From NCBI RefSeq assembly GCF_031085175.1, contig NZ_JAVHUY010000060.1:1-61288 (forward strand): DNA of 61,288 nt. The letters are read 5' to 3'. The first letter of the stretch is position 1. Each line of letters opens with the position of its first letter. The notes beneath the pieces are model-generated. The model did no database searches. It had not been told where the DNA came from and saw only the letters and a program-made list of their open reading frames with translations. A program made the position numbers and the translations under genes. This DNA comes from Phytohabitans maris (GTDB lineage: Bacteria > Actinomycetota > Actinomycetes > Mycobacteriales > Micromonosporaceae). This document shows, piece by piece, positions 1 to 61,288 of the stretch.

Positions 1-245
1 GGACGGTGAGGGCTGGATAGGGGATTCGCTGCCCGCCGACGCAACCCCGCCGCCGGGCCCGCCCGCGGTGACCGCGCCGGCCCCACCCCCCCCTCCGCCG
101 GAGGCGGCACCCACGACGCCGGCGGCGCCCCCCGCGGCCCCGGCGCGGGGCGGCCCGGGCGCGCCCCCCCCCCCCCCGCCCCCGGGCCGCGCCCCCCCCG
201 GCCTTCGGGGGGGGGGGCCGGGGGCCCCCGCCCCCTCTCGCTGTC
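1..245. other. Corrupted partial copy of the RDD gene at 35560-35780; probable faulty contig end
   Basis: Base 1 aligns with base 35560. The first ~132 bases are identical to 35560-35691 except for an A to C change at 91. Beyond 132 the register still holds for about 50 bases, but A and T of the reference are replaced by C or G, and homopolymers of 7 to 14 C or G appear. By ~200-230 the match is lost, and normal sequence (the end of the PL9 gene) begins around 240-250. Decay of this kind toward G/C runs is expected of low-quality reads at a contig end, not of biological duplication. Reading frames crossing this stretch should be ignored. Confidence 0.85.
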
Positions 246-253
246 CGCGTGAG

Positions 254-2050
254 CTACAGCGTCACAACCCGGCCGCCGAGGGTCACCACGAGACGCCCAT
301 CTGCGGCGAAGGACCAGCCCAGGGAGCCGGTGTACGAGGAACAGCGGGAGCCGTTCGAGCCGGACCAGAACTGGTTGGAGCTGTCCGAGTTGCCGATGAT
401 CCGGTCGTTCGACCCGCTGTCGCACGAGGTGTTGTTGCGAAACACCGAGGTGCCGCCGTCGAAGTTGAAGTTGCGCTCTGCGTTGCCGATGCTGAGGTTG
501 TTCGACACCGTCATCGAGCCGGGGTTGCGGTTGTAGCCAAACCCGTGTTTGCCGTTCTCGTAGGCGATGCTGCGCCTGACGACGTGGTTGACCGCGATGT
601 CCTCGCCACCGAGCTTGTAGCCGTTGCGGTCCCCGTTTCCGGCCTGACCGCCGTTGCTCAGGGTGCCGTTGTCGTAGGCGAGGGAGTCCTCGATGGTCAC
701 CGCGCCGATGGGACCGGTGTCGTCCTTGGTGTAGAGGTCGTAGCCGTCGTCGATGTTGTTGTGGGACACGGTGTAGCGGAAGACGTTTCCGGGGCCGACG
801 GTGAGCTTCGGAGCGAAGCCGTCGGCGTCCTCGCCGTCGGAGTCGGCGTTGTCGTGCGACTCCGCGCTCAAGATCAGGTTGTTGGACGGCCACTGGTCCT
901 GCGGGGCTCCGGCGACCAGCCGCGAGAGCTGTAGCCCGGAGTCCCGGTTGAACCGCGTCACGGTGCGCTCGATGATGTTGTTGTTGCCGGCGAGCAGGAT
1001 CCCGTTGTCACCGGCTCGCTCCACGACGATGCCGTAGATGTGCCAGTAGTTTCCGCCCACGACAAACCCGCGGTTGGCCGGGTCCTCGCTCTGCGCGGAG
1101 AAATTCAAGACCGGAGTCTCACCCGGGTACGCGGAGAGCTTCTTGCGGGCGCTCGACGTGCCGTTATTGCCCTGCGCGATGGTGACCGTCTGCGCGAGGT
1201 TGTAGGTCCCGCCGCGCACGTAGATCGTCCCGCCGGCGGCGATGCGGGTGATTGCCGAGGTGAGCGTCGTCGGGTTCGACTCCGTCCCGGTCGCGCCGTC
1301 GCTGCCGTTCGGCGACACGTACAGCGTGCTGCCCCCAGGCGGAGGTGACGTGGGCGGCGGCGTGGTCGGCGGCACGGTGGTCGGCGGGGGCGTGGTGGGC
1401 GGCACGCTGGTGGGTGGCGGCGTGGTGGGAGTGGTGCCGCCGGTGGTGACGGTGACGTCGTCGAAGCGGGCGCTGGCGTACGCGGTGACGAGCCCGATCC
1501 GCCCGGCGCTGTTCATCGTGTTGGTGCCCGACGCCACCTGCGATCCGTTGACGAATCCGCGGATGGTGCTGCCGCTCGCCTCGATGCGCAGGGTGTACCA
1601 GGTGCCGGTCGACACGGCCATGGCGGCGCCGCCGATCGCCGTGATGCTGCTCCCGTTGACCACCTGCAGTTCGGCGCGGCCGCTGTTGAGCAGCGCCAGC
1701 CGGTACATCTTGGTGGCGCCGCTGGCCCGGGCGGCGAGTGCGACGAGCCGATTCGAGCCGTTGTACGACAGCGGCTTGACCCGGGCCTGTACCTGGTAGT
1801 CGCCCCAGCCGCTGTCGCCGGTGAACTGGCGCGCGAGCTCGCTGCTGTTGGCGGACTGCTCGAACGTCCCGGACCCGTCGGTGACCACCGACCAGGTGCC
1901 GCCGGACTTGGACCAGCCGGTGTAGTTGCCGTCGTTGAAGTCGTCGGAGAAGAGGGTCGCGGCGTACGCGGCCCCGGTCAGGCCGGCGACGAGGGCCACG
2001 GCTGTGGCACCCGCGCCGGCGGCGACGAGGAGCTTGTGTCTGGCGCGCAT
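254..2050 (-). CDS. Secreted PL9-family pectate lyase with N-terminal lectin-like domain
   Basis: A 598-residue extracellular enzyme predicted to cleave polygalacturonate by beta-elimination. A signal peptide covers residues 1-30 (cleavage after AAYA). Residues ~31-205 form a concanavalin/LamG-like module beginning SDDFNDGN. A Pro/Thr linker follows (~207-240), then a right-handed beta-helix. The helix carries the acidic calcium site and candidate catalytic lysines of PL9 lyases (ADSDGEDADGFAPK and NIDDGYDLYTK). The ATG at 2050 has an AAGGGAA ribosome site. The gene is monocistronic: the upstream lyase ends at a strong hairpin (2196-2225). The stop at 254-256 lies a few bases from the damaged start of the window, so the last residues deserve caution. 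A different polysaccharide substrate within the beta-helix superfamily is possible. Confidence 0.85.
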   Translation of the reverse strand: MRARHKLLVAAGAGATAVALVAGLTGAAYAATLFSDDFNDGNYTGWSKSGGTWSVVTDGSGTFEQSANSSELARQFTGDSGWGDYQVQARVKPLSYNGSNRLVALAARASGATKMYRLALLNSGRAELQVVNGSSITAIGGAAMAVSTGTWYTLRIEASGSTIRGFVNGSQVASGTNTMNSAGRIGLVTAYASARFDDVTVTTGGTTPTTPPPTSVPPTTPPPTTVPPTTPPPTSPPPGGSTLYVSPNGSDGATGTESNPTTLTSAITRIAAGGTIYVRGGTYNLAQTVTIAQGNNGTSSARKKLSAYPGETPVLNFSAQSEDPANRGFVVGGNYWHIYGIVVERAGDNGILLAGNNNIIERTVTRFNRDSGLQLSRLVAGAPQDQWPSNNLILSAESHDNADSDGEDADGFAPKLTVGPGNVFRYTVSHNNIDDGYDLYTKDDTGPIGAVTIEDSLAYDNGTLSNGGQAGNGDRNGYKLGGEDIAVNHVVRRSIAYENGKHGFGYNRNPGSMTVSNNLSIGNAERNFNFDGGTSVFRNNTSCDSGSNDRIIGNSDSSNQFWSGSNGSRCSSYTGSLGWSFAADGRLVVTLGGRVVTL

Positions 2051-2195
2051 GGGTTTCCCTTCGGGGCTGGAAACGGCAGCCGCGGGGGGCCGCCGCCCGG
2101 ATGTCGAGCGCTGAGCGCGGGAGGACCGGCCGGGGCGGGACGCGGGAGACCCGGGCTGCGCCGCCCGTGCCCTGACCCCCGGCCGGGTGTGGTGC

Positions 2196-2225
2196 CCGCG
2201 GGCGGTGTCTGCCCACCGCCCGCGG
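2196..2225 (-). terminator. Hairpin terminator after the PL1 pectate lyase
   Basis: The perfect 12-bp inverted repeat CCGCGGGCGGTG/CACCGCCCGCGG has a 6-base loop (TCTGCC). It begins 11 bases downstream of the PL1 stop codon (2237-2239, minus strand). There is no U-tract, as is usual for actinomycete intrinsic terminators. It separates the two-gene PL1 unit from the PL9 gene. Confidence 0.75.
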
Positions 2226-2236
2226 TCACATCTGCA

Positions 2237-3826
2237 TCACAGTCGTCCGGTACCCGCGCCGGCCATCACGACCGACTTGACGGTGTTCGGGTCCGCGACC
2301 GTGTAGCTGTAGTACGCCGACGGCTCCTGCACGCTCCCGCTGCAGTCCGGCTGGCCGGATTCGCCGACGAACACGTTGTTGCGGGCCACGCAGCGGCCGG
2401 ACGGGCCGGCGTAGTTGTTGGTCACCGGCTCCTCGACGTCCTCGAAGTAGTTGCCTTCGACCACGCAGCCGGAGTTCGCCTGGCAGGCCGGGCCGGTGTC
2501 GGTGTTGTAGACGTAGTAGTTGTTGAACACGTGGACCGGCTCGCCGAAGCGGACCCGCGGGTTGCGCTGCGGCGTCCGGTCGAACCAGTTGTTGTGGTAC
2601 GTCACCTTCAGGTATCCGGTGTCCTGCGCGGCGTTGCTGTCGTCGTGGCCGAGCAGCATGTTCTTGGTGTGGTTGTGGGTGTGGTTCCACGACACCGTCA
2701 CGTACGACGCGCCGCGCTTGATGTCGATCAGGCCGTCGTACCCCTCGGCCAGGTCGTTGTGGTCGATCCACACGTGGTGCGAGTACATCTGCACGTTGAT
2801 CGAGTCGTCGGCGGCGTCGCGGAAGTTAAGGTTGCGGATGATCACGTTGTGCACGGCGTCGGGCGGCGGCGACGTGACACTGCTGACCGGCAGGCCGACG
2901 TTGAAGCCGGCACCGGTGATGCCCGAGCTCGCGCCGACCCCGATGATCGTCTTGTCCGAGGTCACGTCGTGCATCGGCCCGGGCAGGGCGATCATCCCCT
3001 GTACCCGGATGTTGAGCGGCCCGGGCTGCGCGATCGCCGTGAGCAGCTCGGACGCGGTGTCCACGGTGACCGTCGGGCCGCCGGCGCCGCCCGTGGTGCC
3101 GTTCTGGCCGAGGGCGTTGACCGAGGCGAAGCCGATCGGCGGCGCGCTCGGGTCCAGCGGCGGCTCGGTCGGCGGGAGCGTCGGGCCGCCCGTCGTGGGG
3201 CCGGGCGTCGGGGTGCCGCTGACCGTGCTGACCACCACGTCGTCGACCGTGACGCTGGCGTAGTTGGCCGCGACGCCGGCCCGGCCGGCACCGAACGCGC
3301 TGTCGGTGGCCTGGACCGCGAGGGTGCCGTTGACGTAGCCGTACAGCTGGCTGCCGGAGGCGGCGAGCATCAGCGTGGTCCAGGTGCCGGTGCCGCCGCC
3401 TCCCGAGCCGCTGCCGAGCACGACCGGCTCGCCGCCGGCCCGCTTGACCAGCTGCACGCCGCCGGAGCTGGTGAGCACGAGGGCGTAGTAGTTGCTGCTG
3501 CTCTGCGCGCGGGCGATCAGGCCGGCGTACCGGTTGGCCGCGCCGAACCCGGTCGGCTTGACCCGCGCCTGCACTGAGTAGTCGGTCCAGGTCGTGGCGC
3601 CGACCAGGCTGCGGGCGTCACTGCTGGTGCCGGTCTGCCGGTACGCGAGCGAGCCGTCCGTCACCACCGACCACGTGCCACCCGACTTCGACCAGCCGTT
3701 GGAGTTGCCGTCCTGGAAGTCGTCGGAGAGGAGCGTGTCGGCGAACGCATTCGTGGTGCCGAGGCCGACCAGCGCGGCGGCGAGTGCACCGGCCAGCCCC
3801 GCCGCGGTGAGTCGCTTGTGCTTCAC
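2237..3826 (-). CDS. Secreted PL1-family pectate lyase with N-terminal lectin-like domain
   Basis: A 529-residue pectate lyase of the PL1 fold. The GTG start at 3826 is chosen because GGGAGG lies 6-7 bases upstream and a clean signal peptide follows (1-29, ending TNAFA). Residues ~30-200 repeat the module of the PL9 enzyme (SDDFQDGNSNGWSKSGGTW against SDDFNDGNYTGWSKSGGTW). After a Pro/Thr linker (~205-235) comes the beta-helix, with the calcium-site segment VWIDHNDLAEGYDGLIDI and the catalytic-arginine segment RTPQRNPRVRFG. The gene starts 14 bases after the stop of the upstream PL1 gene, so the two are probably co-transcribed. The product is extracellular and would feed oligogalacturonides to the importer encoded further right. 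Confidence 0.9.
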   Translation of the reverse strand: MKHKRLTAAGLAGALAAALVGLGTTNAFADTLLSDDFQDGNSNGWSKSGGTWSVVTDGSLAYRQTGTSSDARSLVGATTWTDYSVQARVKPTGFGAANRYAGLIARAQSSSNYYALVLTSSGGVQLVKRAGGEPVVLGSGSGGGGTGTWTTLMLAASGSQLYGYVNGTLAVQATDSAFGAGRAGVAANYASVTVDDVVVSTVSGTPTPGPTTGGPTLPPTEPPLDPSAPPIGFASVNALGQNGTTGGAGGPTVTVDTASELLTAIAQPGPLNIRVQGMIALPGPMHDVTSDKTIIGVGASSGITGAGFNVGLPVSSVTSPPPDAVHNVIIRNLNFRDAADDSINVQMYSHHVWIDHNDLAEGYDGLIDIKRGASYVTVSWNHTHNHTKNMLLGHDDSNAAQDTGYLKVTYHNNWFDRTPQRNPRVRFGEPVHVFNNYYVYNTDTGPACQANSGCVVEGNYFEDVEEPVTNNYAGPSGRCVARNNVFVGESGQPDCSGSVQEPSAYYSYTVADPNTVKSVVMAGAGTGRL

Positions 3827-3840
3827 AGTGGACCTCCCGG

Positions 3841-5166
3841 TCAGAGGCGCGCGCCGGCCAGGACCAGCGTGGCGAGGGGTACTAGCGGGGCGGGGAGCAC
3901 CGGGCCGTGCCGCAGGACCGGCGTCCAGCCGGAGTCGGCGCCGAGGTCCGGATCGTGGCTCGCGTTGTACGCGTCCAGCAGGCTCACGGGTCGGGGCAGG
4001 CGGGAGCCGCTGGCCTGTACCCAGTTGCCCTTCTCGGTGAGGGCCGTGCCGCCCCAGTCGTAGAGGATGTCCTGCGCGGCGATGCCGTCCAACAGCGCGA
4101 AGTAGTTGTTCTCCGCGTAGATGGCGGACTGGACGCCGACGCCGAGGGCGTACGAGAAGCCGTCCCCGGCCAGGCGGTAGTAGTTGTTGTAGATGTCGAC
4201 CTGGCCGAAGCGCACCCGCGGCAGCCGCTGAAGGGTGCCGTCGAAGACGTTGTGGTGCAGCGTCACGTTGAGCCGCCCGACGTCCGGGCCGACCGTGTTG
4301 GACGAGCCGATCAGCATCACCTTGTCGCGGCTGACGAAGCGGTTGTACGACGCGGTGACCAGGCTGGCCGTGTGCGTGATGTCGAGCGAGCCGTCGTGCA
4401 CCTGGTACGGCCGTCCGAAGTGGACCGGCTGGCCGCTGTCCGGGTTGCCGCCGTCGGTGAACGTGTTGTGGTCCACCCAGACGTTCTCGCTGCGCCGCAC
4501 GGACATGAGGTCGAACTGGGAGTTCCAGTTGCCCGCGTCGCCGTCGGTGGGTGACCAGGCCGGGAAGCAGTCGAACGCGTCCACGAAGTTGATATTGCGG
4601 ACGATCACGTTGGGAGCCGAGTCGACCATGAGCGTGAGGTTTTCCAGCCGGGCGCCGCGCTGACCGACGATCGTCGTGTTCGGACCGACGTTGATCTGCG
4701 TGTACCGCGTCTGGTTGGCCACCGACCGCACCCGCGCCTCCTCCAGCGGGCCGCTCGGGTTGACCCGCCCCCACACCGCCGGGTCGTACGCGGCGAGATA
4801 GGCGTCGAGCGAGTAGGCCGGGTCGGCGAGGTCGGCGCAGCGGCCGGGCAGTCCCTCGAACCCGTTGATGGTGCCCCGGACGACGATGATCTTCGGGGTA
4901 GCGTTCGTACGGTTGGTGGCGTTGTCGCCGCCGAGCGCGTCGATGAGTTCGGCGCGAGTATCCACAGTGTGCACGTCCACACGGGCGGCGGCCGAGCCGC
5001 CGGTGGTGCCGGGCCCGGAGGCGGCCCAGCCGTCACCCGCGGGCAGGACCTGCCTGCCCAGGCTCTGCTTGCCGTGATCGTTACCAGCGAGCGCGGTCCC
5101 GGAGGGGGCCAGCGCCGCGACGAGACCTATACCGACCGCCGCAGCGGTCAATCGCATGAGTTGCAT
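3841..5166 (-). CDS. Secreted PL1-family pectate lyase
   Basis: A 441-residue pectate lyase without the extra N-terminal module of its two neighbours. A signal peptide covers ~1-27 (ending GTALA). The PL1 parallel beta-helix carries VWVDHNTFTDGG (calcium/active-site strand), DGSLDITHTA and the arginine segment RLPRVRFGQVDIYNNYY. The C-terminus ends in a hydrophobic stretch (~420-441, PAPLVPLATLVLAGARL) that could be a membrane or sorting tail, though no LPxTG motif is visible. The ATG at 5166 has GGAGAG just upstream; a second Met lies three codons later. It is the first gene of a two-gene lyase unit with its own promoter region (5167-5357). Confidence 0.9.
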   Translation of the reverse strand: MQLMRLTAAAVGIGLVAALAPSGTALAGNDHGKQSLGRQVLPAGDGWAASGPGTTGGSAAARVDVHTVDTRAELIDALGGDNATNRTNATPKIIVVRGTINGFEGLPGRCADLADPAYSLDAYLAAYDPAVWGRVNPSGPLEEARVRSVANQTRYTQINVGPNTTIVGQRGARLENLTLMVDSAPNVIVRNINFVDAFDCFPAWSPTDGDAGNWNSQFDLMSVRRSENVWVDHNTFTDGGNPDSGQPVHFGRPYQVHDGSLDITHTASLVTASYNRFVSRDKVMLIGSSNTVGPDVGRLNVTLHHNVFDGTLQRLPRVRFGQVDIYNNYYRLAGDGFSYALGVGVQSAIYAENNYFALLDGIAAQDILYDWGGTALTEKGNWVQASGSRLPRPVSLLDAYNASHDPDLGADSGWTPVLRHGPVLPAPLVPLATLVLAGARL

Positions 5167-5233
5167 CGCACTCTCCGCGGTTGCCCAATACCCAGAGCTG
5201 ATCTCGTAACGAAACCGAAATCTACTTAATGGA

Positions 5234-5263
5234 AAAGTAGGTATTTGCGGTTAAGAGTGTCAA
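5234..5263 (-). promoter_or_regulatory. Candidate sigma-70-type promoter of the PL1 lyase pair
   Basis: On the minus strand TTGACA (5263-5258) is followed, after 18 bases, by TACTTT (5239-5234). This lies about 70 bases upstream of the ATG at 5166. The stretch is conspicuously AT-rich compared with its surroundings. A short inverted repeat CTACTT/AAGTAG (5222-5227 and 5235-5240) overlaps the -10. The -35 is perfect; the -10 is weak. Confidence 0.5.
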
Positions 5264-5291
5264 TGCCTTAGGTTTGCAGGTATTTTGCAGG
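5242..5291. repeat. TTTGC-type direct repeats upstream of the lyase promoter
   Basis: TTTGCAGG occurs at 5273-5280 and again at 5284-5291, 11 bases apart (one helical turn). A related ATTTGCGG lies at 5243-5250. The repeats flank the -35 of the candidate lyase promoter, so they may bind an activator or repressor. TTTGCA is also one arm of the LacI-type palindrome at 12023-12036. Confidence 0.4.
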
Positions 5292-5313
5292 AAAAGGAGG
5301 CACGGGCGATTTG

Positions 5314-5333
5314 CTCGGCAGCGAATTGCCGAG
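5314..5333 (-). terminator. Hairpin after the uronate operon
   Basis: Arms CTCGGCA (5314-5320) and TGCCGAG (5327-5333) enclose a 6-base loop. The hairpin is 24 bases downstream of the stop of the last gene of the catabolic operon (5358-5360, minus strand). A 7-bp stem without a U-tract makes it a modest terminator candidate. Confidence 0.4.
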
Positions 5334-5357
5334 AAAGCTGGTGCCCTGTCCGATTTC

Positions 5358-6521
5358 TTACCGGACCGGTTCCTCCGTCGTTTGCAGTGTGTTTTCCGGT
5401 GTTGCCGTGAGGCGCACGCTGTGCGGTCCCACCGCCCACGGCACCGGCAGCTCCGACAGCAGCGCCAGCTTCTCCGCCGCCTGCCGGAGCGCCGAGTTGA
5501 CGCCCTTGATCGTGACTTTCCGTGCCGGCCCTTCGCCTTCTTCCACGACCAGGTCGCCGCCGAGGAATGCCGGATCGGGGGCCGAGTTGAGCACGTCCAG
5601 CACCGCCGTGAACGGCTCCGTGCGCGCCAATGGCGCGATAAGTGGAGTGCCGTCCGCCCGGTGCTGGACGAGGTTTTCCAGGAGGTTGACCCGGCCTGGG
5701 ATCTCGCGATAGCCGTCGTCTCCCGGCAGCAGCAGCCGGTCGGTCGGATATTCGAGTACGGCGCGGCCGGCCGTACCGTGCACGACGACCTCACCCGGGA
5801 TGAACTCCTCGCCGCACAGGGTCACCGCGACCACGACGGGCCGCCCGGAGGCGAGCGTGATGCGCAGGCAGGCGGTGTCGTCCACCTCGATGTCGCGGCA
5901 GCGGTAGCGCTCCAGCTCGACGCCGACCGGCGGGTCACCGTCCATGATGGCCAGACACTGCATCCAGGCGTGGGCGAGCGGGTTGGCCAGCGCGCCGTCG
6001 AGCGCCGGGCGACCGTCCACAGTGCGCTTTCCGGCCCATGGGGAGCGCCGGTAGTAGGCGTCGTCCCGCTGCCAGGCGGCGACGGTGGCGACCCCGGTGA
6101 CCGTGCCGACCACGCCGTACGAGATGGAGCGCCGCAGCTCGTGCAGGGCCGCCGAGCCGAGCGCCTGGAAGCCGACCTGGCAGGCGCGGCCGGTCTCCCG
6201 GAGCACCTCGCTCAGCGCGCGGTGCTCGGCGCGGGAGAGGACCGGCGGCTTCTCCAGCAGCACATCCGCGCCGGCGCGGAGCGCGTCCGTCGCGATCTGG
6301 CGATGGGTGTACGGCGGGGTGCAGATCACGACCACGTCGGGCGCCGCCTCGCGCAGCATCGCGCGGTGGTCGGTGAAGTGCGGGGCGGCCTCCGGCCCCG
6401 GCTCGATCGGCCGTACGTCGACGAGGGCGGCCAGCTCGACCACGCCGGCCGCCTCCAGTTCGGCGATCTGGCGCCGGTGCCAGCGGCCGTGCCCGTTCGC
6501 GCCGATCAGCGCAACCCTCAT
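5358..6521 (-). CDS. Gfo/Idh/MocA-family oxidoreductase
   Basis: A 387-residue NAD(P)-dependent sugar or sugar-acid oxidoreductase. The N-terminal Rossmann fold starts with RVALIGANGHGRWHRR, followed by a VVICTPPYTH segment and the family EKPP motif (~residues 95-98); the rest is the alpha/beta catalytic domain. The ATG overlaps the upstream stop as ATGA (6518-6521) and has GGAG five bases before it. It is last in a five-gene operon for uronate breakdown, so a uronate or aldonate substrate is likely, but the family is too broad to name it. Confidence 0.8.
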   Translation of the reverse strand: MRVALIGANGHGRWHRRQIAELEAAGVVELAALVDVRPIEPGPEAAPHFTDHRAMLREAAPDVVVICTPPYTHRQIATDALRAGADVLLEKPPVLSRAEHRALSEVLRETGRACQVGFQALGSAALHELRRSISYGVVGTVTGVATVAAWQRDDAYYRRSPWAGKRTVDGRPALDGALANPLAHAWMQCLAIMDGDPPVGVELERYRCRDIEVDDTACLRITLASGRPVVVAVTLCGEEFIPGEVVVHGTAGRAVLEYPTDRLLLPGDDGYREIPGRVNLLENLVQHRADGTPLIAPLARTEPFTAVLDVLNSAPDPAFLGGDLVVEEGEGPARKVTIKGVNSALRQAAEKLALLSELPVPWAVGPHSVRLTATPENTLQTTEEPVR

Positions 6522-7993
6522 CGCAGCTCCAGCAACGTCGCCTCGACGCCGTGCCGGTCCAGCGCGGCCAGCCAGCCGGCCACCAGCTCGCGTACCGTGC
6601 CGTCGGCCGCGAACTCGGCGGGAAAGACCTCGCTCAGGCCGAAGAGCGCGTCGACCACGCCCTCGGCGGTGGGCTTGCCGTCGCCGAGGGCCTTGCGGAT
6701 CCGCTCGGCCAGCGGGTCGTCAAGCGGCAGCGGCCGACCCGCGTCGCTCTCCCCCTGCACGAAGCGCATCCAGGCGGCCAGTACCAGCGCACCCCACCTC
6801 GGCGAGGCACCGGCCGCGCGGCGGTCGGCGATCGTGTGCAGCACCCGCTGCGGGAGCTTTTGCGAGCCGTCCATCGCCACCTGGATCGTGCGGTGCCGGA
6901 TCGCCGCGTTGGCAAAGCGCTCCAGCACCGAGTCGCCGTACTCCACGACGGAGACGCCGTCCGGCGGGGTGAAGCTGCCGGCGACGTCTTCGGCCACAAA
7001 CCGGCGCAGCATCGTGGCCATGCCCGGGATCTCCAGCGCCTCGGCGATCGTCTCGCGGCCGGCGAGCGCGCCCAGGTACGCGATGGCGGAGTGGACGCCG
7101 TTGAGCGTGCGCAGCTTGAGCCGCTCCCACGGGCTGGCGTCGCCGGTGAGCACCGCGCCGGCCCGCTCCCAGGCCGGGCGGCCGGCCGGGAAGTCGTCTT
7201 CGATCACCCACTGCTGGTACGGCTCGGCGGCCACCGCGGCCAGGTCGGCGACGCCCAGTACCCGCTCGGCGGTGGCCAGCGTCTCGGCCGTCGTGGCCGG
7301 AACGATCCGGTCGACCATCGTGCCCGGGAAGGTCACGCTGCCGCCGACCCAGTCGACGAGCGCGCTCTCCGTCCCGCCGTACGCGAGGGCCTGCGTGACG
7401 AGGCCGCGCAGGCGCTTTCCGTTGGACGGCAGGTTGTCGCAGCTCACCAGCGCGATCGGGCCGGCGCCGGCCCGTGCCCGGGCGATCAGGCCGCGCACCA
7501 GCAGCCCGGGCACGGTCGCCGGCGGGCCGTCGCCCACCAGGTCGGCCGCCACGGCCGGATCGGGTCGCAGCCGGCCCGTGGCGGGGTCCATCTGGTACGC
7601 CTTCTCGGTGACCGTGAGCGTCACCACCCGGATGGCCGGGTCGGCCAGCAGCGCGACCACCGCCATCGGGTCGCTGGCCGCGTGGCGCACGCCGGCGAGG
7701 ACGCCAACCACGTGGGTACGCGCCGCGTCGTTGGACATTGACGTGACGCTGAAAAGGTTGTCCTGCTCGGCAAGGCGCTCGACGACGTCCGTGCTGCGCG
7801 GCGCCACGCCGACGATGCCCCAGTCGCCGCCGGCCTCCGCGACCGCCGCCTCGGTGTACACCGCCTGGTGCGCCCGGTGGAACGCGCCGAGTCCAAGGTG
7901 GACGATGCCGGCCGGCACGGTGCCGGGGCGCAGCCGCGGGCGGCTCTCGACGGGGACCTGGCCCAGGGTGCCGAAGCCCAGCCTCATCGCCAT
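6518..7993 (-). CDS. uxuB: Mannitol dehydrogenase-family oxidoreductase (fructuronate/tagaturonate reductase)
   Basis: A 491-residue polyol/aldonate dehydrogenase of the UxuB/UxaB/MtlD superfamily. It would reduce fructuronate to mannonate, or tagaturonate to altronate, with NADH in the cytoplasm. Visible features are the N-terminal GIVHLGLGAFHRAHQAVYT nucleotide-binding segment and the family active-site signature LKLRTLNGVHSAIAYLG in the middle. The start at 7993 has GAGGGG five bases upstream and overlaps the preceding gene by 10 bases; the second Met at 7987 would give an ATGA overlap instead. The gene is translationally coupled on both sides. The paired uronate isomerase supports a uronate role, but sequence alone does not separate UxuB from UxaB. 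Confidence 0.8.
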   Translation of the reverse strand: MAMRLGFGTLGQVPVESRPRLRPGTVPAGIVHLGLGAFHRAHQAVYTEAAVAEAGGDWGIVGVAPRSTDVVERLAEQDNLFSVTSMSNDAARTHVVGVLAGVRHAASDPMAVVALLADPAIRVVTLTVTEKAYQMDPATGRLRPDPAVAADLVGDGPPATVPGLLVRGLIARARAGAGPIALVSCDNLPSNGKRLRGLVTQALAYGGTESALVDWVGGSVTFPGTMVDRIVPATTAETLATAERVLGVADLAAVAAEPYQQWVIEDDFPAGRPAWERAGAVLTGDASPWERLKLRTLNGVHSAIAYLGALAGRETIAEALEIPGMATMLRRFVAEDVAGSFTPPDGVSVVEYGDSVLERFANAAIRHRTIQVAMDGSQKLPQRVLHTIADRRAAGASPRWGALVLAAWMRFVQGESDAGRPLPLDDPLAERIRKALGDGKPTAEGVVDALFGLSEVFPAEFAADGTVRELVAGWLAALDRHGVEATLLELR

Positions 7994-9264
7994 GCCGGCC
8001 CCTCGGGGAAGCTGAACTCGGCGATGGAGGCGGGCTTCATCGTCGCGCTGTAGCCGGGCTCGGTGGGGAGCAGGTACCGGCCGTCGCGGGTGCGTACCGG
8101 GTCGGTGAAGTGCTCGTGCAGGTGGTCGACGTACTCGACCATGCGCCCCTCTAGCGTGGCGCCGACCCGCAGGTAGTCGAAGACGGCGAGGTGCTGGACG
8201 AGCTCGCAGAGCCCCACGCCACCCGCGTGCGGGCAGATCGGCACGCCGAACTTGGCCGCCATCAGGATCTCGGCGAGCACCTCGTTGACCCCGCCCACGC
8301 GGCAGGCGTCGATCTGCATCACGCCGATCGCCTCCGCCTGGAGCAGCTGCTTGAAGATCACCCGGTTGGCGGCGACCTCACCGGTGGCGACCCTGACCGG
8401 GGCCACTGCCCGCTGGATCCGCGCGTGGCCGAGTACGTCGTCGGCGTGCGTCGGCTCCTCGATCCAGTACGGGTCGAACTCGGCGAGCCGGGCCATGTTG
8501 GCGATCGCCTCGTCGACGTCCCAGACCTGGTTGGCGTCCATCATCAGCAGCGCGTCCGGGCCGATCTCCTCCCGGATGATGCGGGCCCGCCGCACGTCGT
8601 CGTCGATCGGGCCGCCGACCTTCATCTTCATCGCCCGCCAGCCCTCGGCGTACGCCTGGCGGGTCAGCGCCCGCACCTTGTCGTCCGGGTAGCCCAGCCA
8701 GCCGACCGACGTGGTGTACGAGGGGAAGCCGTCCCGTTCCAGCTCGGCGCGGCGATCGTCCATCCCGGACAGTCCCTTGTCGAGGATTGCGGTGGCCTCG
8801 CCGGGCGTGAGCGCGTCGGTGATGTGGTGGAAGTCGACGCACCGGACGAGCTCGTCGCTCGGCATCTCGGCGAGCAGCCGCCACAGCGGCTTGCCCTCCA
8901 GCTTGGCCCGCAGGTCCCACACGGCGTTGACGATCGCGCCGGTGGCCATGTGGATGACGCCCTTTTCCGGGCCGAGCCAGCGCAGCTGCACGTCCGCGGA
9001 GAGCGAGCGCCAGAACGCGACCGGCGAGGCGAAGATCTCCTCGACCGACCGGCCGACCACGTGGTGGGCGAGCGCCCGCACCGCGGCACAGGTGATCTCG
9101 TTGCCGCGCCCGTTGGTGAACGTGAAGCCGGCGCCTTCCACACCGCGGTCCGTTTTCAGCGACACGTACGTCGCGGAGTAGTCACCCCGGTTGATCGCGT
9201 CGGAACCGTCGCCGGCCACCGCGGTCGGAAACCGTACATCGTGGACATCGAGAGCGGTGATCAC
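7984..9264 (-). CDS. Enolase-superfamily L-fuconate dehydratase-like enzyme
   Basis: A 426-residue mandelate-racemase/enolase-superfamily acid-sugar dehydratase. Metal and base motifs are visible: MKMKVGG (Lys-x-Lys), MDANQVWD, WIEEPT, GEVAANR, QIDACRVGG and CPHAGGVGLCELVQH. The last is characteristic of L-fuconate dehydratases. The start is the GTG at 9264, which overlaps the stop of uxaC as GTGA; reading frame further upstream belongs to a uxaC shadow. Characterised L-fuconate dehydratases also accept related acid sugars, so in this operon the enzyme may dehydrate altronate or mannonate to 2-keto-3-deoxygluconate. No UxaA- or UxuA-type dehydratase is seen. Confidence 0.85.
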   Translation of the reverse strand: MITALDVHDVRFPTAVAGDGSDAINRGDYSATYVSLKTDRGVEGAGFTFTNGRGNEITCAAVRALAHHVVGRSVEEIFASPVAFWRSLSADVQLRWLGPEKGVIHMATGAIVNAVWDLRAKLEGKPLWRLLAEMPSDELVRCVDFHHITDALTPGEATAILDKGLSGMDDRRAELERDGFPSYTTSVGWLGYPDDKVRALTRQAYAEGWRAMKMKVGGPIDDDVRRARIIREEIGPDALLMMDANQVWDVDEAIANMARLAEFDPYWIEEPTHADDVLGHARIQRAVAPVRVATGEVAANRVIFKQLLQAEAIGVMQIDACRVGGVNEVLAEILMAAKFGVPICPHAGGVGLCELVQHLAVFDYLRVGATLEGRMVEYVDHLHEHFTDPVRTRDGRYLLPTEPGYSATMKPASIAEFSFPEGPAWR

Positions 9265-10670
9265 AGTCGGAAGATCCCCTTGGGTAGGCGGTACGCCAGG
9301 TCGACGATCGTCTCGGCCGCCTCGTCCAGTGGCAGGCGGTGCTCGGCCACCAGCCGGGCGAGGAAGCCGGCGTCGATCCGGCGGGCGACGTCGTGACGCA
9401 CCGGGATCGAGCAGAACGCCCGGGTGTCGTCGACGAAGCCGGCGGTGTTGTAGAAGCCGGCGGTCTCGGTGACGGCCTCGCGGAAGCGGCGCAGCACCTC
9501 CGGCGAGTCGAGGAACCACCAGGGCGCGCCGAGGTACATCGCCGCGTAGCCGCCGGCCAGCGGGGCCAGCTCGCGGGTGAACGTGTCCTCGTCCAGCGTG
9601 TACACGACGAGGCGCAGCCGCGGGTCGTTGCCGTACGCGGAGAGCAGCGGTTCGAGCCCGTGCACGTAGTCGGTGGCCTGCGGGATGTCGCCGCCCACGT
9701 CGCGCCCGTGCTTGCCGTAGAGCCAGCGGTTGTGGTTGCGGACCGCGCCCGGGTGCAGCTGCATCACCAGGCCGTCCTCAATGGACATCCGAGCCAGCTC
9801 GACCAGCATGTGCGCGCGGAACGCCTCGGCGTCGGCCGCCGTGGCCGCGCCGCGCAGCCCGCGCTCGAAGAGGGTGGTCGCCTCGCTCTCGTCGAGCAGC
9901 AGCGTGCGCGCGGTCAGGTGGCCGTGGTCGGAGGAGGTGGCGCCGGCCGCGATGAACGCCTCCCGCCGCTTGCGCAGCGCCGCGAGGTACCCGGGGTAGG
10001 TCGCGGTGTCTTCGCCGGTCATCTCCCCCAGCCGGCCGACGTTGTCGGCCCAGCCCTCGAACTCGGGGTCCACCACGTTGTCGGGGCGGAACGTGGTGAC
10101 GACCCGGCCGCCCGGCCCGCCCCAGCCGTCCGCGGCGAGCTTGGCGTGCCGGCCCAGGTCGTCCAATGGGGACTCGGTGGTGGCGAGCACCTCGATGTTG
10201 AACCGCTCGAAGAGCGCCCGCGGGCGGAACTCCGGCTCGGCCAGCTTCGCCGCGATCGCGTCGTACACCTGGTCGGCCGTGTCCGGCCCGAGCGCGGTCT
10301 CCACCCCGAAGACCTCGCGGAACGTCTCCTCCAGCCAGAGCCGCGAGGGGGTGCCCCGGAAGAGGCGCCAGTGCTCGGCGAACCGCCGCCAGATCGTCCG
10401 CCCGTCCGTCTCGTACGGCTCGCCGTCCAGCGTGCGTACGCCCAGCGACGCCGGGGGCACGCCCTGGCTCAACAGCATCCGCGTGACGTAGTGGTCCGGG
10501 CAGATGATCAGCTGGGCCGGGTCGGGAAACGGCGCGTCGTCGGCGAGGATGGCGGGGTCGACGTGCCCGTGCGGCGAGATGATCGGCTTGTTCCTCACCA
10601 GGGCGTACAGCTCCCGGGCGATGGCTCGCTGCGTGGGCTCGGACGGGAAGAGCAGGTCGGCTCGGGTCAC
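9261..10670 (-). CDS. uxaC: Uronate isomerase (glucuronate/galacturonate isomerase)
   Basis: A 469-residue UxaC, the usual length for the family. It interconverts D-glucuronate/D-fructuronate or D-galacturonate/D-tagaturonate, the first intracellular step after pectin breakdown. Metal-site segments of the amidohydrolase fold are present: ISPHGHVDP near the N-terminus and MQLHPGAVRNHN in the middle. The GTG at 10670 is chosen for its AGGAG 7 bases upstream; that Shine-Dalgarno overlaps the stop codon of the preceding gene. It overlaps the dehydratase gene by four bases (GTGA). Confidence 0.93.
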   Translation of the reverse strand: MTRADLLFPSEPTQRAIARELYALVRNKPIISPHGHVDPAILADDAPFPDPAQLIICPDHYVTRMLLSQGVPPASLGVRTLDGEPYETDGRTIWRRFAEHWRLFRGTPSRLWLEETFREVFGVETALGPDTADQVYDAIAAKLAEPEFRPRALFERFNIEVLATTESPLDDLGRHAKLAADGWGGPGGRVVTTFRPDNVVDPEFEGWADNVGRLGEMTGEDTATYPGYLAALRKRREAFIAAGATSSDHGHLTARTLLLDESEATTLFERGLRGAATAADAEAFRAHMLVELARMSIEDGLVMQLHPGAVRNHNRWLYGKHGRDVGGDIPQATDYVHGLEPLLSAYGNDPRLRLVVYTLDEDTFTRELAPLAGGYAAMYLGAPWWFLDSPEVLRRFREAVTETAGFYNTAGFVDDTRAFCSIPVRHDVARRIDAGFLARLVAEHRLPLDEAAETIVDLAYRLPKGIFRL

Positions 10671-10680
10671 CTCGGGGCTC

Positions 10681-12003
10681 CTATTCGACGGTGAGCAGGT
10701 CGGCGACCCGCACCGGCTGGCCGGTCTCGAACGAACGGTTGGCGGCCAAGCCGGTGAGCAGCGCCAACGCGCCGTCGCGGGCACTGGCCTCGCGGCCCAT
10801 GGGGTCATTTTCACCGCCGAAGAGCACCGCGGTCATGCGGACGTCCGCACCTCCGTGGCCTTCGCGCGTGTGTCCGGGTACGGGGATCTCGCGCGGCCGC
10901 TCCCAGAACGGGTGCACGGTGATCCGGGCCGAGCCCTCCTCGACCGCCGCCTCGACCCCGTGCAGGGCGCCCTTGAGGCCCTTGGCCCCGGCCGGGCTGA
11001 CGAAGTCGTTCTCCACCACGTGCAGCTCCAGCCGGCCGCGGCTGCCGTTGAACATGACCCGGTACCCCTCCCACGGCGAGTACGCCGTCAGGTGGTACGT
11101 CATCGTGGCGCCGCTGGTGTAGTGGGCGAGCACGGCCATGTCGTCCTCGATGGTGACGCCGGGCCCGAAGACGTTGACGTCGCGCTGGTAGCCATCCTCG
11201 GCCTCGGCGTCCAGGTAGAGCGCGCGCAGGTGCGGGTTGGCCGCGAGGTCGATCGCGAACGGGTCGCCCGCCGCCTCGCTCGATCCGTGCGCGCGGGCGT
11301 AGTCGCGGGCGTACCCGTGGCGGTGCCCCGCCTCGCCGTAGAAGAAGAGCCGCCCGTACGCCATGACCTCGACCGGCGCCGCGCCGAGCCACCAGTTGAC
11401 CAGGTCGAAGTGGTGGCTCGCCTTGTGCACCATCAGGCCGCCGGAGTTGGCCTTGTCGCGGTGCCAGCGCCGGAAGTAGTCCGCGCCGTGCCGCACGTCG
11501 AGCAGCCACTCGAAGTGCACCGAGCCGATCTCCCCGATCTCGCCGGAGGCGAGCACCTCGCGGACCTTTTCGTGCAGCGGGTTGTACCGGTAGTTGAAGG
11601 CGACGGTCACCTGGCGCCCGGTCTCCGCCACGGCGTCGAGGATGCGCTGGCAGCGCGGGGCGTCGGTGGTCATCGGCTTTTCGGTCACCACGTCGCACCC
11701 GGCCCGGAGCGCGGCCACGATGTACTCGTCGTGGGTGCGGTCGACGCTGGTCACCAGCGCGACATCCACCCGCTCCTTGTCCAGCATCGAGACGAAGTCG
11801 CCGGCCGGGTAGGTCGGCACGGTGGGCGCGCCGGCGCTGGCCAGCCACGAGTTGTGCAGGTCCATCCGGGCCTGGTTGACGTCGGCGAACGCGACGAGCT
11901 CGGCGCGGTCCGGGTGGGCGAGCAGCGACCGGACGAACATCTCCGCGCGGGAGCCGGTGCCGACGAGGGCGTAGCGACGCCGCCGCGGCGCTTGATCCGG
12001 CAT
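10681..12003 (-). CDS. Gfo/Idh/MocA-family oxidoreductase, first gene of the uronate operon
   Basis: A 440-residue NAD(P)-dependent oxidoreductase. The Rossmann motif (YALVGTGSRAEMFVRSLL) opens the protein, EKPM lies near residue ~105, and the catalytic region includes NYRYNPLHEKV and VHKASHHFDLVNWWLG. The ATG at 12003 is preceded by GAGAGGA. It differs clearly from the second oxidoreductase of this operon (5358-6521) and is not a recent duplicate. Position directly after the LacI operator at 12023-12036 suggests that operator controls the operon. The substrate is unknown; uronates or deoxy-uronates are plausible from context. Confidence 0.8.
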   Translation of the reverse strand: MPDQAPRRRRYALVGTGSRAEMFVRSLLAHPDRAELVAFADVNQARMDLHNSWLASAGAPTVPTYPAGDFVSMLDKERVDVALVTSVDRTHDEYIVAALRAGCDVVTEKPMTTDAPRCQRILDAVAETGRQVTVAFNYRYNPLHEKVREVLASGEIGEIGSVHFEWLLDVRHGADYFRRWHRDKANSGGLMVHKASHHFDLVNWWLGAAPVEVMAYGRLFFYGEAGHRHGYARDYARAHGSSEAAGDPFAIDLAANPHLRALYLDAEAEDGYQRDVNVFGPGVTIEDDMAVLAHYTSGATMTYHLTAYSPWEGYRVMFNGSRGRLELHVVENDFVSPAGAKGLKGALHGVEAAVEEGSARITVHPFWERPREIPVPGHTREGHGGADVRMTAVLFGGENDPMGREASARDGALALLTGLAANRSFETGQPVRVADLLTVE

Positions 12004-12022
12004 CGAGCATCCTCTCTGGGTA

Positions 12023-12036
12023 TGCAAAGGTTTGCA
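12023..12036. promoter_or_regulatory. LacI-type operator in front of the uronate operon
   Basis: TGCAAAGGTTTGCA is a perfect inverted repeat, TGCAAA-N2-TTTGCA. It sits 20 bases upstream of the ATG at 12003, where bound repressor would block transcription. Arm sequence and two-base centre are typical of LacI/PurR/CcpA-type sites. The likely binder is the LacI protein encoded divergently at 12237. Confidence 0.65.
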
Positions 12037-12116
12037 GTGGCAAGGTGCCACGCCAAGCCCCGGGGAGTCAACGACGACTCCATAATGTCCAGCTATGTCG
12101 CCTTCAGCGGTTGAAG

Positions 12117-12127
12117 CAAGCGCTTTC
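12117..12127. promoter_or_regulatory. Second LacI-type palindrome between divergent transcripts
   Basis: AAGCGCTT (12118-12125) is a perfect 8-bp palindrome with the central CG that LacI-family proteins wedge open. It lies between the other two operator-like sites, about 95 bases from the first and 60 from the third, a layout compatible with DNA looping. Confidence 0.5.
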
Positions 12128-12165
12128 CACCCGCCTTGTCGTAACGAACCCGCAATCTAAGCCCG

Positions 12166-12194
12166 TTGACACGTGAGCAACCGTTTGCATTAAT
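12166..12194 (+). promoter_or_regulatory. LacI gene promoter with operator in the -35/-10 spacer
   Basis: TTGACA (12166-12171), a 17-base spacer and ATTAAT (12189-12194) form a good sigma-70-type promoter 42 bases upstream of the lacI start. The spacer ends with GCAACCGTTTGC (12177-12188), a near-perfect palindrome of the PurR/LacI class (GCAAnCGnTTGC). Binding there would occlude RNA polymerase, which predicts autorepression of the regulator and probably of the importer genes behind it. Confidence 0.65.
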
Positions 12195-12236
12195 TGGCCC
12201 ACCCGAGTGACGGGTGACACACGGAGAGGAGTGCGC

Positions 12237-13241
12237 GTGCCAGCCACGATCCGCGACGTCGCGCGTGCGTCGGGAGTGCACATCTCCACCGTGTCGCGCA
12301 CGTTCTCGGCGCCACACCTGGTCAACCCGGAGACCCGCAGCCGCGTGCTCGCCTGCGCGGAGCACCTGGGCTACCGCCCCAACCGGGCCGCCCGCGCGCT
12401 CATCACCGGCCGCACCCACAACATCGGCCTGATCGTCGCCGACATCGCCAACCCGTTCTTCCCGCCCCTGATCAAGGCGGCGGAGAGCGCCGCACGCCAC
12501 CGCGACTACCACATCTTCGTCACCGATACCAACGAGGATCCGGCGGTCGAGGAGGAGCTCGTCCACGCCCTCGCCAAGCAGGTCGACGGGGTGCTGCTCT
12601 GCAGCCCACGCATGAGCAACAGCCTGATCGAGCAGCTCAGCCGCGAGGTGCCACTCGTCGTGATCAACCGGCAGGTCACCGGCCTGCCGTCCGTGGTGAT
12701 GGACGTCGCCCAGGGCGCCCGCCTCGCGGTGGAGCACCTGACCGGCCTCGGGCACCGCCACGTCGCCCTGCTGGGCGGGCCGCGGGGCTCGTGGACCAGC
12801 CGCGAGATCCGCCGCGCCGCCACGGCCGCCGCCCGCACCGCCGACGCGGAGCTCACCGTGCTCGGCCCCAACCAGCCCACCGAGCACGGTGGCACCGCCC
12901 AGGCGGAGCAGGTTCGCCGCATCGGCGCGACCGCGGTGCTCGCCTACAACGACCTCATGGCGATCGGCCTCATCGAGGGGCTCGACTCGCTCGGGGTGCG
13001 GGTGCCCGAGGAGGTCAGCATCGTCGGCATCGACGACATATCGCTGAGCCGCCTCACCCGCCCCAAGCTGACGACGGTGGCCAACCCCACCGGGGCCGCC
13101 GGCCGGGCGGCCGTCGACATGCTGCTGCAGCACGGCGACGACCGTCGTACCACCGCACAGGTAACGCTCCAGACCGAACTGGTGATCCGCGACTCGACAG
13201 GCCCAGCACCAACGGGCAAACCGCACACTGTCAAGGAGTGA
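12237..13241 (+). CDS. LacI-family transcriptional regulator of the pectin/uronate locus
   Basis: A 334-residue repressor. Residues ~3-52 are the LacI DNA-binding head: ATIRDVARASGVHISTVSRTF is the helix-turn-helix, and LGYRPNRAARALITGRT includes the hinge. The rest is a periplasmic-binding-protein-like ligand domain (NIGLIVADIANPFFPPLI, VSIVGIDDISLS). The GTG at 12237 is preferred over 12207 because GGAGAGGAG ends six bases before it and LacI proteins start close to the HTH. It lies divergent from the catabolic operon and directly upstream of the sugar importer, with three matching palindromes between. The effector is probably a uronate-derived metabolite (inference). Confidence 0.9.
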   Translation: MPATIRDVARASGVHISTVSRTFSAPHLVNPETRSRVLACAEHLGYRPNRAARALITGRTHNIGLIVADIANPFFPPLIKAAESAARHRDYHIFVTDTNEDPAVEEELVHALAKQVDGVLLCSPRMSNSLIEQLSREVPLVVINRQVTGLPSVVMDVAQGARLAVEHLTGLGHRHVALLGGPRGSWTSREIRRAATAAARTADAELTVLGPNQPTEHGGTAQAEQVRRIGATAVLAYNDLMAIGLIEGLDSLGVRVPEEVSIVGIDDISLSRLTRPKLTTVANPTGAAGRAAVDMLLQHGDDRRTTAQVTLQTELVIRDSTGPAPTGKPHTVKE

Positions 13242-13249
13242 ACCAAAAG

Positions 13250-14557
13250 ATGCACCCCGGTATCCGAACGCACAGACGCCGCCTGCTCCGCGGGCTCACC
13301 GCGGCGGCCATCGCCGTCCCGCTGGTCCTCGGTGCCGCCGCATGCGGCGACGACGAGGGCGGCGGCAGCTCCGACCCCAACGCCCCGGTCCGCCTCTCCG
13401 TCTTCTACTGGGGCAGCGAGGCCCGCGCCAAGCTGACCGAGGACGCGCTCAACGCTTACAAGGCCAACCACCCGAACGTGGAGTTCGAGGTGACCTGGCA
13501 GGCCAACCAGGGCTACGCCGACAAGCTGGCCACGCTCGCCGCCGGCGGTGACGTGCCCGACCTGTTCGCCCTCGACGACAACATGCTCGCCGACTTCGCC
13601 ACCCGCAACGTGACCGCCGACCTGACGGAGTACAAGGGCAGCAAGCTCGACGTCTCCAAGTTCCCGCCCAGCCTCGTCGAGTACGGGCAGGTGGACGGCA
13701 AGCTGGTCGGCATCTCCGCCGGGGAGAACACGCAGGGCCTGGTCTACAACAAGACCCTGCTGGCCAAGAACGGCCTGCCCGAGCCGACCACCGGCCAGAC
13801 CTGGGAGCAGCACATCGACTGGGCCGCCCAGGTCGCCACGAAGACCAAGGTCCCGGGCACCCAGGACCCGAGCGCCGACTACAAGGCGTTCTGGGTGTGG
13901 ATCCGCCAGCAGGGCAAGGACCTGTACAGCGGCAAGCAGCTCGGCTTCACCGAGGCCGACCTGGCCGCGTGGTTTACGCTCTGGAAGGGCGCGCGCGACA
14001 AGGGCGCCACGCCGACGCCCGACGTCATCCACGAGGGCAACGTCACCGACATCAGCAAGCAGCTCGTCGTCACCGGCAAGGCGGCCACCTCCTGGGTGTG
14101 GGCCAACCAGATGCCGGAGCTGAAGAAGAACACCAAGGACGAGCTGGGTGTCGTGGCCTACCCCGGTGACCCGAGCGGCCAGTGGGCCCGTTCCTCCATG
14201 TACTGGAGCGTGGCGCGCAGCAGCGACAAGAAGGACACCGCGGTCGACGTCATCAACTTCCTGGTGAACGACCAGCAGGCGGTCAACATCCTCGGCACCG
14301 ACCGCGGCCTTCCGTCCAACATGGACCTGCGGACCGCGTTCGCGAACACCGTCACCGACGCCAACATGAAGCTGTCGATCCAGGTCGAAAACGACCTCGC
14401 CGCCAAGTTCGGCAAGGCGCCACAGGTGCCGCCGAAGGGTCACAGCACCTTCCGCTCGGAGCTGGTGAAGGCCGCGGAGAACGTCCAGTTCGGCAAGGCA
14501 ACGCCGGAGAAGGCCGCGGCCGACCTGATCGCCGTCGTCCAGCCGAAGCTCGGCTAG
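13250..14557 (+). CDS. ABC transporter sugar-binding lipoprotein
   Basis: A 435-residue family 1 extracellular solute-binding protein. The signal sequence carries a twin-arginine-like start (RTHRRRLLRG) and a lipobox ending in Cys32 (GAAAC). The mature part shows the usual two-lobe pattern: VFYWGSEARAKLTEDAL, LFALDDNMLADFA, GLVYNKTLLAKNGLPEP. AAGGAG at 13233-13238 serves as its ribosome site and overlaps the end of lacI. It heads an importer unit with the two permeases that follow. From the locus the ligand is probably an oligogalacturonide or unsaturated uronide. A paralogue lies at 17216. Confidence 0.9.
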   Translation: MHPGIRTHRRRLLRGLTAAAIAVPLVLGAAACGDDEGGGSSDPNAPVRLSVFYWGSEARAKLTEDALNAYKANHPNVEFEVTWQANQGYADKLATLAAGGDVPDLFALDDNMLADFATRNVTADLTEYKGSKLDVSKFPPSLVEYGQVDGKLVGISAGENTQGLVYNKTLLAKNGLPEPTTGQTWEQHIDWAAQVATKTKVPGTQDPSADYKAFWVWIRQQGKDLYSGKQLGFTEADLAAWFTLWKGARDKGATPTPDVIHEGNVTDISKQLVVTGKAATSWVWANQMPELKKNTKDELGVVAYPGDPSGQWARSSMYWSVARSSDKKDTAVDVINFLVNDQQAVNILGTDRGLPSNMDLRTAFANTVTDANMKLSIQVENDLAAKFGKAPQVPPKGHSTFRSELVKAAENVQFGKATPEKAAADLIAVVQPKLG

Positions 14558-14662
14558 CTGAGGCCGTCTGATGGCGCGACCAGCACTGTGGGTTGATCCC
14601 TGCGCCCAATTGTTCGCTCGCAAGCTCGCTCACGTGGCGCAGGTACGGAGAGGAGTTCGCTC

Positions 14663-15646
14663 GTGGCGTTGACCACGGCGGAACAGCCGTCGGTGCGCGC
14701 AAACCGAGCCTCCGGGATCCCCGCCAAGCGGCGGGGGTCCCGGCGCGGCCGGCGTAGCGAGGCAGTGGCGGGTTACGTCTTCCTGTCGCCGTGGCTGCTC
14801 GGCCTGATGGCCGTCACCGCGGTGCCGATGCTCCTGTCGCTCTACATCAGCTTCACCGACTACGACATCCTCAGCCCGCTGAGCGAGGTCGAGTGGGTGG
14901 GGCTGGACAACTACGAGCGCATGTTCACCGCCGACCCGTCGTACTGGCGGTCGGTGACGGTGACCGTGTCGTTCGCGCTGATCGCGGTGCCGCTCAAGCT
15001 CGCGGTCGCGCTCGGCGTCGCCCTGCTGCTCAACCGGGCCTGGCGCGGTGTCGGCCTCTTCCGGGGCCTGTTCTACCTGCCCTCGCTCATCGGTGGCAGC
15101 GTCGCGCTGGCCATCGTCTGGGTCAACATGTTCAACCGCGAGGGCGCCTTCAACGGCTTCCTCGGCCTCTTCGGCATCGAGGGCAAGCCCTGGGTCAACG
15201 ACCCGTCCTGGGCACTGGAGACCCTGATGGTGCTCGCCATCTGGCAGTTCGGCGCACCGATGGTGATCTTCCTGGCCGGGCTCAAGCAGGTGCCCACCGA
15301 GCTGTACGAAGCGGCCTCGGTCGACGGCGCCGGCCGGTTCCGGCAGTTTCGCAGTGTCACGCTGCCGATGCTGTCGCCGGTCATCTTCTTCAACCTGGTG
15401 CTGGAGACCATCAACGGCTTCCAGGGATTTACCGCCGCCTTCGTGCTCAGCAACGGCACCGGCGGTCCGGTCGACTCCACCTTGATGTACACGCTGAACC
15501 TCTACATCAAGGGCTTCACCGACTACGAGATGGGCTACGCCTCGGCGATGGCGTGGGTGTTCCTGCTGGCGATCGGCATCATCACCGCCGTCTTCTTCAC
15601 GACCGGGCGGTTCTGGGTGCACTACTCGGATGGAGATGACAGCTGA
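14663..15646 (+). CDS. ABC sugar transporter permease (MalF type)
   Basis: A 327-residue inner-membrane permease with six predicted membrane segments. The EAA loop that docks the ATPase is visible (ELYEAASVDGAGRFRQFRSVTLPML, ~residues 213-237). The GTG start at 14663 has GGAGAGGAG upstream. The stop overlaps the next permease as TGATG. No ATP-binding subunit is encoded nearby, which is common for actinomycete sugar importers that share an MsiK-type ATPase. Confidence 0.93.
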   Translation: MALTTAEQPSVRANRASGIPAKRRGSRRGRRSEAVAGYVFLSPWLLGLMAVTAVPMLLSLYISFTDYDILSPLSEVEWVGLDNYERMFTADPSYWRSVTVTVSFALIAVPLKLAVALGVALLLNRAWRGVGLFRGLFYLPSLIGGSVALAIVWVNMFNREGAFNGFLGLFGIEGKPWVNDPSWALETLMVLAIWQFGAPMVIFLAGLKQVPTELYEAASVDGAGRFRQFRSVTLPMLSPVIFFNLVLETINGFQGFTAAFVLSNGTGGPVDSTLMYTLNLYIKGFTDYEMGYASAMAWVFLLAIGIITAVFFTTGRFWVHYSDGDDS

Positions 15647-16521
15647 TGGGCACGCACGCGCTCGCTGCGTCCCGCCGCCCCTCCGGAATCGCGCGCGGCA
15701 TCGTACGCATGCTGGTCCTCGTCGCGATCCTCGGCGTCGTGCTCTATCCGCTCGCCTGGATGGTCGGCACGTCGCTGAAGTCGCAGCCGGAGATCGCGAG
15801 CAACACGGGGCTGCTGCCGGAGGAGTTCACGCCGGGCAACTACACCGACGGGTGGAACCACTTCGACGTCAGCTTCGCGCGGTTCTTCCTCAACAGCACG
15901 ATGGTGGCGCTGCTGACCGTCGTCGGAAACGCGGCCTCCTGCCTGGTCGCCGCGTACGCCTTCGCGCGGTTGAAGTTTCCGCTGCGCGGGTTCTGGTTCA
16001 CCATCATGATCGGCACCCTGCTGCTGCCGCAGCACGTGCTGACTGTGCCGCAGTACATCCTGTTCAAGCAGTTCGGCTGGGTGGGCGGCGACTGGCCGTA
16101 CATGCCGCTGCTCGTGCCGCAGTTCCTGGCCACCGAGGCGTTCTTCGTCTTCCTCATGGTGCAGTTCATGCGGGGCATCCCGCGCGAGCTGGACGAGGCG
16201 GCGAAGATCGACGGCGCCAGCCCGTTCGGCATCTTCCGGTACGTGATCCTGCCGCTGAGCCGCCCGGCGCTGGTGACCACGGCGATCTTCTCGTTCATCT
16301 GGACCTGGAACGAGTTCTTCCGCCAGCTCGTCTACCTCTCCGACCTGAAGGACTACACGCTGCCGGTGGCGATGACGCTCTTCATCGACTCCAGCGGGCA
16401 GAGCTCGATCGGGCCGATGTTTGCGATGTCGGTGCTGTCGCTGCTGCCGGTGTTCCTGTTCTTCGTCGCCTTCCAGCGGATGCTGGTCGAGGGGATCAAC
16501 ACGAGCGGACTCAAGGGATGA
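15646..16521 (+). CDS. ABC sugar transporter permease (MalG type)
   Basis: A 291-residue partner permease with six predicted membrane segments. The EAA loop reads ELDEAAKIDGASPFGIFRYVILPL (~residues 184-207). The ATG overlaps the preceding stop by one base, and its own stop overlaps the next gene as ATGA, so the permeases and the DUF624-like protein are translationally coupled. It forms the membrane channel with the MalF-type subunit. Confidence 0.93.
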   Translation: MGTHALAASRRPSGIARGIVRMLVLVAILGVVLYPLAWMVGTSLKSQPEIASNTGLLPEEFTPGNYTDGWNHFDVSFARFFLNSTMVALLTVVGNAASCLVAAYAFARLKFPLRGFWFTIMIGTLLLPQHVLTVPQYILFKQFGWVGGDWPYMPLLVPQFLATEAFFVFLMVQFMRGIPRELDEAAKIDGASPFGIFRYVILPLSRPALVTTAIFSFIWTWNEFFRQLVYLSDLKDYTLPVAMTLFIDSSGQSSIGPMFAMSVLSLLPVFLFFVAFQRMLVEGINTSGLKG

Positions 16522-17126
16522 GCACTGAGGACGTTCCCCGGATGGTGCACGGCGGGTGGCGAGACACCGTGCGCAACGCCAGCGACCTGGCGCTGGTCGG
16601 CATCCTCGTCACGCTCGGCTCGCTCGGCGTCGTGACGGCCGGGGCGGCGGTGGCGGCCGCCAGCGCCGCGGTGCACGACTGGTCCGCGGACGAACGGTGG
16701 CCGGGGGCGCGGGTCACCCTCGGCCGCTTCGCCCGCGGGCTGCTCCCGGGCGTCCTGCCCGCGCTCGCGGCCACGGCCGGCGGGGCGCTGCTCGTGCTCA
16801 ACCTGGCCGCGATCACCCGTGGCGTGGTGCCCGGCGGGATCCTGCTCGCCGTACCCACGCTGCTCATCCTGATCGCGGCCGCGGGCCTGGCCGGCCTGAC
16901 GGTGGTCGAGGTGGGTCGGTCCGGTGGCGTGGGGTGGCGCGCCGCCGCGAAGGCGGCGCTGGCCGGCGGTCAGCGCCGGCCGGCCGCGGTGCTGGCGTGC
17001 GCCGGCGTGGTCGCGCTGGTCGCGGCGCTGGGCCTGATGATCATTCCGGTACTGGTACCGGTGCTCGCCGGCTACGCCATCTTCGCCATGCACGCGGTCG
17101 CCCGACGCCTCCCGCACGGTGCGTGA
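16518..17126 (+). CDS. DUF624/YesL-like membrane protein
   Basis: A 202-residue membrane protein with about five hydrophobic segments. The N-terminal pattern (NASDLALVGILVTLGSLGVV, then TAGAAVAAASAAVHDW) matches the layout of DUF624 (YesL) proteins, and the length fits. In Bacillus, yesL sits with a rhamnogalacturonan importer, so this is the same kind of neighbourhood. Function is unknown; an accessory role in transporter assembly or regulation is inferred only from position. It overlaps the MalG-type permease gene (ATGA). Confidence 0.65.
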   Translation: MSTEDVPRMVHGGWRDTVRNASDLALVGILVTLGSLGVVTAGAAVAAASAAVHDWSADERWPGARVTLGRFARGLLPGVLPALAATAGGALLVLNLAAITRGVVPGGILLAVPTLLILIAAAGLAGLTVVEVGRSGGVGWRAAAKAALAGGQRRPAAVLACAGVVALVAALGLMIIPVLVPVLAGYAIFAMHAVARRLPHGA

Positions 17127-17215
17127 CCAGGGCGTCCCTCCTCGTGAACGCCCTGGTCACAGCTCGTCCGTACGGCCCTCCCACCGGGTGGAAACGCGCC
17201 CTAAGGTCGATATCC

Positions 17216-18508
17216 GTGCGGATGACTATCGGGATGCGCGCGATCGGGTGCCTGGCCGCGGCGGCGCTGCTCGCCACGACCGGGTGCAGCGGTGACTCGG
17301 ACGACGCCGAGGCACAGGACCAGAAGGTCGAGATCAACGTCTTCTGGTGGGGCGGCGAGAAGCGGGCCGACCTGACCGAGCAGGCGCTCGCCCTCTACAC
17401 GGCCCGGCATCCCAACGTCACGTTCAAGACGCACTGGCAGGGCAACCAGGGTTACTACGACAACCTGGCCACCCAGGCCGCCGGGCCGGACGGGCCCGAT
17501 CTCTTCCAGATCGACGACAACTACCTGACCGAGTACGCCGAGCGAAACGTCACCCTCGACCTCACGCCGTACACGACGAGTGGGGCGCTCGACCTCGGCA
17601 AGCTCCCCGACAGCCTCGCCAAGTACGGGCAGGTCGGCGGCCGCCAGGTCGGCGTCGCGGGCGCGGAGAACACGCCGGCGATGGTCTACAACCGCACCCT
17701 CGTGCGCCAGCTCAACCTGCGCGAGCCGACGGTCGGCATGACGTACGAGCAGCTCTTCGACTGGGCCACGGAGATCACGCAGGCGACCGACGGCCGGGTG
17801 GCCGGCACGATGGACCCGTCGGCCGACTACAAGGCGCTCTGGCTGTGGCTGCGCGCGCAGGGCAAGGAGCTGTACGCGGGCAGCCAGATGGGCTTCACCG
17901 CCGCCGACCTGACCACGTGGTTCCAGATGTGGCAGACCGCGCGCGACAGCGGTGCCGCACCCGCCCCGGCTGTGATCAAGGAGGCCAACGGCGGCGACGT
18001 GACCAAGCAGCTCGTCGCGACCGGGCGGGCGGCGACGAGCTTCATGTGGTCCAACCAGCTGCCCGAGCTGCAGGGCACCACAAAGGACGAGCTGGCCCTC
18101 GTGTCGTACCCCGGCGACCCGAAGGGACAGTGGGCGCGCGCGTCGATGTACTGGTCGGCGTTCCGCGGTACGCGCCACCCCGAGGTGGTGGTCGACGTGA
18201 TGAACTTCCTGGTCAACGACCCCGAGGCCGGCAAGATCCTGGGAACCGAGCGCGGGCTGAGCCCCAACACCGACGTACGCAAGGTGGTCGGTGAGTCGCT
18301 GACCGACCCGACGGCCCGCGCCACCATCGACTTCGAAAACGCGATCACGCCCCGCTTCGGCGCCGCGCCCGCACCCCCACCGAAGGGGCACGCCAAGATC
18401 CGCTCACTCCTGACCACGGCCGCGGAGAGCGTGCAGCTCGGCAAGAAGTCACCCAAGCAGGCGGCCGAGGCGTTCCTCAGCGAAGCCAACGGCACGCTCG
18501 CGACGTGA
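17216..18508 (+). CDS. Second ABC sugar-binding lipoprotein, paralogue of 13250-14557
   Basis: A 430-residue family 1 solute-binding protein. The lipobox ends LLATTGC near residue 24. It is collinear with the first binding protein, with shared blocks such as DPSADYKA-WLWLR/WVWIR, YSGKQLGFTEADL/YAGSQMGFTAADL and NFLVND. GTG at 17216 is preferred (AAGG nine bases upstream); ATG at 17222 is an alternative. It sits 89 bases behind the DUF624-like gene, at the end of the same unit. It may serve the same permeases with a different oligouronide, or act as a sensor. Confidence 0.88.
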   Translation: MRMTIGMRAIGCLAAAALLATTGCSGDSDDAEAQDQKVEINVFWWGGEKRADLTEQALALYTARHPNVTFKTHWQGNQGYYDNLATQAAGPDGPDLFQIDDNYLTEYAERNVTLDLTPYTTSGALDLGKLPDSLAKYGQVGGRQVGVAGAENTPAMVYNRTLVRQLNLREPTVGMTYEQLFDWATEITQATDGRVAGTMDPSADYKALWLWLRAQGKELYAGSQMGFTAADLTTWFQMWQTARDSGAAPAPAVIKEANGGDVTKQLVATGRAATSFMWSNQLPELQGTTKDELALVSYPGDPKGQWARASMYWSAFRGTRHPEVVVDVMNFLVNDPEAGKILGTERGLSPNTDVRKVVGESLTDPTARATIDFENAITPRFGAAPAPPPKGHAKIRSLLTTAAESVQLGKKSPKQAAEAFLSEANGTLAT

Positions 18509-18557
18509 GCCGGGCTACCGCGACGTCCGCGGTGGCCCAGGAGCAGATCCAAAGCCG

Positions 18558-18602
18558 ATCTAGAACGTTTAGGGCTCTATATCCGCCATAAGCGTTCTAG
18601 AT
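18558..18602. terminator. 13-bp inverted repeat between convergent genes
   Basis: ATCTAGAACGTTT (18558-18570) and AAGCGTTCTAGAT (18590-18602) pair over 13 positions with a single G-U, around a 19-base loop. It lies between the end of the second binding protein (18508) and the end of the convergent Hsp70-like gene (18757). A bidirectional transcript end is the simplest reading. However, the AT-rich arms are unlike the GC hairpins elsewhere in this window. Confidence 0.45.
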
Positions 18603-18756
18603 TCACAACCATCGAGAGCAGGCGCCGCCTGCGGGACGGATATGCCAACCGCAGAGGCGCATCGTGGAGGCCGCCGCGTTGCTGTCCAAAGGGCCAGAAT
18701 GAGCGTGCGGACCACGACATCGTCTGAGACAAGGTGGCCGTGGACGCACAGAGCCT

Positions 18757-21390
18757 CTAGTCGCGGGCGAAGCGGGCGACCAGGAAGTCGGTGGTGCCGG
18801 CGCAGACGATGTACGTCCGGTTCCAGGAGCACGTGTCGGTCTTGACGTCCTTGAGCTGGCCCATCTCGATCACGTCCGTGGAGCCGACATGCAGGCCGGC
18901 GACGCTGTAGTCGTCGGCGTAGCTGGCGACCTCGTCGAAGAGGAGCAGGTTGCCGGCGTCGACCCGGCCGACCGCCCCGTCGCGCTTGAGGATCTCGTTG
19001 CCGTCCGGGTCGAAGATCCGGACGGGGTAGTCGCCGCTCGTGGCCTGTGCGACGACCTCCTCGCCGAAGTGGACGAGCACGCCGGCATCCGGCGCCGGTG
19101 CGCGCCAGAGCTGGCCACCCTTCTCCAGGTCGATCGCCACCACCTCGGTCGACTTGCTGTCTACGCCGGCCGAGTCGAGCAGGCACACCCGGGTCTCGCC
19201 GCACATCGCGAGGACGTCGAGCTGGCGGCTCTCCTCCGGCGCGGTGTAGAGGTTGACCGGCTCGCCCATGGTGTCGAGGTCGTAGGCGGAGAGCCGGTAT
19301 CCGCCCTCGTCCGTGGCCACCAGCAGCCGCCCGTTGTATGCCACGGCGTCGTCGCTCGGGTCCGCCACGTTGGTGCGCTTGCTCAGCTCGCGGTTGTTGC
19401 TCGCGTCGATCACGGTGGCCGAGCGGTCCGCGCCGATCAACACGAACCGCTGGTCGTCGTCGGTCCGCGGGGCGAAGGGGCGGCCGCTCACGCTCGCCGG
19501 GCCGGAGACGTCCTCGACGGTCTGCACCGGGTACACGGCCGTGCCGGTCAGCCCCTGCTCCTTGCCCGGGCTCGGGCGGTCCCAGCGGACTCCGCCGGTC
19601 TTCAGGTCGAGCCCGAGCACGCGCTGGTTACCCGTGTCGACCAGCACCAGCACGTCCTTGAACGGGTACACGGCGTCGTTGGGCCCGATCAGCCGGTGCC
19701 ACATCTGCTTTCCATTGGCCGGGTCGTGCACCGCCATGTCTCGCGTCTCGGTGCTCGAAATGCTGCTGCTCTGAAACGCGACCACCGCACCGGGCAGAGC
19801 GCTGATCCCGTCCCACCGATCGGAGACGCTCGTCGTCGGCACCCGCCACAGCTCCTTGGCCGTGGCAAGCTCGACGGCGACGATCGTCAGCGGCTGGCCG
19901 GTCTGCTCGTAGGCCAGGTAGCCCCGGTCGCCCACCACGTCGGTGTAGACGTAGTACGGCTGGCTGTCGGCGGAGGGGATCCGGTCCACCTCGGCCACCG
20001 GCTGAAAGTCGACCTCGTCGTTGCGCAGGAGCACCAGCGCCGCGGCGGCGACCACGCCGATGAGCGCGACCGCGGCGGCGGCCACCCACAGGACCGGTCG
20101 CCGGTAGAGCGGCCGCCGCGGCGGAGACGGTGGGGCCGGGGAGACCGACATCCCTGGTACGGCGGAGACGGGCGACCCGGAAGGCGACACCGGCACCGAC
20201 GACACCGGCAGCCCGGGCCCGCTGGTCGGCGTCGCGGTCATCTCCCGCGCGGCGGTGGCGCTGGAGACCGCCGGGACGCTCGCGACCGCCCGGGCCCTCG
20301 GTGCCGACAGCTCGGCGAGGGCGCCCTCGGCAACCGGCAGTTCGGGCTGCTCCAGGACGGTCGGCGCGATGCCGAGGTCGGCGTGGAGCATGCGGGCCAC
20401 CAGCGGTACCCGCGACGAGCCGCCGACGAGGAAGAGGCCGGCGAGCTGGCTCGGGGTGAGGCCGCAGGCCCCGATCACCGAGGCCGCCTCGTAGACGCCG
20501 CGCCGCAGCAGCGGGGTGACCAGCCGTTCCAGCTCCTCGCGGGTGAGGTGGACGGCCTGGTCGATGCCGGGCACCGGCACGGGCGCCGCGGAGGTGCGGG
20601 AGAGCATCTCCTTCGCCCCGCGTACGTCGTCCCAGAACTGCCGGCGGCTGCGCCACTGGCCGGCGGTGGCCGGGTGGGCGAGCGCCTGCCACGCCTGCGG
20701 GTGGGTCGGGGCGAGCACCCGGCCGAGGTGGTCGACGAGCGCAGCGTCGAGGTCCAGCCCGCCGAGCTCGGCCACGCCGCCCGAGCCGATGACGGCGAAG
20801 CCGGTCCCCTCGTTGCGGACGACCGCGATGTCGAGCGTGCCGCCGCCGAAGTCGAAGACCGCGAGCGAGGCACCCACCGGTACGGGCCGGCGCAGCACCT
20901 CGGCGAAGTAGCGCGCGGCGGCGACCGGCTCGGCCAGCAGCTTGGTGCCCGGGTCGCCGACCGGCGGCCAGCCGGCCCGGGCTATCGCCGCGGCGAGCAC
21001 CTCGCGCCGGCGCGAGCCCCAGGCGGCCGGGTGGGTCACCACGGCCGGCGGGAGGAAGCCGACCGCCTCGACCGCGGTCCGGGCGACCGCGCCGAGCACG
21101 GCGGCGAGCAGGTCGACCGTGGGCACCTCGCGCCCGCCGAGCAGCACGCTGGGCTCGTCGACCCGGCGCTTGGGGTTGGGCTCGAATCGGGACGGGTCGC
21201 CCTGGGCCAGCCGCTGGGCGTCCCGGCCGACGTGCAGCCCGGCGTCGTCGAGGAAGACGGCGGACGGCGTGATCGGCTGGCCGTCGAAGAGGAGGGGCCG
21301 GGTGCGGCCGTCGGGCCAGCGCAGGACGGCGACGGTGTTGGACGTGCCGACGTCGACGCCGAGCGCGTAACCGCCGTCCGGGCCTGCCAT
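18757..21390 (-). CDS. Hsp70-family ATPase fused to a membrane anchor and beta-propeller
   Basis: An 877-residue fusion. Residues ~1-345 are an actin/Hsp70-fold ATPase with phosphate-binding signatures (GVDVGTSNTVAVL, FDFGGGTLDIAVV and LFLVGGSSRVPLV). There is no normal Hsp70 substrate domain. Instead a Ser/Pro-rich linker leads to one membrane helix (~425-450, VLWVAAAAVALIGVVAAAALVLL), followed by a ~420-residue PQQ/WD40-like beta-propeller predicted to lie outside the membrane. The ATG at 21390 has GAGGAG 10 bases upstream. Such fusions recur in actinomycetes, and their job is unknown. An ATP-driven signal or structural link across the membrane is speculation. Confidence 0.85.
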   Translation of the reverse strand: MAGPDGGYALGVDVGTSNTVAVLRWPDGRTRPLLFDGQPITPSAVFLDDAGLHVGRDAQRLAQGDPSRFEPNPKRRVDEPSVLLGGREVPTVDLLAAVLGAVARTAVEAVGFLPPAVVTHPAAWGSRRREVLAAAIARAGWPPVGDPGTKLLAEPVAAARYFAEVLRRPVPVGASLAVFDFGGGTLDIAVVRNEGTGFAVIGSGGVAELGGLDLDAALVDHLGRVLAPTHPQAWQALAHPATAGQWRSRRQFWDDVRGAKEMLSRTSAAPVPVPGIDQAVHLTREELERLVTPLLRRGVYEAASVIGACGLTPSQLAGLFLVGGSSRVPLVARMLHADLGIAPTVLEQPELPVAEGALAELSAPRARAVASVPAVSSATAAREMTATPTSGPGLPVSSVPVSPSGSPVSAVPGMSVSPAPPSPPRRPLYRRPVLWVAAAAVALIGVVAAAALVLLRNDEVDFQPVAEVDRIPSADSQPYYVYTDVVGDRGYLAYEQTGQPLTIVAVELATAKELWRVPTTSVSDRWDGISALPGAVVAFQSSSISSTETRDMAVHDPANGKQMWHRLIGPNDAVYPFKDVLVLVDTGNQRVLGLDLKTGGVRWDRPSPGKEQGLTGTAVYPVQTVEDVSGPASVSGRPFAPRTDDDQRFVLIGADRSATVIDASNNRELSKRTNVADPSDDAVAYNGRLLVATDEGGYRLSAYDLDTMGEPVNLYTAPEESRQLDVLAMCGETRVCLLDSAGVDSKSTEVVAIDLEKGGQLWRAPAPDAGVLVHFGEEVVAQATSGDYPVRIFDPDGNEILKRDGAVGRVDAGNLLLFDEVASYADDYSVAGLHVGSTDVIEMGQLKDVKTDTCSWNRTYIVCAGTTDFLVARFARD

Positions 21391-21553
21391 CTCTGCCGCT
21401 CCTCACGGGGGTGAGGGGATCCCCGGCCAAGCATGTTACGGGGGCCGTGCAGCCTCCCCGCGCCTGCTGGGCCCGGGCCGGCATCAGCGCGACCTGCGGC
21501 GGCGACCTTGGCGGCCGTGTGGGACGGCCTCAGCCCGAGGTGCGGCGGTGGCC

Positions 21554-22666
21554 TCAGCCAGCCGTGCGGCGGCGGGTGATCTCGGCGAGGGTCACGGCGG
21601 CCGCGACGCTCGCGTTGAGCGACTCGACCGAGGAGGCCATCGGGATGCGGACCCGCAGGTCACAGGTCTCGCCGACGAGCCGGGACAGGCCGCGCCCCTC
21701 GGAGCCGACCACGACCACCACGGGGCCGGCGGCGACCTCCAGGTCGTACACGTCGGTCTCGCCGCCGGCGTCGAGGCCGACCACGACGAAGCCGGCCTGC
21801 TGGCAGGCCTTGACCGCCCGGGTCATGTTGGTCACCTGCGACACCGGCAGGCGCGCGGCGGCGCCCGCGCTGGTGCGCCACGCCGTCGCGGTCATGCCGG
21901 CGGCCCGCCGCTCGGGCAGAAACACGCCCTGCGCGCCGAACGCCGCCGCCGACCGGATGACCGCGCCGAGGTTGCGCGGGTCGGTCACCCCGTCGAGCGC
22001 GACCAGCAGCGGGGCCGCGGCCTCCGCGGAGGCGGCCAGCAGATCCTCGAACGGCTCGTACGAATACGGCGGGACCTGCAGCCCCACGCCCTGGTGCAGC
22101 ACGCCACCGGTCATCCGGTCGAGCTCGGCGCGGCTGATCTCCAGGATCGGGATGCCCCGGTCGGCGGCGGTGCGGACCAGCTCGTTGACCCGGTCGTCGA
22201 TGTCGATGCCGAGCGCCACGTAGAGCGCGGTGGCCGGCACGTCCGTGCGCAGCGCCTCGACCACGGGGTTGCGCCCGACGAGCAACTCCGGTGCGCCCTT
22301 GGCCGGTGTCGACTTGCGCCCCGGCGCGACCTTCGGACCGCCGCGACCGGTGGGAGCGGCGGCGCTCCGCTTGGTCGGCTTGACCCCCTTGGTGCCCCGA
22401 CCCCACGTCGTGTCCTTGGTACCCGGTACGCCGATCTTGGGGGCGCGCCCCTCCTCGGCGGCCGCGCGGCGCTCCTTGTCCTGCTTCCAGGCGGTGCGCT
22501 GGGGCAGCTTTTCCGTCCCCGAGTACGCCTTGTGCCACGGCCGCTCGTCGGCCGGGAGCGTGCGCCCCTTGCCGGCGAGCCCGGCCCGGTTCTTTCCGCC
22601 GGAGCCGCCGCTCGCGCCTTTCTTCGACGTGACCCGCCGGCCCCGCCGCTGTGAGTTACCGGCCAT
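21554..22666 (-). CDS. rlmB: 23S rRNA 2'-O-methyltransferase, RlmB/SpoU family
   Basis: A 370-residue SPOUT-class methyltransferase that methylates a ribose in 23S rRNA (G2251 in E. coli). A basic, low-complexity extension (~1-120) precedes the substrate-binding domain ([16 protein letters not shown]) and the knotted SAM domain ([51 protein letters not shown]). The ATG at 22666 overlaps the end of cysS by 11 bases, which is the common actinobacterial cysS-rlmB arrangement. Confidence 0.92.
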
Positions 22667-24068
22667 CGTCCACCGTCCATCGAGGCCCGGCGGGAGTGTC
22701 CTCCACGATGATCCCGGCCTGCTTGAGCTGGTCACGCACCGCGTCGGCGGCGGTCCAGTCCTTGCGCGCCCGGGCCTGGGCCCGCTGGTCGAGGGCGAGC
22801 GCGACAAGGGAGTCGACCACCTCCTTGAGGTGACCGCTGCCGCCACCGCCCCAGGCCGGGTCGAGCGGGTCGATGCCGAGCACGTCGAGCATCCCCCGGA
22901 CGCTCGACAGCGCGGCGCGGATCGCCGGCTCGTCGCTCGTGTCGAGCGCGGTGTTGCCGTCGTGGACCACCTCGCGCAGGCTCGCCAGCGCCGCGGAGGT
23001 ATTGAGATCGTCGTCCATCGCGGCCGTGAACGCGGTGGGCAACTCACCGGCGGGCACCGGGCCGACCCGGTCGACGGCCCGCTGGACGAAGCCCTCGATA
23101 CGCCGGAAGGCGACCGCCTTTTCCCGCAGGCTCTCGTCGGTGTAGTCGATCCGGGAACGGTAGTGCGCCTCGAGCATGTAGTAGCGCAGCTCGATCGGGC
23201 GGATGCCCATCGCGACCACGTGGTCGAGGTCGATGACGTTTCCCAGCGACTTGCTCATCTTGGCCTCGCCGAGGTTGAGCAGCGCGTGGTGCACCCAGTA
23301 GCGGGCGAACGGCAGGCCGGCCGCGCGGGACTGGGCGATCTCGTTTTCGTGGTGCGGAAACGTCAGGTCGAGCCCGCCGCCGTGGATGTCGAACTCGGGG
23401 CCGAGGTAGCGCCAGCACATCGCGGAGCACTCGATGTGCCAGCCGGGGCGGCCGCGACCCCACGGCGAGGGCCAGGTGGCGTCGGCCGGCTCGCCCGCCT
23501 TCTGCCCCTTCCAGAGCGCGAAGTCGTTGGGGCTGCGCTTGGCCCGCTCCGGTCCGTCGTCGGGGTGCTGCATCGCGTCGGGGTGCTGGCCGGAGAGCGC
23601 GCCGTACGCCGGGTAGGAGCGGACGTCGAAGTAGACGTCGCCGGAGCCGTCGCCCGCCACGTACGCATGGCCGGTGTCGATCAGCTTTTGGATCAGCTCC
23701 TGCATCTCGGGGACGTGCCCGGTGGCGCGCGGCTCGTAAGTCGGCGGGAGCACGTTGAGCGAGCGGTAGGCGGCGCCGAGGACGACCTCGTTCGCGTACG
23801 CGATGGACCAGAACGGCCGACCGTACTCGATCGACTTGGCGAGCACCTTGTCGTCGACGTCGGTGATGTTGCGAATGAAGGTCACCTCGTTGCCGGCGCG
23901 CAGCAGCCACCGGCGTAGCACGTCGTAGTTGACGCCGGAACGAAGGTGGCCGATGTGTGGCTCGGACTGCACGGTGAGGCCACACAGGTAGATCCCCACC
24001 CGGCCGGCCTCACGCGGGACGAAGTCCCGCACCGATCTGGTGGCGGTGTCATACAGGCGTAGCGTCAC
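22656..24068 (-). CDS. cysS: Cysteinyl-tRNA synthetase
   Basis: A 470-residue class I synthetase that charges tRNA-Cys. Visible signatures are [18 protein letters not shown] (HIGH), [15 protein letters not shown] with zinc-ligand Cys, [11 protein letters not shown] and AKMSKSLGN (KMSKS). The GTG at 24068 gives the standard N-terminus ([11 protein letters not shown]). No Shine-Dalgarno is evident, so the transcript may be leaderless. It is divergent from the IclR gene, 73 bases away. Confidence 0.95.
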
Positions 24069-24141
24069 CGTACAAGGGTACCGGTCGCGCGAATCCCGTA
24101 CTCGTAGGCTCGGGGCGTGAGCGAGCGCAGCGAAGACGGCC

Positions 24142-24789
24142 GTGAGTGACGGTGGGCGCGGGCCGGAGACCGCGCAGACCCTCGACCGCGGGCTCCGGCT
24201 GCTCTTCCTCGTCGCCGACGCGCCCGGCGGGATGACCGTGACCGAGGCGGCGACCCGGCTCGGCGTGGGCCGCGCGGTCGTGTACCGGCTGGTCGGCGCG
24301 CTGGTCGAGCACGGCATGGTCCGCCGCGACGGGCGCGGGCGGCTGCGGCTCGGCGCCGGCCTGCTGCACCTGGCCAACAGGGCCCAGCCGCTGCTGGCCG
24401 ACGCCGCGCGGCCACCGCTGCGCCGGCTCGCGGAGTCCGTGGGAGCGACCGCCCACATGACGATCGCGGAGGGCGGCGAGGCGGTCGCGCTGGCGGTCGT
24501 GGAGCCGAGCTGGACCGCGTTCCACGTCGCGTACCGGACCGGGTCCCGGCACCCGCTCGACCGGGGCGCGGCCGGCCGGGCCATCCTCGCCGGGCGGCAG
24601 GGCGACGCGAGCGTGGTCACGACCTCCGGGGAGCTGCAGCCGGGCGCGTACGGGGTGGCGGTGCCGGTGCTGGGGCTGGAAGGGCTGGAGGCGAGCGTCG
24701 GGGTGGTCGCGCTGGGCCCGCTCGACCCCGAGGTGGTGGGGCCGCAGGTGGTCAGCGCCGCGGCGGCGGTGGCTCAGGCACTCGGCTGA
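24142..24789 (+). CDS. IclR-family transcriptional regulator (short form)
   Basis: A 215-residue regulator. Residues ~8-65 form the winged HTH (TLDRGLRLLFLVADAPGGMTVTEAATRLGVGRAVVYRLVGALVEHGMV). The C-terminal effector domain is about 40 residues shorter than in typical IclR proteins (~250), but keeps LAESVGATAHMTIAEGGEAVALAV and the DRGAAGRAIL segment. The GTG at 24142 is the first start that gives an IclR N-terminus. Ligand and targets are unknown. Confidence 0.8.
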   Translation: MSDGGRGPETAQTLDRGLRLLFLVADAPGGMTVTEAATRLGVGRAVVYRLVGALVEHGMVRRDGRGRLRLGAGLLHLANRAQPLLADAARPPLRRLAESVGATAHMTIAEGGEAVALAVVEPSWTAFHVAYRTGSRHPLDRGAAGRAILAGRQGDASVVTTSGELQPGAYGVAVPVLGLEGLEASVGVVALGPLDPEVVGPQVVSAAAAVAQALG

Positions 24790-24827
24790 GGCGGCGCATG
24801 ATACCGGCCTTCGCGAGGGCCGTGGAG

Positions 24828-24871
24828 TTGTCCACAGGCCACTGTGGATCAACGGGCCGCCGTTGTCCACA
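24828..24871. promoter_or_regulatory. Cluster of actinobacterial DnaA-box-like sites
   Basis: TTGTCCACA, the preferred DnaA box of high-GC actinobacteria, occurs exactly at 24828-24836 and 24863-24871. An opposite-strand near match (TGTGGATCA) lies at 24843-24851. All three fall within 44 bases of the 123-bp gap upstream of the DUF559-like gene. It is too small for oriC. DnaA titration or DnaA-linked regulation, or a vestigial repeat, are possible. Confidence 0.5.
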
Positions 24872-24912
24872 GGGGGTACTGATCAGGCGTACGGATCGCG
24901 ACGCTTTTGCGC

Positions 24913-25833
24913 ATGGCACTTACATCCCAGCGGCCGTCACCGTTGCAGTGGCAGGTGTTTCGGGGCAGTGACGCGGTCCGGCGCGACCTCGTCTCCACCA
25001 ACCAGTTGCGGAGCACCGCCTGGGTGCGGGTGCGCCACGACGTCTACGCCGACTCCCGGATCCGGCTCGACCACACCCTCGCGTGCCGTGCGACCGCGCT
25101 GCGATTGCCGGTGACCGCGGTCTTCGCCGGCCCCTCCGCCGCGTTCCTGCACGGTGTGGAGCACGCCGCCAGCTACAACGACGACGTCCACGTCATCCTC
25201 CCGCCCGACCTGCGCCTCCGTTCCCAGCACGGGCTGCGGATCCACGGCATCGACATCGACGCCGACGAGATGGAGGCACGCGACGGGCTGCGCCGCACCA
25301 CCCCCGCTCGTACGGCGTGGGATGTGGCCTGCTGGCTCGAGCTGACCCAGGCCGTGTCGATCATCGACCGGCTGCTGCGGCGTGGCCAGGTCGCCCGGGC
25401 CGACCTCGGCGAGGTGGTCGAGCGCCACGCCAACCATCTCACCCGGAGCCGGGCGCTGCGGGTCTTCGACCTGACCGACCCGCGGTCCCGGTCCGCCGCC
25501 GAGTCCAGCCTGCGCATCAGGATCGTCACCGCCGGCCTCCCCCGCCCGGTCGCCCGCCACCCGATCGAGCTGGCCACCGGCCGGGTGCTCCACCCGGAGC
25601 TGGTGTGGCCGGAGCTCCAGGTGGCCGTCGAGATCGAGGGCCCGTGCGCCGGTGGCCGGTCCCGCTGCCTCGACGACGTCGACCCCGAGCTGATGCAGCG
25701 CTACAGCCGCGGGCAGCTGACCGCGGCCGGCTGGACCGTGCTGCCGGTGACGCTGCGGCAGATGCGCCACGGCTTCACCGACTTCGTCACCGCGCTGCGC
25801 GTTGCCCTTCTGGATCGGGGGTGGCAGCCGTGA
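24913..25833 (+). CDS. AbiEi-like/DUF559-like protein (possible degenerate endonuclease fold)
   Basis: A 306-residue protein of a type common in actinomycetes. The N-terminus resembles AbiEi-type antitoxin domains (RRDLVSTNQLRSTAWVRVRHDVYAD). The C-terminus (~200-300) resembles the Vsr/DUF559 nuclease fold: AESSLRIRIV, LHPELVWPELQVAVEIEG, and a final LTAAGWTVLPVTLRQM. Where DUF559 proteins usually have an Asp before the LAWP-like strand, a Glu is seen (HPELVWPE), so activity is uncertain. No partner toxin gene is adjacent. The 3' end overlaps the convergent HAD gene by 47 bases. Confidence 0.65.
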   Translation: MALTSQRPSPLQWQVFRGSDAVRRDLVSTNQLRSTAWVRVRHDVYADSRIRLDHTLACRATALRLPVTAVFAGPSAAFLHGVEHAASYNDDVHVILPPDLRLRSQHGLRIHGIDIDADEMEARDGLRRTTPARTAWDVACWLELTQAVSIIDRLLRRGQVARADLGEVVERHANHLTRSRALRVFDLTDPRSRSAAESSLRIRIVTAGLPRPVARHPIELATGRVLHPELVWPELQVAVEIEGPCAGGRSRCLDDVDPELMQRYSRGQLTAAGWTVLPVTLRQMRHGFTDFVTALRVALLDRGWQP

Positions 25834-26542
25834 CCCGGCCGGCGGCCAGTCCGGCGAGCAGCTCGGGCAGCTCGGCGAGAGAGCGCACCTCGCCATCGGG
25901 TGCCGGACCGGGCGGGCGCGGCGCCCCGGCGCGGTTGAGCCACACCGCCCGCAGGCCGGCGGCCCGCGCCGCCCGCACGTCGTGCTCCCACGAGTCACCC
26001 ACGTGCACCACCGCCGCCGGCACGCAGCCCGCCGCCTCGACCACCGCCGCGAAAAACTCGGCCGCCGGCTTCTTGGGCAGGCCTCCCTCGTGTGCGTAGA
26101 CCTCAAAGGCAAATTCGCCGGTCAGGCCGCACCGGTCGGCGCGGCTGTTGCCGTTGGTGGCCATCCCGACCGTGTAGAGCGCCCGGAGCGCGGCCAGCGC
26201 CGGCAGCACGTCGGCAAAGGGGCGGCTCAGCGCAAATCGCCGGGCGAAGAAGATCTCGCTGACGCGGTCCAGCTCCGCCTCCAGCCCCACCCGGACGAGC
26301 GACCGGGCGAGCGCGGCCCGCCGGATGTCCGGTGTCGGCGCCGCGCGCATGGCGGCAAAGACCGGCGGCCAGTCCTCGGCGAGGTCGGCCACCGTCAGCG
26401 CCTCCGCCGCCGGGCTCAGCCGCCGCATCTCGGCCAGGACCGTCGCCAGGGCTCCGGTCACCGCGGGCGAGAGATCGACGACCGTTTCGTCCGCGTCGAA
26501 GACGACGGTGGTGATCGGGGGCGCCGTCGCCGGGTGGTTCAT
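25787..26542 (-). CDS. HAD-superfamily hydrolase
   Basis: A 251-residue phosphatase-like protein with all HAD motifs: VVFDADETV (nucleophile Asp), ATNGNS (motif II), KKPAAEFF (Lys) and [10 protein letters not shown] (acidic motif IV). The helical cap between motifs I and II is of the subclass I type. The ATG overlaps the fumC stop (ATGA, 26539-26542), indicating translational coupling. A role in removing toxic phosphorylated by-products is possible but unproven. Confidence 0.85.
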
Positions 26543-27930
26543 GGGCGGGTCATCCGGAGCACGTCGAGTGCCTGCTCCAGCTGCTCCTCGGTGATCCGGC
26601 CGGCTTCCACGTGACCCCGGTCGCGCACCACCGCCCGGATCGACTGTCCGGAGGCGAGCGCCTGCTTGGCGATCGAGGCGGACTCCTCGTAGCCGAGGAA
26701 GCGGTTGAGCGGGGTGACGATCGATGGCGACGACTCGGCATACTCGCGGTTGATCTCGACGTTGGCCACGAGCCCGGTGACGCAGCGGTCGGCGAGGAGG
26801 CGACTCGCGCCGGCCAGCAGCCGGATCGACTCCAGCAGGTTGCGGGCCATCACCGGGAGCATGACGTTGAGCTCGAAGTCGCCCTGCGAGCCGGCGAAGG
26901 CGACGGTGGCGTCGTTGCCGAGGATCTGCGCGCACACCTGGCGCACCGACTCGCAGACCACCGGGTTGACCTTGCCCGGCATGATCGACGAGCCGGGCTG
27001 GAGGTCGGGGATCTGCAGCTCGCGCAGGCCGGCCCGGGGGCCCGAGCCCATCCACCGGATGTCGTTCGCGATCTTGTAGAGCCCGACGGCGATCGTCCGC
27101 AGCTGGCCGGAGGCCTCCACGAGCGCGTCCCGTGCGCCCTGCGCCTCGAAGTGGTTGCGCGCCTCGGTGAGCGGGAGCCCGGTGATCTCGCGCAGCCTCG
27201 CGATGACCTCGGGGGCAAAGCCGGGTGGGGTGTTGACGCCGGTGCCGACCGCGGTGCCGCCGAGGGGCAGCTCGGCGAGGCGGGGCAGGCTCGCCTCCAG
27301 GCGCTCGATGCCGTACTGGACCTGCGCGGCGTACCCGGAAAACTCCTGGCCGAGAGTGATCGGGGTGGCGTCCATCAGGTGCGTGCGGCCGGCCTTCACC
27401 ACGCTGGCAAACTCGTCGACCTTCGCCTCCAGCGCAAAGCCGAGATGCCGCAGCGCGGGCAGCAGGTCGTGCACCACCGCGTCGGTCGCGGCCAGGTGGA
27501 TCGAGGAGGGAAAGACGTCGTTGCTCGACTGCGAGGCGTTCACGTCGTCGTTGGGATGCACCGGCCGGTCCAGCTCGCGGCCGGCGAGGGTGGCGAGCAC
27601 CTCGTTGGCGTTCATGTTCGACGAGGTGCCGGAGCCGGTCTGGAAGACGTCCACCGGAAACTGGTCGTCGTACCCACCGTCGGCGACGTGTGCGGCGGCC
27701 GTCGCGATCGCCTCGCCCACGTCCGCCGGCAGCACGCCGAGCTGCACGTTCACCTGTGCGGCCGCGCCCTTGATCTGCGCGAGGGCCTTGATGTGGGCCG
27801 GTTCGAGGCCGCGGCCGGAGATCGGGAAGTTTTCCACGGCCCGCTGGGTCTGGGCCCGCCAGAGGGCGTCGGCCGGCACCTGGACCTCGCCCATCGTGTC
27901 TCGTTCTACGCGCCAAGCCTGGTCTGTCAC
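26539..27930 (-). CDS. fumC: Class II fumarate hydratase
   Basis: A 463-residue iron-independent fumarase of the fumarase/aspartase family (fumarate to malate in the TCA cycle). Signatures include [52 protein letters not shown] and the family signature [13 protein letters not shown]. The GTG at 27930 has AGGA eight bases upstream and gives the usual N-terminus. It is coupled to the HAD gene behind it. A class I fumarase is encoded 3.6 kb away. Confidence 0.95.
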
Positions 27931-28011
27931 ACACCCATCCTGACCCAATGATCGTCCGTGCGCCGCATCTCAAGCAGTCGCGCTCGCCACCCCGCGCGGG
28001 TGCGGACCCCG

Positions 28012-31000
28012 TCAGCGGCGGATGGCGGCGGCCTGCTCGGCGTCCAGGTCGGCCAGGTGGCGGGCGACCGCGGCCGCCTCGGGGATGCCCATGTCGCGGC
28101 CGATGGCCAGGCAGCGCTCCCAGTGGCGGCGGGCCTGGGACGGGTCGGCGTGGCGCAGGCCGGTGGCCAGTCCGTCGAGGGCGCGGGCCTCCTCGTACCG
28201 GTGCTTGATCCGCCGGGCGATCGCCAGCGCCTGCGTGTGCTGCTCGCCCGCCTCGACGGAGCGGCCAGCGGCGGCGAGCGCGACGCCCAGGTCGTTGCGG
28301 ACCAGCGCCTCGCCCCGTCGGTCGCCGATCTCCCGCATGATCCTCAGCGCTTCCCGGTGATAGCGCTCGGCCGTGGCCCCGTCGCCGCAGAGCCGGTACG
28401 CCACGCCCAGGTCGTTGAGCACCTCCCCCTCGCCGTACCGGTTGCCGGTGCGCCGCTTGAGGTGCAGGGCGCTGCGCAGCAGGCGGATCGCCACCGGGAG
28501 CTGGCCGAGCCGTAGCCGCACCTGGGCGAGGTGGCCGAGCGCCACACCCATCTGGAAGTCCAGCCCGTGCTCGGCGGCGAGCAGCAGGTGCCGGCGGTGC
28601 ATGCTCAGCGCCTCGTCGTACCGGCCGAGCAGCATGTACGCCATGCCCAGGTCGGCCAGGGCGGAGGAGATGCCCCGTTCGTTGGCCAGCCGGCGCCAGG
28701 TCGCGAGCGCCTGCTTCGAGCACTCGACGCCCTCCGAGAGCCGGCCGAGCTGGATCATCACCACGCCGAGGTTGCCGCGGCAGACGGCGGCGTCACGCTC
28801 GTGGCCGAGCCGCTCGCGCAGCTTCAGGGCCGCCTCCACGTGCTCGATCGCGTCGAGGTACTCGCCCGCCCGGAAGTACACGGAAGCCAGGTAGTTGTGC
28901 ATCGTCGCCACCGCGGCGTCGTCGCCGGAGCGCTGCGCCGCCGCCAGGCCGTCGAGCTGGGTGGCGAGCAGGTCGTCGCCGTAGTACCGGATGAAGAGGA
29001 AGCGCCACATGGCGCGGGCGAGCTTCCACGCGTACTCGTGGTGGCCCGTCTCGGCCGCGCACCGCACGAGCCCCGGCAGGTTGAGCCGCTGCTCCTCCAG
29101 CCAGGCCGAGCCGCCGTCGCCGAACGGCACCACCAGATCGGGGCGCATCGGCCGGCGCAGGTCGAGCGAGCCGTGCAGCAGCCCCCGCTCCAGCTCGGCG
29201 GTGGCCCCCGCCACGGCGTGCAGGGCCCAGTCGAGCACCCGCCCGACCGCGGCCTGCCGGGCGGCCTCCGGCTCGGTGGCGCCGACCAGCTCCCGGGCGT
29301 ACTCGCGCATGAGGTCGTGCAGCCGAAACCGTCCCGCCCGCGGCTCCTCCACCAGGTGCCGGTCGACCAGCTCGTCGAGCTGGTCCTGCGCCTCGACGAG
29401 CGGCAGGTCGGCGATCGCTGCCGCGCCGAGCGCGTCGAACCACACCCCGGGGTAGAGGCCGAGCAGCCGAAACATCCGCTGGGCCGGCTCGGGCAGCTGC
29501 CGGTACGACAGCGCGAACGCGCTCGCCACCGTACGGTCCTCGGCCGCCAGCTCGGGCAGCACCGGGCGCTCCCGGCGCAGCCGCGCGGCCAGGTCCGCCA
29601 CCCGCCAGCTGCGCCGGTGGGCCAGCCGGGCGCCGGCGAGGCGGATGGCCAGCGGCAGGTACCCGCAGCGCCGTACCACCTCGACGGCGGCTGCCGGCTC
29701 GGCGGAGATCCGCTCCGGGCCGGCCACCCGGGCGAGCAGCTCGACGGCCTCCGGCTCGGCAAACACCGGCAGTGGCTCCGGGTGTACGCCGTCCAGCCCC
29801 ACGAGCCGGCGCCGGCTGGTCACCAGCGCCAGGCAGCCCGGGGCGGCGGGGAGCAGCGGGCCGACCTGCGCTGTGCTGGCCGCGTTGTCGAGGACCACGA
29901 GCACCCGGCGCGCGGCCAGCTCGGTGCGCCACAGCGCGACCCGCTCGTCCGGCGCGGGCGGGATCCGCTCGCTCGGCACGCCGAGCTGCCGCAGCAGCGT
30001 GACCAGTGCGGCGGTCGGCTCCAGCGGCCGTTGCTCGCTGTGCCCGTGCAGGTCGACGAAGAGCTGCGCGTCCGGATAGCGGCCGGAGAGCAGCGTCGCC
30101 ACGTGTACGGCCAGTGTCGTCTTGCCACTCCCGGCCATGCCGTCGATCAGCTGGATCACCGGCCCGCTCGGGTCGGCCCGCTCGACCGCCTCGACCAGCC
30201 GGGCCACCACCTCGTTGCGCCCGGTGAAGTCGGCGGCGGTGCGGGGCAGGCAGCGCGCGGGCGGGTGCGGCCGGCGCTCCTCGGTGGCCGCCGCCACGTC
30301 GCCGACCAGGATCCGCTGCTGCATCTCGCGCAGCGCCGGACCGGGCTCGATGCCCAGGTCCTCGGCGAGGACCGCGCGGGCCTCCCGGTAGACGGCCAGC
30401 GCGTCGGCCTGCCGACCGGCCCGGTAGAGCGCAAGCATGAGCTGGGCCCGCAGGCGCTCCCGCAGCGGGTACAGCTCGACCAGGTCGGTCAGCTCGCCGA
30501 GCAGCTCGCGCTCCCGGCCCAGCCGGAGCTCGACCTCGACGCACTCCTCGATCGCGACGGCCTGCTGCTCGTCCAGGGCCGCGGCACCCCGCTGCACGGC
30601 CCGGCTGGCGATACCGGAGAGCGCCGGCCCGCGCCACAGCGCCAGCGCTGCCCGGTACGCGTCCCGCGCCTCCTCCAGCCGCTCGCCGTCGGCCGCCGCC
30701 CGGGCCTCCGCGGTCAGCTGGCCGAAGACGGTCGCGTCCAGGTCGTCCGGCGCGATCCGGGCGGAGTACCCGGCGGGGTCGGTGACGATCACCTCGTCGC
30801 CGACCGTCGCGGCGAGCGACCGGCGCAGGCGGGAGACGCAGGTCTGCAACTGGCCCCGGGCGGTATTGGGCGGGGCACCGTCCCACATCGCGTCGACCAG
30901 GCGGTCGACCGGCATCACCCGGCCGGCGTTGAGCAGGAGCATGGCGAGGACCACCCGGTCCCGCCCGGCGGTGACCGTGGCGTCCTCGGTGCCGCCCACC

Positions 31001-31029
31001 CGCAGCGGCCCCAGGATCCCGAACCGCAT
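28012..31029 (-). CDS. AfsR-type SARP regulator with NB-ARC and TPR domains
   Basis: A 1005-residue regulator. Residues ~1-95 are an OmpR-like winged HTH (MRFGILGPLRV...RGQLQTCVSRLRRSL); ~97-245 are the bacterial transcriptional activator domain (EECVEVELRLGRERELLGEL). An NB-ARC STAND ATPase follows with Walker A DGMAGSGKTTLAVH (~295) and Walker B-like RVLVVLDNAAS. From ~660 to the end are tetratricopeptide repeats. The ATG at 31029 has GGGAG six bases upstream. A 6-bp palindrome (31071-31086) lies just upstream. Such large SARPs often control secondary metabolism, but no cluster adjoins it; the nearest is at 47-52 kb. Confidence 0.9.
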   Translation of the reverse strand: MRFGILGPLRVGGTEDATVTAGRDRVVLAMLLLNAGRVMPVDRLVDAMWDGAPPNTARGQLQTCVSRLRRSLAATVGDEVIVTDPAGYSARIAPDDLDATVFGQLTAEARAAADGERLEEARDAYRAALALWRGPALSGIASRAVQRGAAALDEQQAVAIEECVEVELRLGRERELLGELTDLVELYPLRERLRAQLMLALYRAGRQADALAVYREARAVLAEDLGIEPGPALREMQQRILVGDVAAATEERRPHPPARCLPRTAADFTGRNEVVARLVEAVERADPSGPVIQLIDGMAGSGKTTLAVHVATLLSGRYPDAQLFVDLHGHSEQRPLEPTAALVTLLRQLGVPSERIPPAPDERVALWRTELAARRVLVVLDNAASTAQVGPLLPAAPGCLALVTSRRRLVGLDGVHPEPLPVFAEPEAVELLARVAGPERISAEPAAAVEVVRRCGYLPLAIRLAGARLAHRRSWRVADLAARLRRERPVLPELAAEDRTVASAFALSYRQLPEPAQRMFRLLGLYPGVWFDALGAAAIADLPLVEAQDQLDELVDRHLVEEPRAGRFRLHDLMREYARELVGATEPEAARQAAVGRVLDWALHAVAGATAELERGLLHGSLDLRRPMRPDLVVPFGDGGSAWLEEQRLNLPGLVRCAAETGHHEYAWKLARAMWRFLFIRYYGDDLLATQLDGLAAAQRSGDDAAVATMHNYLASVYFRAGEYLDAIEHVEAALKLRERLGHERDAAVCRGNLGVVMIQLGRLSEGVECSKQALATWRRLANERGISSALADLGMAYMLLGRYDEALSMHRRHLLLAAEHGLDFQMGVALGHLAQVRLRLGQLPVAIRLLRSALHLKRRTGNRYGEGEVLNDLGVAYRLCGDGATAERYHREALRIMREIGDRRGEALVRNDLGVALAAAGRSVEAGEQHTQALAIARRIKHRYEEARALDGLATGLRHADPSQARRHWERCLAIGRDMGIPEAAAVARHLADLDAEQAAAIRR

Positions 31030-31457
31030 ACCCGCTCCCGGTAGATCGGCCTTCATGAAATCTATCGCTGTTTCACACCAGTGAAAGCGACGTCCCACAC
31101 TAGAGAGCCTTCGGAGCCGAGCACGCGGCCGAGCACGTCAGAGGGCTTTAGACATATTTTGCCCCGGTCCGCGCCGGCTGCGGATCGCATGCGCGGGGTC
31201 CCCGGGAAGCGTGGAGCGACTTCTTGGGGTGCTTTCCCGCGGGCACCGCTGCGCCCGGCGGCTCGCGTGCGCTCGCCGAACCTCCGGCCTCCGCTGCCGG
31301 GTCCGCGCGGGTCCGCGATAGCGAAACGGCAGCGGAACGAGAGCCCGACGGTTCAGGATGGACGCGCGGGAACCAGGTCACTGGTCCATGCCAGCTCATA
31401 ACGGGGGGTCGTCTTTCCGCACAACGGAAAGGCGGCTATGTGAGCGCGGCGCCGCCA
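31030..31457. other. Non-coding gap upstream of the SARP gene
   Basis: No credible gene is seen. The stretch has short frames on both strands without ribosome sites or recognisable folds. It contains the palindrome at 31071-31086 and a hairpin with arms CTTTCCG/CGGAAAG (31413-31419 and 31425-31431, loop CACAA). Parts of it (31135-31165, with TTTAGACATATTTTG) are AT-richer than the rest and could hold a promoter for the SARP gene. Confidence 0.4.
31071..31086. promoter_or_regulatory. Palindrome upstream of the SARP gene
   Basis: TTTCAC-ACCA-GTGAAA is a perfect 6-bp inverted repeat with a 4-base spacer, 42 bases upstream of the SARP start codon. Position and symmetry fit an operator for a dimeric regulator, possibly autoregulation. 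Confidence 0.4.
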
Positions 31458-31512
31458 CGCGGCTGGTCAGGGATTTGCTGGGCGCACCCGACAAACTCCC
31501 TGGTCAGCCGCG
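31458..31512 (-). terminator. Long hairpin after the class I fumarase gene
   Basis: CGCGGCTGGTCAGGGA (31458-31473) pairs with TCCCTGGTCAGCCGCG (31497-31512) over 14 of 16 positions; the two central mismatches arise because GGTCAGGGA and its partner share TGGTCA. It begins 25 bases downstream of the fumarase stop (31538-31540, minus strand). The loop is 23 bases. Confidence 0.6.
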
Positions 31513-31537
31513 CGCGACCGGCCTGGCCTGGGCGGCC

Positions 31538-33205
31538 TCAGCGCCGTCCGACGGTCAGCACGGGCTTGGTCACCTCGGCGAAGAAGTCGTTGCCCTTGTC
31601 GTCCACGACGATGAAGGCGGGGAAGTCTTCGACCTCGATCTTCCAGACGGCTTCCATGCCGAGCTCGGGGTACTCGATCACCTCGACCCGCTTGATGCAG
31701 TCCTGGGCCAGGCGCGCCGCCGGTCCGCCGATCGAGCCGAGATAGAAGCCACCGTGCTGGTGGCACGACTCGGTGACCCCGCGCGAGCGGTTGCCCTTGG
31801 CGAGCATCACGTGCGAGCCCCCCGCGGCCTGAAACTTCGCCACGTACGCGTCCATCCGCCCCGCGGTGGTGGGGCCGAACGATCCGGAGGCGTACCCCTC
31901 GGGCGTCTTCGCCGGACCGGCGTAGTAGACCGCGTGGTCGCGCAGGTACGCCGGCATCGGCTCGCCCGCGTCGAGCCGCTCGGCGATCTTGGCGTGCGCG
32001 AGGTCACGCGCCACCACCAGCGGGCCGCTCAGCGACAGCCGGGTCTTCACCGGGTACTTGGCGAGGTCGGCCCGGATCTCGTCCATCGGCCGGCTGAGGT
32101 CGATGCGCACCACGTCCTCGGCCTCCAGGTGCGCGTCGGTCACGTCCGGGAGGAAGCGAGCCGGGTCGGTCTCCAGCCGCTCCAGCCACACGCCGGACGG
32201 GGTGACCTTGGCCAGCGCCTGGCGGTCGGCCGAGCAGGAGACCGCGATCGCGACCGGGCAGGAGGCACCGTGCCGGGGCAGCCGGACCACCCGCACGTCG
32301 TGGCAGAAGTACCGCCCGCCGAACTGCGCGCCAATCCCGAACTGCCGGGTCAGCTCCAGGATCTCGGCCTCCATTTCGAGGTCGCGGAAGCCGTGCGCCC
32401 GCATCGAGCCCTCGGTGGGCAGGCCGTCCAGGTACTTCGCCGAGGCGAGCTTCGCGGTCTTGAGCGTGTACTCCGCGGAGGTGCCGCCGATCACGACCGC
32501 CAGGTGGTACGGCGGGCAGGCGGCGGTGCCGATCAGCCGCAGCTTCTCGTCCAGGAAGCGCATCATCCGCTCGGGGTTCAGCAGCGCCGTCGTCTCCTGG
32601 TACAGGTACGACTTGTTGGCCGAGCCACCGCCCTTGGCCATGAAGAGGAACTTGTACGCGTCGGGCTGCCCGCCCGGGTCCTCGGCGTAGATCTCGATCT
32701 GCGCGGGCAGGTTGGAGCCGGTGTTGCGCTCCTCCCACATGGTCAGCGGCGCGAGCTGCGAGTAGCGCAGGTTGAGCCGGGTGTACGCCTCGTACACACC
32801 GCGCGCGATCGCCTCCTCGTCGGTGCCGTCGGTCAGCACGTGCCGGCCCCGCTTGCCCATCACGATCGCGGTGCCGGTGTCCTGGCACATCGGCAGCACG
32901 CCACCGGCCGCGATGTTGGCGTTGCGGAGCAGGTCGAGGGCCACGTAGCGGTCGTTGGGCGAGGCCGCCGGGTCGTCGATGATCGACCGGAGCTGGGTCA
33001 GGTGGGCCGGGCGCAGGAAGTGCGCGATGTCGTGCATGGCCTCGGCGGTGAGCTGGGTCAGCACCGCCGGCTCGACGGTCAGGAAGCGCCGGCCGCCCGG
33101 GCCGTTGACCACGTCGACGCCCTCGTCGCTGACCAGCCGGTACTCGGTCTGGTCGGCGCCGGTGGGCAGCAGCGGGGAGAAGGAGAAAGCGGCGGCGGCA
33201 CTCAT
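31538..33205 (-). CDS. Class I [4Fe-4S] fumarate hydratase
   Basis: A 555-residue FumA/FumB-type fumarase. The three cluster-binding cysteines fall in the expected motifs: [31 protein letters not shown] and [21 protein letters not shown]. The catalytic C-terminal beta domain reads [17 protein letters not shown]...[12 protein letters not shown]. The ATG at 33205 has AGGA about seven bases upstream. A 12-bp palindrome CGCTCATGAGCG (33279-33290) lies in the promoter region. It is oxygen-sensitive by family knowledge, and the genome also encodes the stable class II enzyme at 26539. Confidence 0.95.
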
Positions 33206-33349
33206 ACCAGTCCTCGCTTCGCCGCGCGCGGGCAGGAGGCTCCACACACGCTGAGTTCGATGATTCGCTCGCACCGCTCGCTCATGAGCGGCAAGCCTAA
33301 GCCAGCGCCGGCACCGCCTCCCACCCGCCAGGCACCACTGCCGGTCCGG

Positions 33350-34753
33350 TCACTTGACCTGGCCGCAGTTGGGTTCCTTCGGCCCGTCGCAGAGCGAGGT
33401 GTCGGCGGGTGCCGGAGTCGCGCCCGGCGAGGCGGGTGGGGCCGTCCCGGTGAACGGGACGAAGCCGATCTCGCGCTGCTCGCCGATGATCATGCCGGTC
33501 GGGCCGACGGCGAGAACCTTCGCCGACGAACGCAGGTCGGCCAGCGTCCGCCCGGTGGCCGGCGAGAGCGCCACGATGCGGTCCGGGTCTTCGGGCGCGA
33601 CGATCACCGCGAACCGGGCGATCGCCACCCCGGCCTTCGGGTCCTGGGTCGGGTAGCTCCACCGCGCCCGCTTCGCCCCGAGCTCATACGAGGTGACCGC
33701 TTTGCCGCCGGACGGGCGCACGAGCGCGTACTGGTCGTCGACGGCGAGCAGCTTTTCCCCGTGGCCGCCCAGCCACAGCACCCGCCCGTCGTACGCGTCG
33801 AGCACCGCCTCCCGCCCGTCCGCGGTCACGCCGACGATCACGTTCTGCCCGCCGGCCGGGTCCTCCCGCTGCGCGCACCCGGCGCCCTCGGCGGTACGCA
33901 GGTTGACCGCCTCGTGCCGCCACACCTCCCGCTGGAGCGCCGGGTCGGTGGCGATGACCGTGAAGTAGCAGGTGCCGTCTCCGGAGCGGGCCTGTACCCG
34001 GATCACCCGGCCGCCGACCACCACGTGCCGGTCGTGGCGGTCCGGCTCGAAGTCCTGCACCACGCGGCCGGCCGCGGTGTCCACGACGCGCACCTTGCCG
34101 TCGACCGGAAAGCCCAGCAGCGAGGGCATCAGCACCGGACCGCCGGCGCCGCCCTCGACCCGGCGGGTGCTGAGCGCCTTGGCGTCGAGCAGGTCCGGGT
34201 TGTCGGCGAAGAGCACGAACCCGACGCCCGGTAGATCCACCGTCCACATCGGAGCGTCGCCGCGCGGCTCCCAGGCCGAGAGCTGGCAGTCCTTGGCGTC
34301 GTCGCAGTGCACGTCGAGCAGCGCATTGCGGTACGTCCACACCGCCACCGCCCGCTTGTCGGTCCGCCGCACCGAGCCGCTGATCGGGTCGAGCACCTCG
34401 TACCCCTTGGTCAGCAGCTCGCCCACCACGACCACGGAGTCGAGCCCCTCGCCGGCGACCGCCGCCCAGTCCTTGTCCTTCTCCCACAGCTGGGCGCCGG
34501 TGCTGACGCCGCGCGCCTCGACCGACGTACGGTGCTCGACCACGACCGCGTTGCCGGCGAAGGTGACGCTCTGCGGGCCGCTGCCGAGCCGCTGCTGCCA
34601 GCTGACGTTCGGCGAGGAGAGGGGCTGGCTGGCGCTGACCCACTCCCAGATGCCCGGAAAGGGGTTCCAGGTATTGGTACTAACCAGGATGACCAGCACA
34701 ATCAGGGCCGCGACCACCCAACCCGTCCTACCGCTGGCCGTCCCGTTAGCCAC
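33350..34753 (-). CDS. Membrane-anchored PQQ-like beta-propeller protein
   Basis: A 467-residue protein of unknown function. One N-terminal membrane helix (~10-26, GWVVAALIVLVILVST) is followed by repeated beta-propeller blades. Typical blade turns are visible (VVEARGVSTGAQLWEKD, VLDAYDGRVLWLGG, IVALSPATGRTLADL). The C-terminus is a Pro/Ala-rich tail with two Cys (SLCDGPKEPNCGQVK) that may form a disulfide. The GTG at 34753 places the helix close to the N-terminus. It is divergent from the RDD operon. Its fold resembles the C-terminal part of the Hsp70 fusion at 18757 and the protein at 39620. Confidence 0.7.
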   Translation of the reverse strand: MANGTASGRTGWVVAALIVLVILVSTNTWNPFPGIWEWVSASQPLSSPNVSWQQRLGSGPQSVTFAGNAVVVEHRTSVEARGVSTGAQLWEKDKDWAAVAGEGLDSVVVVGELLTKGYEVLDPISGSVRRTDKRAVAVWTYRNALLDVHCDDAKDCQLSAWEPRGDAPMWTVDLPGVGFVLFADNPDLLDAKALSTRRVEGGAGGPVLMPSLLGFPVDGKVRVVDTAAGRVVQDFEPDRHDRHVVVGGRVIRVQARSGDGTCYFTVIATDPALQREVWRHEAVNLRTAEGAGCAQREDPAGGQNVIVGVTADGREAVLDAYDGRVLWLGGHGEKLLAVDDQYALVRPSGGKAVTSYELGAKRARWSYPTQDPKAGVAIARFAVIVAPEDPDRIVALSPATGRTLADLRSSAKVLAVGPTGMIIGEQREIGFVPFTGTAPPASPGATPAPADTSLCDGPKEPNCGQVK

Positions 34754-34883
34754 GTCGCCACGGTAGCGACACGCGGGATCTTCGCCCGCGAGCGCGATCC
34801 GTCCGTGTCGATGTGATTTGAGGTGATCTTCCCGTACATGACTGCGGTGATAAGGCGTCGCGGAAACCTGTAACACTGTCCGC

Positions 34884-35504
34884 GTGACGCAACCCACCCC
34901 CTCATCCGCGCCACAGCAGGCGGGCTGGCAGCTGCCGCCGCCACCCTGGGCCGCCCCGGCGCTGCGGCCACCACCACCGCCGCCCGCGATGAGCCCGGCC
35001 GGACAGCCGCTGGCGACCTTCACCGACCGCCTCTTGGCGTACCTGATCGACTACGGGGTGCTCCTCTGCGTCGCGCTCGTGCTCGCGGTGCCCGCGTTTG
35101 TGATCTTCTTCCTCGCCGTCGGGCCCGACCTGTTCGAGGTGCGGCCCGACGGCACCCCGGTCGAGCCGAGCTTCGTGGAGTTCTTCGTCCCGCTGCTGCT
35201 GATCGAGATCGGCCTGTTCGCGGTGCTGCTCGTGGTTTCGTACGTCTACTACGTGGAGATCCTGTTTCGCAGCGGGCAGACACTCGGCAAGCGCGTGATG
35301 AAGATCAAGATCGTCGCCCTCGCCCCGGACACGGCGCTGACCCGCCGCTCGGCCGCCAAGCGCTGGCTGGTCGCCCACGTCGCGACGAACTTCGTGCCGG
35401 GCTTTCTCTACCTCGACGGACTGTGGCAACTGTGGGACAAGCCGCACCAGCAGTGCCTCCACGACAAGTTCGCCGCCACCGTGGTCGTTAAGGTTCCTGC
35501 GTGA
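34884..35504 (+). CDS. RDD-family membrane protein
   Basis: A 206-residue protein. A Pro-rich N-terminus (~1-45) leads into an RDD domain: FTDRLLAYLIDYGVLLCVALVLA (Arg and Asp in helix 1), a second hydrophobic pair (~105-130), then SGQTLGKRVMKIKIV and the final LHDKFAATVVVK. The GTG at 34884 starts the frame, and the stop overlaps the next gene as GTGA. Function is unknown; RDD proteins have been linked to ion or small-molecule transport. Confidence 0.8.
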   Translation: MTQPTPSSAPQQAGWQLPPPPWAAPALRPPPPPPAMSPAGQPLATFTDRLLAYLIDYGVLLCVALVLAVPAFVIFFLAVGPDLFEVRPDGTPVEPSFVEFFVPLLLIEIGLFAVLLVVSYVYYVEILFRSGQTLGKRVMKIKIVALAPDTALTRRSAAKRWLVAHVATNFVPGFLYLDGLWQLWDKPHQQCLHDKFAATVVVKVPA

Positions 35505-36454
35505 GTGTCGCACCTGGCTGGTACAAGGATCCGGCTGAACCGAGCACCCAGCGCTACTGGGACGGTGAGGGCTGGATAGGGGATTCGCTGCCCGCCGACG
35601 CAACCCCGCCGCCGGGCCCGCCCGCGGTGACCGCGCCGGCCCCACCCCCACCTCCGCCGGAGGCGGCACCCACGACGCCGGCGGCGCCCCCGGCGTCCCA
35701 GTCGCCGGCCGGCCCGGCCGCGCCCGCCCCGCCACCGCCGCAGCGAAACGGCGCGTTTACGCCGGGCGGTGCGCCGGGAAACCAGCCCTGGCCGCCGATG
35801 GCGCCGCCACCACCGGGCACCCAGCTTCCGCCGGGCTACCCCTACCCGCCGTACGCGTACCGGCCGCCGGTGCCGCCGCCCCGCCCGCACGGCCTGCGGA
35901 TCGCCTCGCTCGGCCCCCGGGTCGTCGCCCGGCTGATCGACGTCGGCATGGTGCTGCTGCTCAACGCCGTGGTCAACGGATGGTTCATCTTCCGGCTGTA
36001 CCAGGAGTACGAGCCGCTGATCCAGGAGTGGAACCGCCGGCTGGAGGCGCGCGAGCCGGTGCTGCAAAACCTGCCCCAGCCCGGCGGTCAGGCGGACGCG
36101 CTCCAAGTCGTGATCTTTATCATCGGCGTCGCCCTCTGGTTCGCGTACGAGGTGCCCAGCACGGCCAACAGCGGCCAGACGCTGGGCAAGCGCATCATGC
36201 GGATCAGGGTGATGCCGATGGAGAGTCCGAAGCAGCTCGGCTTCGGCCGCTCGCTGCGCCGCTGGAACCTCATGGGCCTGCCCACGTTCCTCTGGTCGTG
36301 CTTCTGCATCGGCTTCATCCTGCAGCTTGTCGACTGCATCTTCCCGTTCTTCGACCGGCCGCTGTACCAGGCACTGCACGACAAGTCCGCGCAGACCGTC
36401 GTGGTCGAGGTGCCGCAGACCGCGACCGCGGATGCCCCCGGAGGTACCCAATGA
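35501..36454 (+). CDS. DUF2510-RDD membrane protein
   Basis: A 317-residue protein. The first ~25 residues are a DUF2510 motif (APGWYKDPAEPSTQRYWDGEGW). A long Pro/Ala linker (~35-130) precedes an RDD domain (VVARLIDVGMVLLLNAVVNG; SGQTLGKRIMRIRVM; LHDKSAQTVVVEV). The GTG overlaps the previous stop. The C-terminus overlaps the aminotransferase (ATGA), so three genes form one coupled unit. Bases 35560-35780 of this gene reappear in damaged form at the start of the window. Confidence 0.85.
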   Translation: MSVAPGWYKDPAEPSTQRYWDGEGWIGDSLPADATPPPGPPAVTAPAPPPPPPEAAPTTPAAPPASQSPAGPAAPAPPPPQRNGAFTPGGAPGNQPWPPMAPPPPGTQLPPGYPYPPYAYRPPVPPPRPHGLRIASLGPRVVARLIDVGMVLLLNAVVNGWFIFRLYQEYEPLIQEWNRRLEAREPVLQNLPQPGGQADALQVVIFIIGVALWFAYEVPSTANSGQTLGKRIMRIRVMPMESPKQLGFGRSLRRWNLMGLPTFLWSCFCIGFILQLVDCIFPFFDRPLYQALHDKSAQTVVVEVPQTATADAPGGTQ

Positions 36455-37527
36455 CCAAGTTGACCCGCGCCGACCTCGAGGCACTGCCCAGCTACGTGCC
36501 CGGCCGCAATCCCGCCGACCTCGCCCGCGAGCTGGGCCTGCCCGAGGCGATCAAGCTGGCCAGCAACGAGGTGCCGTACGGACCGCTGCCGGGCGTGGTC
36601 GAGGCGATCGCCGAGGCGGCCAGCGGCGTGCACCGCTACCCGGACATGGGCGTGGTCGCGCTCCGCGAGGCGCTCGCCGAGCGGTACGAGGTGGCCGCCG
36701 AGCGGATCGCCACCGGCTGCGGCTCGGTCGCCCTCTGCGAGCACCTCGCCCGGGCCACCTGCCTGCCCGGCGACGAGATCCTCTACTCGTGGCGCTCGTT
36801 CGAGGCGTACCCGATCGTCGCGGCCACGACCGGCGCGACCAGCGTGCGCGTTCCCAACAACGCCGGCCACGGCCACGACCTGCCGGCGATGGCGGCCGCG
36901 GTCACCGACCGCACCCGGATGGTCCTGGTTTGCAACCCCAACAACCCGACGGGTACCTCGATCCGCCGCGCCGACCTCGACCGCTTCCTCGACGCCGTGC
37001 CGGACGACGTGCTGGTGGTGCTCGACGAGGCCTACCGCGAGTTCGTGACCGACCCGGACGTGCCGGACGGGCTCCAGGTGTACGGCGACCGCCCCAACGT
37101 CGCGATCCTGCGCACGCTCTCCAAGGCGTGGGGCCTCGCCGGCCTCCGGGTCGGTTTCCTGGTCGCGCAGCCCGAGGTGGCCGCCGCAGTGCGCAAGGTG
37201 GTGACCCCGTTCTCCACCAGCGCGGTGGCCCAGGCGGCAGCGCTCGCGGCGCTGCGGCAGCAGGACGAGGTGCTGCGCCGCTGCGCGCTCGTGGTCGCGG
37301 AGCGGGACCGGCTCGGTGAGGCCGTACGCAAGCTCGGCGTCGACGTCCCGGACAGCCAGGCCAACTTCATCTGGCTGCCGCTCGGCGACCGGTCGACCGA
37401 GTTCGGCGCGGCCTGCGAGTCGCGCGGCGTGATCGTGCGCCCCTTCCCCGGTGACGGGGTCCGGGTCACGGTCGGCACTCCGGCGGAAAACGACGCCTTC
37501 CTCGTCGCGGCCGAAGCCGCGCTCTGA
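36451..37527 (+). CDS. Histidinol-phosphate/aromatic aminotransferase
   Basis: A 358-residue fold-type I PLP aminotransferase of the HisC/Pat family. LASNEVPYGP is the N-terminal substrate loop, NPNNPTGTS and VLDEAYREFV contact PLP, and the Schiff-base Lys lies in RTLSKAWGLAGLRVGF. Short length and motifs fit either histidinol-phosphate transaminase or the actinobacterial phenylalanine aminotransferase Pat. With no other his genes nearby, Pat is at least as likely. The ATG overlaps the preceding stop. Confidence 0.85.
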   Translation: MTKLTRADLEALPSYVPGRNPADLARELGLPEAIKLASNEVPYGPLPGVVEAIAEAASGVHRYPDMGVVALREALAERYEVAAERIATGCGSVALCEHLARATCLPGDEILYSWRSFEAYPIVAATTGATSVRVPNNAGHGHDLPAMAAAVTDRTRMVLVCNPNNPTGTSIRRADLDRFLDAVPDDVLVVLDEAYREFVTDPDVPDGLQVYGDRPNVAILRTLSKAWGLAGLRVGFLVAQPEVAAAVRKVVTPFSTSAVAQAAALAALRQQDEVLRRCALVVAERDRLGEAVRKLGVDVPDSQANFIWLPLGDRSTEFGAACESRGVIVRPFPGDGVRVTVGTPAENDAFLVAAEAAL

Positions 37528-37537
37528 CGCCCAACGC

Positions 37538-38137
37538 TCAGCGCTCGGCCGGGATGTACGGCTCGCGCCACATCGGCCAGAAGGGTGCGCCGTCCGGCAC
37601 GGCGAACATCTCGCCGGTGCGGTAGCCGTGCCGCGAGTACAGGTCGCGGCTGGGCGAGCTGCTCGCCTCCAGGTAGGCCCCGATGCCGGCGGCGTCCAAG
37701 CGGGCGTGGTGGTGGCGCAGGAGCACCGAGCCGACGCCTTCGCCCCGGCGCTCGGGGTGCACCGCCAGGTACGTCAAATGGTGGTGCGGGCGCCGCGGGT
37801 GGTGGGCGGCGATGAGCCGGTCGACGGTGCGAAACCGGTCGGCCCAGTGGCCGCACGCTTTTATCAACCGTTCGTCGTAGTCAGGTGGTGACGGAAGCCG
37901 CCGATCGTGCGGCAGCCACACCGCCGCCCCCAGTCGGTCGCCGGTCACGTGCACGTATCCGTAGCGCATCGCGTGCTCGACGTGGATGCGGATGTGGCCG
38001 TGCAGCACGGCCCACCGCTCGTGGCGCCGCGGCACCAGCCAGACCGAGACAGCCAGATGCTGGAAGGAGTCTGTGATCAGGTCGATGATGGCGTCCACGT
38101 CGGCGTGGTCGGCTCGCACGATCGACAGATGCCTCAA
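37538..38137 (-). CDS. GNAT-family N-acetyltransferase
   Basis: A 199-residue acetyltransferase. The acetyl-CoA-binding core is visible as HHHLTYLAVHPERRGEGVGSVLLRHHHARLD, followed by YLEASSSPSRDLYSRHGYRTGEMF. The TTG at 38137 is chosen because GGGGGAG lies seven bases upstream; the frame extends further upstream without a usable site. It ends 10 bases from the convergent aminotransferase. The substrate is unknown. Confidence 0.8.
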   Translation of the reverse strand: MRHLSIVRADHADVDAIIDLITDSFQHLAVSVWLVPRRHERWAVLHGHIRIHVEHAMRYGYVHVTGDRLGAAVWLPHDRRLPSPPDYDERLIKACGHWADRFRTVDRLIAAHHPRRPHHHLTYLAVHPERRGEGVGSVLLRHHHARLDAAGIGAYLEASSSPSRDLYSRHGYRTGEMFAVPDGAPFWPMWREPYIPAER

Positions 38138-38337
38138 CGGCGTTCTCCCCCGATTTGGGCTTAATTGTTGAGAACAGAACGCAGTGACTCGCGCACCAGG
38201 CGTGAACCAGTTGACATATGCCAATTCACCCGGTAGCCACACCAGAATGCACCTGACACACATGCAACGCAACTCCCGTTTTGATTCGCGGACGACCTTG
38301 GTGGCGCGCCGTGGATAGAGGTGCGAAACTCGCTGCC

Positions 38338-39180
38338 GTGTCCGGAAGCCCCACAGTTCGCCGCCGCCGTATCGCCCGCGAGCTCCGCCACCTGCGCGAG
38401 CAGGCGGGGATGAACCTCGAACAGGCGGCGCGCCAGCTCGATATGTCCAAGAGCAACTTGTCTCGTATTGAAAATGCGCAAATCGGGATAAAACCCCGCG
38501 ACGTACGCGCCGCACTCGCGCTCTACCAGGTGACCGGTAGCGACGCCGAGGCGCTGATCGACATCGCCCGCGGCGCCCAGCAGCGCGGCTGGTGGCAGAA
38601 CTACAGCGACGTGCTGCCGGTCTGGTTCGAGTTCTACGTCGGGCTGGAGGCCGAGGCGGCCGCCGTTTGGACTTACGAGGCCGAAACGATGCCCGGGCTG
38701 ATGCAGACCGAGGACTACGCGCGGGCGGTTTACCGGCTCACCGCGGGCGAGGACGACCTCGACCGCAAGGTGGCGGCCCGGATCCGCCGCCAAGAGGTGC
38801 TGCACCGGGAAAATCCCGTCGAGTTGTCAGCGGTACTCAACGAAGCGGTTCTCTTGCGCTCGGTTGGCGGGCCAGAGGTGATGAGCCGCCAACTCGACCA
38901 TCTGGCGGATCTGTCGGAGCTACCTAACGTGACTGTTCAGGTACTACCGTTTTCCGTTGGTGGCCATCCGGCAATGACAACACCCTACGTGATCATAAGC
39001 TTTCCCGACGCAGCGGACGAGCCGGTGGTCTATCTGGAGAATTTGACAAACGGTCAAGCCTTGGAAGAGCAGGATCACGTGCGCGGGTATACACTCGTCC
39101 ACGAGAGGCTGCGCAAAATGGCGCTCGCTCCCGACGAATCGACCGCCTGGATACGCAAGGCTTCTCGCAACCGTCCGTAA
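38338..39180 (+). CDS. XRE-family regulator with DUF5753 domain
   Basis: A ~280-residue regulator of the kind paired with DUF397 genes in actinomycetes. The XRE HTH covers ~12-70 (RIARELRHLREQAGMNLEQAARQLDMSKSNLSRIENAQIG). The DUF5753 effector domain follows (FEFYVGLEAEAAAVWTYEAETMPGLMQTEDYARAV...NVTVQVLPFSVGGHPAM). The start is uncertain: GTG 38338 gives a compact N-terminus, while TTG 38281 and GTG 38311 are in frame upstream. The gene is less GC-rich than its neighbours, especially in its second half. Confidence 0.85.
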   Translation: MSGSPTVRRRRIARELRHLREQAGMNLEQAARQLDMSKSNLSRIENAQIGIKPRDVRAALALYQVTGSDAEALIDIARGAQQRGWWQNYSDVLPVWFEFYVGLEAEAAAVWTYEAETMPGLMQTEDYARAVYRLTAGEDDLDRKVAARIRRQEVLHRENPVELSAVLNEAVLLRSVGGPEVMSRQLDHLADLSELPNVTVQVLPFSVGGHPAMTTPYVIISFPDAADEPVVYLENLTNGQALEEQDHVRGYTLVHERLRKMALAPDESTAWIRKASRNRP

Positions 39181-39205
39181 TCAATCTAGGGACAAGGGGT
39201 GCGGA

Positions 39206-39415
39206 ATGGCCGCCCTGGACCTGACCCGTGCAGCGTGGTTCAAGAGCACGCGCAGTAGCGGGAACGGCAACTGCGTTGAGGTCGCCATCCTCGACCGCGG
39301 AGTCGCGGTGCGCGACACGAAAGACCGGAGCGGAGCAGTGCTGCTCTTCACGCCGGCCGAGTGGGACAGCTTCGTCGTCGGCGCGAAGAACGGTGAGTTC
39401 GATCTTCACAGCTGA
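39206..39415 (+). CDS. DUF397 small protein, partner of the XRE regulator
   Basis: A 69-residue DUF397 protein: LTRAAWFKSTRSSGNGNCVEVAI, then GVAVRDTKDRSGAVLLFTPAEWDSFV. It follows the XRE gene by 25 bases, with AAGGGG upstream of the ATG. Such pairs (BldB/WhiJ-like systems) modulate development or antibiotic production in Streptomyces. A toxin-antitoxin-like relation has been proposed for some pairs. Confidence 0.9.
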   Translation: MAALDLTRAAWFKSTRSSGNGNCVEVAILDRGVAVRDTKDRSGAVLLFTPAEWDSFVVGAKNGEFDLHS

Positions 39416-39448
39416 CGATTGAACGAGGCGACCGCAACGGCTCTCCAC

Positions 39449-39542
39449 CGAACCTTTTTCAACCTCCCGCTTCAGGCCCGTCTCGACACGAGGTGAGGGG
39501 TCGGGACGCAGGCCCAACGAGTTACGGGTTGAAAGAGGTTCG
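39449..39542. ncRNA. Candidate structured RNA or long-arm inverted repeat
   Basis: CGAACCTTTTTCAACC (39449-39464) and GGTTGAAAGAGGTTCG (39527-39542) are complementary at 15 of 16 positions. They enclose 62 bases that contain a small internal hairpin (CTCG-ACA-CGAG). The element lies 33 bases after the DUF397 gene and 27 bases before a strong terminator hairpin (39570-39595). It could be the 3' UTR of the XRE-DUF397 message, a small RNA, or a recombination site. No known RNA family was recognised. Confidence 0.4.
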
Positions 39543-39569
39543 ATCCTTAGGGGGCCGTAGTTTGCTTTT

Positions 39570-39595
39570 CGGGGGCACCTTACCGGGTGCCCCCG
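39570..39595. terminator. Strong intrinsic terminator between convergent units
   Basis: CGGGGGCACC/GGTGCCCCCG is a 10-bp perfect stem with a 6-base loop, followed by TTTGCTTGC and preceded by GCTTTT. It lies between the DUF397 gene and the convergent gene ending at 39620, so it can act on transcripts from both sides. Confidence 0.85.
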
Positions 39596-39619
39596 TTTGC
39601 TTGCTGTCGGTAAGGCCTC

Positions 39620-40876
39620 CTACGTGCGCGCGAGGATTACCGGCAGCGCACCAAAATACTCATCAGCCTCATCGGCATCAGCGTTCTCCGGCTCGACGAG
39701 CCGCTCGACCGCGACAAACCCGTCGCCGGCCCGAACCAACCCCGGTCGCCAGTCGATGCCTTCCCTTGCGTACGCCAGCAAGAAGCGTGACTTCTCTCTT
39801 CCAGTAGTTGGATCGAGAGTGACGAGGTCGCAATTTTCAGTTAGCAAATGCACAGATCCGGACTGCGCGCCGAGCAGTTCCGAAGTGCCGTCTCCGCGCC
39901 AGCGCCACACTTCGGCACCGTCGCGGAGAGAGCGCGCCACGACATCGCCGCCGGCCTGGCTCACGCCGACCTCGCCGGCGAGCACCGCACCGGGCGGGTC
40001 GAGCGCCGGAGCGGCCGTCACCGGCGTCTTGCCGGCCGCGTCCGGCTCGCCCAGGAGCCAGCCGCGCGAGCCGGTGGCGTCGACGGTGCGCAGGGCCGTA
40101 CAGGCGGACTGGGCCGGCGCGCAGCCGAGCGGCTCGACCTCCAGCGTCGCCCCGGCCGACGGCGGCGCCCAGCGGCCCTGGGGCTGCCCGGTCGCCACGT
40201 CGTAGAACTCGACGGCCGGAGTCCCGCCGCAGGCGTCGGTGGTGACGAAGCGGCCGCCGGCGGTGGTGAACCCGCCCTCGCGGCAGTCGGGCATCGGGGC
40301 GTGCCACAGCTCCCGCCCGGTCGCGATGTCGAGGGCGCGAAGCTGGGCGGCGTCGCGCACGAGCACGGTGCCGCCGGACGTGTAGAGCCCCTCCGGCTCG
40401 TACACGGTCTCGGCACCGGTGCTGCCACCCTCGTACCCGGCCTCCTCGGGCGGCTTGCCGGCGGCCCGCCAGGTGACCTTGCCGGTGCGGGCGTCGAGCG
40501 CCACGACGTCGCCGTCCGACCAGCGCCCGACGACCGTGGTGCCGGCCGCCACGACGCCGAGGAGCTCCTGCGGCCACCGCCGGTACGACCAGTACGGGGT
40601 GCGCTGCGTCCGGGCGTCGACCGGCCCGTCGGCGCGCACCTGACGGGTGGCGGCGTAGATGCGCAGCCGGCCGTCGACGATGAGCGGTGCGGCGGGCAGC
40701 GAACCGATCACGCCGGGCTGGGCGGCCGGGGCGGCGGGGTACGCCGTCGTGGCGACCGTGACGGTCTCCGCCGGGGCCAGCACCCGGTAGGCGATCACAC
40801 TGCCGACGGCGATCAAACCCGATACGGCCACGGTGACCGCGCCCACCCGGAGCCAGGTCGAAGGTCGGATGCCCAC
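39620..40876 (-). CDS. Membrane-anchored PQQ-like beta-propeller protein
   Basis: A 418-residue protein with one N-terminal membrane helix (~12-32, VGAVTVAVSGLIAVGSVIAY) and an extracytoplasmic beta-propeller. Blade signatures include VVALDARTGKVTWRAAG, LRALDIATGRELWHAP and LVTLDPTTGREKSRF. Several Cys in the middle (PDCREG, TDACGG, LGCAPAQSAC) may be disulfide-bonded. Start is the GTG at 40876. Function is unknown. It is the third propeller protein in this window. Confidence 0.7.
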   Translation of the reverse strand: MGIRPSTWLRVGAVTVAVSGLIAVGSVIAYRVLAPAETVTVATTAYPAAPAAQPGVIGSLPAAPLIVDGRLRIYAATRQVRADGPVDARTQRTPYWSYRRWPQELLGVVAAGTTVVGRWSDGDVVALDARTGKVTWRAAGKPPEEAGYEGGSTGAETVYEPEGLYTSGGTVLVRDAAQLRALDIATGRELWHAPMPDCREGGFTTAGGRFVTTDACGGTPAVEFYDVATGQPQGRWAPPSAGATLEVEPLGCAPAQSACTALRTVDATGSRGWLLGEPDAAGKTPVTAAPALDPPGAVLAGEVGVSQAGGDVVARSLRDGAEVWRWRGDGTSELLGAQSGSVHLLTENCDLVTLDPTTGREKSRFLLAYAREGIDWRPGLVRAGDGFVAVERLVEPENADADEADEYFGALPVILART

Positions 40877-40895
40877 GCCGGGCAGGTTACCTAAC

Positions 40896-41372
40896 CTAAG
40901 CGGCCGCGGGCCGAACGGCGGCGGTCGCCAGATCGGTCAGATCCTGCCGCAGCGCGCCCTCGACCGTGCGCGCGGCGAGGCCGCCGAAGACGAGCACGAG
41001 CAGGCGACCGCCCGGAGCGGAGGGCGCGCCCTCCTGCACCACCGTCACCGCGGTGCCGCCACGGTGGCGGCCGACCTCGACGGGCGTCAGCGTGTACGTC
41101 ATCCGGTAGTCGGCGCCGATGCCGGGCGAGGCGACCACGAAGCGGGTCGGCGCATCGCACCGCTGCACGGTGAACTCCTCGGTCACCTGGACGCCGCCGG
41201 GCATCGTGCGGGTCTCCCGCCACACCGTGCCGGCGCCGAAGAGGCCCGGGGTCATCACCTCGATCGCGTCCACTGTGGAGAGCCAGGTGGCGCGGGCCGG
41301 CAGGTCGGTGAAGACCCGCCACACGCGCGACATCGGAGCATCGACCAATCGCGTAACCGCCACCGTGGACAT
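40896..41372 (-). CDS. SRPBCC (START-like) family protein
   Basis: A 158-residue small-ligand-binding fold protein: VTRLVDAPMSRVWRVFTDLPARATWLSTV at the N-terminus and TYTLTPVEVGRHRGGTAVTVV in the sheet, with a long C-terminal helix. The ATG at 41372 has GGGGGAGG five bases upstream. It ends 20 bases before the start of the propeller gene on the same strand, so the two may be co-transcribed. The ligand is unknown. Confidence 0.8.
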   Translation of the reverse strand: MSTVAVTRLVDAPMSRVWRVFTDLPARATWLSTVDAIEVMTPGLFGAGTVWRETRTMPGGVQVTEEFTVQRCDAPTRFVVASPGIGADYRMTYTLTPVEVGRHRGGTAVTVVQEGAPSAPGGRLLVLVFGGLAARTVEGALRQDLTDLATAAVRPAAA

Positions 41373-41444
41373 AGCGCCTCCCCCGGCGAATAACGGTACG
41401 CCCGTCACCCCCTGTATCCCAGCCAATTACCCGACAAACACAGG

Positions 41445-42302
41445 TCAGGAGAAGCCGCCGTCGACCAGGCCCAGCCGGATCAGGTCGGTCAGCGGCTCGA
41501 CGACGCTGCACGAGCCGAAGCCGATCCAGAGTGGACGAGGCCGCTCCCGCAGCGCGCGGGCCGGCTCGATCAGCGGCACCGGGTCGGTCGCGGCGAGCAG
41601 CTCGGCCACGTCGGCCACCTCGGCGCCGTCGGCGGCCGCTGCGGTGCCGACCAGCACGTTGAGAAACCCGTGGTGCACGAACCCGGTCTCCGGGTCGGTG
41701 TGCCGGATCGCGTTGTGCAGCCCGGCGGTGAGCTTGAACGGCAGCTTCCGGTCGCGGCAGGCGCAGATCACCGCGGCCAGCTCGACGGGCGTGGGGAAGA
41801 GCTCGGCGGCCAGCCCACCGGTGCGAAACTTGGCGGCCACCGCGACACCGGCGGTACGCGCCTCGGCGACCGCGTCCAGGGCGGCCAGGAGGCCCCAGGT
41901 GAGCGGGATCTCCGCGTACCCGGTGAGGGAAGGCCGATCGGCCAGGACCGCGAGCAGCCGGCGGAGACCGGGCTCGGGATCCTCGCCGCGCTTGGCGACC
42001 GCGACCTCGACCTGAGCGATCTCCAGGCGCGGGTCGGCGGCGTCGAGTGAAGCCGGCAGGGCGTCGACCCCGCCGTCACCGATCAGACCGGCCTCGATCC
42101 GCTCGCCGGGCGCCAGCAGGCGGCCCACGTCGGACAGCGCCGACGAGGGCAGCAGGAGGGCACCGACGAGTTCGGCGTACCACGCCGCGCGGTGCTCGCG
42201 ATGCCCGATGATCGCCTCAGGCAGCGGCGCGCTCCCCGGTGGGAACACGGCGGCGTCATCCACGAGGCGAGTGAAGAGCGCCGGAATCAGTCCGGTTGAC
42301 AC
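41445..42302 (-). CDS. Uncharacterised protein divergent from hmgA
   Basis: A 285-residue soluble protein without a family I recognise with confidence. Features are an N-terminal LFTRLVDDAAVFPPGSAPLPEAI, a TIM-barrel-like middle (YAEIPLTWG, VAAKFRTGG, PFKLTAGLHNAIRHTDPETGFVHHGFLNVL) and a C-terminal PLWIGFGSCSVVEPL. The conserved-looking Lys, His and Cys residues suggest an enzyme. The GTG at 42302 is the first start. It faces homogentisate dioxygenase across a 96-bp gap with a palindrome, so a role in aromatic amino-acid breakdown is plausible. Confidence 0.6.
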   Translation of the reverse strand: MSTGLIPALFTRLVDDAAVFPPGSAPLPEAIIGHREHRAAWYAELVGALLLPSSALSDVGRLLAPGERIEAGLIGDGGVDALPASLDAADPRLEIAQVEVAVAKRGEDPEPGLRRLLAVLADRPSLTGYAEIPLTWGLLAALDAVAEARTAGVAVAAKFRTGGLAAELFPTPVELAAVICACRDRKLPFKLTAGLHNAIRHTDPETGFVHHGFLNVLVGTAAAADGAEVADVAELLAATDPVPLIEPARALRERPRPLWIGFGSCSVVEPLTDLIRLGLVDGGFS

Positions 42303-42346
42303 GAACAGAGAACCTAATGGACGCTACAAGGAGCGGACAACACCGT

Positions 42347-42367
42347 CCGATAACCGGACGCTATCGG
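42347..42367. promoter_or_regulatory. Palindrome in the hmgA divergent promoter region
   Basis: CCGATA (42347-42352) and TATCGG (42362-42367) form a perfect inverted repeat with a 9-base spacer. It lies 31 bases upstream of the hmgA ATG and 44 from the divergent GTG, so one bound regulator could control both genes. Confidence 0.45.
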
Positions 42368-42398
42368 CCGGTGAACAGGACATAACGGAGGGTAGGAC

Positions 42399-43568
42399 AT
42401 GCCCTACTACCGGAGCGTGGGGGAGGTCCCGCGCAAACGACACACGCAGTTTCGGCAGCCGGACGGCAGCCTGTACGCCGAGGAGCTGATGGGCCAGGAG
42501 GGCTTCTCCGCCGACTCGTCCCTGCTGTACCACCGCCACCTGCCCACGGCCATCGTGGCGGCGCAGGAGTACGACCCGCCGGCCTGGACGCGTGCCGCCA
42601 ACCGCCCGCTCAAGCCCCGCCACCTGCGCACGCACAAGCTCGACGCGGGCGGGGCCGACGCCGTGCTCGGGCGGCAGCCGCTGCTGGCCAACGACGACGT
42701 GCGCGTCTCGTACGTGGTCGCCGACCGCCCCTCGCCGCTCTACCGCAACGCGATCGGCGACGAGTGCCTGTACGTGGAGTCGGGCACCGCCCGGGTGGAG
42801 TCGACGTTCGGGACGCTCGAGGTGGCCAGCGGCGACTACGTGCTGATCCCGACCTCGGTGATCTACCGCGTCGTGCCCACCAGCGACCTGCTGCGCCTGC
42901 TCACGATCGAGGCGACCGGCCACATCGGACCCCCCAAGCGCTACCTCTCGGTGCGCGGCCAGTTCCTGGAGCACTCGCCGTACTGTGAGCGGGACGTGCG
43001 CGGCCCCGACGCCCCGCTGCTGGTGGAAGGCTCCGACGTCGAGGTATACGTCCAGCACCGGCGCGGCTGGACCCGCTACGTGTACGCCCACCACCCGTTC
43101 GACGTCGCCGGCTGGGACGGTCACCTGTACCCGTGGGCGTTTTCGATCCACGACTTCGAGCCGATCACCGGCCGGGTGCACCAGCCGCCGCCGGTGCACC
43201 AGACGTTCCAGGGGCCAAACTTCGTGATCTGCTCGTTCGTGCCGCGAAAGGTCGACTACCACCCGCTCGCGATCCCGGTGCCGTACAACCACCACAACGT
43301 CGACTCGGACGAGATGCTCTTCTACACCGGCGGCAACTACGAGGCGCGGCGCGGCTCCGGCATCGAGCAGGGGTCGATCTCACTGCACCCGGCCGGCTTC
43401 ACGCACGGGCCGCAGCCGGGCGCGGTGGAGCGGGCGATCGGGGTCGACTACTTCGACGAGCTGGCGGTGATGGTCGACACGTTCCGGCCGCTCGATCTCT
43501 GCGAGCCGGCACTGTCCTGTGAGGACACCGGGTACGCCTGGACGTGGGCGGGACGCAGCACGGGCTAG
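42399..43568 (+). CDS. hmgA: Homogentisate 1,2-dioxygenase
   Basis: A 389-residue non-heme iron ring-cleaving dioxygenase of tyrosine/phenylalanine breakdown (homogentisate to maleylacetoacetate). The iron-site region reads IPVPYNHHNVDSDEMLFYTGGNYEARRG and is followed by ISLHPAGFTHGPQPG. The length is short for the family (human ~445) but usual for actinobacterial members. The ATG has a GGAGGG site. No other homogentisate-pathway gene is adjacent. Confidence 0.92.
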   Translation: MPYYRSVGEVPRKRHTQFRQPDGSLYAEELMGQEGFSADSSLLYHRHLPTAIVAAQEYDPPAWTRAANRPLKPRHLRTHKLDAGGADAVLGRQPLLANDDVRVSYVVADRPSPLYRNAIGDECLYVESGTARVESTFGTLEVASGDYVLIPTSVIYRVVPTSDLLRLLTIEATGHIGPPKRYLSVRGQFLEHSPYCERDVRGPDAPLLVEGSDVEVYVQHRRGWTRYVYAHHPFDVAGWDGHLYPWAFSIHDFEPITGRVHQPPPVHQTFQGPNFVICSFVPRKVDYHPLAIPVPYNHHNVDSDEMLFYTGGNYEARRGSGIEQGSISLHPAGFTHGPQPGAVERAIGVDYFDELAVMVDTFRPLDLCEPALSCEDTGYAWTWAGRSTG

Positions 43569-43597
43569 CTCGGCCTCCTCACCACAGGGCGTCCTCG

Positions 43598-43642
43598 CCC
43601 CGGGCTTTCTCACCCCGGCTTTTCTCACCCCGGGCTTTCTCA
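43598..43642. repeat. Three tandem 15-bp repeats after hmgA
   Basis: Units CCCCGGGCTTTCTCA (43598-43612), CCCCGGCTTTTCTCA (43613-43627) and CCCCGGGCTTTCTCA (43628-43642) lie head to tail, followed by a partial CCCCAGG. The last three bases of the third unit are the stop codon of the convergent TPR gene. The array fills nearly all of the 71-bp gap between the two genes. Confidence 0.8.
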
Positions 43643-44659
43643 CCCCAGGCGGGTGAGGAGGGTGAGGCCGGTCACGGCGGAGACGATCGCGAGCACGAGC
43701 GGCCAGGGCGTGCCGACCAACGCGTACAGCATGACGAGGCAGGGGCCGGCCGCCACCGCGAGCGTGGCCAGCCGTCCCGGGCGGCCGCCGAACCGGTCTG
43801 GGCGCGGCAGCCGGCCGATCAGCACGCCGAGCGCGAGCAGGCCGACGCCGCCGAGCACGCCGGCCAGCAGCCGCGAGCTCGCACCGCCGGCCGCCGCCAC
43901 GAACGCGACCAGGATCGCGGTGACCAGGCTCTGCGTGGCGCCGAAGAGCACCACCGGCCGGACGCGCTCCACGGGGCGCTTGGCGGCCGGCTCCGGCGCG
44001 GGCTGAAACGTGGGCATCGGCTGGAAGACGGCGGCTTCGGAGACCCGCTCCAGCGCCCGCGCGTACCGCCGGCGGTCCAGCCGCACGATGCCTGGCTCGT
44101 CGGCCGCACCGGAGAGCGTGGGGTCGAGCTGCAGCGCCTCGTGGTAGGCCCGCTCGGCCAGCTCGAAGCGCCCCAGGCGGCCGGCCACCAGCGCGAGCAC
44201 GAGGTGGGTCAGCGGGTCGCGGGGCGCGAGCTGGGCCGCGCGCCAGGCGGCGTCGATGGCGGTCTGGCCGTTGCGCGAGTCGGCCAGGACGGCGGCGGCG
44301 CTGCGCTGCGCGTACGGATCGGCGGGGCCGAGCCGGAGGATCTCCTCGGCCACGGCGGCGGCCTCCGCGAACCGGCGCAGGTCGGTCAGGGCCATCGCGC
44401 GGCTGACCAGGGCCGGCAGGTCACCCGGGGCGGCGGCGACGGCTGCCTCGGCGGCCAGTAGTGCCTCGGCGGGATGCTCGGCGGCCAGGTGCACGCTGGC
44501 CAGCGTCGCGAACGCCGCCGAGTGGTGCGGATCGAGAGCGAGGGCCTCCGCCAGCTCCCCGGCCGCCTCGTCGTAGCGGCCCAGATCGGCCAGGAGTGCG
44601 GCGCGCTGCACGTAGCTGTCGGGTGTGGCGTCCCGGTCCGATGGCGCATCGCTGGGCAC
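43640..44659 (-). CDS. TPR-repeat membrane protein
   Basis: A 339-residue protein. Residues ~12-175 hold tetratricopeptide repeats (AALLADLGRYDEAAGELAEALALDP, YHEALQLDPTLSG). The C-terminal ~130 residues contain about four membrane helices (LVTAILVAFVAAAGG..., LLAGVLGGVGLLALGVLIG..., LATLAVAAGPCLVMLYALVG..., PLVLAIVSAVTGLTLL). The GTG at 44659 is the first start. It follows ispF by 15 bases on the same strand. Probably a scaffold at the membrane; the partner is unknown. Confidence 0.75.
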   Translation of the reverse strand: MPSDAPSDRDATPDSYVQRAALLADLGRYDEAAGELAEALALDPHHSAAFATLASVHLAAEHPAEALLAAEAAVAAAPGDLPALVSRAMALTDLRRFAEAAAVAEEILRLGPADPYAQRSAAAVLADSRNGQTAIDAAWRAAQLAPRDPLTHLVLALVAGRLGRFELAERAYHEALQLDPTLSGAADEPGIVRLDRRRYARALERVSEAAVFQPMPTFQPAPEPAAKRPVERVRPVVLFGATQSLVTAILVAFVAAAGGASSRLLAGVLGGVGLLALGVLIGRLPRPDRFGGRPGRLATLAVAAGPCLVMLYALVGTPWPLVLAIVSAVTGLTLLTRLG

Positions 44660-44674
44660 GAGGCCGAGCCTACG

Positions 44675-45148
44675 TCAGCGTTGGTACACCACTGCCACCG
44701 CGAGACCCGCGAGGCCCTCCCCCCGGCCGGTGAGGCCGAGCCCGTCGGTGGTGGTGCCGGAGACGGTCACGGTGGCGCCCACGGCGGTCGACAGGAGCGC
44801 CTCGGCTTCGGCCCGGCGCGGTCCGATCTTCGGCCGTACGCCCACCACCTGGATCGAGACGTTGCCGATCTCGAAGCCGGCCGCGCGCACCCGCCGGGCG
44901 GTCTCGGCCAGCAGCGCCACCCCGGCGGCGCCGGCCCACTCCGGGCGGTCGGTGCCGTAGTTGGCGCCGAGGTCGCCGAGGCCGGCGGCGGACAGGAGCG
45001 CGTCGCACGCGGCGTGCGCGGCGACGTCGCCGTCCGAGTGTCCGGCCAGGCCGTCGACGCCGGGCCACTCCAGCCCGGCCACCCAGCACGGCCGCCCCGC
45101 CGCGAACGCGTGCACGTCGGTGCCGATACCGACCCGGGGAATGATCAC
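44675..45148 (-). CDS. ispF: 2-C-methyl-D-erythritol 2,4-cyclodiphosphate synthase
   Basis: A 157-residue MEP-pathway enzyme, the usual length. Zinc ligands sit in GIGTDVHAF and [26 protein letters not shown] and [18 protein letters not shown] are family motifs. Start ATG overlaps the ispD stop (ATGA). The ispD-ispF order after carD is the actinobacterial standard. Confidence 0.96.
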
Positions 45149-45843
45149 GTGGCCTGGCCCAGGAGCAGCTCGGCGACCGCCAGGTCGAACGGGCGGGTGA
45201 TCTTCAGCGCGTGCTCGTGGCCGGGGACGCAGGTCACCGGTACCCCCTGCTTTTCAACCAGGCCCGCGTCGTCGGTGAGGTACGCCGCGGCGGCGCCGGC
45301 GTGCGCGGCGGCGAGGATCGACCGGCGGAAGCCCTGCGGGGTCTGCACGGCGCGGAGTGCGGAGCGGTCGACCGTGCCGAGCACCACCCCATCGGCGCCG
45401 ACCTCCTTGACGGTGTCGACGACCGGGAGCACGGGGATGACCGCGGCGCTGCCGGCCCGCACGGCTGCCGCCACGGACTCGACCAGCGACGCCGGGGCGA
45501 GGGCCCGGGCGGCGTCGTGCACGAGGATGATGTCGGGCCCTTCGGGCACCGCGGCGAGGGCCGCCGCCACGGACTGCTGCCGCTCGGCCCCGCCGGCCAC
45601 GACGATCACCGGAGCCACGGGGGCGAGCAGTGCGCGCACGGCCTCGACGTCGGGCGGTGGCGCGGCCACCACGATCGCGCTCACGGACGGTGCGGCCGCC
45701 ACGCGGCGCACGGCGTGCACGAGCAACGGCTCTCCACCGAGCCGGCGGAGAGCCTTGGGACCGCCGGCGCCCAGCCGCACTCCGGCCCCAGCCGCAGGAA
45801 CGAGGACCGCGACGTCACCGCGCGGATCAAGCTGCGCGGTCAC
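45145..45843 (-). CDS. ispD: 2-C-methyl-D-erythritol 4-phosphate cytidylyltransferase
   Basis: A 232-residue MEP-pathway nucleotidyltransferase. The CTP-binding loop reads [44 protein letters not shown] and QTPQGFRR are family motifs. The GTG at 45843 is chosen because it leaves a short N-terminus and has GGGGAC upstream; frame upstream of it runs into carD. Coupled to ispF. Confidence 0.94.
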
Positions 45844-45889
45844 GTCGCGGTCCCCGTGGAGAGGTTGTGTAAACGGGTCAGCCGGAGGA

Positions 45890-46375
45890 TCAGGCCTCGG
45901 TGAGCACCTTGTCGAGGAGGATCTCCGCCTCGTCCTTGGTGCTCTTTTCCGCCAGGGCGACCTCGCCGACGAGAATGTCGCGAGCCTTGGCCAGCATGCG
46001 CTTCTCGCCAGCCGACAGGCCCCGCTCACGCTCCCGCCGCCACAGGTCACGAACAACCTCGGCCACCTTGAGCGGGTTGCCAGAGGCCAGCTTCTCCAGA
46101 TTCGCCTTGTAACGCCGCGACCAGTTGGTCGGCTCCTCGGTGTGCGGAGCACGGAGGACGTCGAAGACCTTGCCCAGGCCTTCCTCGCCCACTACCTCAC
46201 GCACGCCAACGATCTCGGCATTCTCGGCGGGCACCCGCACCGTCAGGTCACCCTGAGCGACCCTGAGGACGAGGTACTGCTTTTCCTCGCCCTTGACGAC
46301 CCGAGTCTCGATTGCCTCGATGAGTGCGGCCCCGTGGTGGGGGTAAACAACGGTCTCGCCGACACTGAAAACCAT
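45890..46375 (-). CDS. carD: CarD-family RNA polymerase-binding transcription factor
   Basis: A 161-residue CarD. The N-terminal Tudor-like domain ([19 protein letters not shown]...YLVLRV) binds the RNA polymerase beta subunit. The C-terminal helical domain ([36 protein letters not shown]) carries the conserved Trp that stabilises the open complex. The ATG at 46375 has AAGGGG ten bases upstream. Essential in mycobacteria. Here it is the last gene before an inserted block that separates it from lpqE/radA. Confidence 0.97.
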
Positions 46376-46677
46376 AGGTTCGAAACCCCTTTCGCTGTGT
46401 CTAGGGTAACACGCTCAGGCACCGATGTCCCGCCCCGGTCCTGACCGTTAGCGCAGCTCAGGGGCCCTGTGAGAGGCCTTTCTCCAGCTTGACAGGAGGA
46501 TTCCATCGACCATCCGCCACGCAGAGTAATCCCTGAATCAGCACTCCGCGACACCGGCGGCGCCTCCGGGACCGGCCGTAAGGACCGCTCCCCCCTAGCG
46601 GTCCCACCCCTCGGTGAGAGACCCTAAAGGTTGACCCCGATCGACTTCGCGGCGCGCGGACTGGGGGACATCGGACC
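46376..46677. promoter_or_regulatory. Divergent promoter region of carD and the 46678 gene
   Basis: Toward carD (minus) the pair GGGACA (46431-46426), 17 bases and TACCCT (46408-46403) is a reasonable promoter, giving a ~20-base leader. Toward the plus gene no clear promoter is seen, although a TTGACA occurs at 46489-46494 without a matching -10. A perfect 8-bp stem-loop GGACCGCT/AGCGGTCC (46582-46589 and 46597-46604) with an all-pyrimidine loop sits in the presumed leader of the plus gene. No gene was found in this 302-bp gap. Confidence 0.4.
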
Positions 46678-47442
46678 ATGGGCAACGGCAATGGCGGCAC
46701 CCCGCCAGAAGGCGGCGGACGCCCCGAAGGCGTGCCCGACCTGCCGCCCGAGTGGGGCACGGTGGTCATCCCCGACGACCTGAGCGAGCTCGCCGAGGAG
46801 TCGGCCGCCATCCGTAAGGACCTACGCCGGCGGGCCCGCCAGGACACGTGGCGCCGGCGGCTCGGCTGGCCGGTCCGCGGCGGCACGGGCCAGTCCTCCC
46901 TGCGCATCCCCTTGCTGATCATGGCGGTTGCCGTGCTCGCCACGCTCGCGAGCCTCTTCGCGGTGACCTGGCCGGGCCGGCAGCAGCCGTTGCCGCCGCC
47001 GGTCGCCCGCCAGTCCGGGAGCGCCCCGATGCCGAGCCGCACCATGCCGGCCCTCGACCTGATCGATGTCGACGGATCCCCCGTCTCGCTGCGTGGCCTG
47101 CTCCCCGCCGCGGTGATGCTCACCGACGGTTGTGACTGCACCCGCCTCGTCGCCGACACCGCGGCCGCCGCCAAGCCGGGCGTCACGGTCGTCATGGTCA
47201 CGAAGTCCTCCGCGCCGCCGCCGCGCGCCAGCACGCCGCGTGGGCCGGGCACCGGGGCGGCGAGCGTGCGCATGCTGGCCGACCCGACCGGGGAGCTGCG
47301 CGGCAGCCTCCAGCTCGGCACCCAGGGCACCGGCCAGGTGGCCACCGTGCTGCTGGTGGCCCGCACCGGCGAGATCATCTCCACGGTGCCGGCCGCGCAG
47401 ACCATCGAGCAGTTTCGCGGCGATCTCGCCCGGCTGTCCTGA
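46678..47442 (+). CDS. Membrane-anchored protein with thioredoxin-like C-terminus
   Basis: A 254-residue protein of unknown function. A Gly/Pro-rich cytoplasmic N-terminus with a basic helix (IRKDLRRRARQDTWRRR, ~45-62) precedes one membrane helix (~78-100, IPLLIMAVAVLATLASLFAVTW). The extracytoplasmic part (~120-254) resembles a redoxin: ALDLIDVDGSPVSLRGLLPAAVML, a Cys pair in TDGCDC (unlike classical CxxC), and TVLLVARTGEIIS near the end. It ends six bases from the convergent gene at 47449. Confidence 0.6.
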   Translation: MGNGNGGTPPEGGGRPEGVPDLPPEWGTVVIPDDLSELAEESAAIRKDLRRRARQDTWRRRLGWPVRGGTGQSSLRIPLLIMAVAVLATLASLFAVTWPGRQQPLPPPVARQSGSAPMPSRTMPALDLIDVDGSPVSLRGLLPAAVMLTDGCDCTRLVADTAAAAKPGVTVVMVTKSSAPPPRASTPRGPGTGAASVRMLADPTGELRGSLQLGTQGTGQVATVLLVARTGEIISTVPAAQTIEQFRGDLARLS

Positions 47443-47448
47443 GCCGCC

Positions 47449-47946
47449 TCACTCCACGGCGATGACCTGGATGCCCACCTCGGCCGGCTCCGTGCCGGGC
47501 CGGTACATCTCGACCAGCACCTCGCTCTGCGCGGCGACGAACTGGAACGTGCTGAGATTGCCCTCGCAGTCGACCTCGTAGGCCTTTACGCCCTCGGTCG
47601 TCCCGTTGATCCGCACCAGCAGGTCGCCCGGGCCCAGGCAGACGTACTGGAACCGGTACTCGCCGCCCTTTACCGCCTGGACGTTCACCGCGTACGCCGC
47701 GCCGGGCTCGACCCGGAGGATCTGGCGCTCGACGGTGTTGGGAAACTCGGGCAGGTAGCTGTCTGGATCGATGTCCACCCGCTCGGGCTCCAGGGGCGGG
47801 GCGGGCTCGGGTGCCACGACCTGCGGGGCGATCCCGGCCGGCTCGACCTGGGTCGGCGGCGCGGCGGCCACCCACCAGGCGGCTCCGGCGACGAACGCGA
47901 GGGTCGCACCGGCGACCAGCACAGCGAGACTCAGCCGCCCCTCCAC
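47449..47946 (-). CDS. Secreted or membrane-anchored hypothetical protein
   Basis: A 165-residue protein with an N-terminal signal/anchor (~5-28, LAVLVAGATLAFVAGAAWWVAA) and a Pro/Glu-rich spacer. A beta-rich domain (~70-165) holds two Cys (YVCLGPGDLL, YEVDCEGNLS) likely to be disulfide-bonded. No family was recognised. It starts 16 bases after the type III PKS stop on the same strand and could be the last gene of that operon, though its sequence suggests a separate envelope role. Confidence 0.55.
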   Translation of the reverse strand: MEGRLSLAVLVAGATLAFVAGAAWWVAAAPPTQVEPAGIAPQVVAPEPAPPLEPERVDIDPDSYLPEFPNTVERQILRVEPGAAYAVNVQAVKGGEYRFQYVCLGPGDLLVRINGTTEGVKAYEVDCEGNLSTFQFVAAQSEVLVEMYRPGTEPAEVGIQVIAVE

Positions 47947-47962
47947 GGTGGCACTGTAGCGG

Positions 47963-49012
47963 CTACGTGCGTTGCAGGAGGGCCGCGTAGAGCGTGAGTC
48001 CGGGACCGAAGGCGAGCATCACCACCCACGCCGGCGGGTCGGGCCGCTGCCGCATCGCCTCCAGGATCAGCAGCACGGTGGGCGAGGAGCAGTTGCCGTA
48101 CGCGGAGAGGGTCGCCCGCGAGTCGCCCAGCGCGACGGCGGGTAGGGCCAGCTCGCGCTCCACCACGTTGAGGATGCGCGGACCGCCCGGGTGCACCGCC
48201 CAGCCGTCCACATCGGACACCGTGAGGCCGTGCCGGGCGAGCAGGGCGTCGACGAACCGGCGTACGTGCACGGACAGCACCTGCGGCACCCGCGGCGAGA
48301 GCCCCATCCGGAAGCCCAGGTCGGTGACGTCCCAGGTCATGTGGTCGACCGCCGAGGTGTCGGTGACCGAGGCGACCTCGCGGACCGCGTACCCGCTGGT
48401 GCCACCCGGAACGAGCACGGCGGCGGCCGCCGCGTCCGAGAAGAGCGCGTGGGCGACGATCTGCTGGGTGTCCACCCGGGCCGAGGCCGGCTGCAGGTGC
48501 AGGCTGGTCAGCTCGTTGCAGAGCAGCAGCGCCGGCCGGCCGCGGGCGGTCACGAAGTCGGCCGCCGCCCCGATCGTCGGCATCGCCGCGTAGCAGCCCA
48601 TGTGCCCCACGAAGAGCCGCTGCGTGTCGTCCGCCATGCCCATGTCGCGGGCGAGCAGGATGTCCAGCCCCGGCGTGACGTATCCGGTGCAGGAGCAGAC
48701 CGCGAAGAGCCCGATGTCGGCGGCGGCAACGCCCGCGTCGACGAGCGCCCGGTCGACCGCCTCCTTGCCGAGGGGCAGGGCCTCGATCAGGTACCGGTTC
48801 ATGCGGCGCTCGGTCGGCCAGCCGGAGACGTCTTCGATCAGCGGGTTGGCGACGGCGTGGCGGGTACGCACCCCGGCGTTCGCGAAGATCCGCTCGGCGA
48901 GCGCCCGGGTGGTACCGGCGTAGTGGTTGGCGAAGAAGCCCCGCCACAGCTCGTCCTGGTGGGCCTGGGCGGGGGCGGCCGTGCCCAGCCCGGCGATCGT
49001 GGCGGCTACCAT
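47963..49012 (-). CDS. Type III polyketide synthase
   Basis: A 349-residue chalcone-synthase-fold ketosynthase. The catalytic triad is visible: Cys in GHMGCYAAMPTIG, His in WAVHPGGPRIL and Asn in AYGNCSSPTVLL; AFGPGLTLYAALL is the C-terminal GFGPG loop. It condenses a starter CoA with malonyl-CoA units, making alkylresorcinols or pyrones in related actinomycete clusters. The ATG at 49012 overlaps the flavoprotein gene by seven bases. Neighbouring flavoprotein, methyltransferase and UbiA genes point to a modified phenolic lipid. Confidence 0.93.
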   Translation of the reverse strand: MVAATIAGLGTAAPAQAHQDELWRGFFANHYAGTTRALAERIFANAGVRTRHAVANPLIEDVSGWPTERRMNRYLIEALPLGKEAVDRALVDAGVAAADIGLFAVCSCTGYVTPGLDILLARDMGMADDTQRLFVGHMGCYAAMPTIGAAADFVTARGRPALLLCNELTSLHLQPASARVDTQQIVAHALFSDAAAAAVLVPGGTSGYAVREVASVTDTSAVDHMTWDVTDLGFRMGLSPRVPQVLSVHVRRFVDALLARHGLTVSDVDGWAVHPGGPRILNVVERELALPAVALGDSRATLSAYGNCSSPTVLLILEAMRQRPDPPAWVVMLAFGPGLTLYAALLQRT

Positions 49013-50175
49013 CGCGGGCTGGTCCCCTCGCGGTCCGGATCCCCGCCGATCGCGGCGACGCCCAGCCAGTCCGCGCAGACGTCGGACGTGGCCGGGTGCA
49101 GCGAGCCGCAGCGGGCATCCCGGTAGAGCCGTTCGAGCGGATGGCCGCGGCGGGTGGCCGAGGTGCCCGCCGCCTCCAGCATCGAGGCCGCGACATCGGC
49201 CGCGGTGGTACCGGCCAGGAGCTTCGCGCGCCACACCCAGCGGTTGGTCTCCTCGGCGCCGGGCTCCTCGTCGACCCGGCGGGCGGCCTCCGCCACCACG
49301 AGGCGGGCGGCCGCCACGGCAGCGTCGGCGCGACCGATCCGGGCGCGCACCGACGGGAGCTCGGAGACGCCCCGCTTGACCACGTGCTCGACCGCGGCGT
49401 CGAGGGCGGCCTGCGCGACACCGACGTACACGGCCGCGTAGCTCGCGATCAGCCAGTGCGGCATGAGCTGGGCGACGACCAGGGCCAGCCCTTCCACGCC
49501 GCCGAGCAGCGTGTCGTCCGATACGACGGCGTCGATGTGCAGGTCGTGCGAGGCGGTGGCGCGCATGCCGAGCGAGTCCCAGGTGGGCTCGACCTTCAGC
49601 CCGTCCGCCGTCGCCGGCACCAGGAACTGCGACACCACCGACTGGTCGGTGGCGCTACGGGCGGCGACCAGGTACGCGTCGGCGTGGCCGGCACCGGAGC
49701 AGAACGTCTTGGTGCCCTTGAGGTGGTAGCCCCCGTCGACCGGCTCGTACACCGTGGCGAGCCGGGACAGCCGGGAGCCGGCGCCGCGCTCGCTCATCGC
49801 CACGCCGTACCAGGAGCCGGCGGCCGCCTCGGCCAGCATGCGGTCGCGGGCGGCCAGGGCCTCGTCGGGTACGCCCAGCGACTCGGCCACCTCCTCGTTG
49901 ACCGCGCTCAGGGCACCGGTCACCGAGGCGTGCATGTTGAAGACCAGGGCGGTCGCCCCGTTGCCCCGGGCCAGCTCGTATGCCACCGCCGCGTACTCGG
50001 CGAAGCCGGCCTCCCGGCCACCCAGCCGGGCCGGCACCATCAGCCCGAAGAGCCCCGCGGCCCGCAGGTCGGCGAAGTCGTCCACGGGTAACGTGCCGTC
50101 CCGATCGTGCTCCGCCGCCCGGGCCGCCAGCCGCGGCGCCAACCGCCGCGCAGCCGCTATCGCGTCACCCGCCAT
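49006..50175 (-). CDS. Acyl-CoA dehydrogenase-like flavoprotein, possible aromatic monooxygenase
   Basis: A 389-residue protein of the acyl-CoA dehydrogenase fold: a helical N-terminal domain (FADLRAAGLFGLMVPARLGG), a beta domain (VAMSERGAGSRLSRLATVYEPVDGGYHLKGTKTFCSGAG) and a C-terminal helical bundle. The end reads RDARCGSLHPATSDVCADWLG instead of the IYEGTSEIQ signature that carries the usual dehydrogenase environment. Related flavin monooxygenases (DszC/HsaA type) also end this way, so ring hydroxylation of the polyketide product is plausible. The ATG has GGAGAGGGG upstream. It lies between the methyltransferase and PKS genes. Confidence 0.8.
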   Translation of the reverse strand: MAGDAIAAARRLAPRLAARAAEHDRDGTLPVDDFADLRAAGLFGLMVPARLGGREAGFAEYAAVAYELARGNGATALVFNMHASVTGALSAVNEEVAESLGVPDEALAARDRMLAEAAAGSWYGVAMSERGAGSRLSRLATVYEPVDGGYHLKGTKTFCSGAGHADAYLVAARSATDQSVVSQFLVPATADGLKVEPTWDSLGMRATASHDLHIDAVVSDDTLLGGVEGLALVVAQLMPHWLIASYAAVYVGVAQAALDAAVEHVVKRGVSELPSVRARIGRADAAVAAARLVVAEAARRVDEEPGAEETNRWVWRAKLLAGTTAADVAASMLEAAGTSATRRGHPLERLYRDARCGSLHPATSDVCADWLGVAAIGGDPDREGTSPRW

Positions 50176-50196
50176 GACCTGCCCCTCTCCTGCCTG

Positions 50197-50904
50197 CTAG
50201 CCGCCGTCCTTGATGCCCCGGCCCTGGTAGAGGATCGCGGCCGACCAGGTCGGGACGATCCGGCCACGACCTCGACCGATCCCGGCCAACCAGGCGGCCA
50301 GTCCCGGCACGGTCGGGCGTACGCCGCGGACGGCGAGTGCCACCCCGTGCCGGGCACACTCCCGCTCTAATACCCGCGGATCGACGAAGAGTGCCGGGTC
50401 GTGCAGGCCGCGTGGCACGCCGCGGACGCGCTCGGCGAGCTTTACGGCGATCAGCCGGCTCAGCGCGGTGGAGTTGAGGGTGTCGAGCACGAGCAGACCA
50501 CCGGGACGCAGCACGCGGCACGCCTCGGCGACGGCTCGGGACAGGTCGGGAACGTGTTCGAGGATCTCGCCCGCGACCACGACGTCGGCGCAGCCGCCGG
50601 CGAGCGGGAGGGCACCGGCGTCGGCGTGGACCGGCGTGATGCCGCCCGTGGCGGCCTGCTCGAGCGCGGAGCAGGTGAGATCCAGCCCGACGTGCCGGTA
50701 GCCCTTTCCATGCAGGTGCGGGGTGAGAAGCCCGCCACCGCAGCCCACGTCGACGAGGATCGCTCCCGGCCGGGACGCCGGTGGCACCAGCCGGGCGCGA
50801 GCGGCGGCCAGCCAGTGCAGGATCGCGAAGGCGCCATCGGGCCGCCACCATTCCCCGGCAAGATCGTCGTACTGCCGGGGATCGTTGCGCGGCAGGATGC
50901 GCAT
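50197..50904 (-). CDS. SAM-dependent O-methyltransferase (UbiG-like)
   Basis: A 235-residue class I methyltransferase. SAM motif I is VDVGCGGGLLTPHLHGKG, followed by HVGLDLTCSALEQA, VVAGEILEHVPDLS and VLRPGGLLVLDTLN. The N-terminus (YDDLAGEWWRPDGAF) is UbiG-like, a group that methylates phenolic hydroxyls. It is first in the minus-strand operon with the flavoprotein and the PKS, and is divergent from the UbiA gene by only 47 bases. The ATG at 50904 is the only Met that fits. Confidence 0.88.
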   Translation of the reverse strand: MRILPRNDPRQYDDLAGEWWRPDGAFAILHWLAAARARLVPPASRPGAILVDVGCGGGLLTPHLHGKGYRHVGLDLTCSALEQAATGGITPVHADAGALPLAGGCADVVVAGEILEHVPDLSRAVAEACRVLRPGGLLVLDTLNSTALSRLIAVKLAERVRGVPRGLHDPALFVDPRVLERECARHGVALAVRGVRPTVPGLAAWLAGIGRGRGRIVPTWSAAILYQGRGIKDGG

Positions 50905-50951
50905 GGCATCGAGCGTGGCACGACTCCCCGGTAACGACCAGACTTCCCGGT

Positions 50952-51788
50952 ATGCGTGCACTCCCCGGCCTCCTCCGCGCCAGCCACCCGGAGCCGGGAG
51001 CGGCGGTGACCGCGGTCGCGATCCTCCTCGCCATGGGCGTCGGCCACGACGCGGCCGGCGCCGCGCTGGTCGGCCTCACCGTGCTCGCCACCCAGCTCGC
51101 GGTGGGCTGGACCAACGACTGGCTCGACGCCGAGCGCGACCGGGCCGTCGAGCGGAGCGACAAGCCGCTCGCCACCGGCGCGGTGAGCCGGCGGGTCGTC
51201 GGCATCGCCGGGCTGGCCGCCGCCGTCGCCACCCCGCTGATCGGGCTCACGCTCGGCCTGCCCGCCGCGACCGCCATCACCGCCGCCCTGGTCAGCGCGC
51301 TGCTCTACAACTGGCCGCTCAAGTTCACCCCGGCCTCGGTGCTGCCGTACGCGTTCTCGTTCGCCGCGCTGCCCGCGTTCGTCATCCTGGCCCTGCCGGA
51401 CTCGCCCCGGCCGCCGGCCTGGATCGTCGCGGCCGGCGGGCTGCTCGGCGCCGGCGCGCACTTCGCCAACGTGCTGCCGGACCTCGACGACGACGTCCGC
51501 ACCGGAGTGCGCGGCCTGCCGCACCTGATCGGGGCGGCGTGGTCGCGGGCGGCCGCCGCCGGGCTGCTCTTCGCGGCGACGCTCACGCTCGTCTTCGGCC
51601 CGCCCGGACGCCCCAGCTGGTACGGCGTCGCGGCCATCGCCGCCGCCGTCGTGGTCCTACCCGCAGGGTGGTACGCGGGACGCCTGGCCTCATCCCGAGG
51701 TGCGCGACCGGTGGCGGTCTTCCGCGCCGTGCTGGTGGTGGCCCTGATCGACGTCCTCCTACTCGTCACCAGCGGCCGCGTGGTCTAG
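50952..51788 (+). CDS. UbiA-family prenyltransferase
   Basis: A 278-residue integral membrane prenyltransferase with about eight helices. The first Asp-rich motif is GWTNDWLDAERDRAVERSDKPLATG (NDxxDxxxD), and the second reads NVLPDLDDDVRTGVRGLPHLIG. These bind Mg-diphosphate of a prenyl donor. There is no obvious Shine-Dalgarno, so translation may be leaderless. Adjacent to the type III PKS, methyltransferase and flavoprotein genes, it is expected to prenylate their phenolic product. A menaquinone role is less likely because no men genes adjoin. Confidence 0.9.
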   Translation: MRALPGLLRASHPEPGAAVTAVAILLAMGVGHDAAGAALVGLTVLATQLAVGWTNDWLDAERDRAVERSDKPLATGAVSRRVVGIAGLAAAVATPLIGLTLGLPAATAITAALVSALLYNWPLKFTPASVLPYAFSFAALPAFVILALPDSPRPPAWIVAAGGLLGAGAHFANVLPDLDDDVRTGVRGLPHLIGAAWSRAAAAGLLFAATLTLVFGPPGRPSWYGVAAIAAAVVVLPAGWYAGRLASSRGARPVAVFRAVLVVALIDVLLLVTSGRVV

Positions 51789-51896
51789 GGACGCCCGCGT
51801 CCGAGCCGGGCAGGACACAACTGGCGGGCCTGGCGCGAACGGGCGATCACGGGCAACTACGCTGGGCCCCGGTCAGACACGACAGGGAGGACCGAC

Positions 51897-52595
51897 GTGA
51901 GGCGCTCGATGACGCTGCTTGCCGGCGCGGCCGTGGCGACCGCCCTGCTGGCCTCGGGGTGCAGCGCAGGACAGATCGCCGAGACCGCCCAAAAGGTGCC
52001 GGCCGTGCCGGGTGCCAACGGCGACATCAGCGCGCTCGGCGGGAGCCTCTCGGTCCGCAACGCGATGGTGGTCTACCACTCCGGGGGTTACGAGACGGGC
52101 GCCGACGCCCCGCTCGACCTGCACATCTTCAACGACACGGGCCAGCCGGTCACGGTGACCGTGACGAGCGCGGACGCCGAGTCGGTCACCCTGGCCACCG
52201 GCGCCAAGGGCACACCCTCGCCGACGCCGTCGCCCTCGGTCTCTCCCTCCGCCTCGCCGTCCGTGGAGCCGACGGGCACGCCCAGCGGGTCGGCGGAGGC
52301 CACCGGCACCCCGTCCGCGTCGGCCACGCCCACGGCGGAGCCGACCCCGACCGTCGAGCCGCCCGCGCCGCCGGCGACCGTGCGGATCCCGGCCGGTAGC
52401 TTCGCCGCGCTGACCGCGTCCGGCCAGCAGTTCGTCGAGCTGCTCGGGCTCAAGCAGGAGCTGAAGGCGGGCGAGACGGTGCAGTTGCTCTTCGACTTCG
52501 GCGGCGGCGCCACGCTGACCCTCGACGTACCGGTGGGCGTGCCGATGACTCCGGTGCCGCGGGGCTCGGCCGAGGCGGGCGAAGGCGAGCACTGA
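51897..52595 (+). CDS. LpqE-like lipoprotein
   Basis: A 232-residue lipoprotein. The lipobox ends LLASGC at about residue 22. A beta-sandwich region (~45-100: LSVRNAMVVYHSGGYETGADAPLDLHIFNDTGQPVTVTVTSA) is interrupted by a Ser/Thr/Pro-rich insert (~105-160), then resumes with ATVRIPAGSFAALTASGQQFVELLGL. Its position directly before radA-disA matches lpqE of mycobacteria. The GTG at 51897 has GGGAGGA upstream. Metal handling has been suggested for similar folds; not shown here. Confidence 0.75.
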   Translation: MRRSMTLLAGAAVATALLASGCSAGQIAETAQKVPAVPGANGDISALGGSLSVRNAMVVYHSGGYETGADAPLDLHIFNDTGQPVTVTVTSADAESVTLATGAKGTPSPTPSPSVSPSASPSVEPTGTPSGSAEATGTPSASATPTAEPTPTVEPPAPPATVRIPAGSFAALTASGQQFVELLGLKQELKAGETVQLLFDFGGGATLTLDVPVGVPMTPVPRGSAEAGEGEH

Positions 52596-52633
52596 GCCGG
52601 GCTTTCGTCGTACCCCACGGTTAGCGTGCCGGC

Positions 52634-54076
52634 GTGACGACGTCGAGATCGATCCCGCGGAGCCCGGCCAAGACCCGCGCCGCGGCGCGTGAGCCCCGCC
52701 CGGCGTACGAGTGCGACGCCTGCGGGCACCAGCCGCCCAAGTGGGTCGGGCGCTGCCCCGAGTGTGGCGAGTGGGGTTCGATCGTCGAGTCGACGGTGAC
52801 CGGTCCGATGGCGGCCGGACGCGTGGTGAGCTCGCGCGTGCCGGCCGAGCCGGCCCGGCCGATCGCGGAGATCAGCGCCACACCGGCCCGGGCCCGCCCC
52901 ACCGGCGTGACGGAGCTCGACCGGGTGCTCGGCGGTGGCTTGGTGCCCGGCGCGGTCGTCCTGCTCGCCGGCGAGCCCGGCGTCGGCAAGTCGACGCTGC
53001 TGCTCGACGTCGCCCAGCAGTGGGCGGCCGGCGCGGGCAGCCCGTCGCTGGTGGTCAGCGGCGAGGAGTCGGTCAGCCAGGTGCGCCTGCGGGCGGAGCG
53101 GATGGGCGCGCTCCACGAGCGGCTCTACCTCGCCTCGGAGAGCGACCTCAGCGCGGTCCTCGGCCATCTCGACGCGGTCAAGCCCGGCCTGCTGGTGCTC
53201 GACTCCGTGCAGACCATCTCCATGCCCGGCACCGAGGGCGTGCCGGGCGGGGTCACCCAGGTGCGGGCGGTCACCGCCGCGCTGGTCGCGGTGGCCAAGG
53301 AGCGGGGCATCGCCACGATCCTGGTCGGGCACGTCACAAAGGACGGTCAGGTCGCCGGCCCCCGGGTCCTGGAGCACCTCGTCGACGTCGTGCTGCACTT
53401 CGAGGGCGACAAGCACTCGTCGCTGCGCCTCGTGCGCGGGGTGAAGAACAGGTTCGGCACCGCCGACGAGGTGGGCTGCTTCGAGATGCACGAGAGCGGC
53501 ATCTCCAGCCTGCCCGACCCGTCCGGGCTCTTCCTGACCCGTTCCACCGAGCCGGTGCCGGGCACCTGCGTCACCGTGGCGATGGAGGGGCGGCGCGCGC
53601 TGGTCACCGAGGTGCAGGCGCTCATCGGGGCGGCGGTGCCCGGCTCGCCGCGGCGCACGGTGTCCGGGCTGGACGGTGCCCGCCTCGCCATGGTGCTCGC
53701 CGTCCTCCAGCGCCGCACCGACAGCCTCAAGCTCCACGACCGCGAGGTCTTCGCGGCCACGGTCGGCGGCATCCGGGTGGTCGAGCCCGCCGCCGACCTG
53801 GCCGTCGCGCTCGCCGTCGCCTCCGGCGGGCTCGACCTCGCGATCGCCCCGCACCTGGTCGCCATCGGTGAGGTGGGGCTCACCGGTGAGGTCCGCCGGG
53901 TGGGAGCGGTGCCCCGCCGGCTGGCCGAGGCGACCCGGCTGGGCTTCACGTTCGCGCTGGTGCCGGCGGGGTGCGGGCCCGACGCGACCGGCGTACGCGC
54001 CAAGGGCCTGCGCGTCGTGGAGGTGGCCAATGTGCGGGCGGCGTTGCAGTGGGCGGCACGCGCTTCAGCCGGATAA
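52634..54076 (+). CDS. radA: DNA repair ATPase RadA
   Basis: A 480-residue RadA/Sms branch-migration helicase acting in recombination. The N-terminal zinc finger is YECDACGHQPPKWVGRCPECGEWG. Walker A reads LLAGEPGVGKSTLLLD, and the RadA-specific KNRFG motif is present (GVKNRFGTADEVG). The C-terminal third is the Lon-protease-like domain (AVALAVASGGLDLAIAPHLVAIGEVGLTGEVRRVG). Start is the GTG at 52634. It precedes disA, as in most actinobacteria. Confidence 0.97.
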   Translation: MTTSRSIPRSPAKTRAAAREPRPAYECDACGHQPPKWVGRCPECGEWGSIVESTVTGPMAAGRVVSSRVPAEPARPIAEISATPARARPTGVTELDRVLGGGLVPGAVVLLAGEPGVGKSTLLLDVAQQWAAGAGSPSLVVSGEESVSQVRLRAERMGALHERLYLASESDLSAVLGHLDAVKPGLLVLDSVQTISMPGTEGVPGGVTQVRAVTAALVAVAKERGIATILVGHVTKDGQVAGPRVLEHLVDVVLHFEGDKHSSLRLVRGVKNRFGTADEVGCFEMHESGISSLPDPSGLFLTRSTEPVPGTCVTVAMEGRRALVTEVQALIGAAVPGSPRRTVSGLDGARLAMVLAVLQRRTDSLKLHDREVFAATVGGIRVVEPAADLAVALAVASGGLDLAIAPHLVAIGEVGLTGEVRRVGAVPRRLAEATRLGFTFALVPAGCGPDATGVRAKGLRVVEVANVRAALQWAARASAG

Positions 54077-54153
54077 CGTCACGCGTGAGGTTGTCGACGT
54101 CACGCTACGGATCTGCCGCCGAACCGCAACCGCACAGGTCGGATGACGGTCCG

Positions 54154-54159
54154 TAGACT
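54154..54159 (+). promoter_or_regulatory. -10 element for a probably leaderless disA transcript
   Basis: TAGACT (54154-54159) fits the actinobacterial TAnnnT -10. The GTG at 54166 lies six bases beyond it, the spacing at which transcription starts on the start codon itself. No Shine-Dalgarno precedes disA. A clear -35 is not visible. Confidence 0.5.
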
Positions 54160-54165
54160 GTGCCC

Positions 54166-55365
54166 GTGCCGATCGACCGCGATGCGAATAGAACCGCCGC
54201 CGCCAGCCTGGCCGGCCGCGCGGGCGTGGTCGGCTCGCCCGCGCGCACTGTCAGCGCTGGAGCGGCCGCCGCGCCAGGCCCGGCCGCCGGCCCCGCACCG
54301 GGAGGTGATCCCCTGCGCGCCAATCTGGCGTTGATGGCGCCAGGCACCGCCCTGCGCGACGGGCTGGAGCGGATCCTGCGAGGCCGCACCGGCGCGCTGA
54401 TCGTCCTCGGCTACGACAAGGTGGTCGAGTCGCTCTGCACCGGCGGCTTCCCCCTCGACGTCGAGTTCTCCGCCACCCGCCTGCGCGAGCTGTGCAAGAT
54501 GGACGGTGCGGTGGTGCTCTCCAGCGACGGCACCCGCATCGTGCGGGCCGCCGTCCACCTCATGCCCGATCCGTCCATCCCGTCGGAGGAGTCGGGCACC
54601 CGGCACCGTACGGCGGAGCGGGTCGCCAAGCAGACCGGCTTTCCGGTCATCTCGGTCAGCCAGTCCATGCGCATCATCGGGCTGTATGTCAACGGGCAGC
54701 GCCACGTCCTCGACGACTCGGCCGCGATCCTGTCCCGGGCCAACCAGGCGCTGCAGACGCTGGAGCGCTACAAGCTGCGCCTCGACGAGGTCTCCGGCAC
54801 GCTCTCCGCGCTGGAGATCGAAGACCTGGTGACCGTGCGCGACGCCGTGGCCGTGGTGCAGCGGCTCGAGATGGTCCGCCGGATCGCCGACGAGATCGCC
54901 GGATACGTGGTGGAGCTCGGCACCGACGGCCGCCTGCTCGCCCTCCAGCTGGACGAGCTGATGGCCGGCGTCGACGCCGACCGCACGCTGGTCATCCGCG
55001 ACTACCTGCCGGCCGGGCGCAAGGCCCGCACGCTGGACGAGGCGCTTGTCGAGCTCGACCTGCTCTCCGCCACCGAGATGATCGACCTGGTGGCGGTCGC
55101 CAAGGCGATCGGCTACCCGGGCGCCTCCGACTCGCTCGACGCGGCGGTCAGCCCGCGCGGGTTCCGGCTGCTGGCCAAGGTGCCGCGCCTGCCCGGCACG
55201 GTCGTCGACCGGCTGGTGGGCCACTTCGGGAGCCTGCAGCGGCTGCTCGGCGCCACGGTCGAAGACCTGCAGGCCGTCGACGGCGTGGGCGACGCGCGGG
55301 CCCGCGGAGTGCGCGAGGGCCTCTCCCGCCTGGCCGAGGCATCCATCCTGGAGCGCTACGTCTAG
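54166..55365 (+). CDS. disA: DNA integrity scanning diadenylate cyclase DisA
   Basis: A 399-residue protein making c-di-AMP from two ATP while scanning DNA. The N-terminal DAC domain holds both catalytic motifs, [13 protein letters not shown] (DGA) and [22 protein letters not shown] (RHR). A linker helix bundle follows, then a C-terminal helix-hairpin-helix DNA-binding domain ([34 protein letters not shown]). A poorly conserved ~50-residue extension precedes the DAC domain. GTG 54166 is preferred over GTG 54160 because of the -10 spacing. An IS110 element lies behind it. Confidence 0.95.
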
Positions 55366-55473
55366 CCGACCGTCATGCCGCCCCGTGCCCGGCCCGACCG
55401 GTGCTTTCCCACCGCGGAGGGTGAGGCCGCGGGAGCAACGGTCTGGACCACGACGGACAGAGATGATGTTTGT

Positions 55474-55558
55474 GAGCACCTCCCGCCGGGGTCTGACCCA
55501 ACGACGGACTGACTTCGGGTCTTGGCGAAGATTTGTCGGCTCCGGTCGGGAGGTGCTC
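55474..55558 (+). ncRNA. Candidate IS110 bridge-RNA region with long stem
   Basis: GAGCACCTCCCG (55474-55485) and CGGGAGGTGCTC (55547-55558) form a perfect 12-bp stem around 61 bases. Inside is a further GACCC/GGGTC stem with a large loop. It lies 125 bases upstream of the transposase start, in the orientation of the transposase. IS110-group elements encode a bridge RNA with two internal guide loops in exactly this 5' region (established for IS621). The structure fits, but loop-to-target matching was not possible here. Confidence 0.5.
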
Positions 55559-55683
55559 GTGCACTGGCTGGACGTGGCGTTGTGACCTAATAGGAGCCTG
55601 GCCAGAGGCCCCATCTCTGTCTTGTCCGCGTTGCCCGGCTGGTGCGTGCCGCCTTGCCCACCGTGACGAACGACAGGACGACG

Positions 55684-56754
55684 ATGCCCTCTATTACACC
55701 TGACGAAGCCGCGATCGAGGTCGTGGGTGGGATCGACACCCACCAGGACACGCACACCGCGGCGGTGATCGACCTGGTCGGGCGGGTGCTCGGCACCGAG
55801 CAGTTCCCCGCCACGACGGCCGGCTACACGGCCCTGCTGGCCTGGATGCGCCGGCACGGCCAGCTGCTCCGGGTCGGTGTCGAGGGCACCGGCGCCTACG
55901 GTGCGGGACTGGCCCGCCTGTTACACCAGCAGCACGTCGAGGTGATCGAGGTCGACCGCCCGGACCGCAAGACCCGCCGCTTGGCAGGCAAGTCCGACCC
56001 AATCGACGCCATCGCGGCGGCCAAGACCGCGTTGGCCGGCGAACGCACCGGCACACCCAAGCAACGCGACGGCCGCGTCGAGGCCCTGCGCAACCTGCGG
56101 GTGGCCCGGCGCAGCGCGGTCGAGCAACGCGCCGACACCCAACGCCAGATCAAAACCCTGATCGTCACCGCCCCCGACGACCTACGCGCCCGGCTACGCG
56201 GCCTGGCCGTCAAAAAGTTGATCACCACCTGCGCGAACCTGCGTCCCGACCGGGCCGACGCCGCCAGCCCGGCCACCGCCGCCAAGCTCGCCCTACGCAC
56301 GCTGGCCCGCCGCCACCAACAACTGTCGGTCGAGATCACCGACCTGGACGAACTGCTCGACCCCCTCGTCGCCGCCATCAACCCCGCCCTGGTCGCCGTC
56401 CACGGCGTCGGCGCCGACACCGCAGGCCAACTACTGGTCACCGCCGGCGAAAACCACGACCGGCTCGCCTCCGAAACCGCGTTCGCCATGCTCTGCGGCG
56501 CCGCCCCACTACCCGCCTCATCCGGCAAAACCACCCGCCACCGGCTCAACCGCGGCGGCGACCGACAGGCCAACGCCGCCCTCTACCGCGTCGTACTCAG
56601 CCGGCTGCGCTGGGACCCCAACACCCGCGCCTACATGGAACGACGCACCAAAAACGGCCTATCCAAGAAAGAGATCATCCGCTGCCTCAAACGGTACGTC
56701 GCCCGCGAACTCTACCAAATCATCACAACAAACGATCTTGACCTCGCCGCTTGA
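55684..56754 (+). CDS. IS110-family transposase
   Basis: A 356-residue DEDD recombinase. N-terminal RuvC-like residues are visible: Asp in VVGGIDTHQDTHTAAVID, Glu in VGVEGTGAYGAGLAR and the Asp pair in GKSDPIDAIAAAKTAL. The C-terminal Tnp_20 domain has HGVGADTAGQLLVTAGENHDRL, FAMLCGAAPLPASSGKTTRHRLNRGG with the catalytic-Ser region, and ANAALYRVVLSRLRWD. The ATG at 55684 is preferred; GTG 55642 is in frame upstream. The frame is intact, so the element may be active. Confidence 0.95.
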   Translation: MPSITPDEAAIEVVGGIDTHQDTHTAAVIDLVGRVLGTEQFPATTAGYTALLAWMRRHGQLLRVGVEGTGAYGAGLARLLHQQHVEVIEVDRPDRKTRRLAGKSDPIDAIAAAKTALAGERTGTPKQRDGRVEALRNLRVARRSAVEQRADTQRQIKTLIVTAPDDLRARLRGLAVKKLITTCANLRPDRADAASPATAAKLALRTLARRHQQLSVEITDLDELLDPLVAAINPALVAVHGVGADTAGQLLVTAGENHDRLASETAFAMLCGAAPLPASSGKTTRHRLNRGGDRQANAALYRVVLSRLRWDPNTRAYMERRTKNGLSKKEIIRCLKRYVARELYQIITTNDLDLAA

Positions 56755-56790
56755 CATCCATAGGAGCATCATCGCGGTAGCTCGAATCTT

Positions 56791-57477
56791 TTAGGTGAGG
56801 GTGAGCTTTACCGGAGTGCTGAGGTCGGTGCCGAGGCGGCCGAAGACCTGGTATTCGCCGGGGCTGGGGGCGCTGCCGGTGGCCGCGCCGTTTTGGCAGC
56901 CGGTGCTCTGCCGGCCGTTCCAGGTGACCTGAAACTCCATTTCGAGGTTGCGCGGGAACGGCTTTACATCCGAGCCGCGGTAGGTGCTGCAACGGTCGGA
57001 GGACCAGATGACCTGCGCGCCCTTTTTGATGTAGATCTCCTGCTCGTCCGGACCGACGTCGCGGCTGCACTCGCGGCCGGACTCGTTCTTGATGCGCAGC
57101 TTGATGACGATGGTCTGGCCGGCGGGCGCGTTGGTCAGGCTCGGCACCGGCGTGACCTTGATCTCGGCGTCGGTGCAGCCGTCGGCGGGCGGCGCGACGG
57201 GAGCGCCGGTCGTGGCCGCGGGTGGCGCTATCGGGGCGCCGGTGGCGGGATCGTCGGACGGGGGCGGGGGAGGCGACTGCTCGGCGTCCGGCGTGGCTGG
57301 GTCGCCGCCGGTGTCGACCGTCGGGGTGCTGGTGGCGCCGGTCTTGCTCGCCCCGGATCCGTCACCGCCGCGACAGGTCGTGAAGAGCACCAAGAGGACG
57401 ATGAAAAGGGCACCGAGCACAATGGCGCGACGCCGCCAATAGACGGCGGAAGGAAGAGGACCAACCGTCAGTCTCAT
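56791..57477 (-). CDS. Membrane-anchored secreted protein of unknown function
   Basis: A 228-residue protein. One N-terminal membrane helix (~16-34, RRAIVLGALFIVLLVLFTTC) ends in a Cys. A long Pro/Thr/Ala spacer (~40-95) leads to a beta-sandwich domain (~100-228) with four Cys (DGCTDAEI, RECSRDVG, SDRCSTYRG, STGCQNGA). The fold resembles immunoglobulin-like, DUF4232-type domains (IVIKLRIKNESG, GEYQVFGRLG). The IS110 element lies directly behind its stop. No function can be assigned. Confidence 0.65.
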   Translation of the reverse strand: MRLTVGPLPSAVYWRRRAIVLGALFIVLLVLFTTCRGGDGSGASKTGATSTPTVDTGGDPATPDAEQSPPPPPSDDPATGAPIAPPAATTGAPVAPPADGCTDAEIKVTPVPSLTNAPAGQTIVIKLRIKNESGRECSRDVGPDEQEIYIKKGAQVIWSSDRCSTYRGSDVKPFPRNLEMEFQVTWNGRQSTGCQNGAATGSAPSPGEYQVFGRLGTDLSTPVKLTLT

Positions 57478-57554
57478 GATGCCCTCACGGTATAGGGGTG
57501 GACCGCCAGGATCTCGCCGACGCGCCGCCCTGACGCCGCTTCAAAAGGTTTGGC

Positions 57555-58106
57555 CTAGAGGTAGACCTTGCGCTGGTGTATCGCGTGGGCGCCGGCGACC
57601 CGGTCGAGGAAAAGGAGGCCGGCGCAATGGTCGATCTCGTGCTGGAGTGCTCGGGCTTCGAACGCGTCGGTGGTGAGCCGTACCGGCGCACCCGTGCCGG
57701 GCAGGGCCGCCTCCACCACGACCCGGGCGGCGCGCTTCACGTCGCCGGTGAGGTCGGGCACCGACATGCAGCCTTCGCGGCCGGGGCGCCAGCGGCTCGC
57801 CTCGACCACCTTTGCATTGCAGAGGGCGAACGCGCCGTGCACCGTGGCCGCCTTGGGATGGCCGCTCACATCCACGACGAAGACCTGGGCGGACACCCCG
57901 ACCTGCGGCGCGGCCAGGCCCACGCAGCCGGGCGAGACGCGCATCGTGGCCAGCAGGTCGGCGGCGAGCCGGGCGACCTTCGGGTCGCTGGGGTCGACCT
58001 CGGGACCGGGCTGGCTCAGCACGCCGTGAGGTGCGGTGACCACCGGCAGCACCTCCCCCGGATCGCCGAGCGCCTCCGGGGTCCAGCCGGCGAACGGGTC
58101 ACTCAC
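57555..58106 (-). CDS. def: Peptide deformylase
   Basis: A 183-residue metalloenzyme that removes the formyl group from nascent proteins. The three PDF motifs are present: GCVGLAAPQVG, EGCMSVPD and LQHEIDHCAGLLFLDR. The GTG at 58106 overlaps the stop of the ACT-domain gene (GTGA), so the two are coupled. Length is normal; other def copies are common in actinomycetes. Confidence 0.95.
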   Translation of the reverse strand: MSDPFAGWTPEALGDPGEVLPVVTAPHGVLSQPGPEVDPSDPKVARLAADLLATMRVSPGCVGLAAPQVGVSAQVFVVDVSGHPKAATVHGAFALCNAKVVEASRWRPGREGCMSVPDLTGDVKRAARVVVEAALPGTGAPVRLTTDAFEARALQHEIDHCAGLLFLDRVAGAHAIHQRKVYL

Positions 58107-58624
58107 AGTACGTCCGTTTCGGTGGGGCGGAGTGTGACCTCGACCTCCAGCCCACCGGCGACCTCGGCGAGCCGCTTGCCGACCGCCTCGGCGGTACCGG
58201 GCGGCAGGTCCACCTCGGCGACCAGCACGTAGAGCGGGCCGGTCAGCCGGGTGGTGAGGTCGGTGATGTTGCCGCCGGCCTCGGCGAGCACCCGGGTCAC
58301 CGCGGCCACGATGCCGAGGCGGTCGGCGCCGTGGACGCTCATCAGGTACGGCTCGCCGGCCACGGCCGCTTCGACCTCGGGGCCCACCTCCCGTACCGTC
58401 GCGAGCAGCCGGCCGTCGGCGGCGAGCGGACCCAGCGCGGCCTCGACCTCGGCGGCGCTCGGGCCACCGCAGACGAGCGTCCAGGTGAAGTGGCCGCGCA
58501 AGCGGGTCATCGTGGAGTCGGTCAGGTTGGCACCGAGCCGGGCGAGGGCCTCGGAGACGTCGGCGACGATACCCGGCCGGTCGTGGCCGATCACGGTGAT
58601 CGCGAGCTCGCTGCGTGCTTTCAC
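58103..58624 (-). CDS. Double ACT-domain protein (GcvR-like)
   Basis: A 173-residue protein consisting of two ACT domains. The first opens LAITVIGHDRPGIVADVSEALARLGANLTD, the second LMSVHGADRLGIVAAVTRVLAEAGGNITD. Such proteins sense amino acids and regulate by protein contact, as GcvR does. The GTG at 58624 gives the shortest N-terminus before the first domain. It is coupled to def. The upstream 290 bp contain a repeat array instead of a clear promoter. Confidence 0.88.
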   Translation of the reverse strand: MKARSELAITVIGHDRPGIVADVSEALARLGANLTDSTMTRLRGHFTWTLVCGGPSAAEVEAALGPLAADGRLLATVREVGPEVEAAVAGEPYLMSVHGADRLGIVAAVTRVLAEAGGNITDLTTRLTGPLYVLVAEVDLPPGTAEAVGKRLAEVAGGLEVEVTLRPTETDVL

Positions 58625-58808
58625 GAGTGGAGTCTGCCCGACGCGCCCGGGCGTGGCAGGATCGACCCGCTGTGTGTCGCTGGCGGCCGTGTGTCCGCCC
58701 GCCGTGTCGCCAGCGCTGGTCCGCGGCCGTGTCGCTGGCACGCTGGTGGCTGTGTCTTGCTGGCACGCTGGTGGCGGCCATGTCCGCCGGCGCTGCCGGC
58801 CATGTGCC

Positions 58809-58895
58809 GTCGGCTGGCGGCCGTGTCCGTCGGCTGGCGGCCGTGTGTCGCCGCTGGCTGGCGGCCGTGTCCGTCGGCTGGCGGCCGTGTCGCCG
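58809..58895. repeat. Minisatellite upstream of mutY
   Basis: Four direct repeats of about 20-24 bases with core GGCTGGCGGCCGTGT lie at 58809-58828, 58829-58852, 58853-58872 and 58873-58895. Degenerate copies continue leftward to about 58675 (for example TGGCGGCCGTGTGTCC). The array ends 20 bases before the mutY start codon. No gene is seen in 58625-58914. Confidence 0.8.
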
Positions 58896-58914
58896 CCGGT
58901 GTCCGAGGAGGGGA

Positions 58915-59817
58915 ATGTCTGGGACCGACCTGGCCGACGCGGCCATCGAGTGGTTCGACGCCAACGCCCGCGACCTGCCCTGGCGAGCCCCGGGCACGAG
59001 CGCGTGGGCGGTACTGGTCAGCGAGATCATGCTCCAGCAGACGCCGGTCGCCCGGGTACTGCCGGCGTACCACGCGTGGCTGACCCGCTGGCCAAAGCCG
59101 GCTGACCTCGCGGTGGACACGCCCGCCGAGGCGATCCGGATGTGGGGACGGCTCGGCTACCCGCGCCGCGCGATGCGGTTGCACGAGTGCGCGGTGGCGA
59201 TCGTGGCCCGGCACGGTGGCGAAGTGCCCGCCGACCTCGACGCGCTGCTGGCACTGCCCGGCGTCGGCGCGTACACGGCGCGGGCGGTGGCGGCCTTCGC
59301 GTACGGGCAGCGGCAGCCGGTGGTGGACACCAACGTGCGGCGATTCGTGGCCCGGGCCAGCCGCGGCAAGGCGGACGCCGGCCCCACGACCACACCCGCC
59401 GATCTGGCCGACGCCGAGGCGCTGCTCCCGGTCGAGCCGGCCCGGGCGGCGCGGGCGAGCGCGGCGTTCATGGAGCTTGGCGCGGTTGTGTGCACGGCAC
59501 GGGCACCGCGCTGCACCGACTGCCCGGTCGTGGCGATCTGCGGCTGGCGGGCGGAGGGCCGGCCAACGCCCACCGGGCCGACCCGCCGCCCACAGCAATA
59601 CGCGGGTACGGACCGCCAGGTTCGCGGTCTTTTGCTCGCCGTACTGCGGGAGGCCCGCGGTCCCGTGCCAGGCGGGCAGCTCGACCTGGTCTGGGCCGAC
59701 GCCGTGCAGCGTGACCGCGCCTTGCGCAGCCTCCTGGACGACGGCCTCGTGTCACCCGCGGGCGAGGGGCTGTTTGCGCTGGCCGGCGAGGCGCCCCTGC
59801 CTGGCGGGCACCGCTGA
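58915..59817 (+). CDS. mutY: A/G-specific adenine DNA glycosylase
   Basis: A 300-residue base-excision repair enzyme that removes adenine opposite 8-oxoguanine. Motifs: VSEIMLQQTPVARVLPAYHAWL, the helix-hairpin-helix LPGVGAYTARAVAAFAYGQ with catalytic Asp in QPVVDTNVRR, and the [4Fe-4S] ligands CTARAPRCTDCPVVAIC. The C-terminal part is short and lacks a clear full Nudix-like domain, as in other actinobacterial forms. The ATG at 58915 has GAGGAGGGG. It is flanked by minisatellites on both sides. Confidence 0.95.
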   Translation: MSGTDLADAAIEWFDANARDLPWRAPGTSAWAVLVSEIMLQQTPVARVLPAYHAWLTRWPKPADLAVDTPAEAIRMWGRLGYPRRAMRLHECAVAIVARHGGEVPADLDALLALPGVGAYTARAVAAFAYGQRQPVVDTNVRRFVARASRGKADAGPTTTPADLADAEALLPVEPARAARASAAFMELGAVVCTARAPRCTDCPVVAICGWRAEGRPTPTGPTRRPQQYAGTDRQVRGLLLAVLREARGPVPGGQLDLVWADAVQRDRALRSLLDDGLVSPAGEGLFALAGEAPLPGGHR

Positions 59818-59959
59818 CCATGCAAGGCGTCACCTCCGCTGGCGGGCCAGCGGAGGTTTGGCTAGCGCGACCACCGACCTCGCGGGGCAGCGACATTCTG
59901 TCGGCTTCGCCGGCTGCCGCGCGCTTTCGCCGGGGCCGGCTGACCAGCCGCCCGTCACC

Positions 59960-60125
59960 ACGCTGAGCACTGCCCGCCAACCACGCGTGGAGCACTACCG
60001 GCCACCACGCGTGGAGCACTGCCAGCCGCCACGCCGGGCGCTGCCGGCCCAACGCTGGGCGCGCTGCCAGCCGCCACGCTGGACGTGCTGCCGGCCACCG
60101 CGCCGGGCGCGCTGCGAGACACCAC
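59960..60125. repeat. Minisatellite between mutY and clpC
   Basis: About seven imperfect tandem units of 22-25 bases fill this stretch. The best copies read ACCACGCGTGGAGCACTGCC and GCCACGCTGGACGTGCTGCC; the shared pattern is CCACGC, then TGG or CGG, then GCNCTGCCNGCC. The ~24-base period keeps open a repetitive minus-strand frame (59468-60148), which I do not regard as a gene. The rest of the 382-bp gap (59818-59959) shows nothing recognisable. Confidence 0.75.
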
Positions 60126-60149
60126 CCGCAGCGTCGCTCGCGGGCCATG

Positions 60150-60184
60150 ACGAAAGGGCGGCCCCTCTCGGGACCGCCCTTCGT
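60150..60184 (-). terminator. Intrinsic terminator of clpC
   Basis: ACGAAAGGGCGGCCC and GGGACCGCCCTTCGT form a ~14-bp hairpin with one bulged A, one mismatch and a short CTCTC-type loop. It starts 15 bases after the clpC stop (60200-60202, minus strand). On the transcript the stem ends in CCGCCCTTTCGT. Confidence 0.85.
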
Positions 60185-60199
60185 CTGTCGCTGCCGTGC

Positions 60200-61288
60200 C
60201 TACTCGGCGGCCTCAGCGGCGCTGCCGAGGTCGGCCGGCACCGCGTCGGGCACCGCGACCGGCTTGTCGGCGCCGCGGAATACGAGCTTGGACTTGTCGA
60301 TGTCGGCGGGGTCGCCTTCGCAGTCGACCACGACGATCTGACCCGGCTTGAGCTCGTTGAACAGGATCCGCTCGGACAGGTTGTCCTCGATATCCCGCTG
60401 GATCGTACGACGCAACGGCCGCGCACCCAACACCGGATCGAACCCCTTCACCGCCAGATACCGCTTGGCACTGTCGGTCAACTCCATCGACATGTCCTTG
60501 TTCCGCAACTGCGTCTCGATCCGAGCGATCATGATATCCACGATCTCCAAGATCTCCGCCTGCTGCAACTGATGGAACACGATCGTGTCATCGATCCGGT
60601 TCAAGAACTCCGGCCGGAAATGCTGCTTCAACTCATCGTTGACCTTCTGCTTCATCCGCTCGTAGTTCGACTCCGAGTCCTCCGACGCCTGGAACCCCAA
60701 ACTGACCGCCTTGGCTACATCCCGAGTACCCAAGTTCGTCGTCAAGATGATCACCGTGTTCTTGAAGTCGACGATCCGCCCCTGACCATCCGTCAACCGC
60801 CCATCCTCCAAGATCTGAAGCAGGGTGTTGAACACATCCGGGTGCGCCTTCTCGATCTCGTCGAACAACACCACCGAGAACGGCCGCCGCCGCACCTTCT
60901 CGGTCAACTGACCACCCTCGTCATAGCCGACATACCCGGGCGGGGCACCAACCAGACGCGACACCGTGTACCGATCGTGGAACTCCGACATGTCCAACTG
61001 GATCAACGCATCCTCGCTGCCGAACAAGAACTCCGCCAGAGCCTTGGACAACTCGGTCTTACCCACCCCCGACGGACCAGCGAAGATGAACGAACCCGAC
61101 GGCCGCTTCGGATCCTTCAACCCAGCCCGTGTACGCCGGATCGCCTTCGACACCGCCTTGACCGCATCCTCCTGGCCGACGACCCGCTTGTGCAGCTCGT
61201 CCTCCATCCGCAACAGCCGGGACGTCTCCTCCTCGGTCAACTTGTACACCGGGATACCCGTCCAGTTCGCCAGCACCTCGGCGATCTG
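60200..61288 (-). CDS. clpC: ATP-dependent Clp protease ATPase subunit ClpC, 3' part
   Basis: The C-terminal 362 codons of an AAA+ unfoldase; the 5' part lies beyond the window edge. The D2 module is complete: Walker A FIFAGPSGVGKTELSKA, pore loop GAPPGYVGYDEGG, Walker B SVVLFDEIEKAHPDVF, sensor ILTTNLGTRDV, HFRPEFLNRID and the small domain GFDPVLGARPLRRTIQRDIEDNLSERIL. The last ~30 residues are a poorly conserved acidic tail. Codon choice is visibly less GC3-extreme than in neighbours, often seen in highly expressed genes. It marks the conserved end of the disA-mutY-clpC backbone. Confidence 0.96.
   Translation of the reverse strand, partial: QIAEVLANWTGIPVYKLTEEETSRLLRMEDELHKRVVGQEDAVKAVSKAIRRTRAGLKDPKRPSGSFIFAGPSGVGKTELSKALAEFLFGSEDALIQLDMSEFHDRYTVSRLVGAPPGYVGYDEGGQLTEKVRRRPFSVVLFDEIEKAHPDVFNTLLQILEDGRLTDGQGRIVDFKNTVIILTTNLGTRDVAKAVSLGFQASEDSESNYERMKQKVNDELKQHFRPEFLNRIDDTIVFHQLQQAEILEIVDIMIARIETQLRNKDMSMELTDSAKRYLAVKGFDPVLGARPLRRTIQRDIEDNLSERILFNELKPGQIVVVDCEGDPADIDKSKLVFRGADKPVAVPDAVPADLGSAAEAAE

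Follow-up and report, generated by a model that had tools for sequence, protein, structure and literature searches.

What splits a dispersed repeat downstream of disA in Phytohabitans maris, and how was that repeat found? We addressed this question within a window of 61,288 nucleotides, namely positions 1 to 61,288 of contig NZ_JAVHUY010000060.1, to which all positions below refer. The insertion is an intact IS110-group element of 1,312 bp on the + strand. Very probably it is an insertion sequence whose bridge RNA reads the repeat through its target loop and the element's own joined ends through its donor loop. The neighbouring disA gene (54160-55365; Pfam DAC and DisA-linker) lies just upstream on the same strand as the element; its stop codon ends 93 bp to the left of the element, and the gene is untouched by the insertion.

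Three lines of evidence fixed the ends of the element: the split repeat, an orthologous site in P. suffuscus that lacks the interruption, and termini that are alike in related elements. From the window alone, the ends are ambiguous by 2 bp and a CA core fits; in many relatives, however, the right-hand base after the C is not A, and the ambiguity is narrowed to a single base, the C common to both ends at 55458 and 56770. Since A opens the element in the compared relatives while the right-flank base varies, this A belongs to the element. Relatives begin with AGAGATG or AGTGATG (or AGTGAGG, AGAGAGG) and end with GGAGCATC regardless of the right flank, and because these termini are kept whatever that flank is, the element is placed at 55459-56770; the sequence-only reading of this DNA had advised that other copies be sought for exactly this purpose. 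At the same locus in P. suffuscus, the repeat runs uninterrupted between the same two genes, disA and a reverse-strand gene downstream, with neither hairpin nor transposase (L118), so the hairpin lies inside the element, a point on which that reading could have failed. At the orthologous locus in the other four same-genus genomes examined, repeat and element are both absent.

The architecture is that of the IS110 group rather than the IS1111 group. The repeat list of the window holds no inverted repeat joining the two ends, and there is no target-site duplication beyond the short core. In place of a long right end with RNA and long subterminal inverted repeats, the right end measures 16 nt, and the predicted RNA is held by the long non-coding left end of 225 nt (to the ATG at 55684). 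The features are collected in Table 1.

Table 1. Features of the element, its predicted RNA and its target site (window positions)
Feature	Position	Strand	Remark
Left part of interrupted dispersed repeat	55410..55458	+	at least 42 further genome matches
Left target (LT), ACGACGGAC	55450..55458	+	9/9 identical to guide 55501-55509
IS110-group element	55459..56770	+	1,312 bp including one copy of shared base C
Predicted bridge RNA region, two stem-loop domains	55459..55650	+	fold and compensatory changes
Right donor (RD), AGAGATG, left end	55459..55465	+	complementary to RDG CATCTCT
GATGAT, -10-like box	55462..55467	+	17 nt from TTGACA across circle junction
Target-binding-domain stem, 5' arm (predicted)	55474..55485	+	perfect pairing; compensatory changes in relatives
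Left target guide (LTG)	55501..55509	+	co-varies with left flank
Right target guide (RTG)	55525..55529	+	complementary to RT2-5; co-varies in relatives
RTG triplet GAT	55530..55532	+	putative core-pairing G and handshake AT, complementary to donor ATC; GAT in 45/45
Target-binding-domain stem, 3' arm (predicted)	55547..55558	+	perfect pairing; compensatory changes in relatives
Left donor guide (LDG), ATAGGAGC	55590..55597	+	identical to 56760-56767
Right donor guide (RDG), CATCTCT, then putative core-pairing G and handshake TC	55612..55621	+	complementary to 55459-55465
DEDD transposase	55684..56754	+	356 aa from ATG; D18, E67, D105, D108, S280
TTGACA, -35-like box	56751..56756	+	would be joined to left end in circular form; 39/41 right ends
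Left donor (LD), ATAGGAGC, in right end	56760..56767	+	identical to LDG
Right part of same repeat	56771..56792	+	continues uninterrupted copies
Right target (RT), ATCGC	56771..56775	+	complementary to RTG at 4/5

The open frame of the transposase is uninterrupted from 55642 to 56754, and the ATG at 55684 is its likely start by our choice. The protein matches DEDD_Tnp_IS110 (PF01548, 1.6e-25) and Transposase_20 (PF02371, 4e-15), and scores 175.1 bits against a cut-off of 140 for NCBIfam NF033542, 'IS110 family RNA-guided transposase'. Thus the complete DEDD transposase proposed from the letters is corroborated by frame, domains and family model, with a DEDD RuvC-like domain followed by a C-terminal Transposase_20 domain that holds a conserved serine. 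The five residues named in Table 1 were assigned by motif and fall in stretches aligned to IS621; we take them, partly on general grounds, to be the catalytic ones. Their roles are in part adopted from PMC11208158 and PMC11187229. The recombinase of IS621 (PDB 8wt6), likewise of the DEDD and serine kind, is homologous to the protein (4.1e-11), as is that of ISCro4 (PDB 9t56, 1e-6), for which the best aligned stretch spans only residues 214-348 of our transposase.

The predicted fold of the left end resembles that of a bridge RNA, with a loop in each of two domains. Both the perfect 12-bp stem and the inner stem (GACCC at 55495-55499, GGGTC at 55517-55521) described in the sequence-only reading are present upstream of the transposase, and folding of the 5' region, suggested there as a check, yields two stem-loop domains for the 192-nt left end at -90.3 kcal/mol (z -3.17; none of 200 shuffles as good). 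In an alignment of 29 of the 45 distinct insertions defined below, 96.2% of the cells of 54 pairs are paired, compared with 34-43% when the partners are slid. Changes on both sides occur in 19 of the 54 pairs against a shuffled mean of 6.5, and none of 500 shuffles reaches this number, although related sequences can exceed every shuffle in such a test. Fold and compensatory changes thus strengthen, at the level of sequence, the earlier proposal of a bridge-RNA candidate. Two internal loops carry guides to target and donor, for both strands, and no Rfam family matched at gathering score.

Several relatives vary in the arrangement of these parts. The left end is tandemly duplicated over about 20 bp or more in L037, L099, L105 and L127, the duplication in L127 including the guide region. 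Five loci (L136, L144, L146, L148 and L149, from G441 and G666) show the donor-loop pattern with no transposase match in the fetched locus; four of the five are in one genome, three of these within 205 bases of a contig start, and the loci are either RNA-only remnants or assembly breaks. In L044 (1200-2960; Microbispora amethystogenes), an insert carrying a 543-aa reverse-strand ORF separates the predicted bridge RNA from the IS110 transposase. By eye, we take this ORF to be an ISL3-like transposase; since it looks like a transposase, the insert is probably a nested element, and a cargo gene between RNA and transposase was rejected. By their coordinates, L126 and L143 (G369) belong to the same contig as L044.

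To compare guides with flanks, 75 loci with a transposase match were collected, of which 64 have the left-end motif. Among the 11 without it, L108, L109 and L140 show the donor-loop motif and L044/L126 carry the RNA further upstream, while the others hold no donor-loop motif within 420 nt, or 3,239 nt for L047. Guides in elements with GACTGACTGAC were read in a register 4 nt later, and L127 and L137, for which the script returned no guide, have one matching at 8/9 by eye. Merging of duplicates left 45 distinct insertions, the rows of the counts below.

The LTG, read before a constant TGAC, equals the nine bases to the left of the element in full in 31 of the 45 insertions, at 8/9 in 12 and at 7/9 in two; two P. 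suffuscus copies match at only 7/9. With one insertion for each of 28 distinct guides, and without L035 (flank cut), 185 of 196 variable positions match, whereas shuffled pairing gives 101.9 (sd 5.8, maximum 131) and none of 20,000 shuffles as high, a significance that permutation overstates because related insertions are not independent. The signal spans -9 to -3, position -10 being at chance (6/28, null 6.2), and target positions -2 and -1 are invariant and hence uninformative. L044, missed by the script motif and outside these statistics, matches at 9/9. The RTG lies five to nine bases before TGTC, on one antidiagonal; positions directly beside TGTC were tried and gave no signal. Excluding 5 rows without a usable right flank, it agrees with the right flank at 21 of 30 positions (RT1-3, 10 distinct RTGs; null 9.1; 0/20,000), and the P. 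flavus RTG fits at 3/5.

The donor side is matched in the same fashion. The LDG is identical to the LD in 37 of 41 rows and differs by one base in the other four, the right end having escaped the motif in 4 of the 45 rows (L052, L055, L101 and L130; L101 has GGAGGATC). The third base of the element is A in 28 rows and T in the other 17, and its RDG partner changes with it in 45/45, perhaps reflecting few events. RD position 6 forms 26 pairs, 12 wobbles and 7 mismatches with the RDG over the 45 rows, and position 5 fails to pair once. That the loops fit target and donor, as had been suggested from the sequence, is therefore borne out by both target guides and by the fit of the donor guides to the ends; lack of complementarity between loops and flanks was to count against it, and the matching found is strong. 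The same reading had noted TAGGAGC twice, at 55591-55597 and 56761-56767, as a possible core repeat. Both copies are there; their role as core does not hold, because the split repeat and the relatives put the ends elsewhere and the copies fit the left donor guide and the left donor, respectively.

Joining of the ends would also bring the two promoter-like boxes together. TTGACA-N17-GATGAT or -GAGGAT is found in 38 of 41 junctions, with TTGACA overlapping the end of the coding region, which suggests that the joined ends of a circular form make a promoter. Such a promoter at joined ends has been reported for the IS110 family by Durrant et al. (PMC11208160).

How much sequence do target and donor share at the crossover? 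The end-finding motifs required C at target -1 and ATC at the donor, but neither A at target -2 nor GAT in the RTG. Position -2 is A in every one of the 45 targets and T in every one of the 41 donors; ATC ends all 41 right ends found, by a motif that itself holds ATC, and L101, which this motif missed, likewise ends in ATC. Because target -2 and donor -2 differ, the two seem to share only one base next to the crossover, suggesting a working core of one base. Positions -2 and -3, which differ between target and donor, look like handshake positions. Opposite target -3, the RDG has a complementary base in 44/45, the failure being L102; counted once per guide, 27 of 28 fit against 20.1 expected (0/20,000 as high), and four of the five targets without G at -3 are compensated by the RDG base. 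The fit also fails in L044, where a T in the target faces a C in the RDG. In L140, missed by the left-end motif, -1 is T rather than C, the left end being preceded by GAT where the others have GAC; variation at -1 may therefore exist in one branch, and GAT likewise closes the guides of L127 and L130.

Handshake covariation as such is known. In IS621, once the strands have been exchanged, the bases that adjoin the core in either loop pair with the opposite DNA, and covariation at position 7 is reported over hundreds of orthologues (PMC11208158). A conserved CT core, with a less conserved first base, is described for IS621 and its orthologues (PMC11208158), whereas in our set -2 is A in the 45 targets and T in those donor ends that were found. 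In the available portions of the literature, the CT core is stated for IS621 and its orthologues and is not met as a rule for the whole family.

Put together, these observations suggest the following cycle. The element would leave as a circle whose joined ends provide the promoter, and the bridge RNA would be transcribed from the left end, as its structure and covariation indicate. Bound by the recombinase, this RNA would read the two sides of the dispersed repeat with the LTG and RTG of its target loop, and the joined ends of the element with the LDG and RDG of its donor loop. The DEDD/serine recombinase would then catalyse the exchange of strands beside the shared C.

The repeat into which the element has inserted is abundant in its host, a fact beyond the reach of the sequence-only reading, which had just the window to go by. 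BLAST with the left flank (55410-55458) gives at least 42 further matches in the genome (the best 40 of 790 candidates scored), and a 25-base pattern of the repeat matches 234 times, its reversed form 0 times. Across six Phytohabitans genomes the matches number 234 (own), 467, 392, 58, 22 and 427, compared with 0-2 in 54 of 55 other genomes; reversed-pattern controls give 0-2 per genome. The remaining genome, G755, from the same order and another family, has 13 matches of a diverged form, near-identical copies of a related 25-mer, GGCCCACCGCCGACGTCGCGGCAGC, and the repeat family may therefore predate the genus or extend beyond it. The same right half occurs with alternative left halves, CGCGGAGGGTGAGGCCGCGGGAGC and one of GTTTCCCCGGGG type (L061-L074), and this mosaic suggests a mobile or composite repeat. 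A REP/RAYT origin was rejected, PF01797 (Y1 REP-associated transposase) having 0 matches in the own genome; it is present in 5 of 14 control genomes. All eight Phytohabitans copies of the element found (five in P. flavus, two in P. suffuscus and this one) lie within the repeat in one orientation, and three same-genus genomes give no element match at threshold. Among the open-licence matches listed, no paper is by its title about a Phytohabitans repeat.

Such a target might also be chosen by the protein, or through a DNA hairpin in the repeat, with the left-end structure serving only transcription or translation control. In the fold of a repeat copy from L027, ACCGCG-GACGT-CGCGGT, the 5-nt loop indeed contains the insertion point, and a preference of insertion sequences for REP sequences is known (PMC1525189); the repeat folds are, however, not clearly better than those of shuffled sequences, 27 of 200 being as good for this copy and 61 of 200 for the window's own joined site. 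Choice by the protein agrees poorly with the variety of sites used by related transposases, where each site is matched by the 9-nt guide of the element that occupies it, or with a guide match that stops at -9 and is accompanied by fitting RTG and handshake bases. We consider recognition of this kind very improbable.

The LTG and the left flank form near-direct repeats about 50 bp apart, as expected if the flank had been copied into the element after insertion by template switching or gene conversion. Copies within one genome, however, carry one and the same guide although their sites and outer flanks differ (L091/L110/L114, L093/L111/L115 and L097/L113), L097/L113 retain mismatches that copying would erase, and the RTG and the RDG handshake bases, which lie elsewhere in the RNA, also fit, and we hold this explanation to be very improbable too. 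Decay is a matter of present activity and not of identity: RNA and protein could be intact in sequence while the element is no longer mobile here. The genome holds a single transposase of this kind despite 234 candidate repeat sites, which speaks for decay; the open frame with all catalytic residues, the intact ends, the perfect LTG-LT match and the intact promoter spacing point to an element that may still move, and we regard loss of mobility as rather unlikely, though well worth keeping in mind. An RNA-guided element accordingly remains our reading of the locus.

The likeness to IS621, an IS110-group element of E. coli, extends, as far as the sequence shows, to a long left end that would hold the RNA, a pair of internal loops, a 9-nt LTG, a circle-junction promoter, handshake guides and a dispersed-repeat target, REP in the case of IS621 (PMC11208160, PMC11208158). 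The repeat and the RNA sequence differ, and our test of the RTG took in five positions past the core. ISPpu9, ISPpu10, ISPa11, ISRm19, ISRm22 and ISPsy8 likewise insert into dispersed extragenic repeats (PMC1525189), in other hosts and at other repeats, whereas the present host has no PF01797 match. Related elements with different target guides are represented by ISEc11/ISXne4, a case of natural reprogramming, and by ISEc21 (PMC11187229); the ISEc11/ISXne4 pair belongs to the IS1111 group, while our set comprises 28 distinct guides in one IS110-group clade together with a change of target class. Insertion into REPs (PMC1525189) and natural reprogramming (PMC11187229) were thus already known. 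Judged by its sequence, the element is ordinary in kind, with unusually clear covariation between guide and target.

Across the clade, the targets fall into more than one class. TGA or TAA stands just before the crossover C in 32 of the 45 insertions, and 22 of the 30 stop-type targets with enough upstream DNA terminate an open frame 100 codons or more in length, compared with 39 of 176 TGAC and 14 of 55 CTGAC controls in the same flanks; the closest control, CNNCTGAC, is a small one and lies nearer to the targets (6/15). This gene-end bias fits guide choice as well as selection after insertion, and the two cannot be told apart. Stop-codon-directed insertion of IS110 elements does not appear in the titles or abstract openings of the open-licence matches listed, nor in the accessible portions of PMC2516522 and PMC5658596. 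In a tree of 34 transposases (7 broken and 4 identical proteins dropped; midpoint root, some forks open), the six Phytohabitans rows that target the repeat cluster together (97/95) amid stop-targeting ones, and because of this nesting the shift to the repeat looks derived. The tree thereby supports a guide change that moved the Phytohabitans clade from gene ends to the repeat.

Tentatively, and with somewhat more doubt than conviction, we propose that this is a bridge-RNA clade with a one-base shared core at -1. On this one-base-core reading, positions -2/-3 (mostly GA in the target, AT in the donor) would pair with the other loop's guide only after strand exchange, because they are complementary to that guide. 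Its guides would home on stop codons (the last codons, TGA and the C), leaving the gene whole, and in one branch a change of guide would have redirected the element to a repeat whose abundance, in the genomes searched, is confined to the host genus. The set offers a natural retargeting series, in which related recombinases come with 28 distinct guides that, with few exceptions, match the sites of their own elements, and in which the target class changes once. It could serve as an actinobacterial bridge-RNA set for testing guide change in nature, the share of the right guide and the shrinkage of the core to one base. The stop-codon preference, if guide-driven, would be a way to insert without breaking genes.
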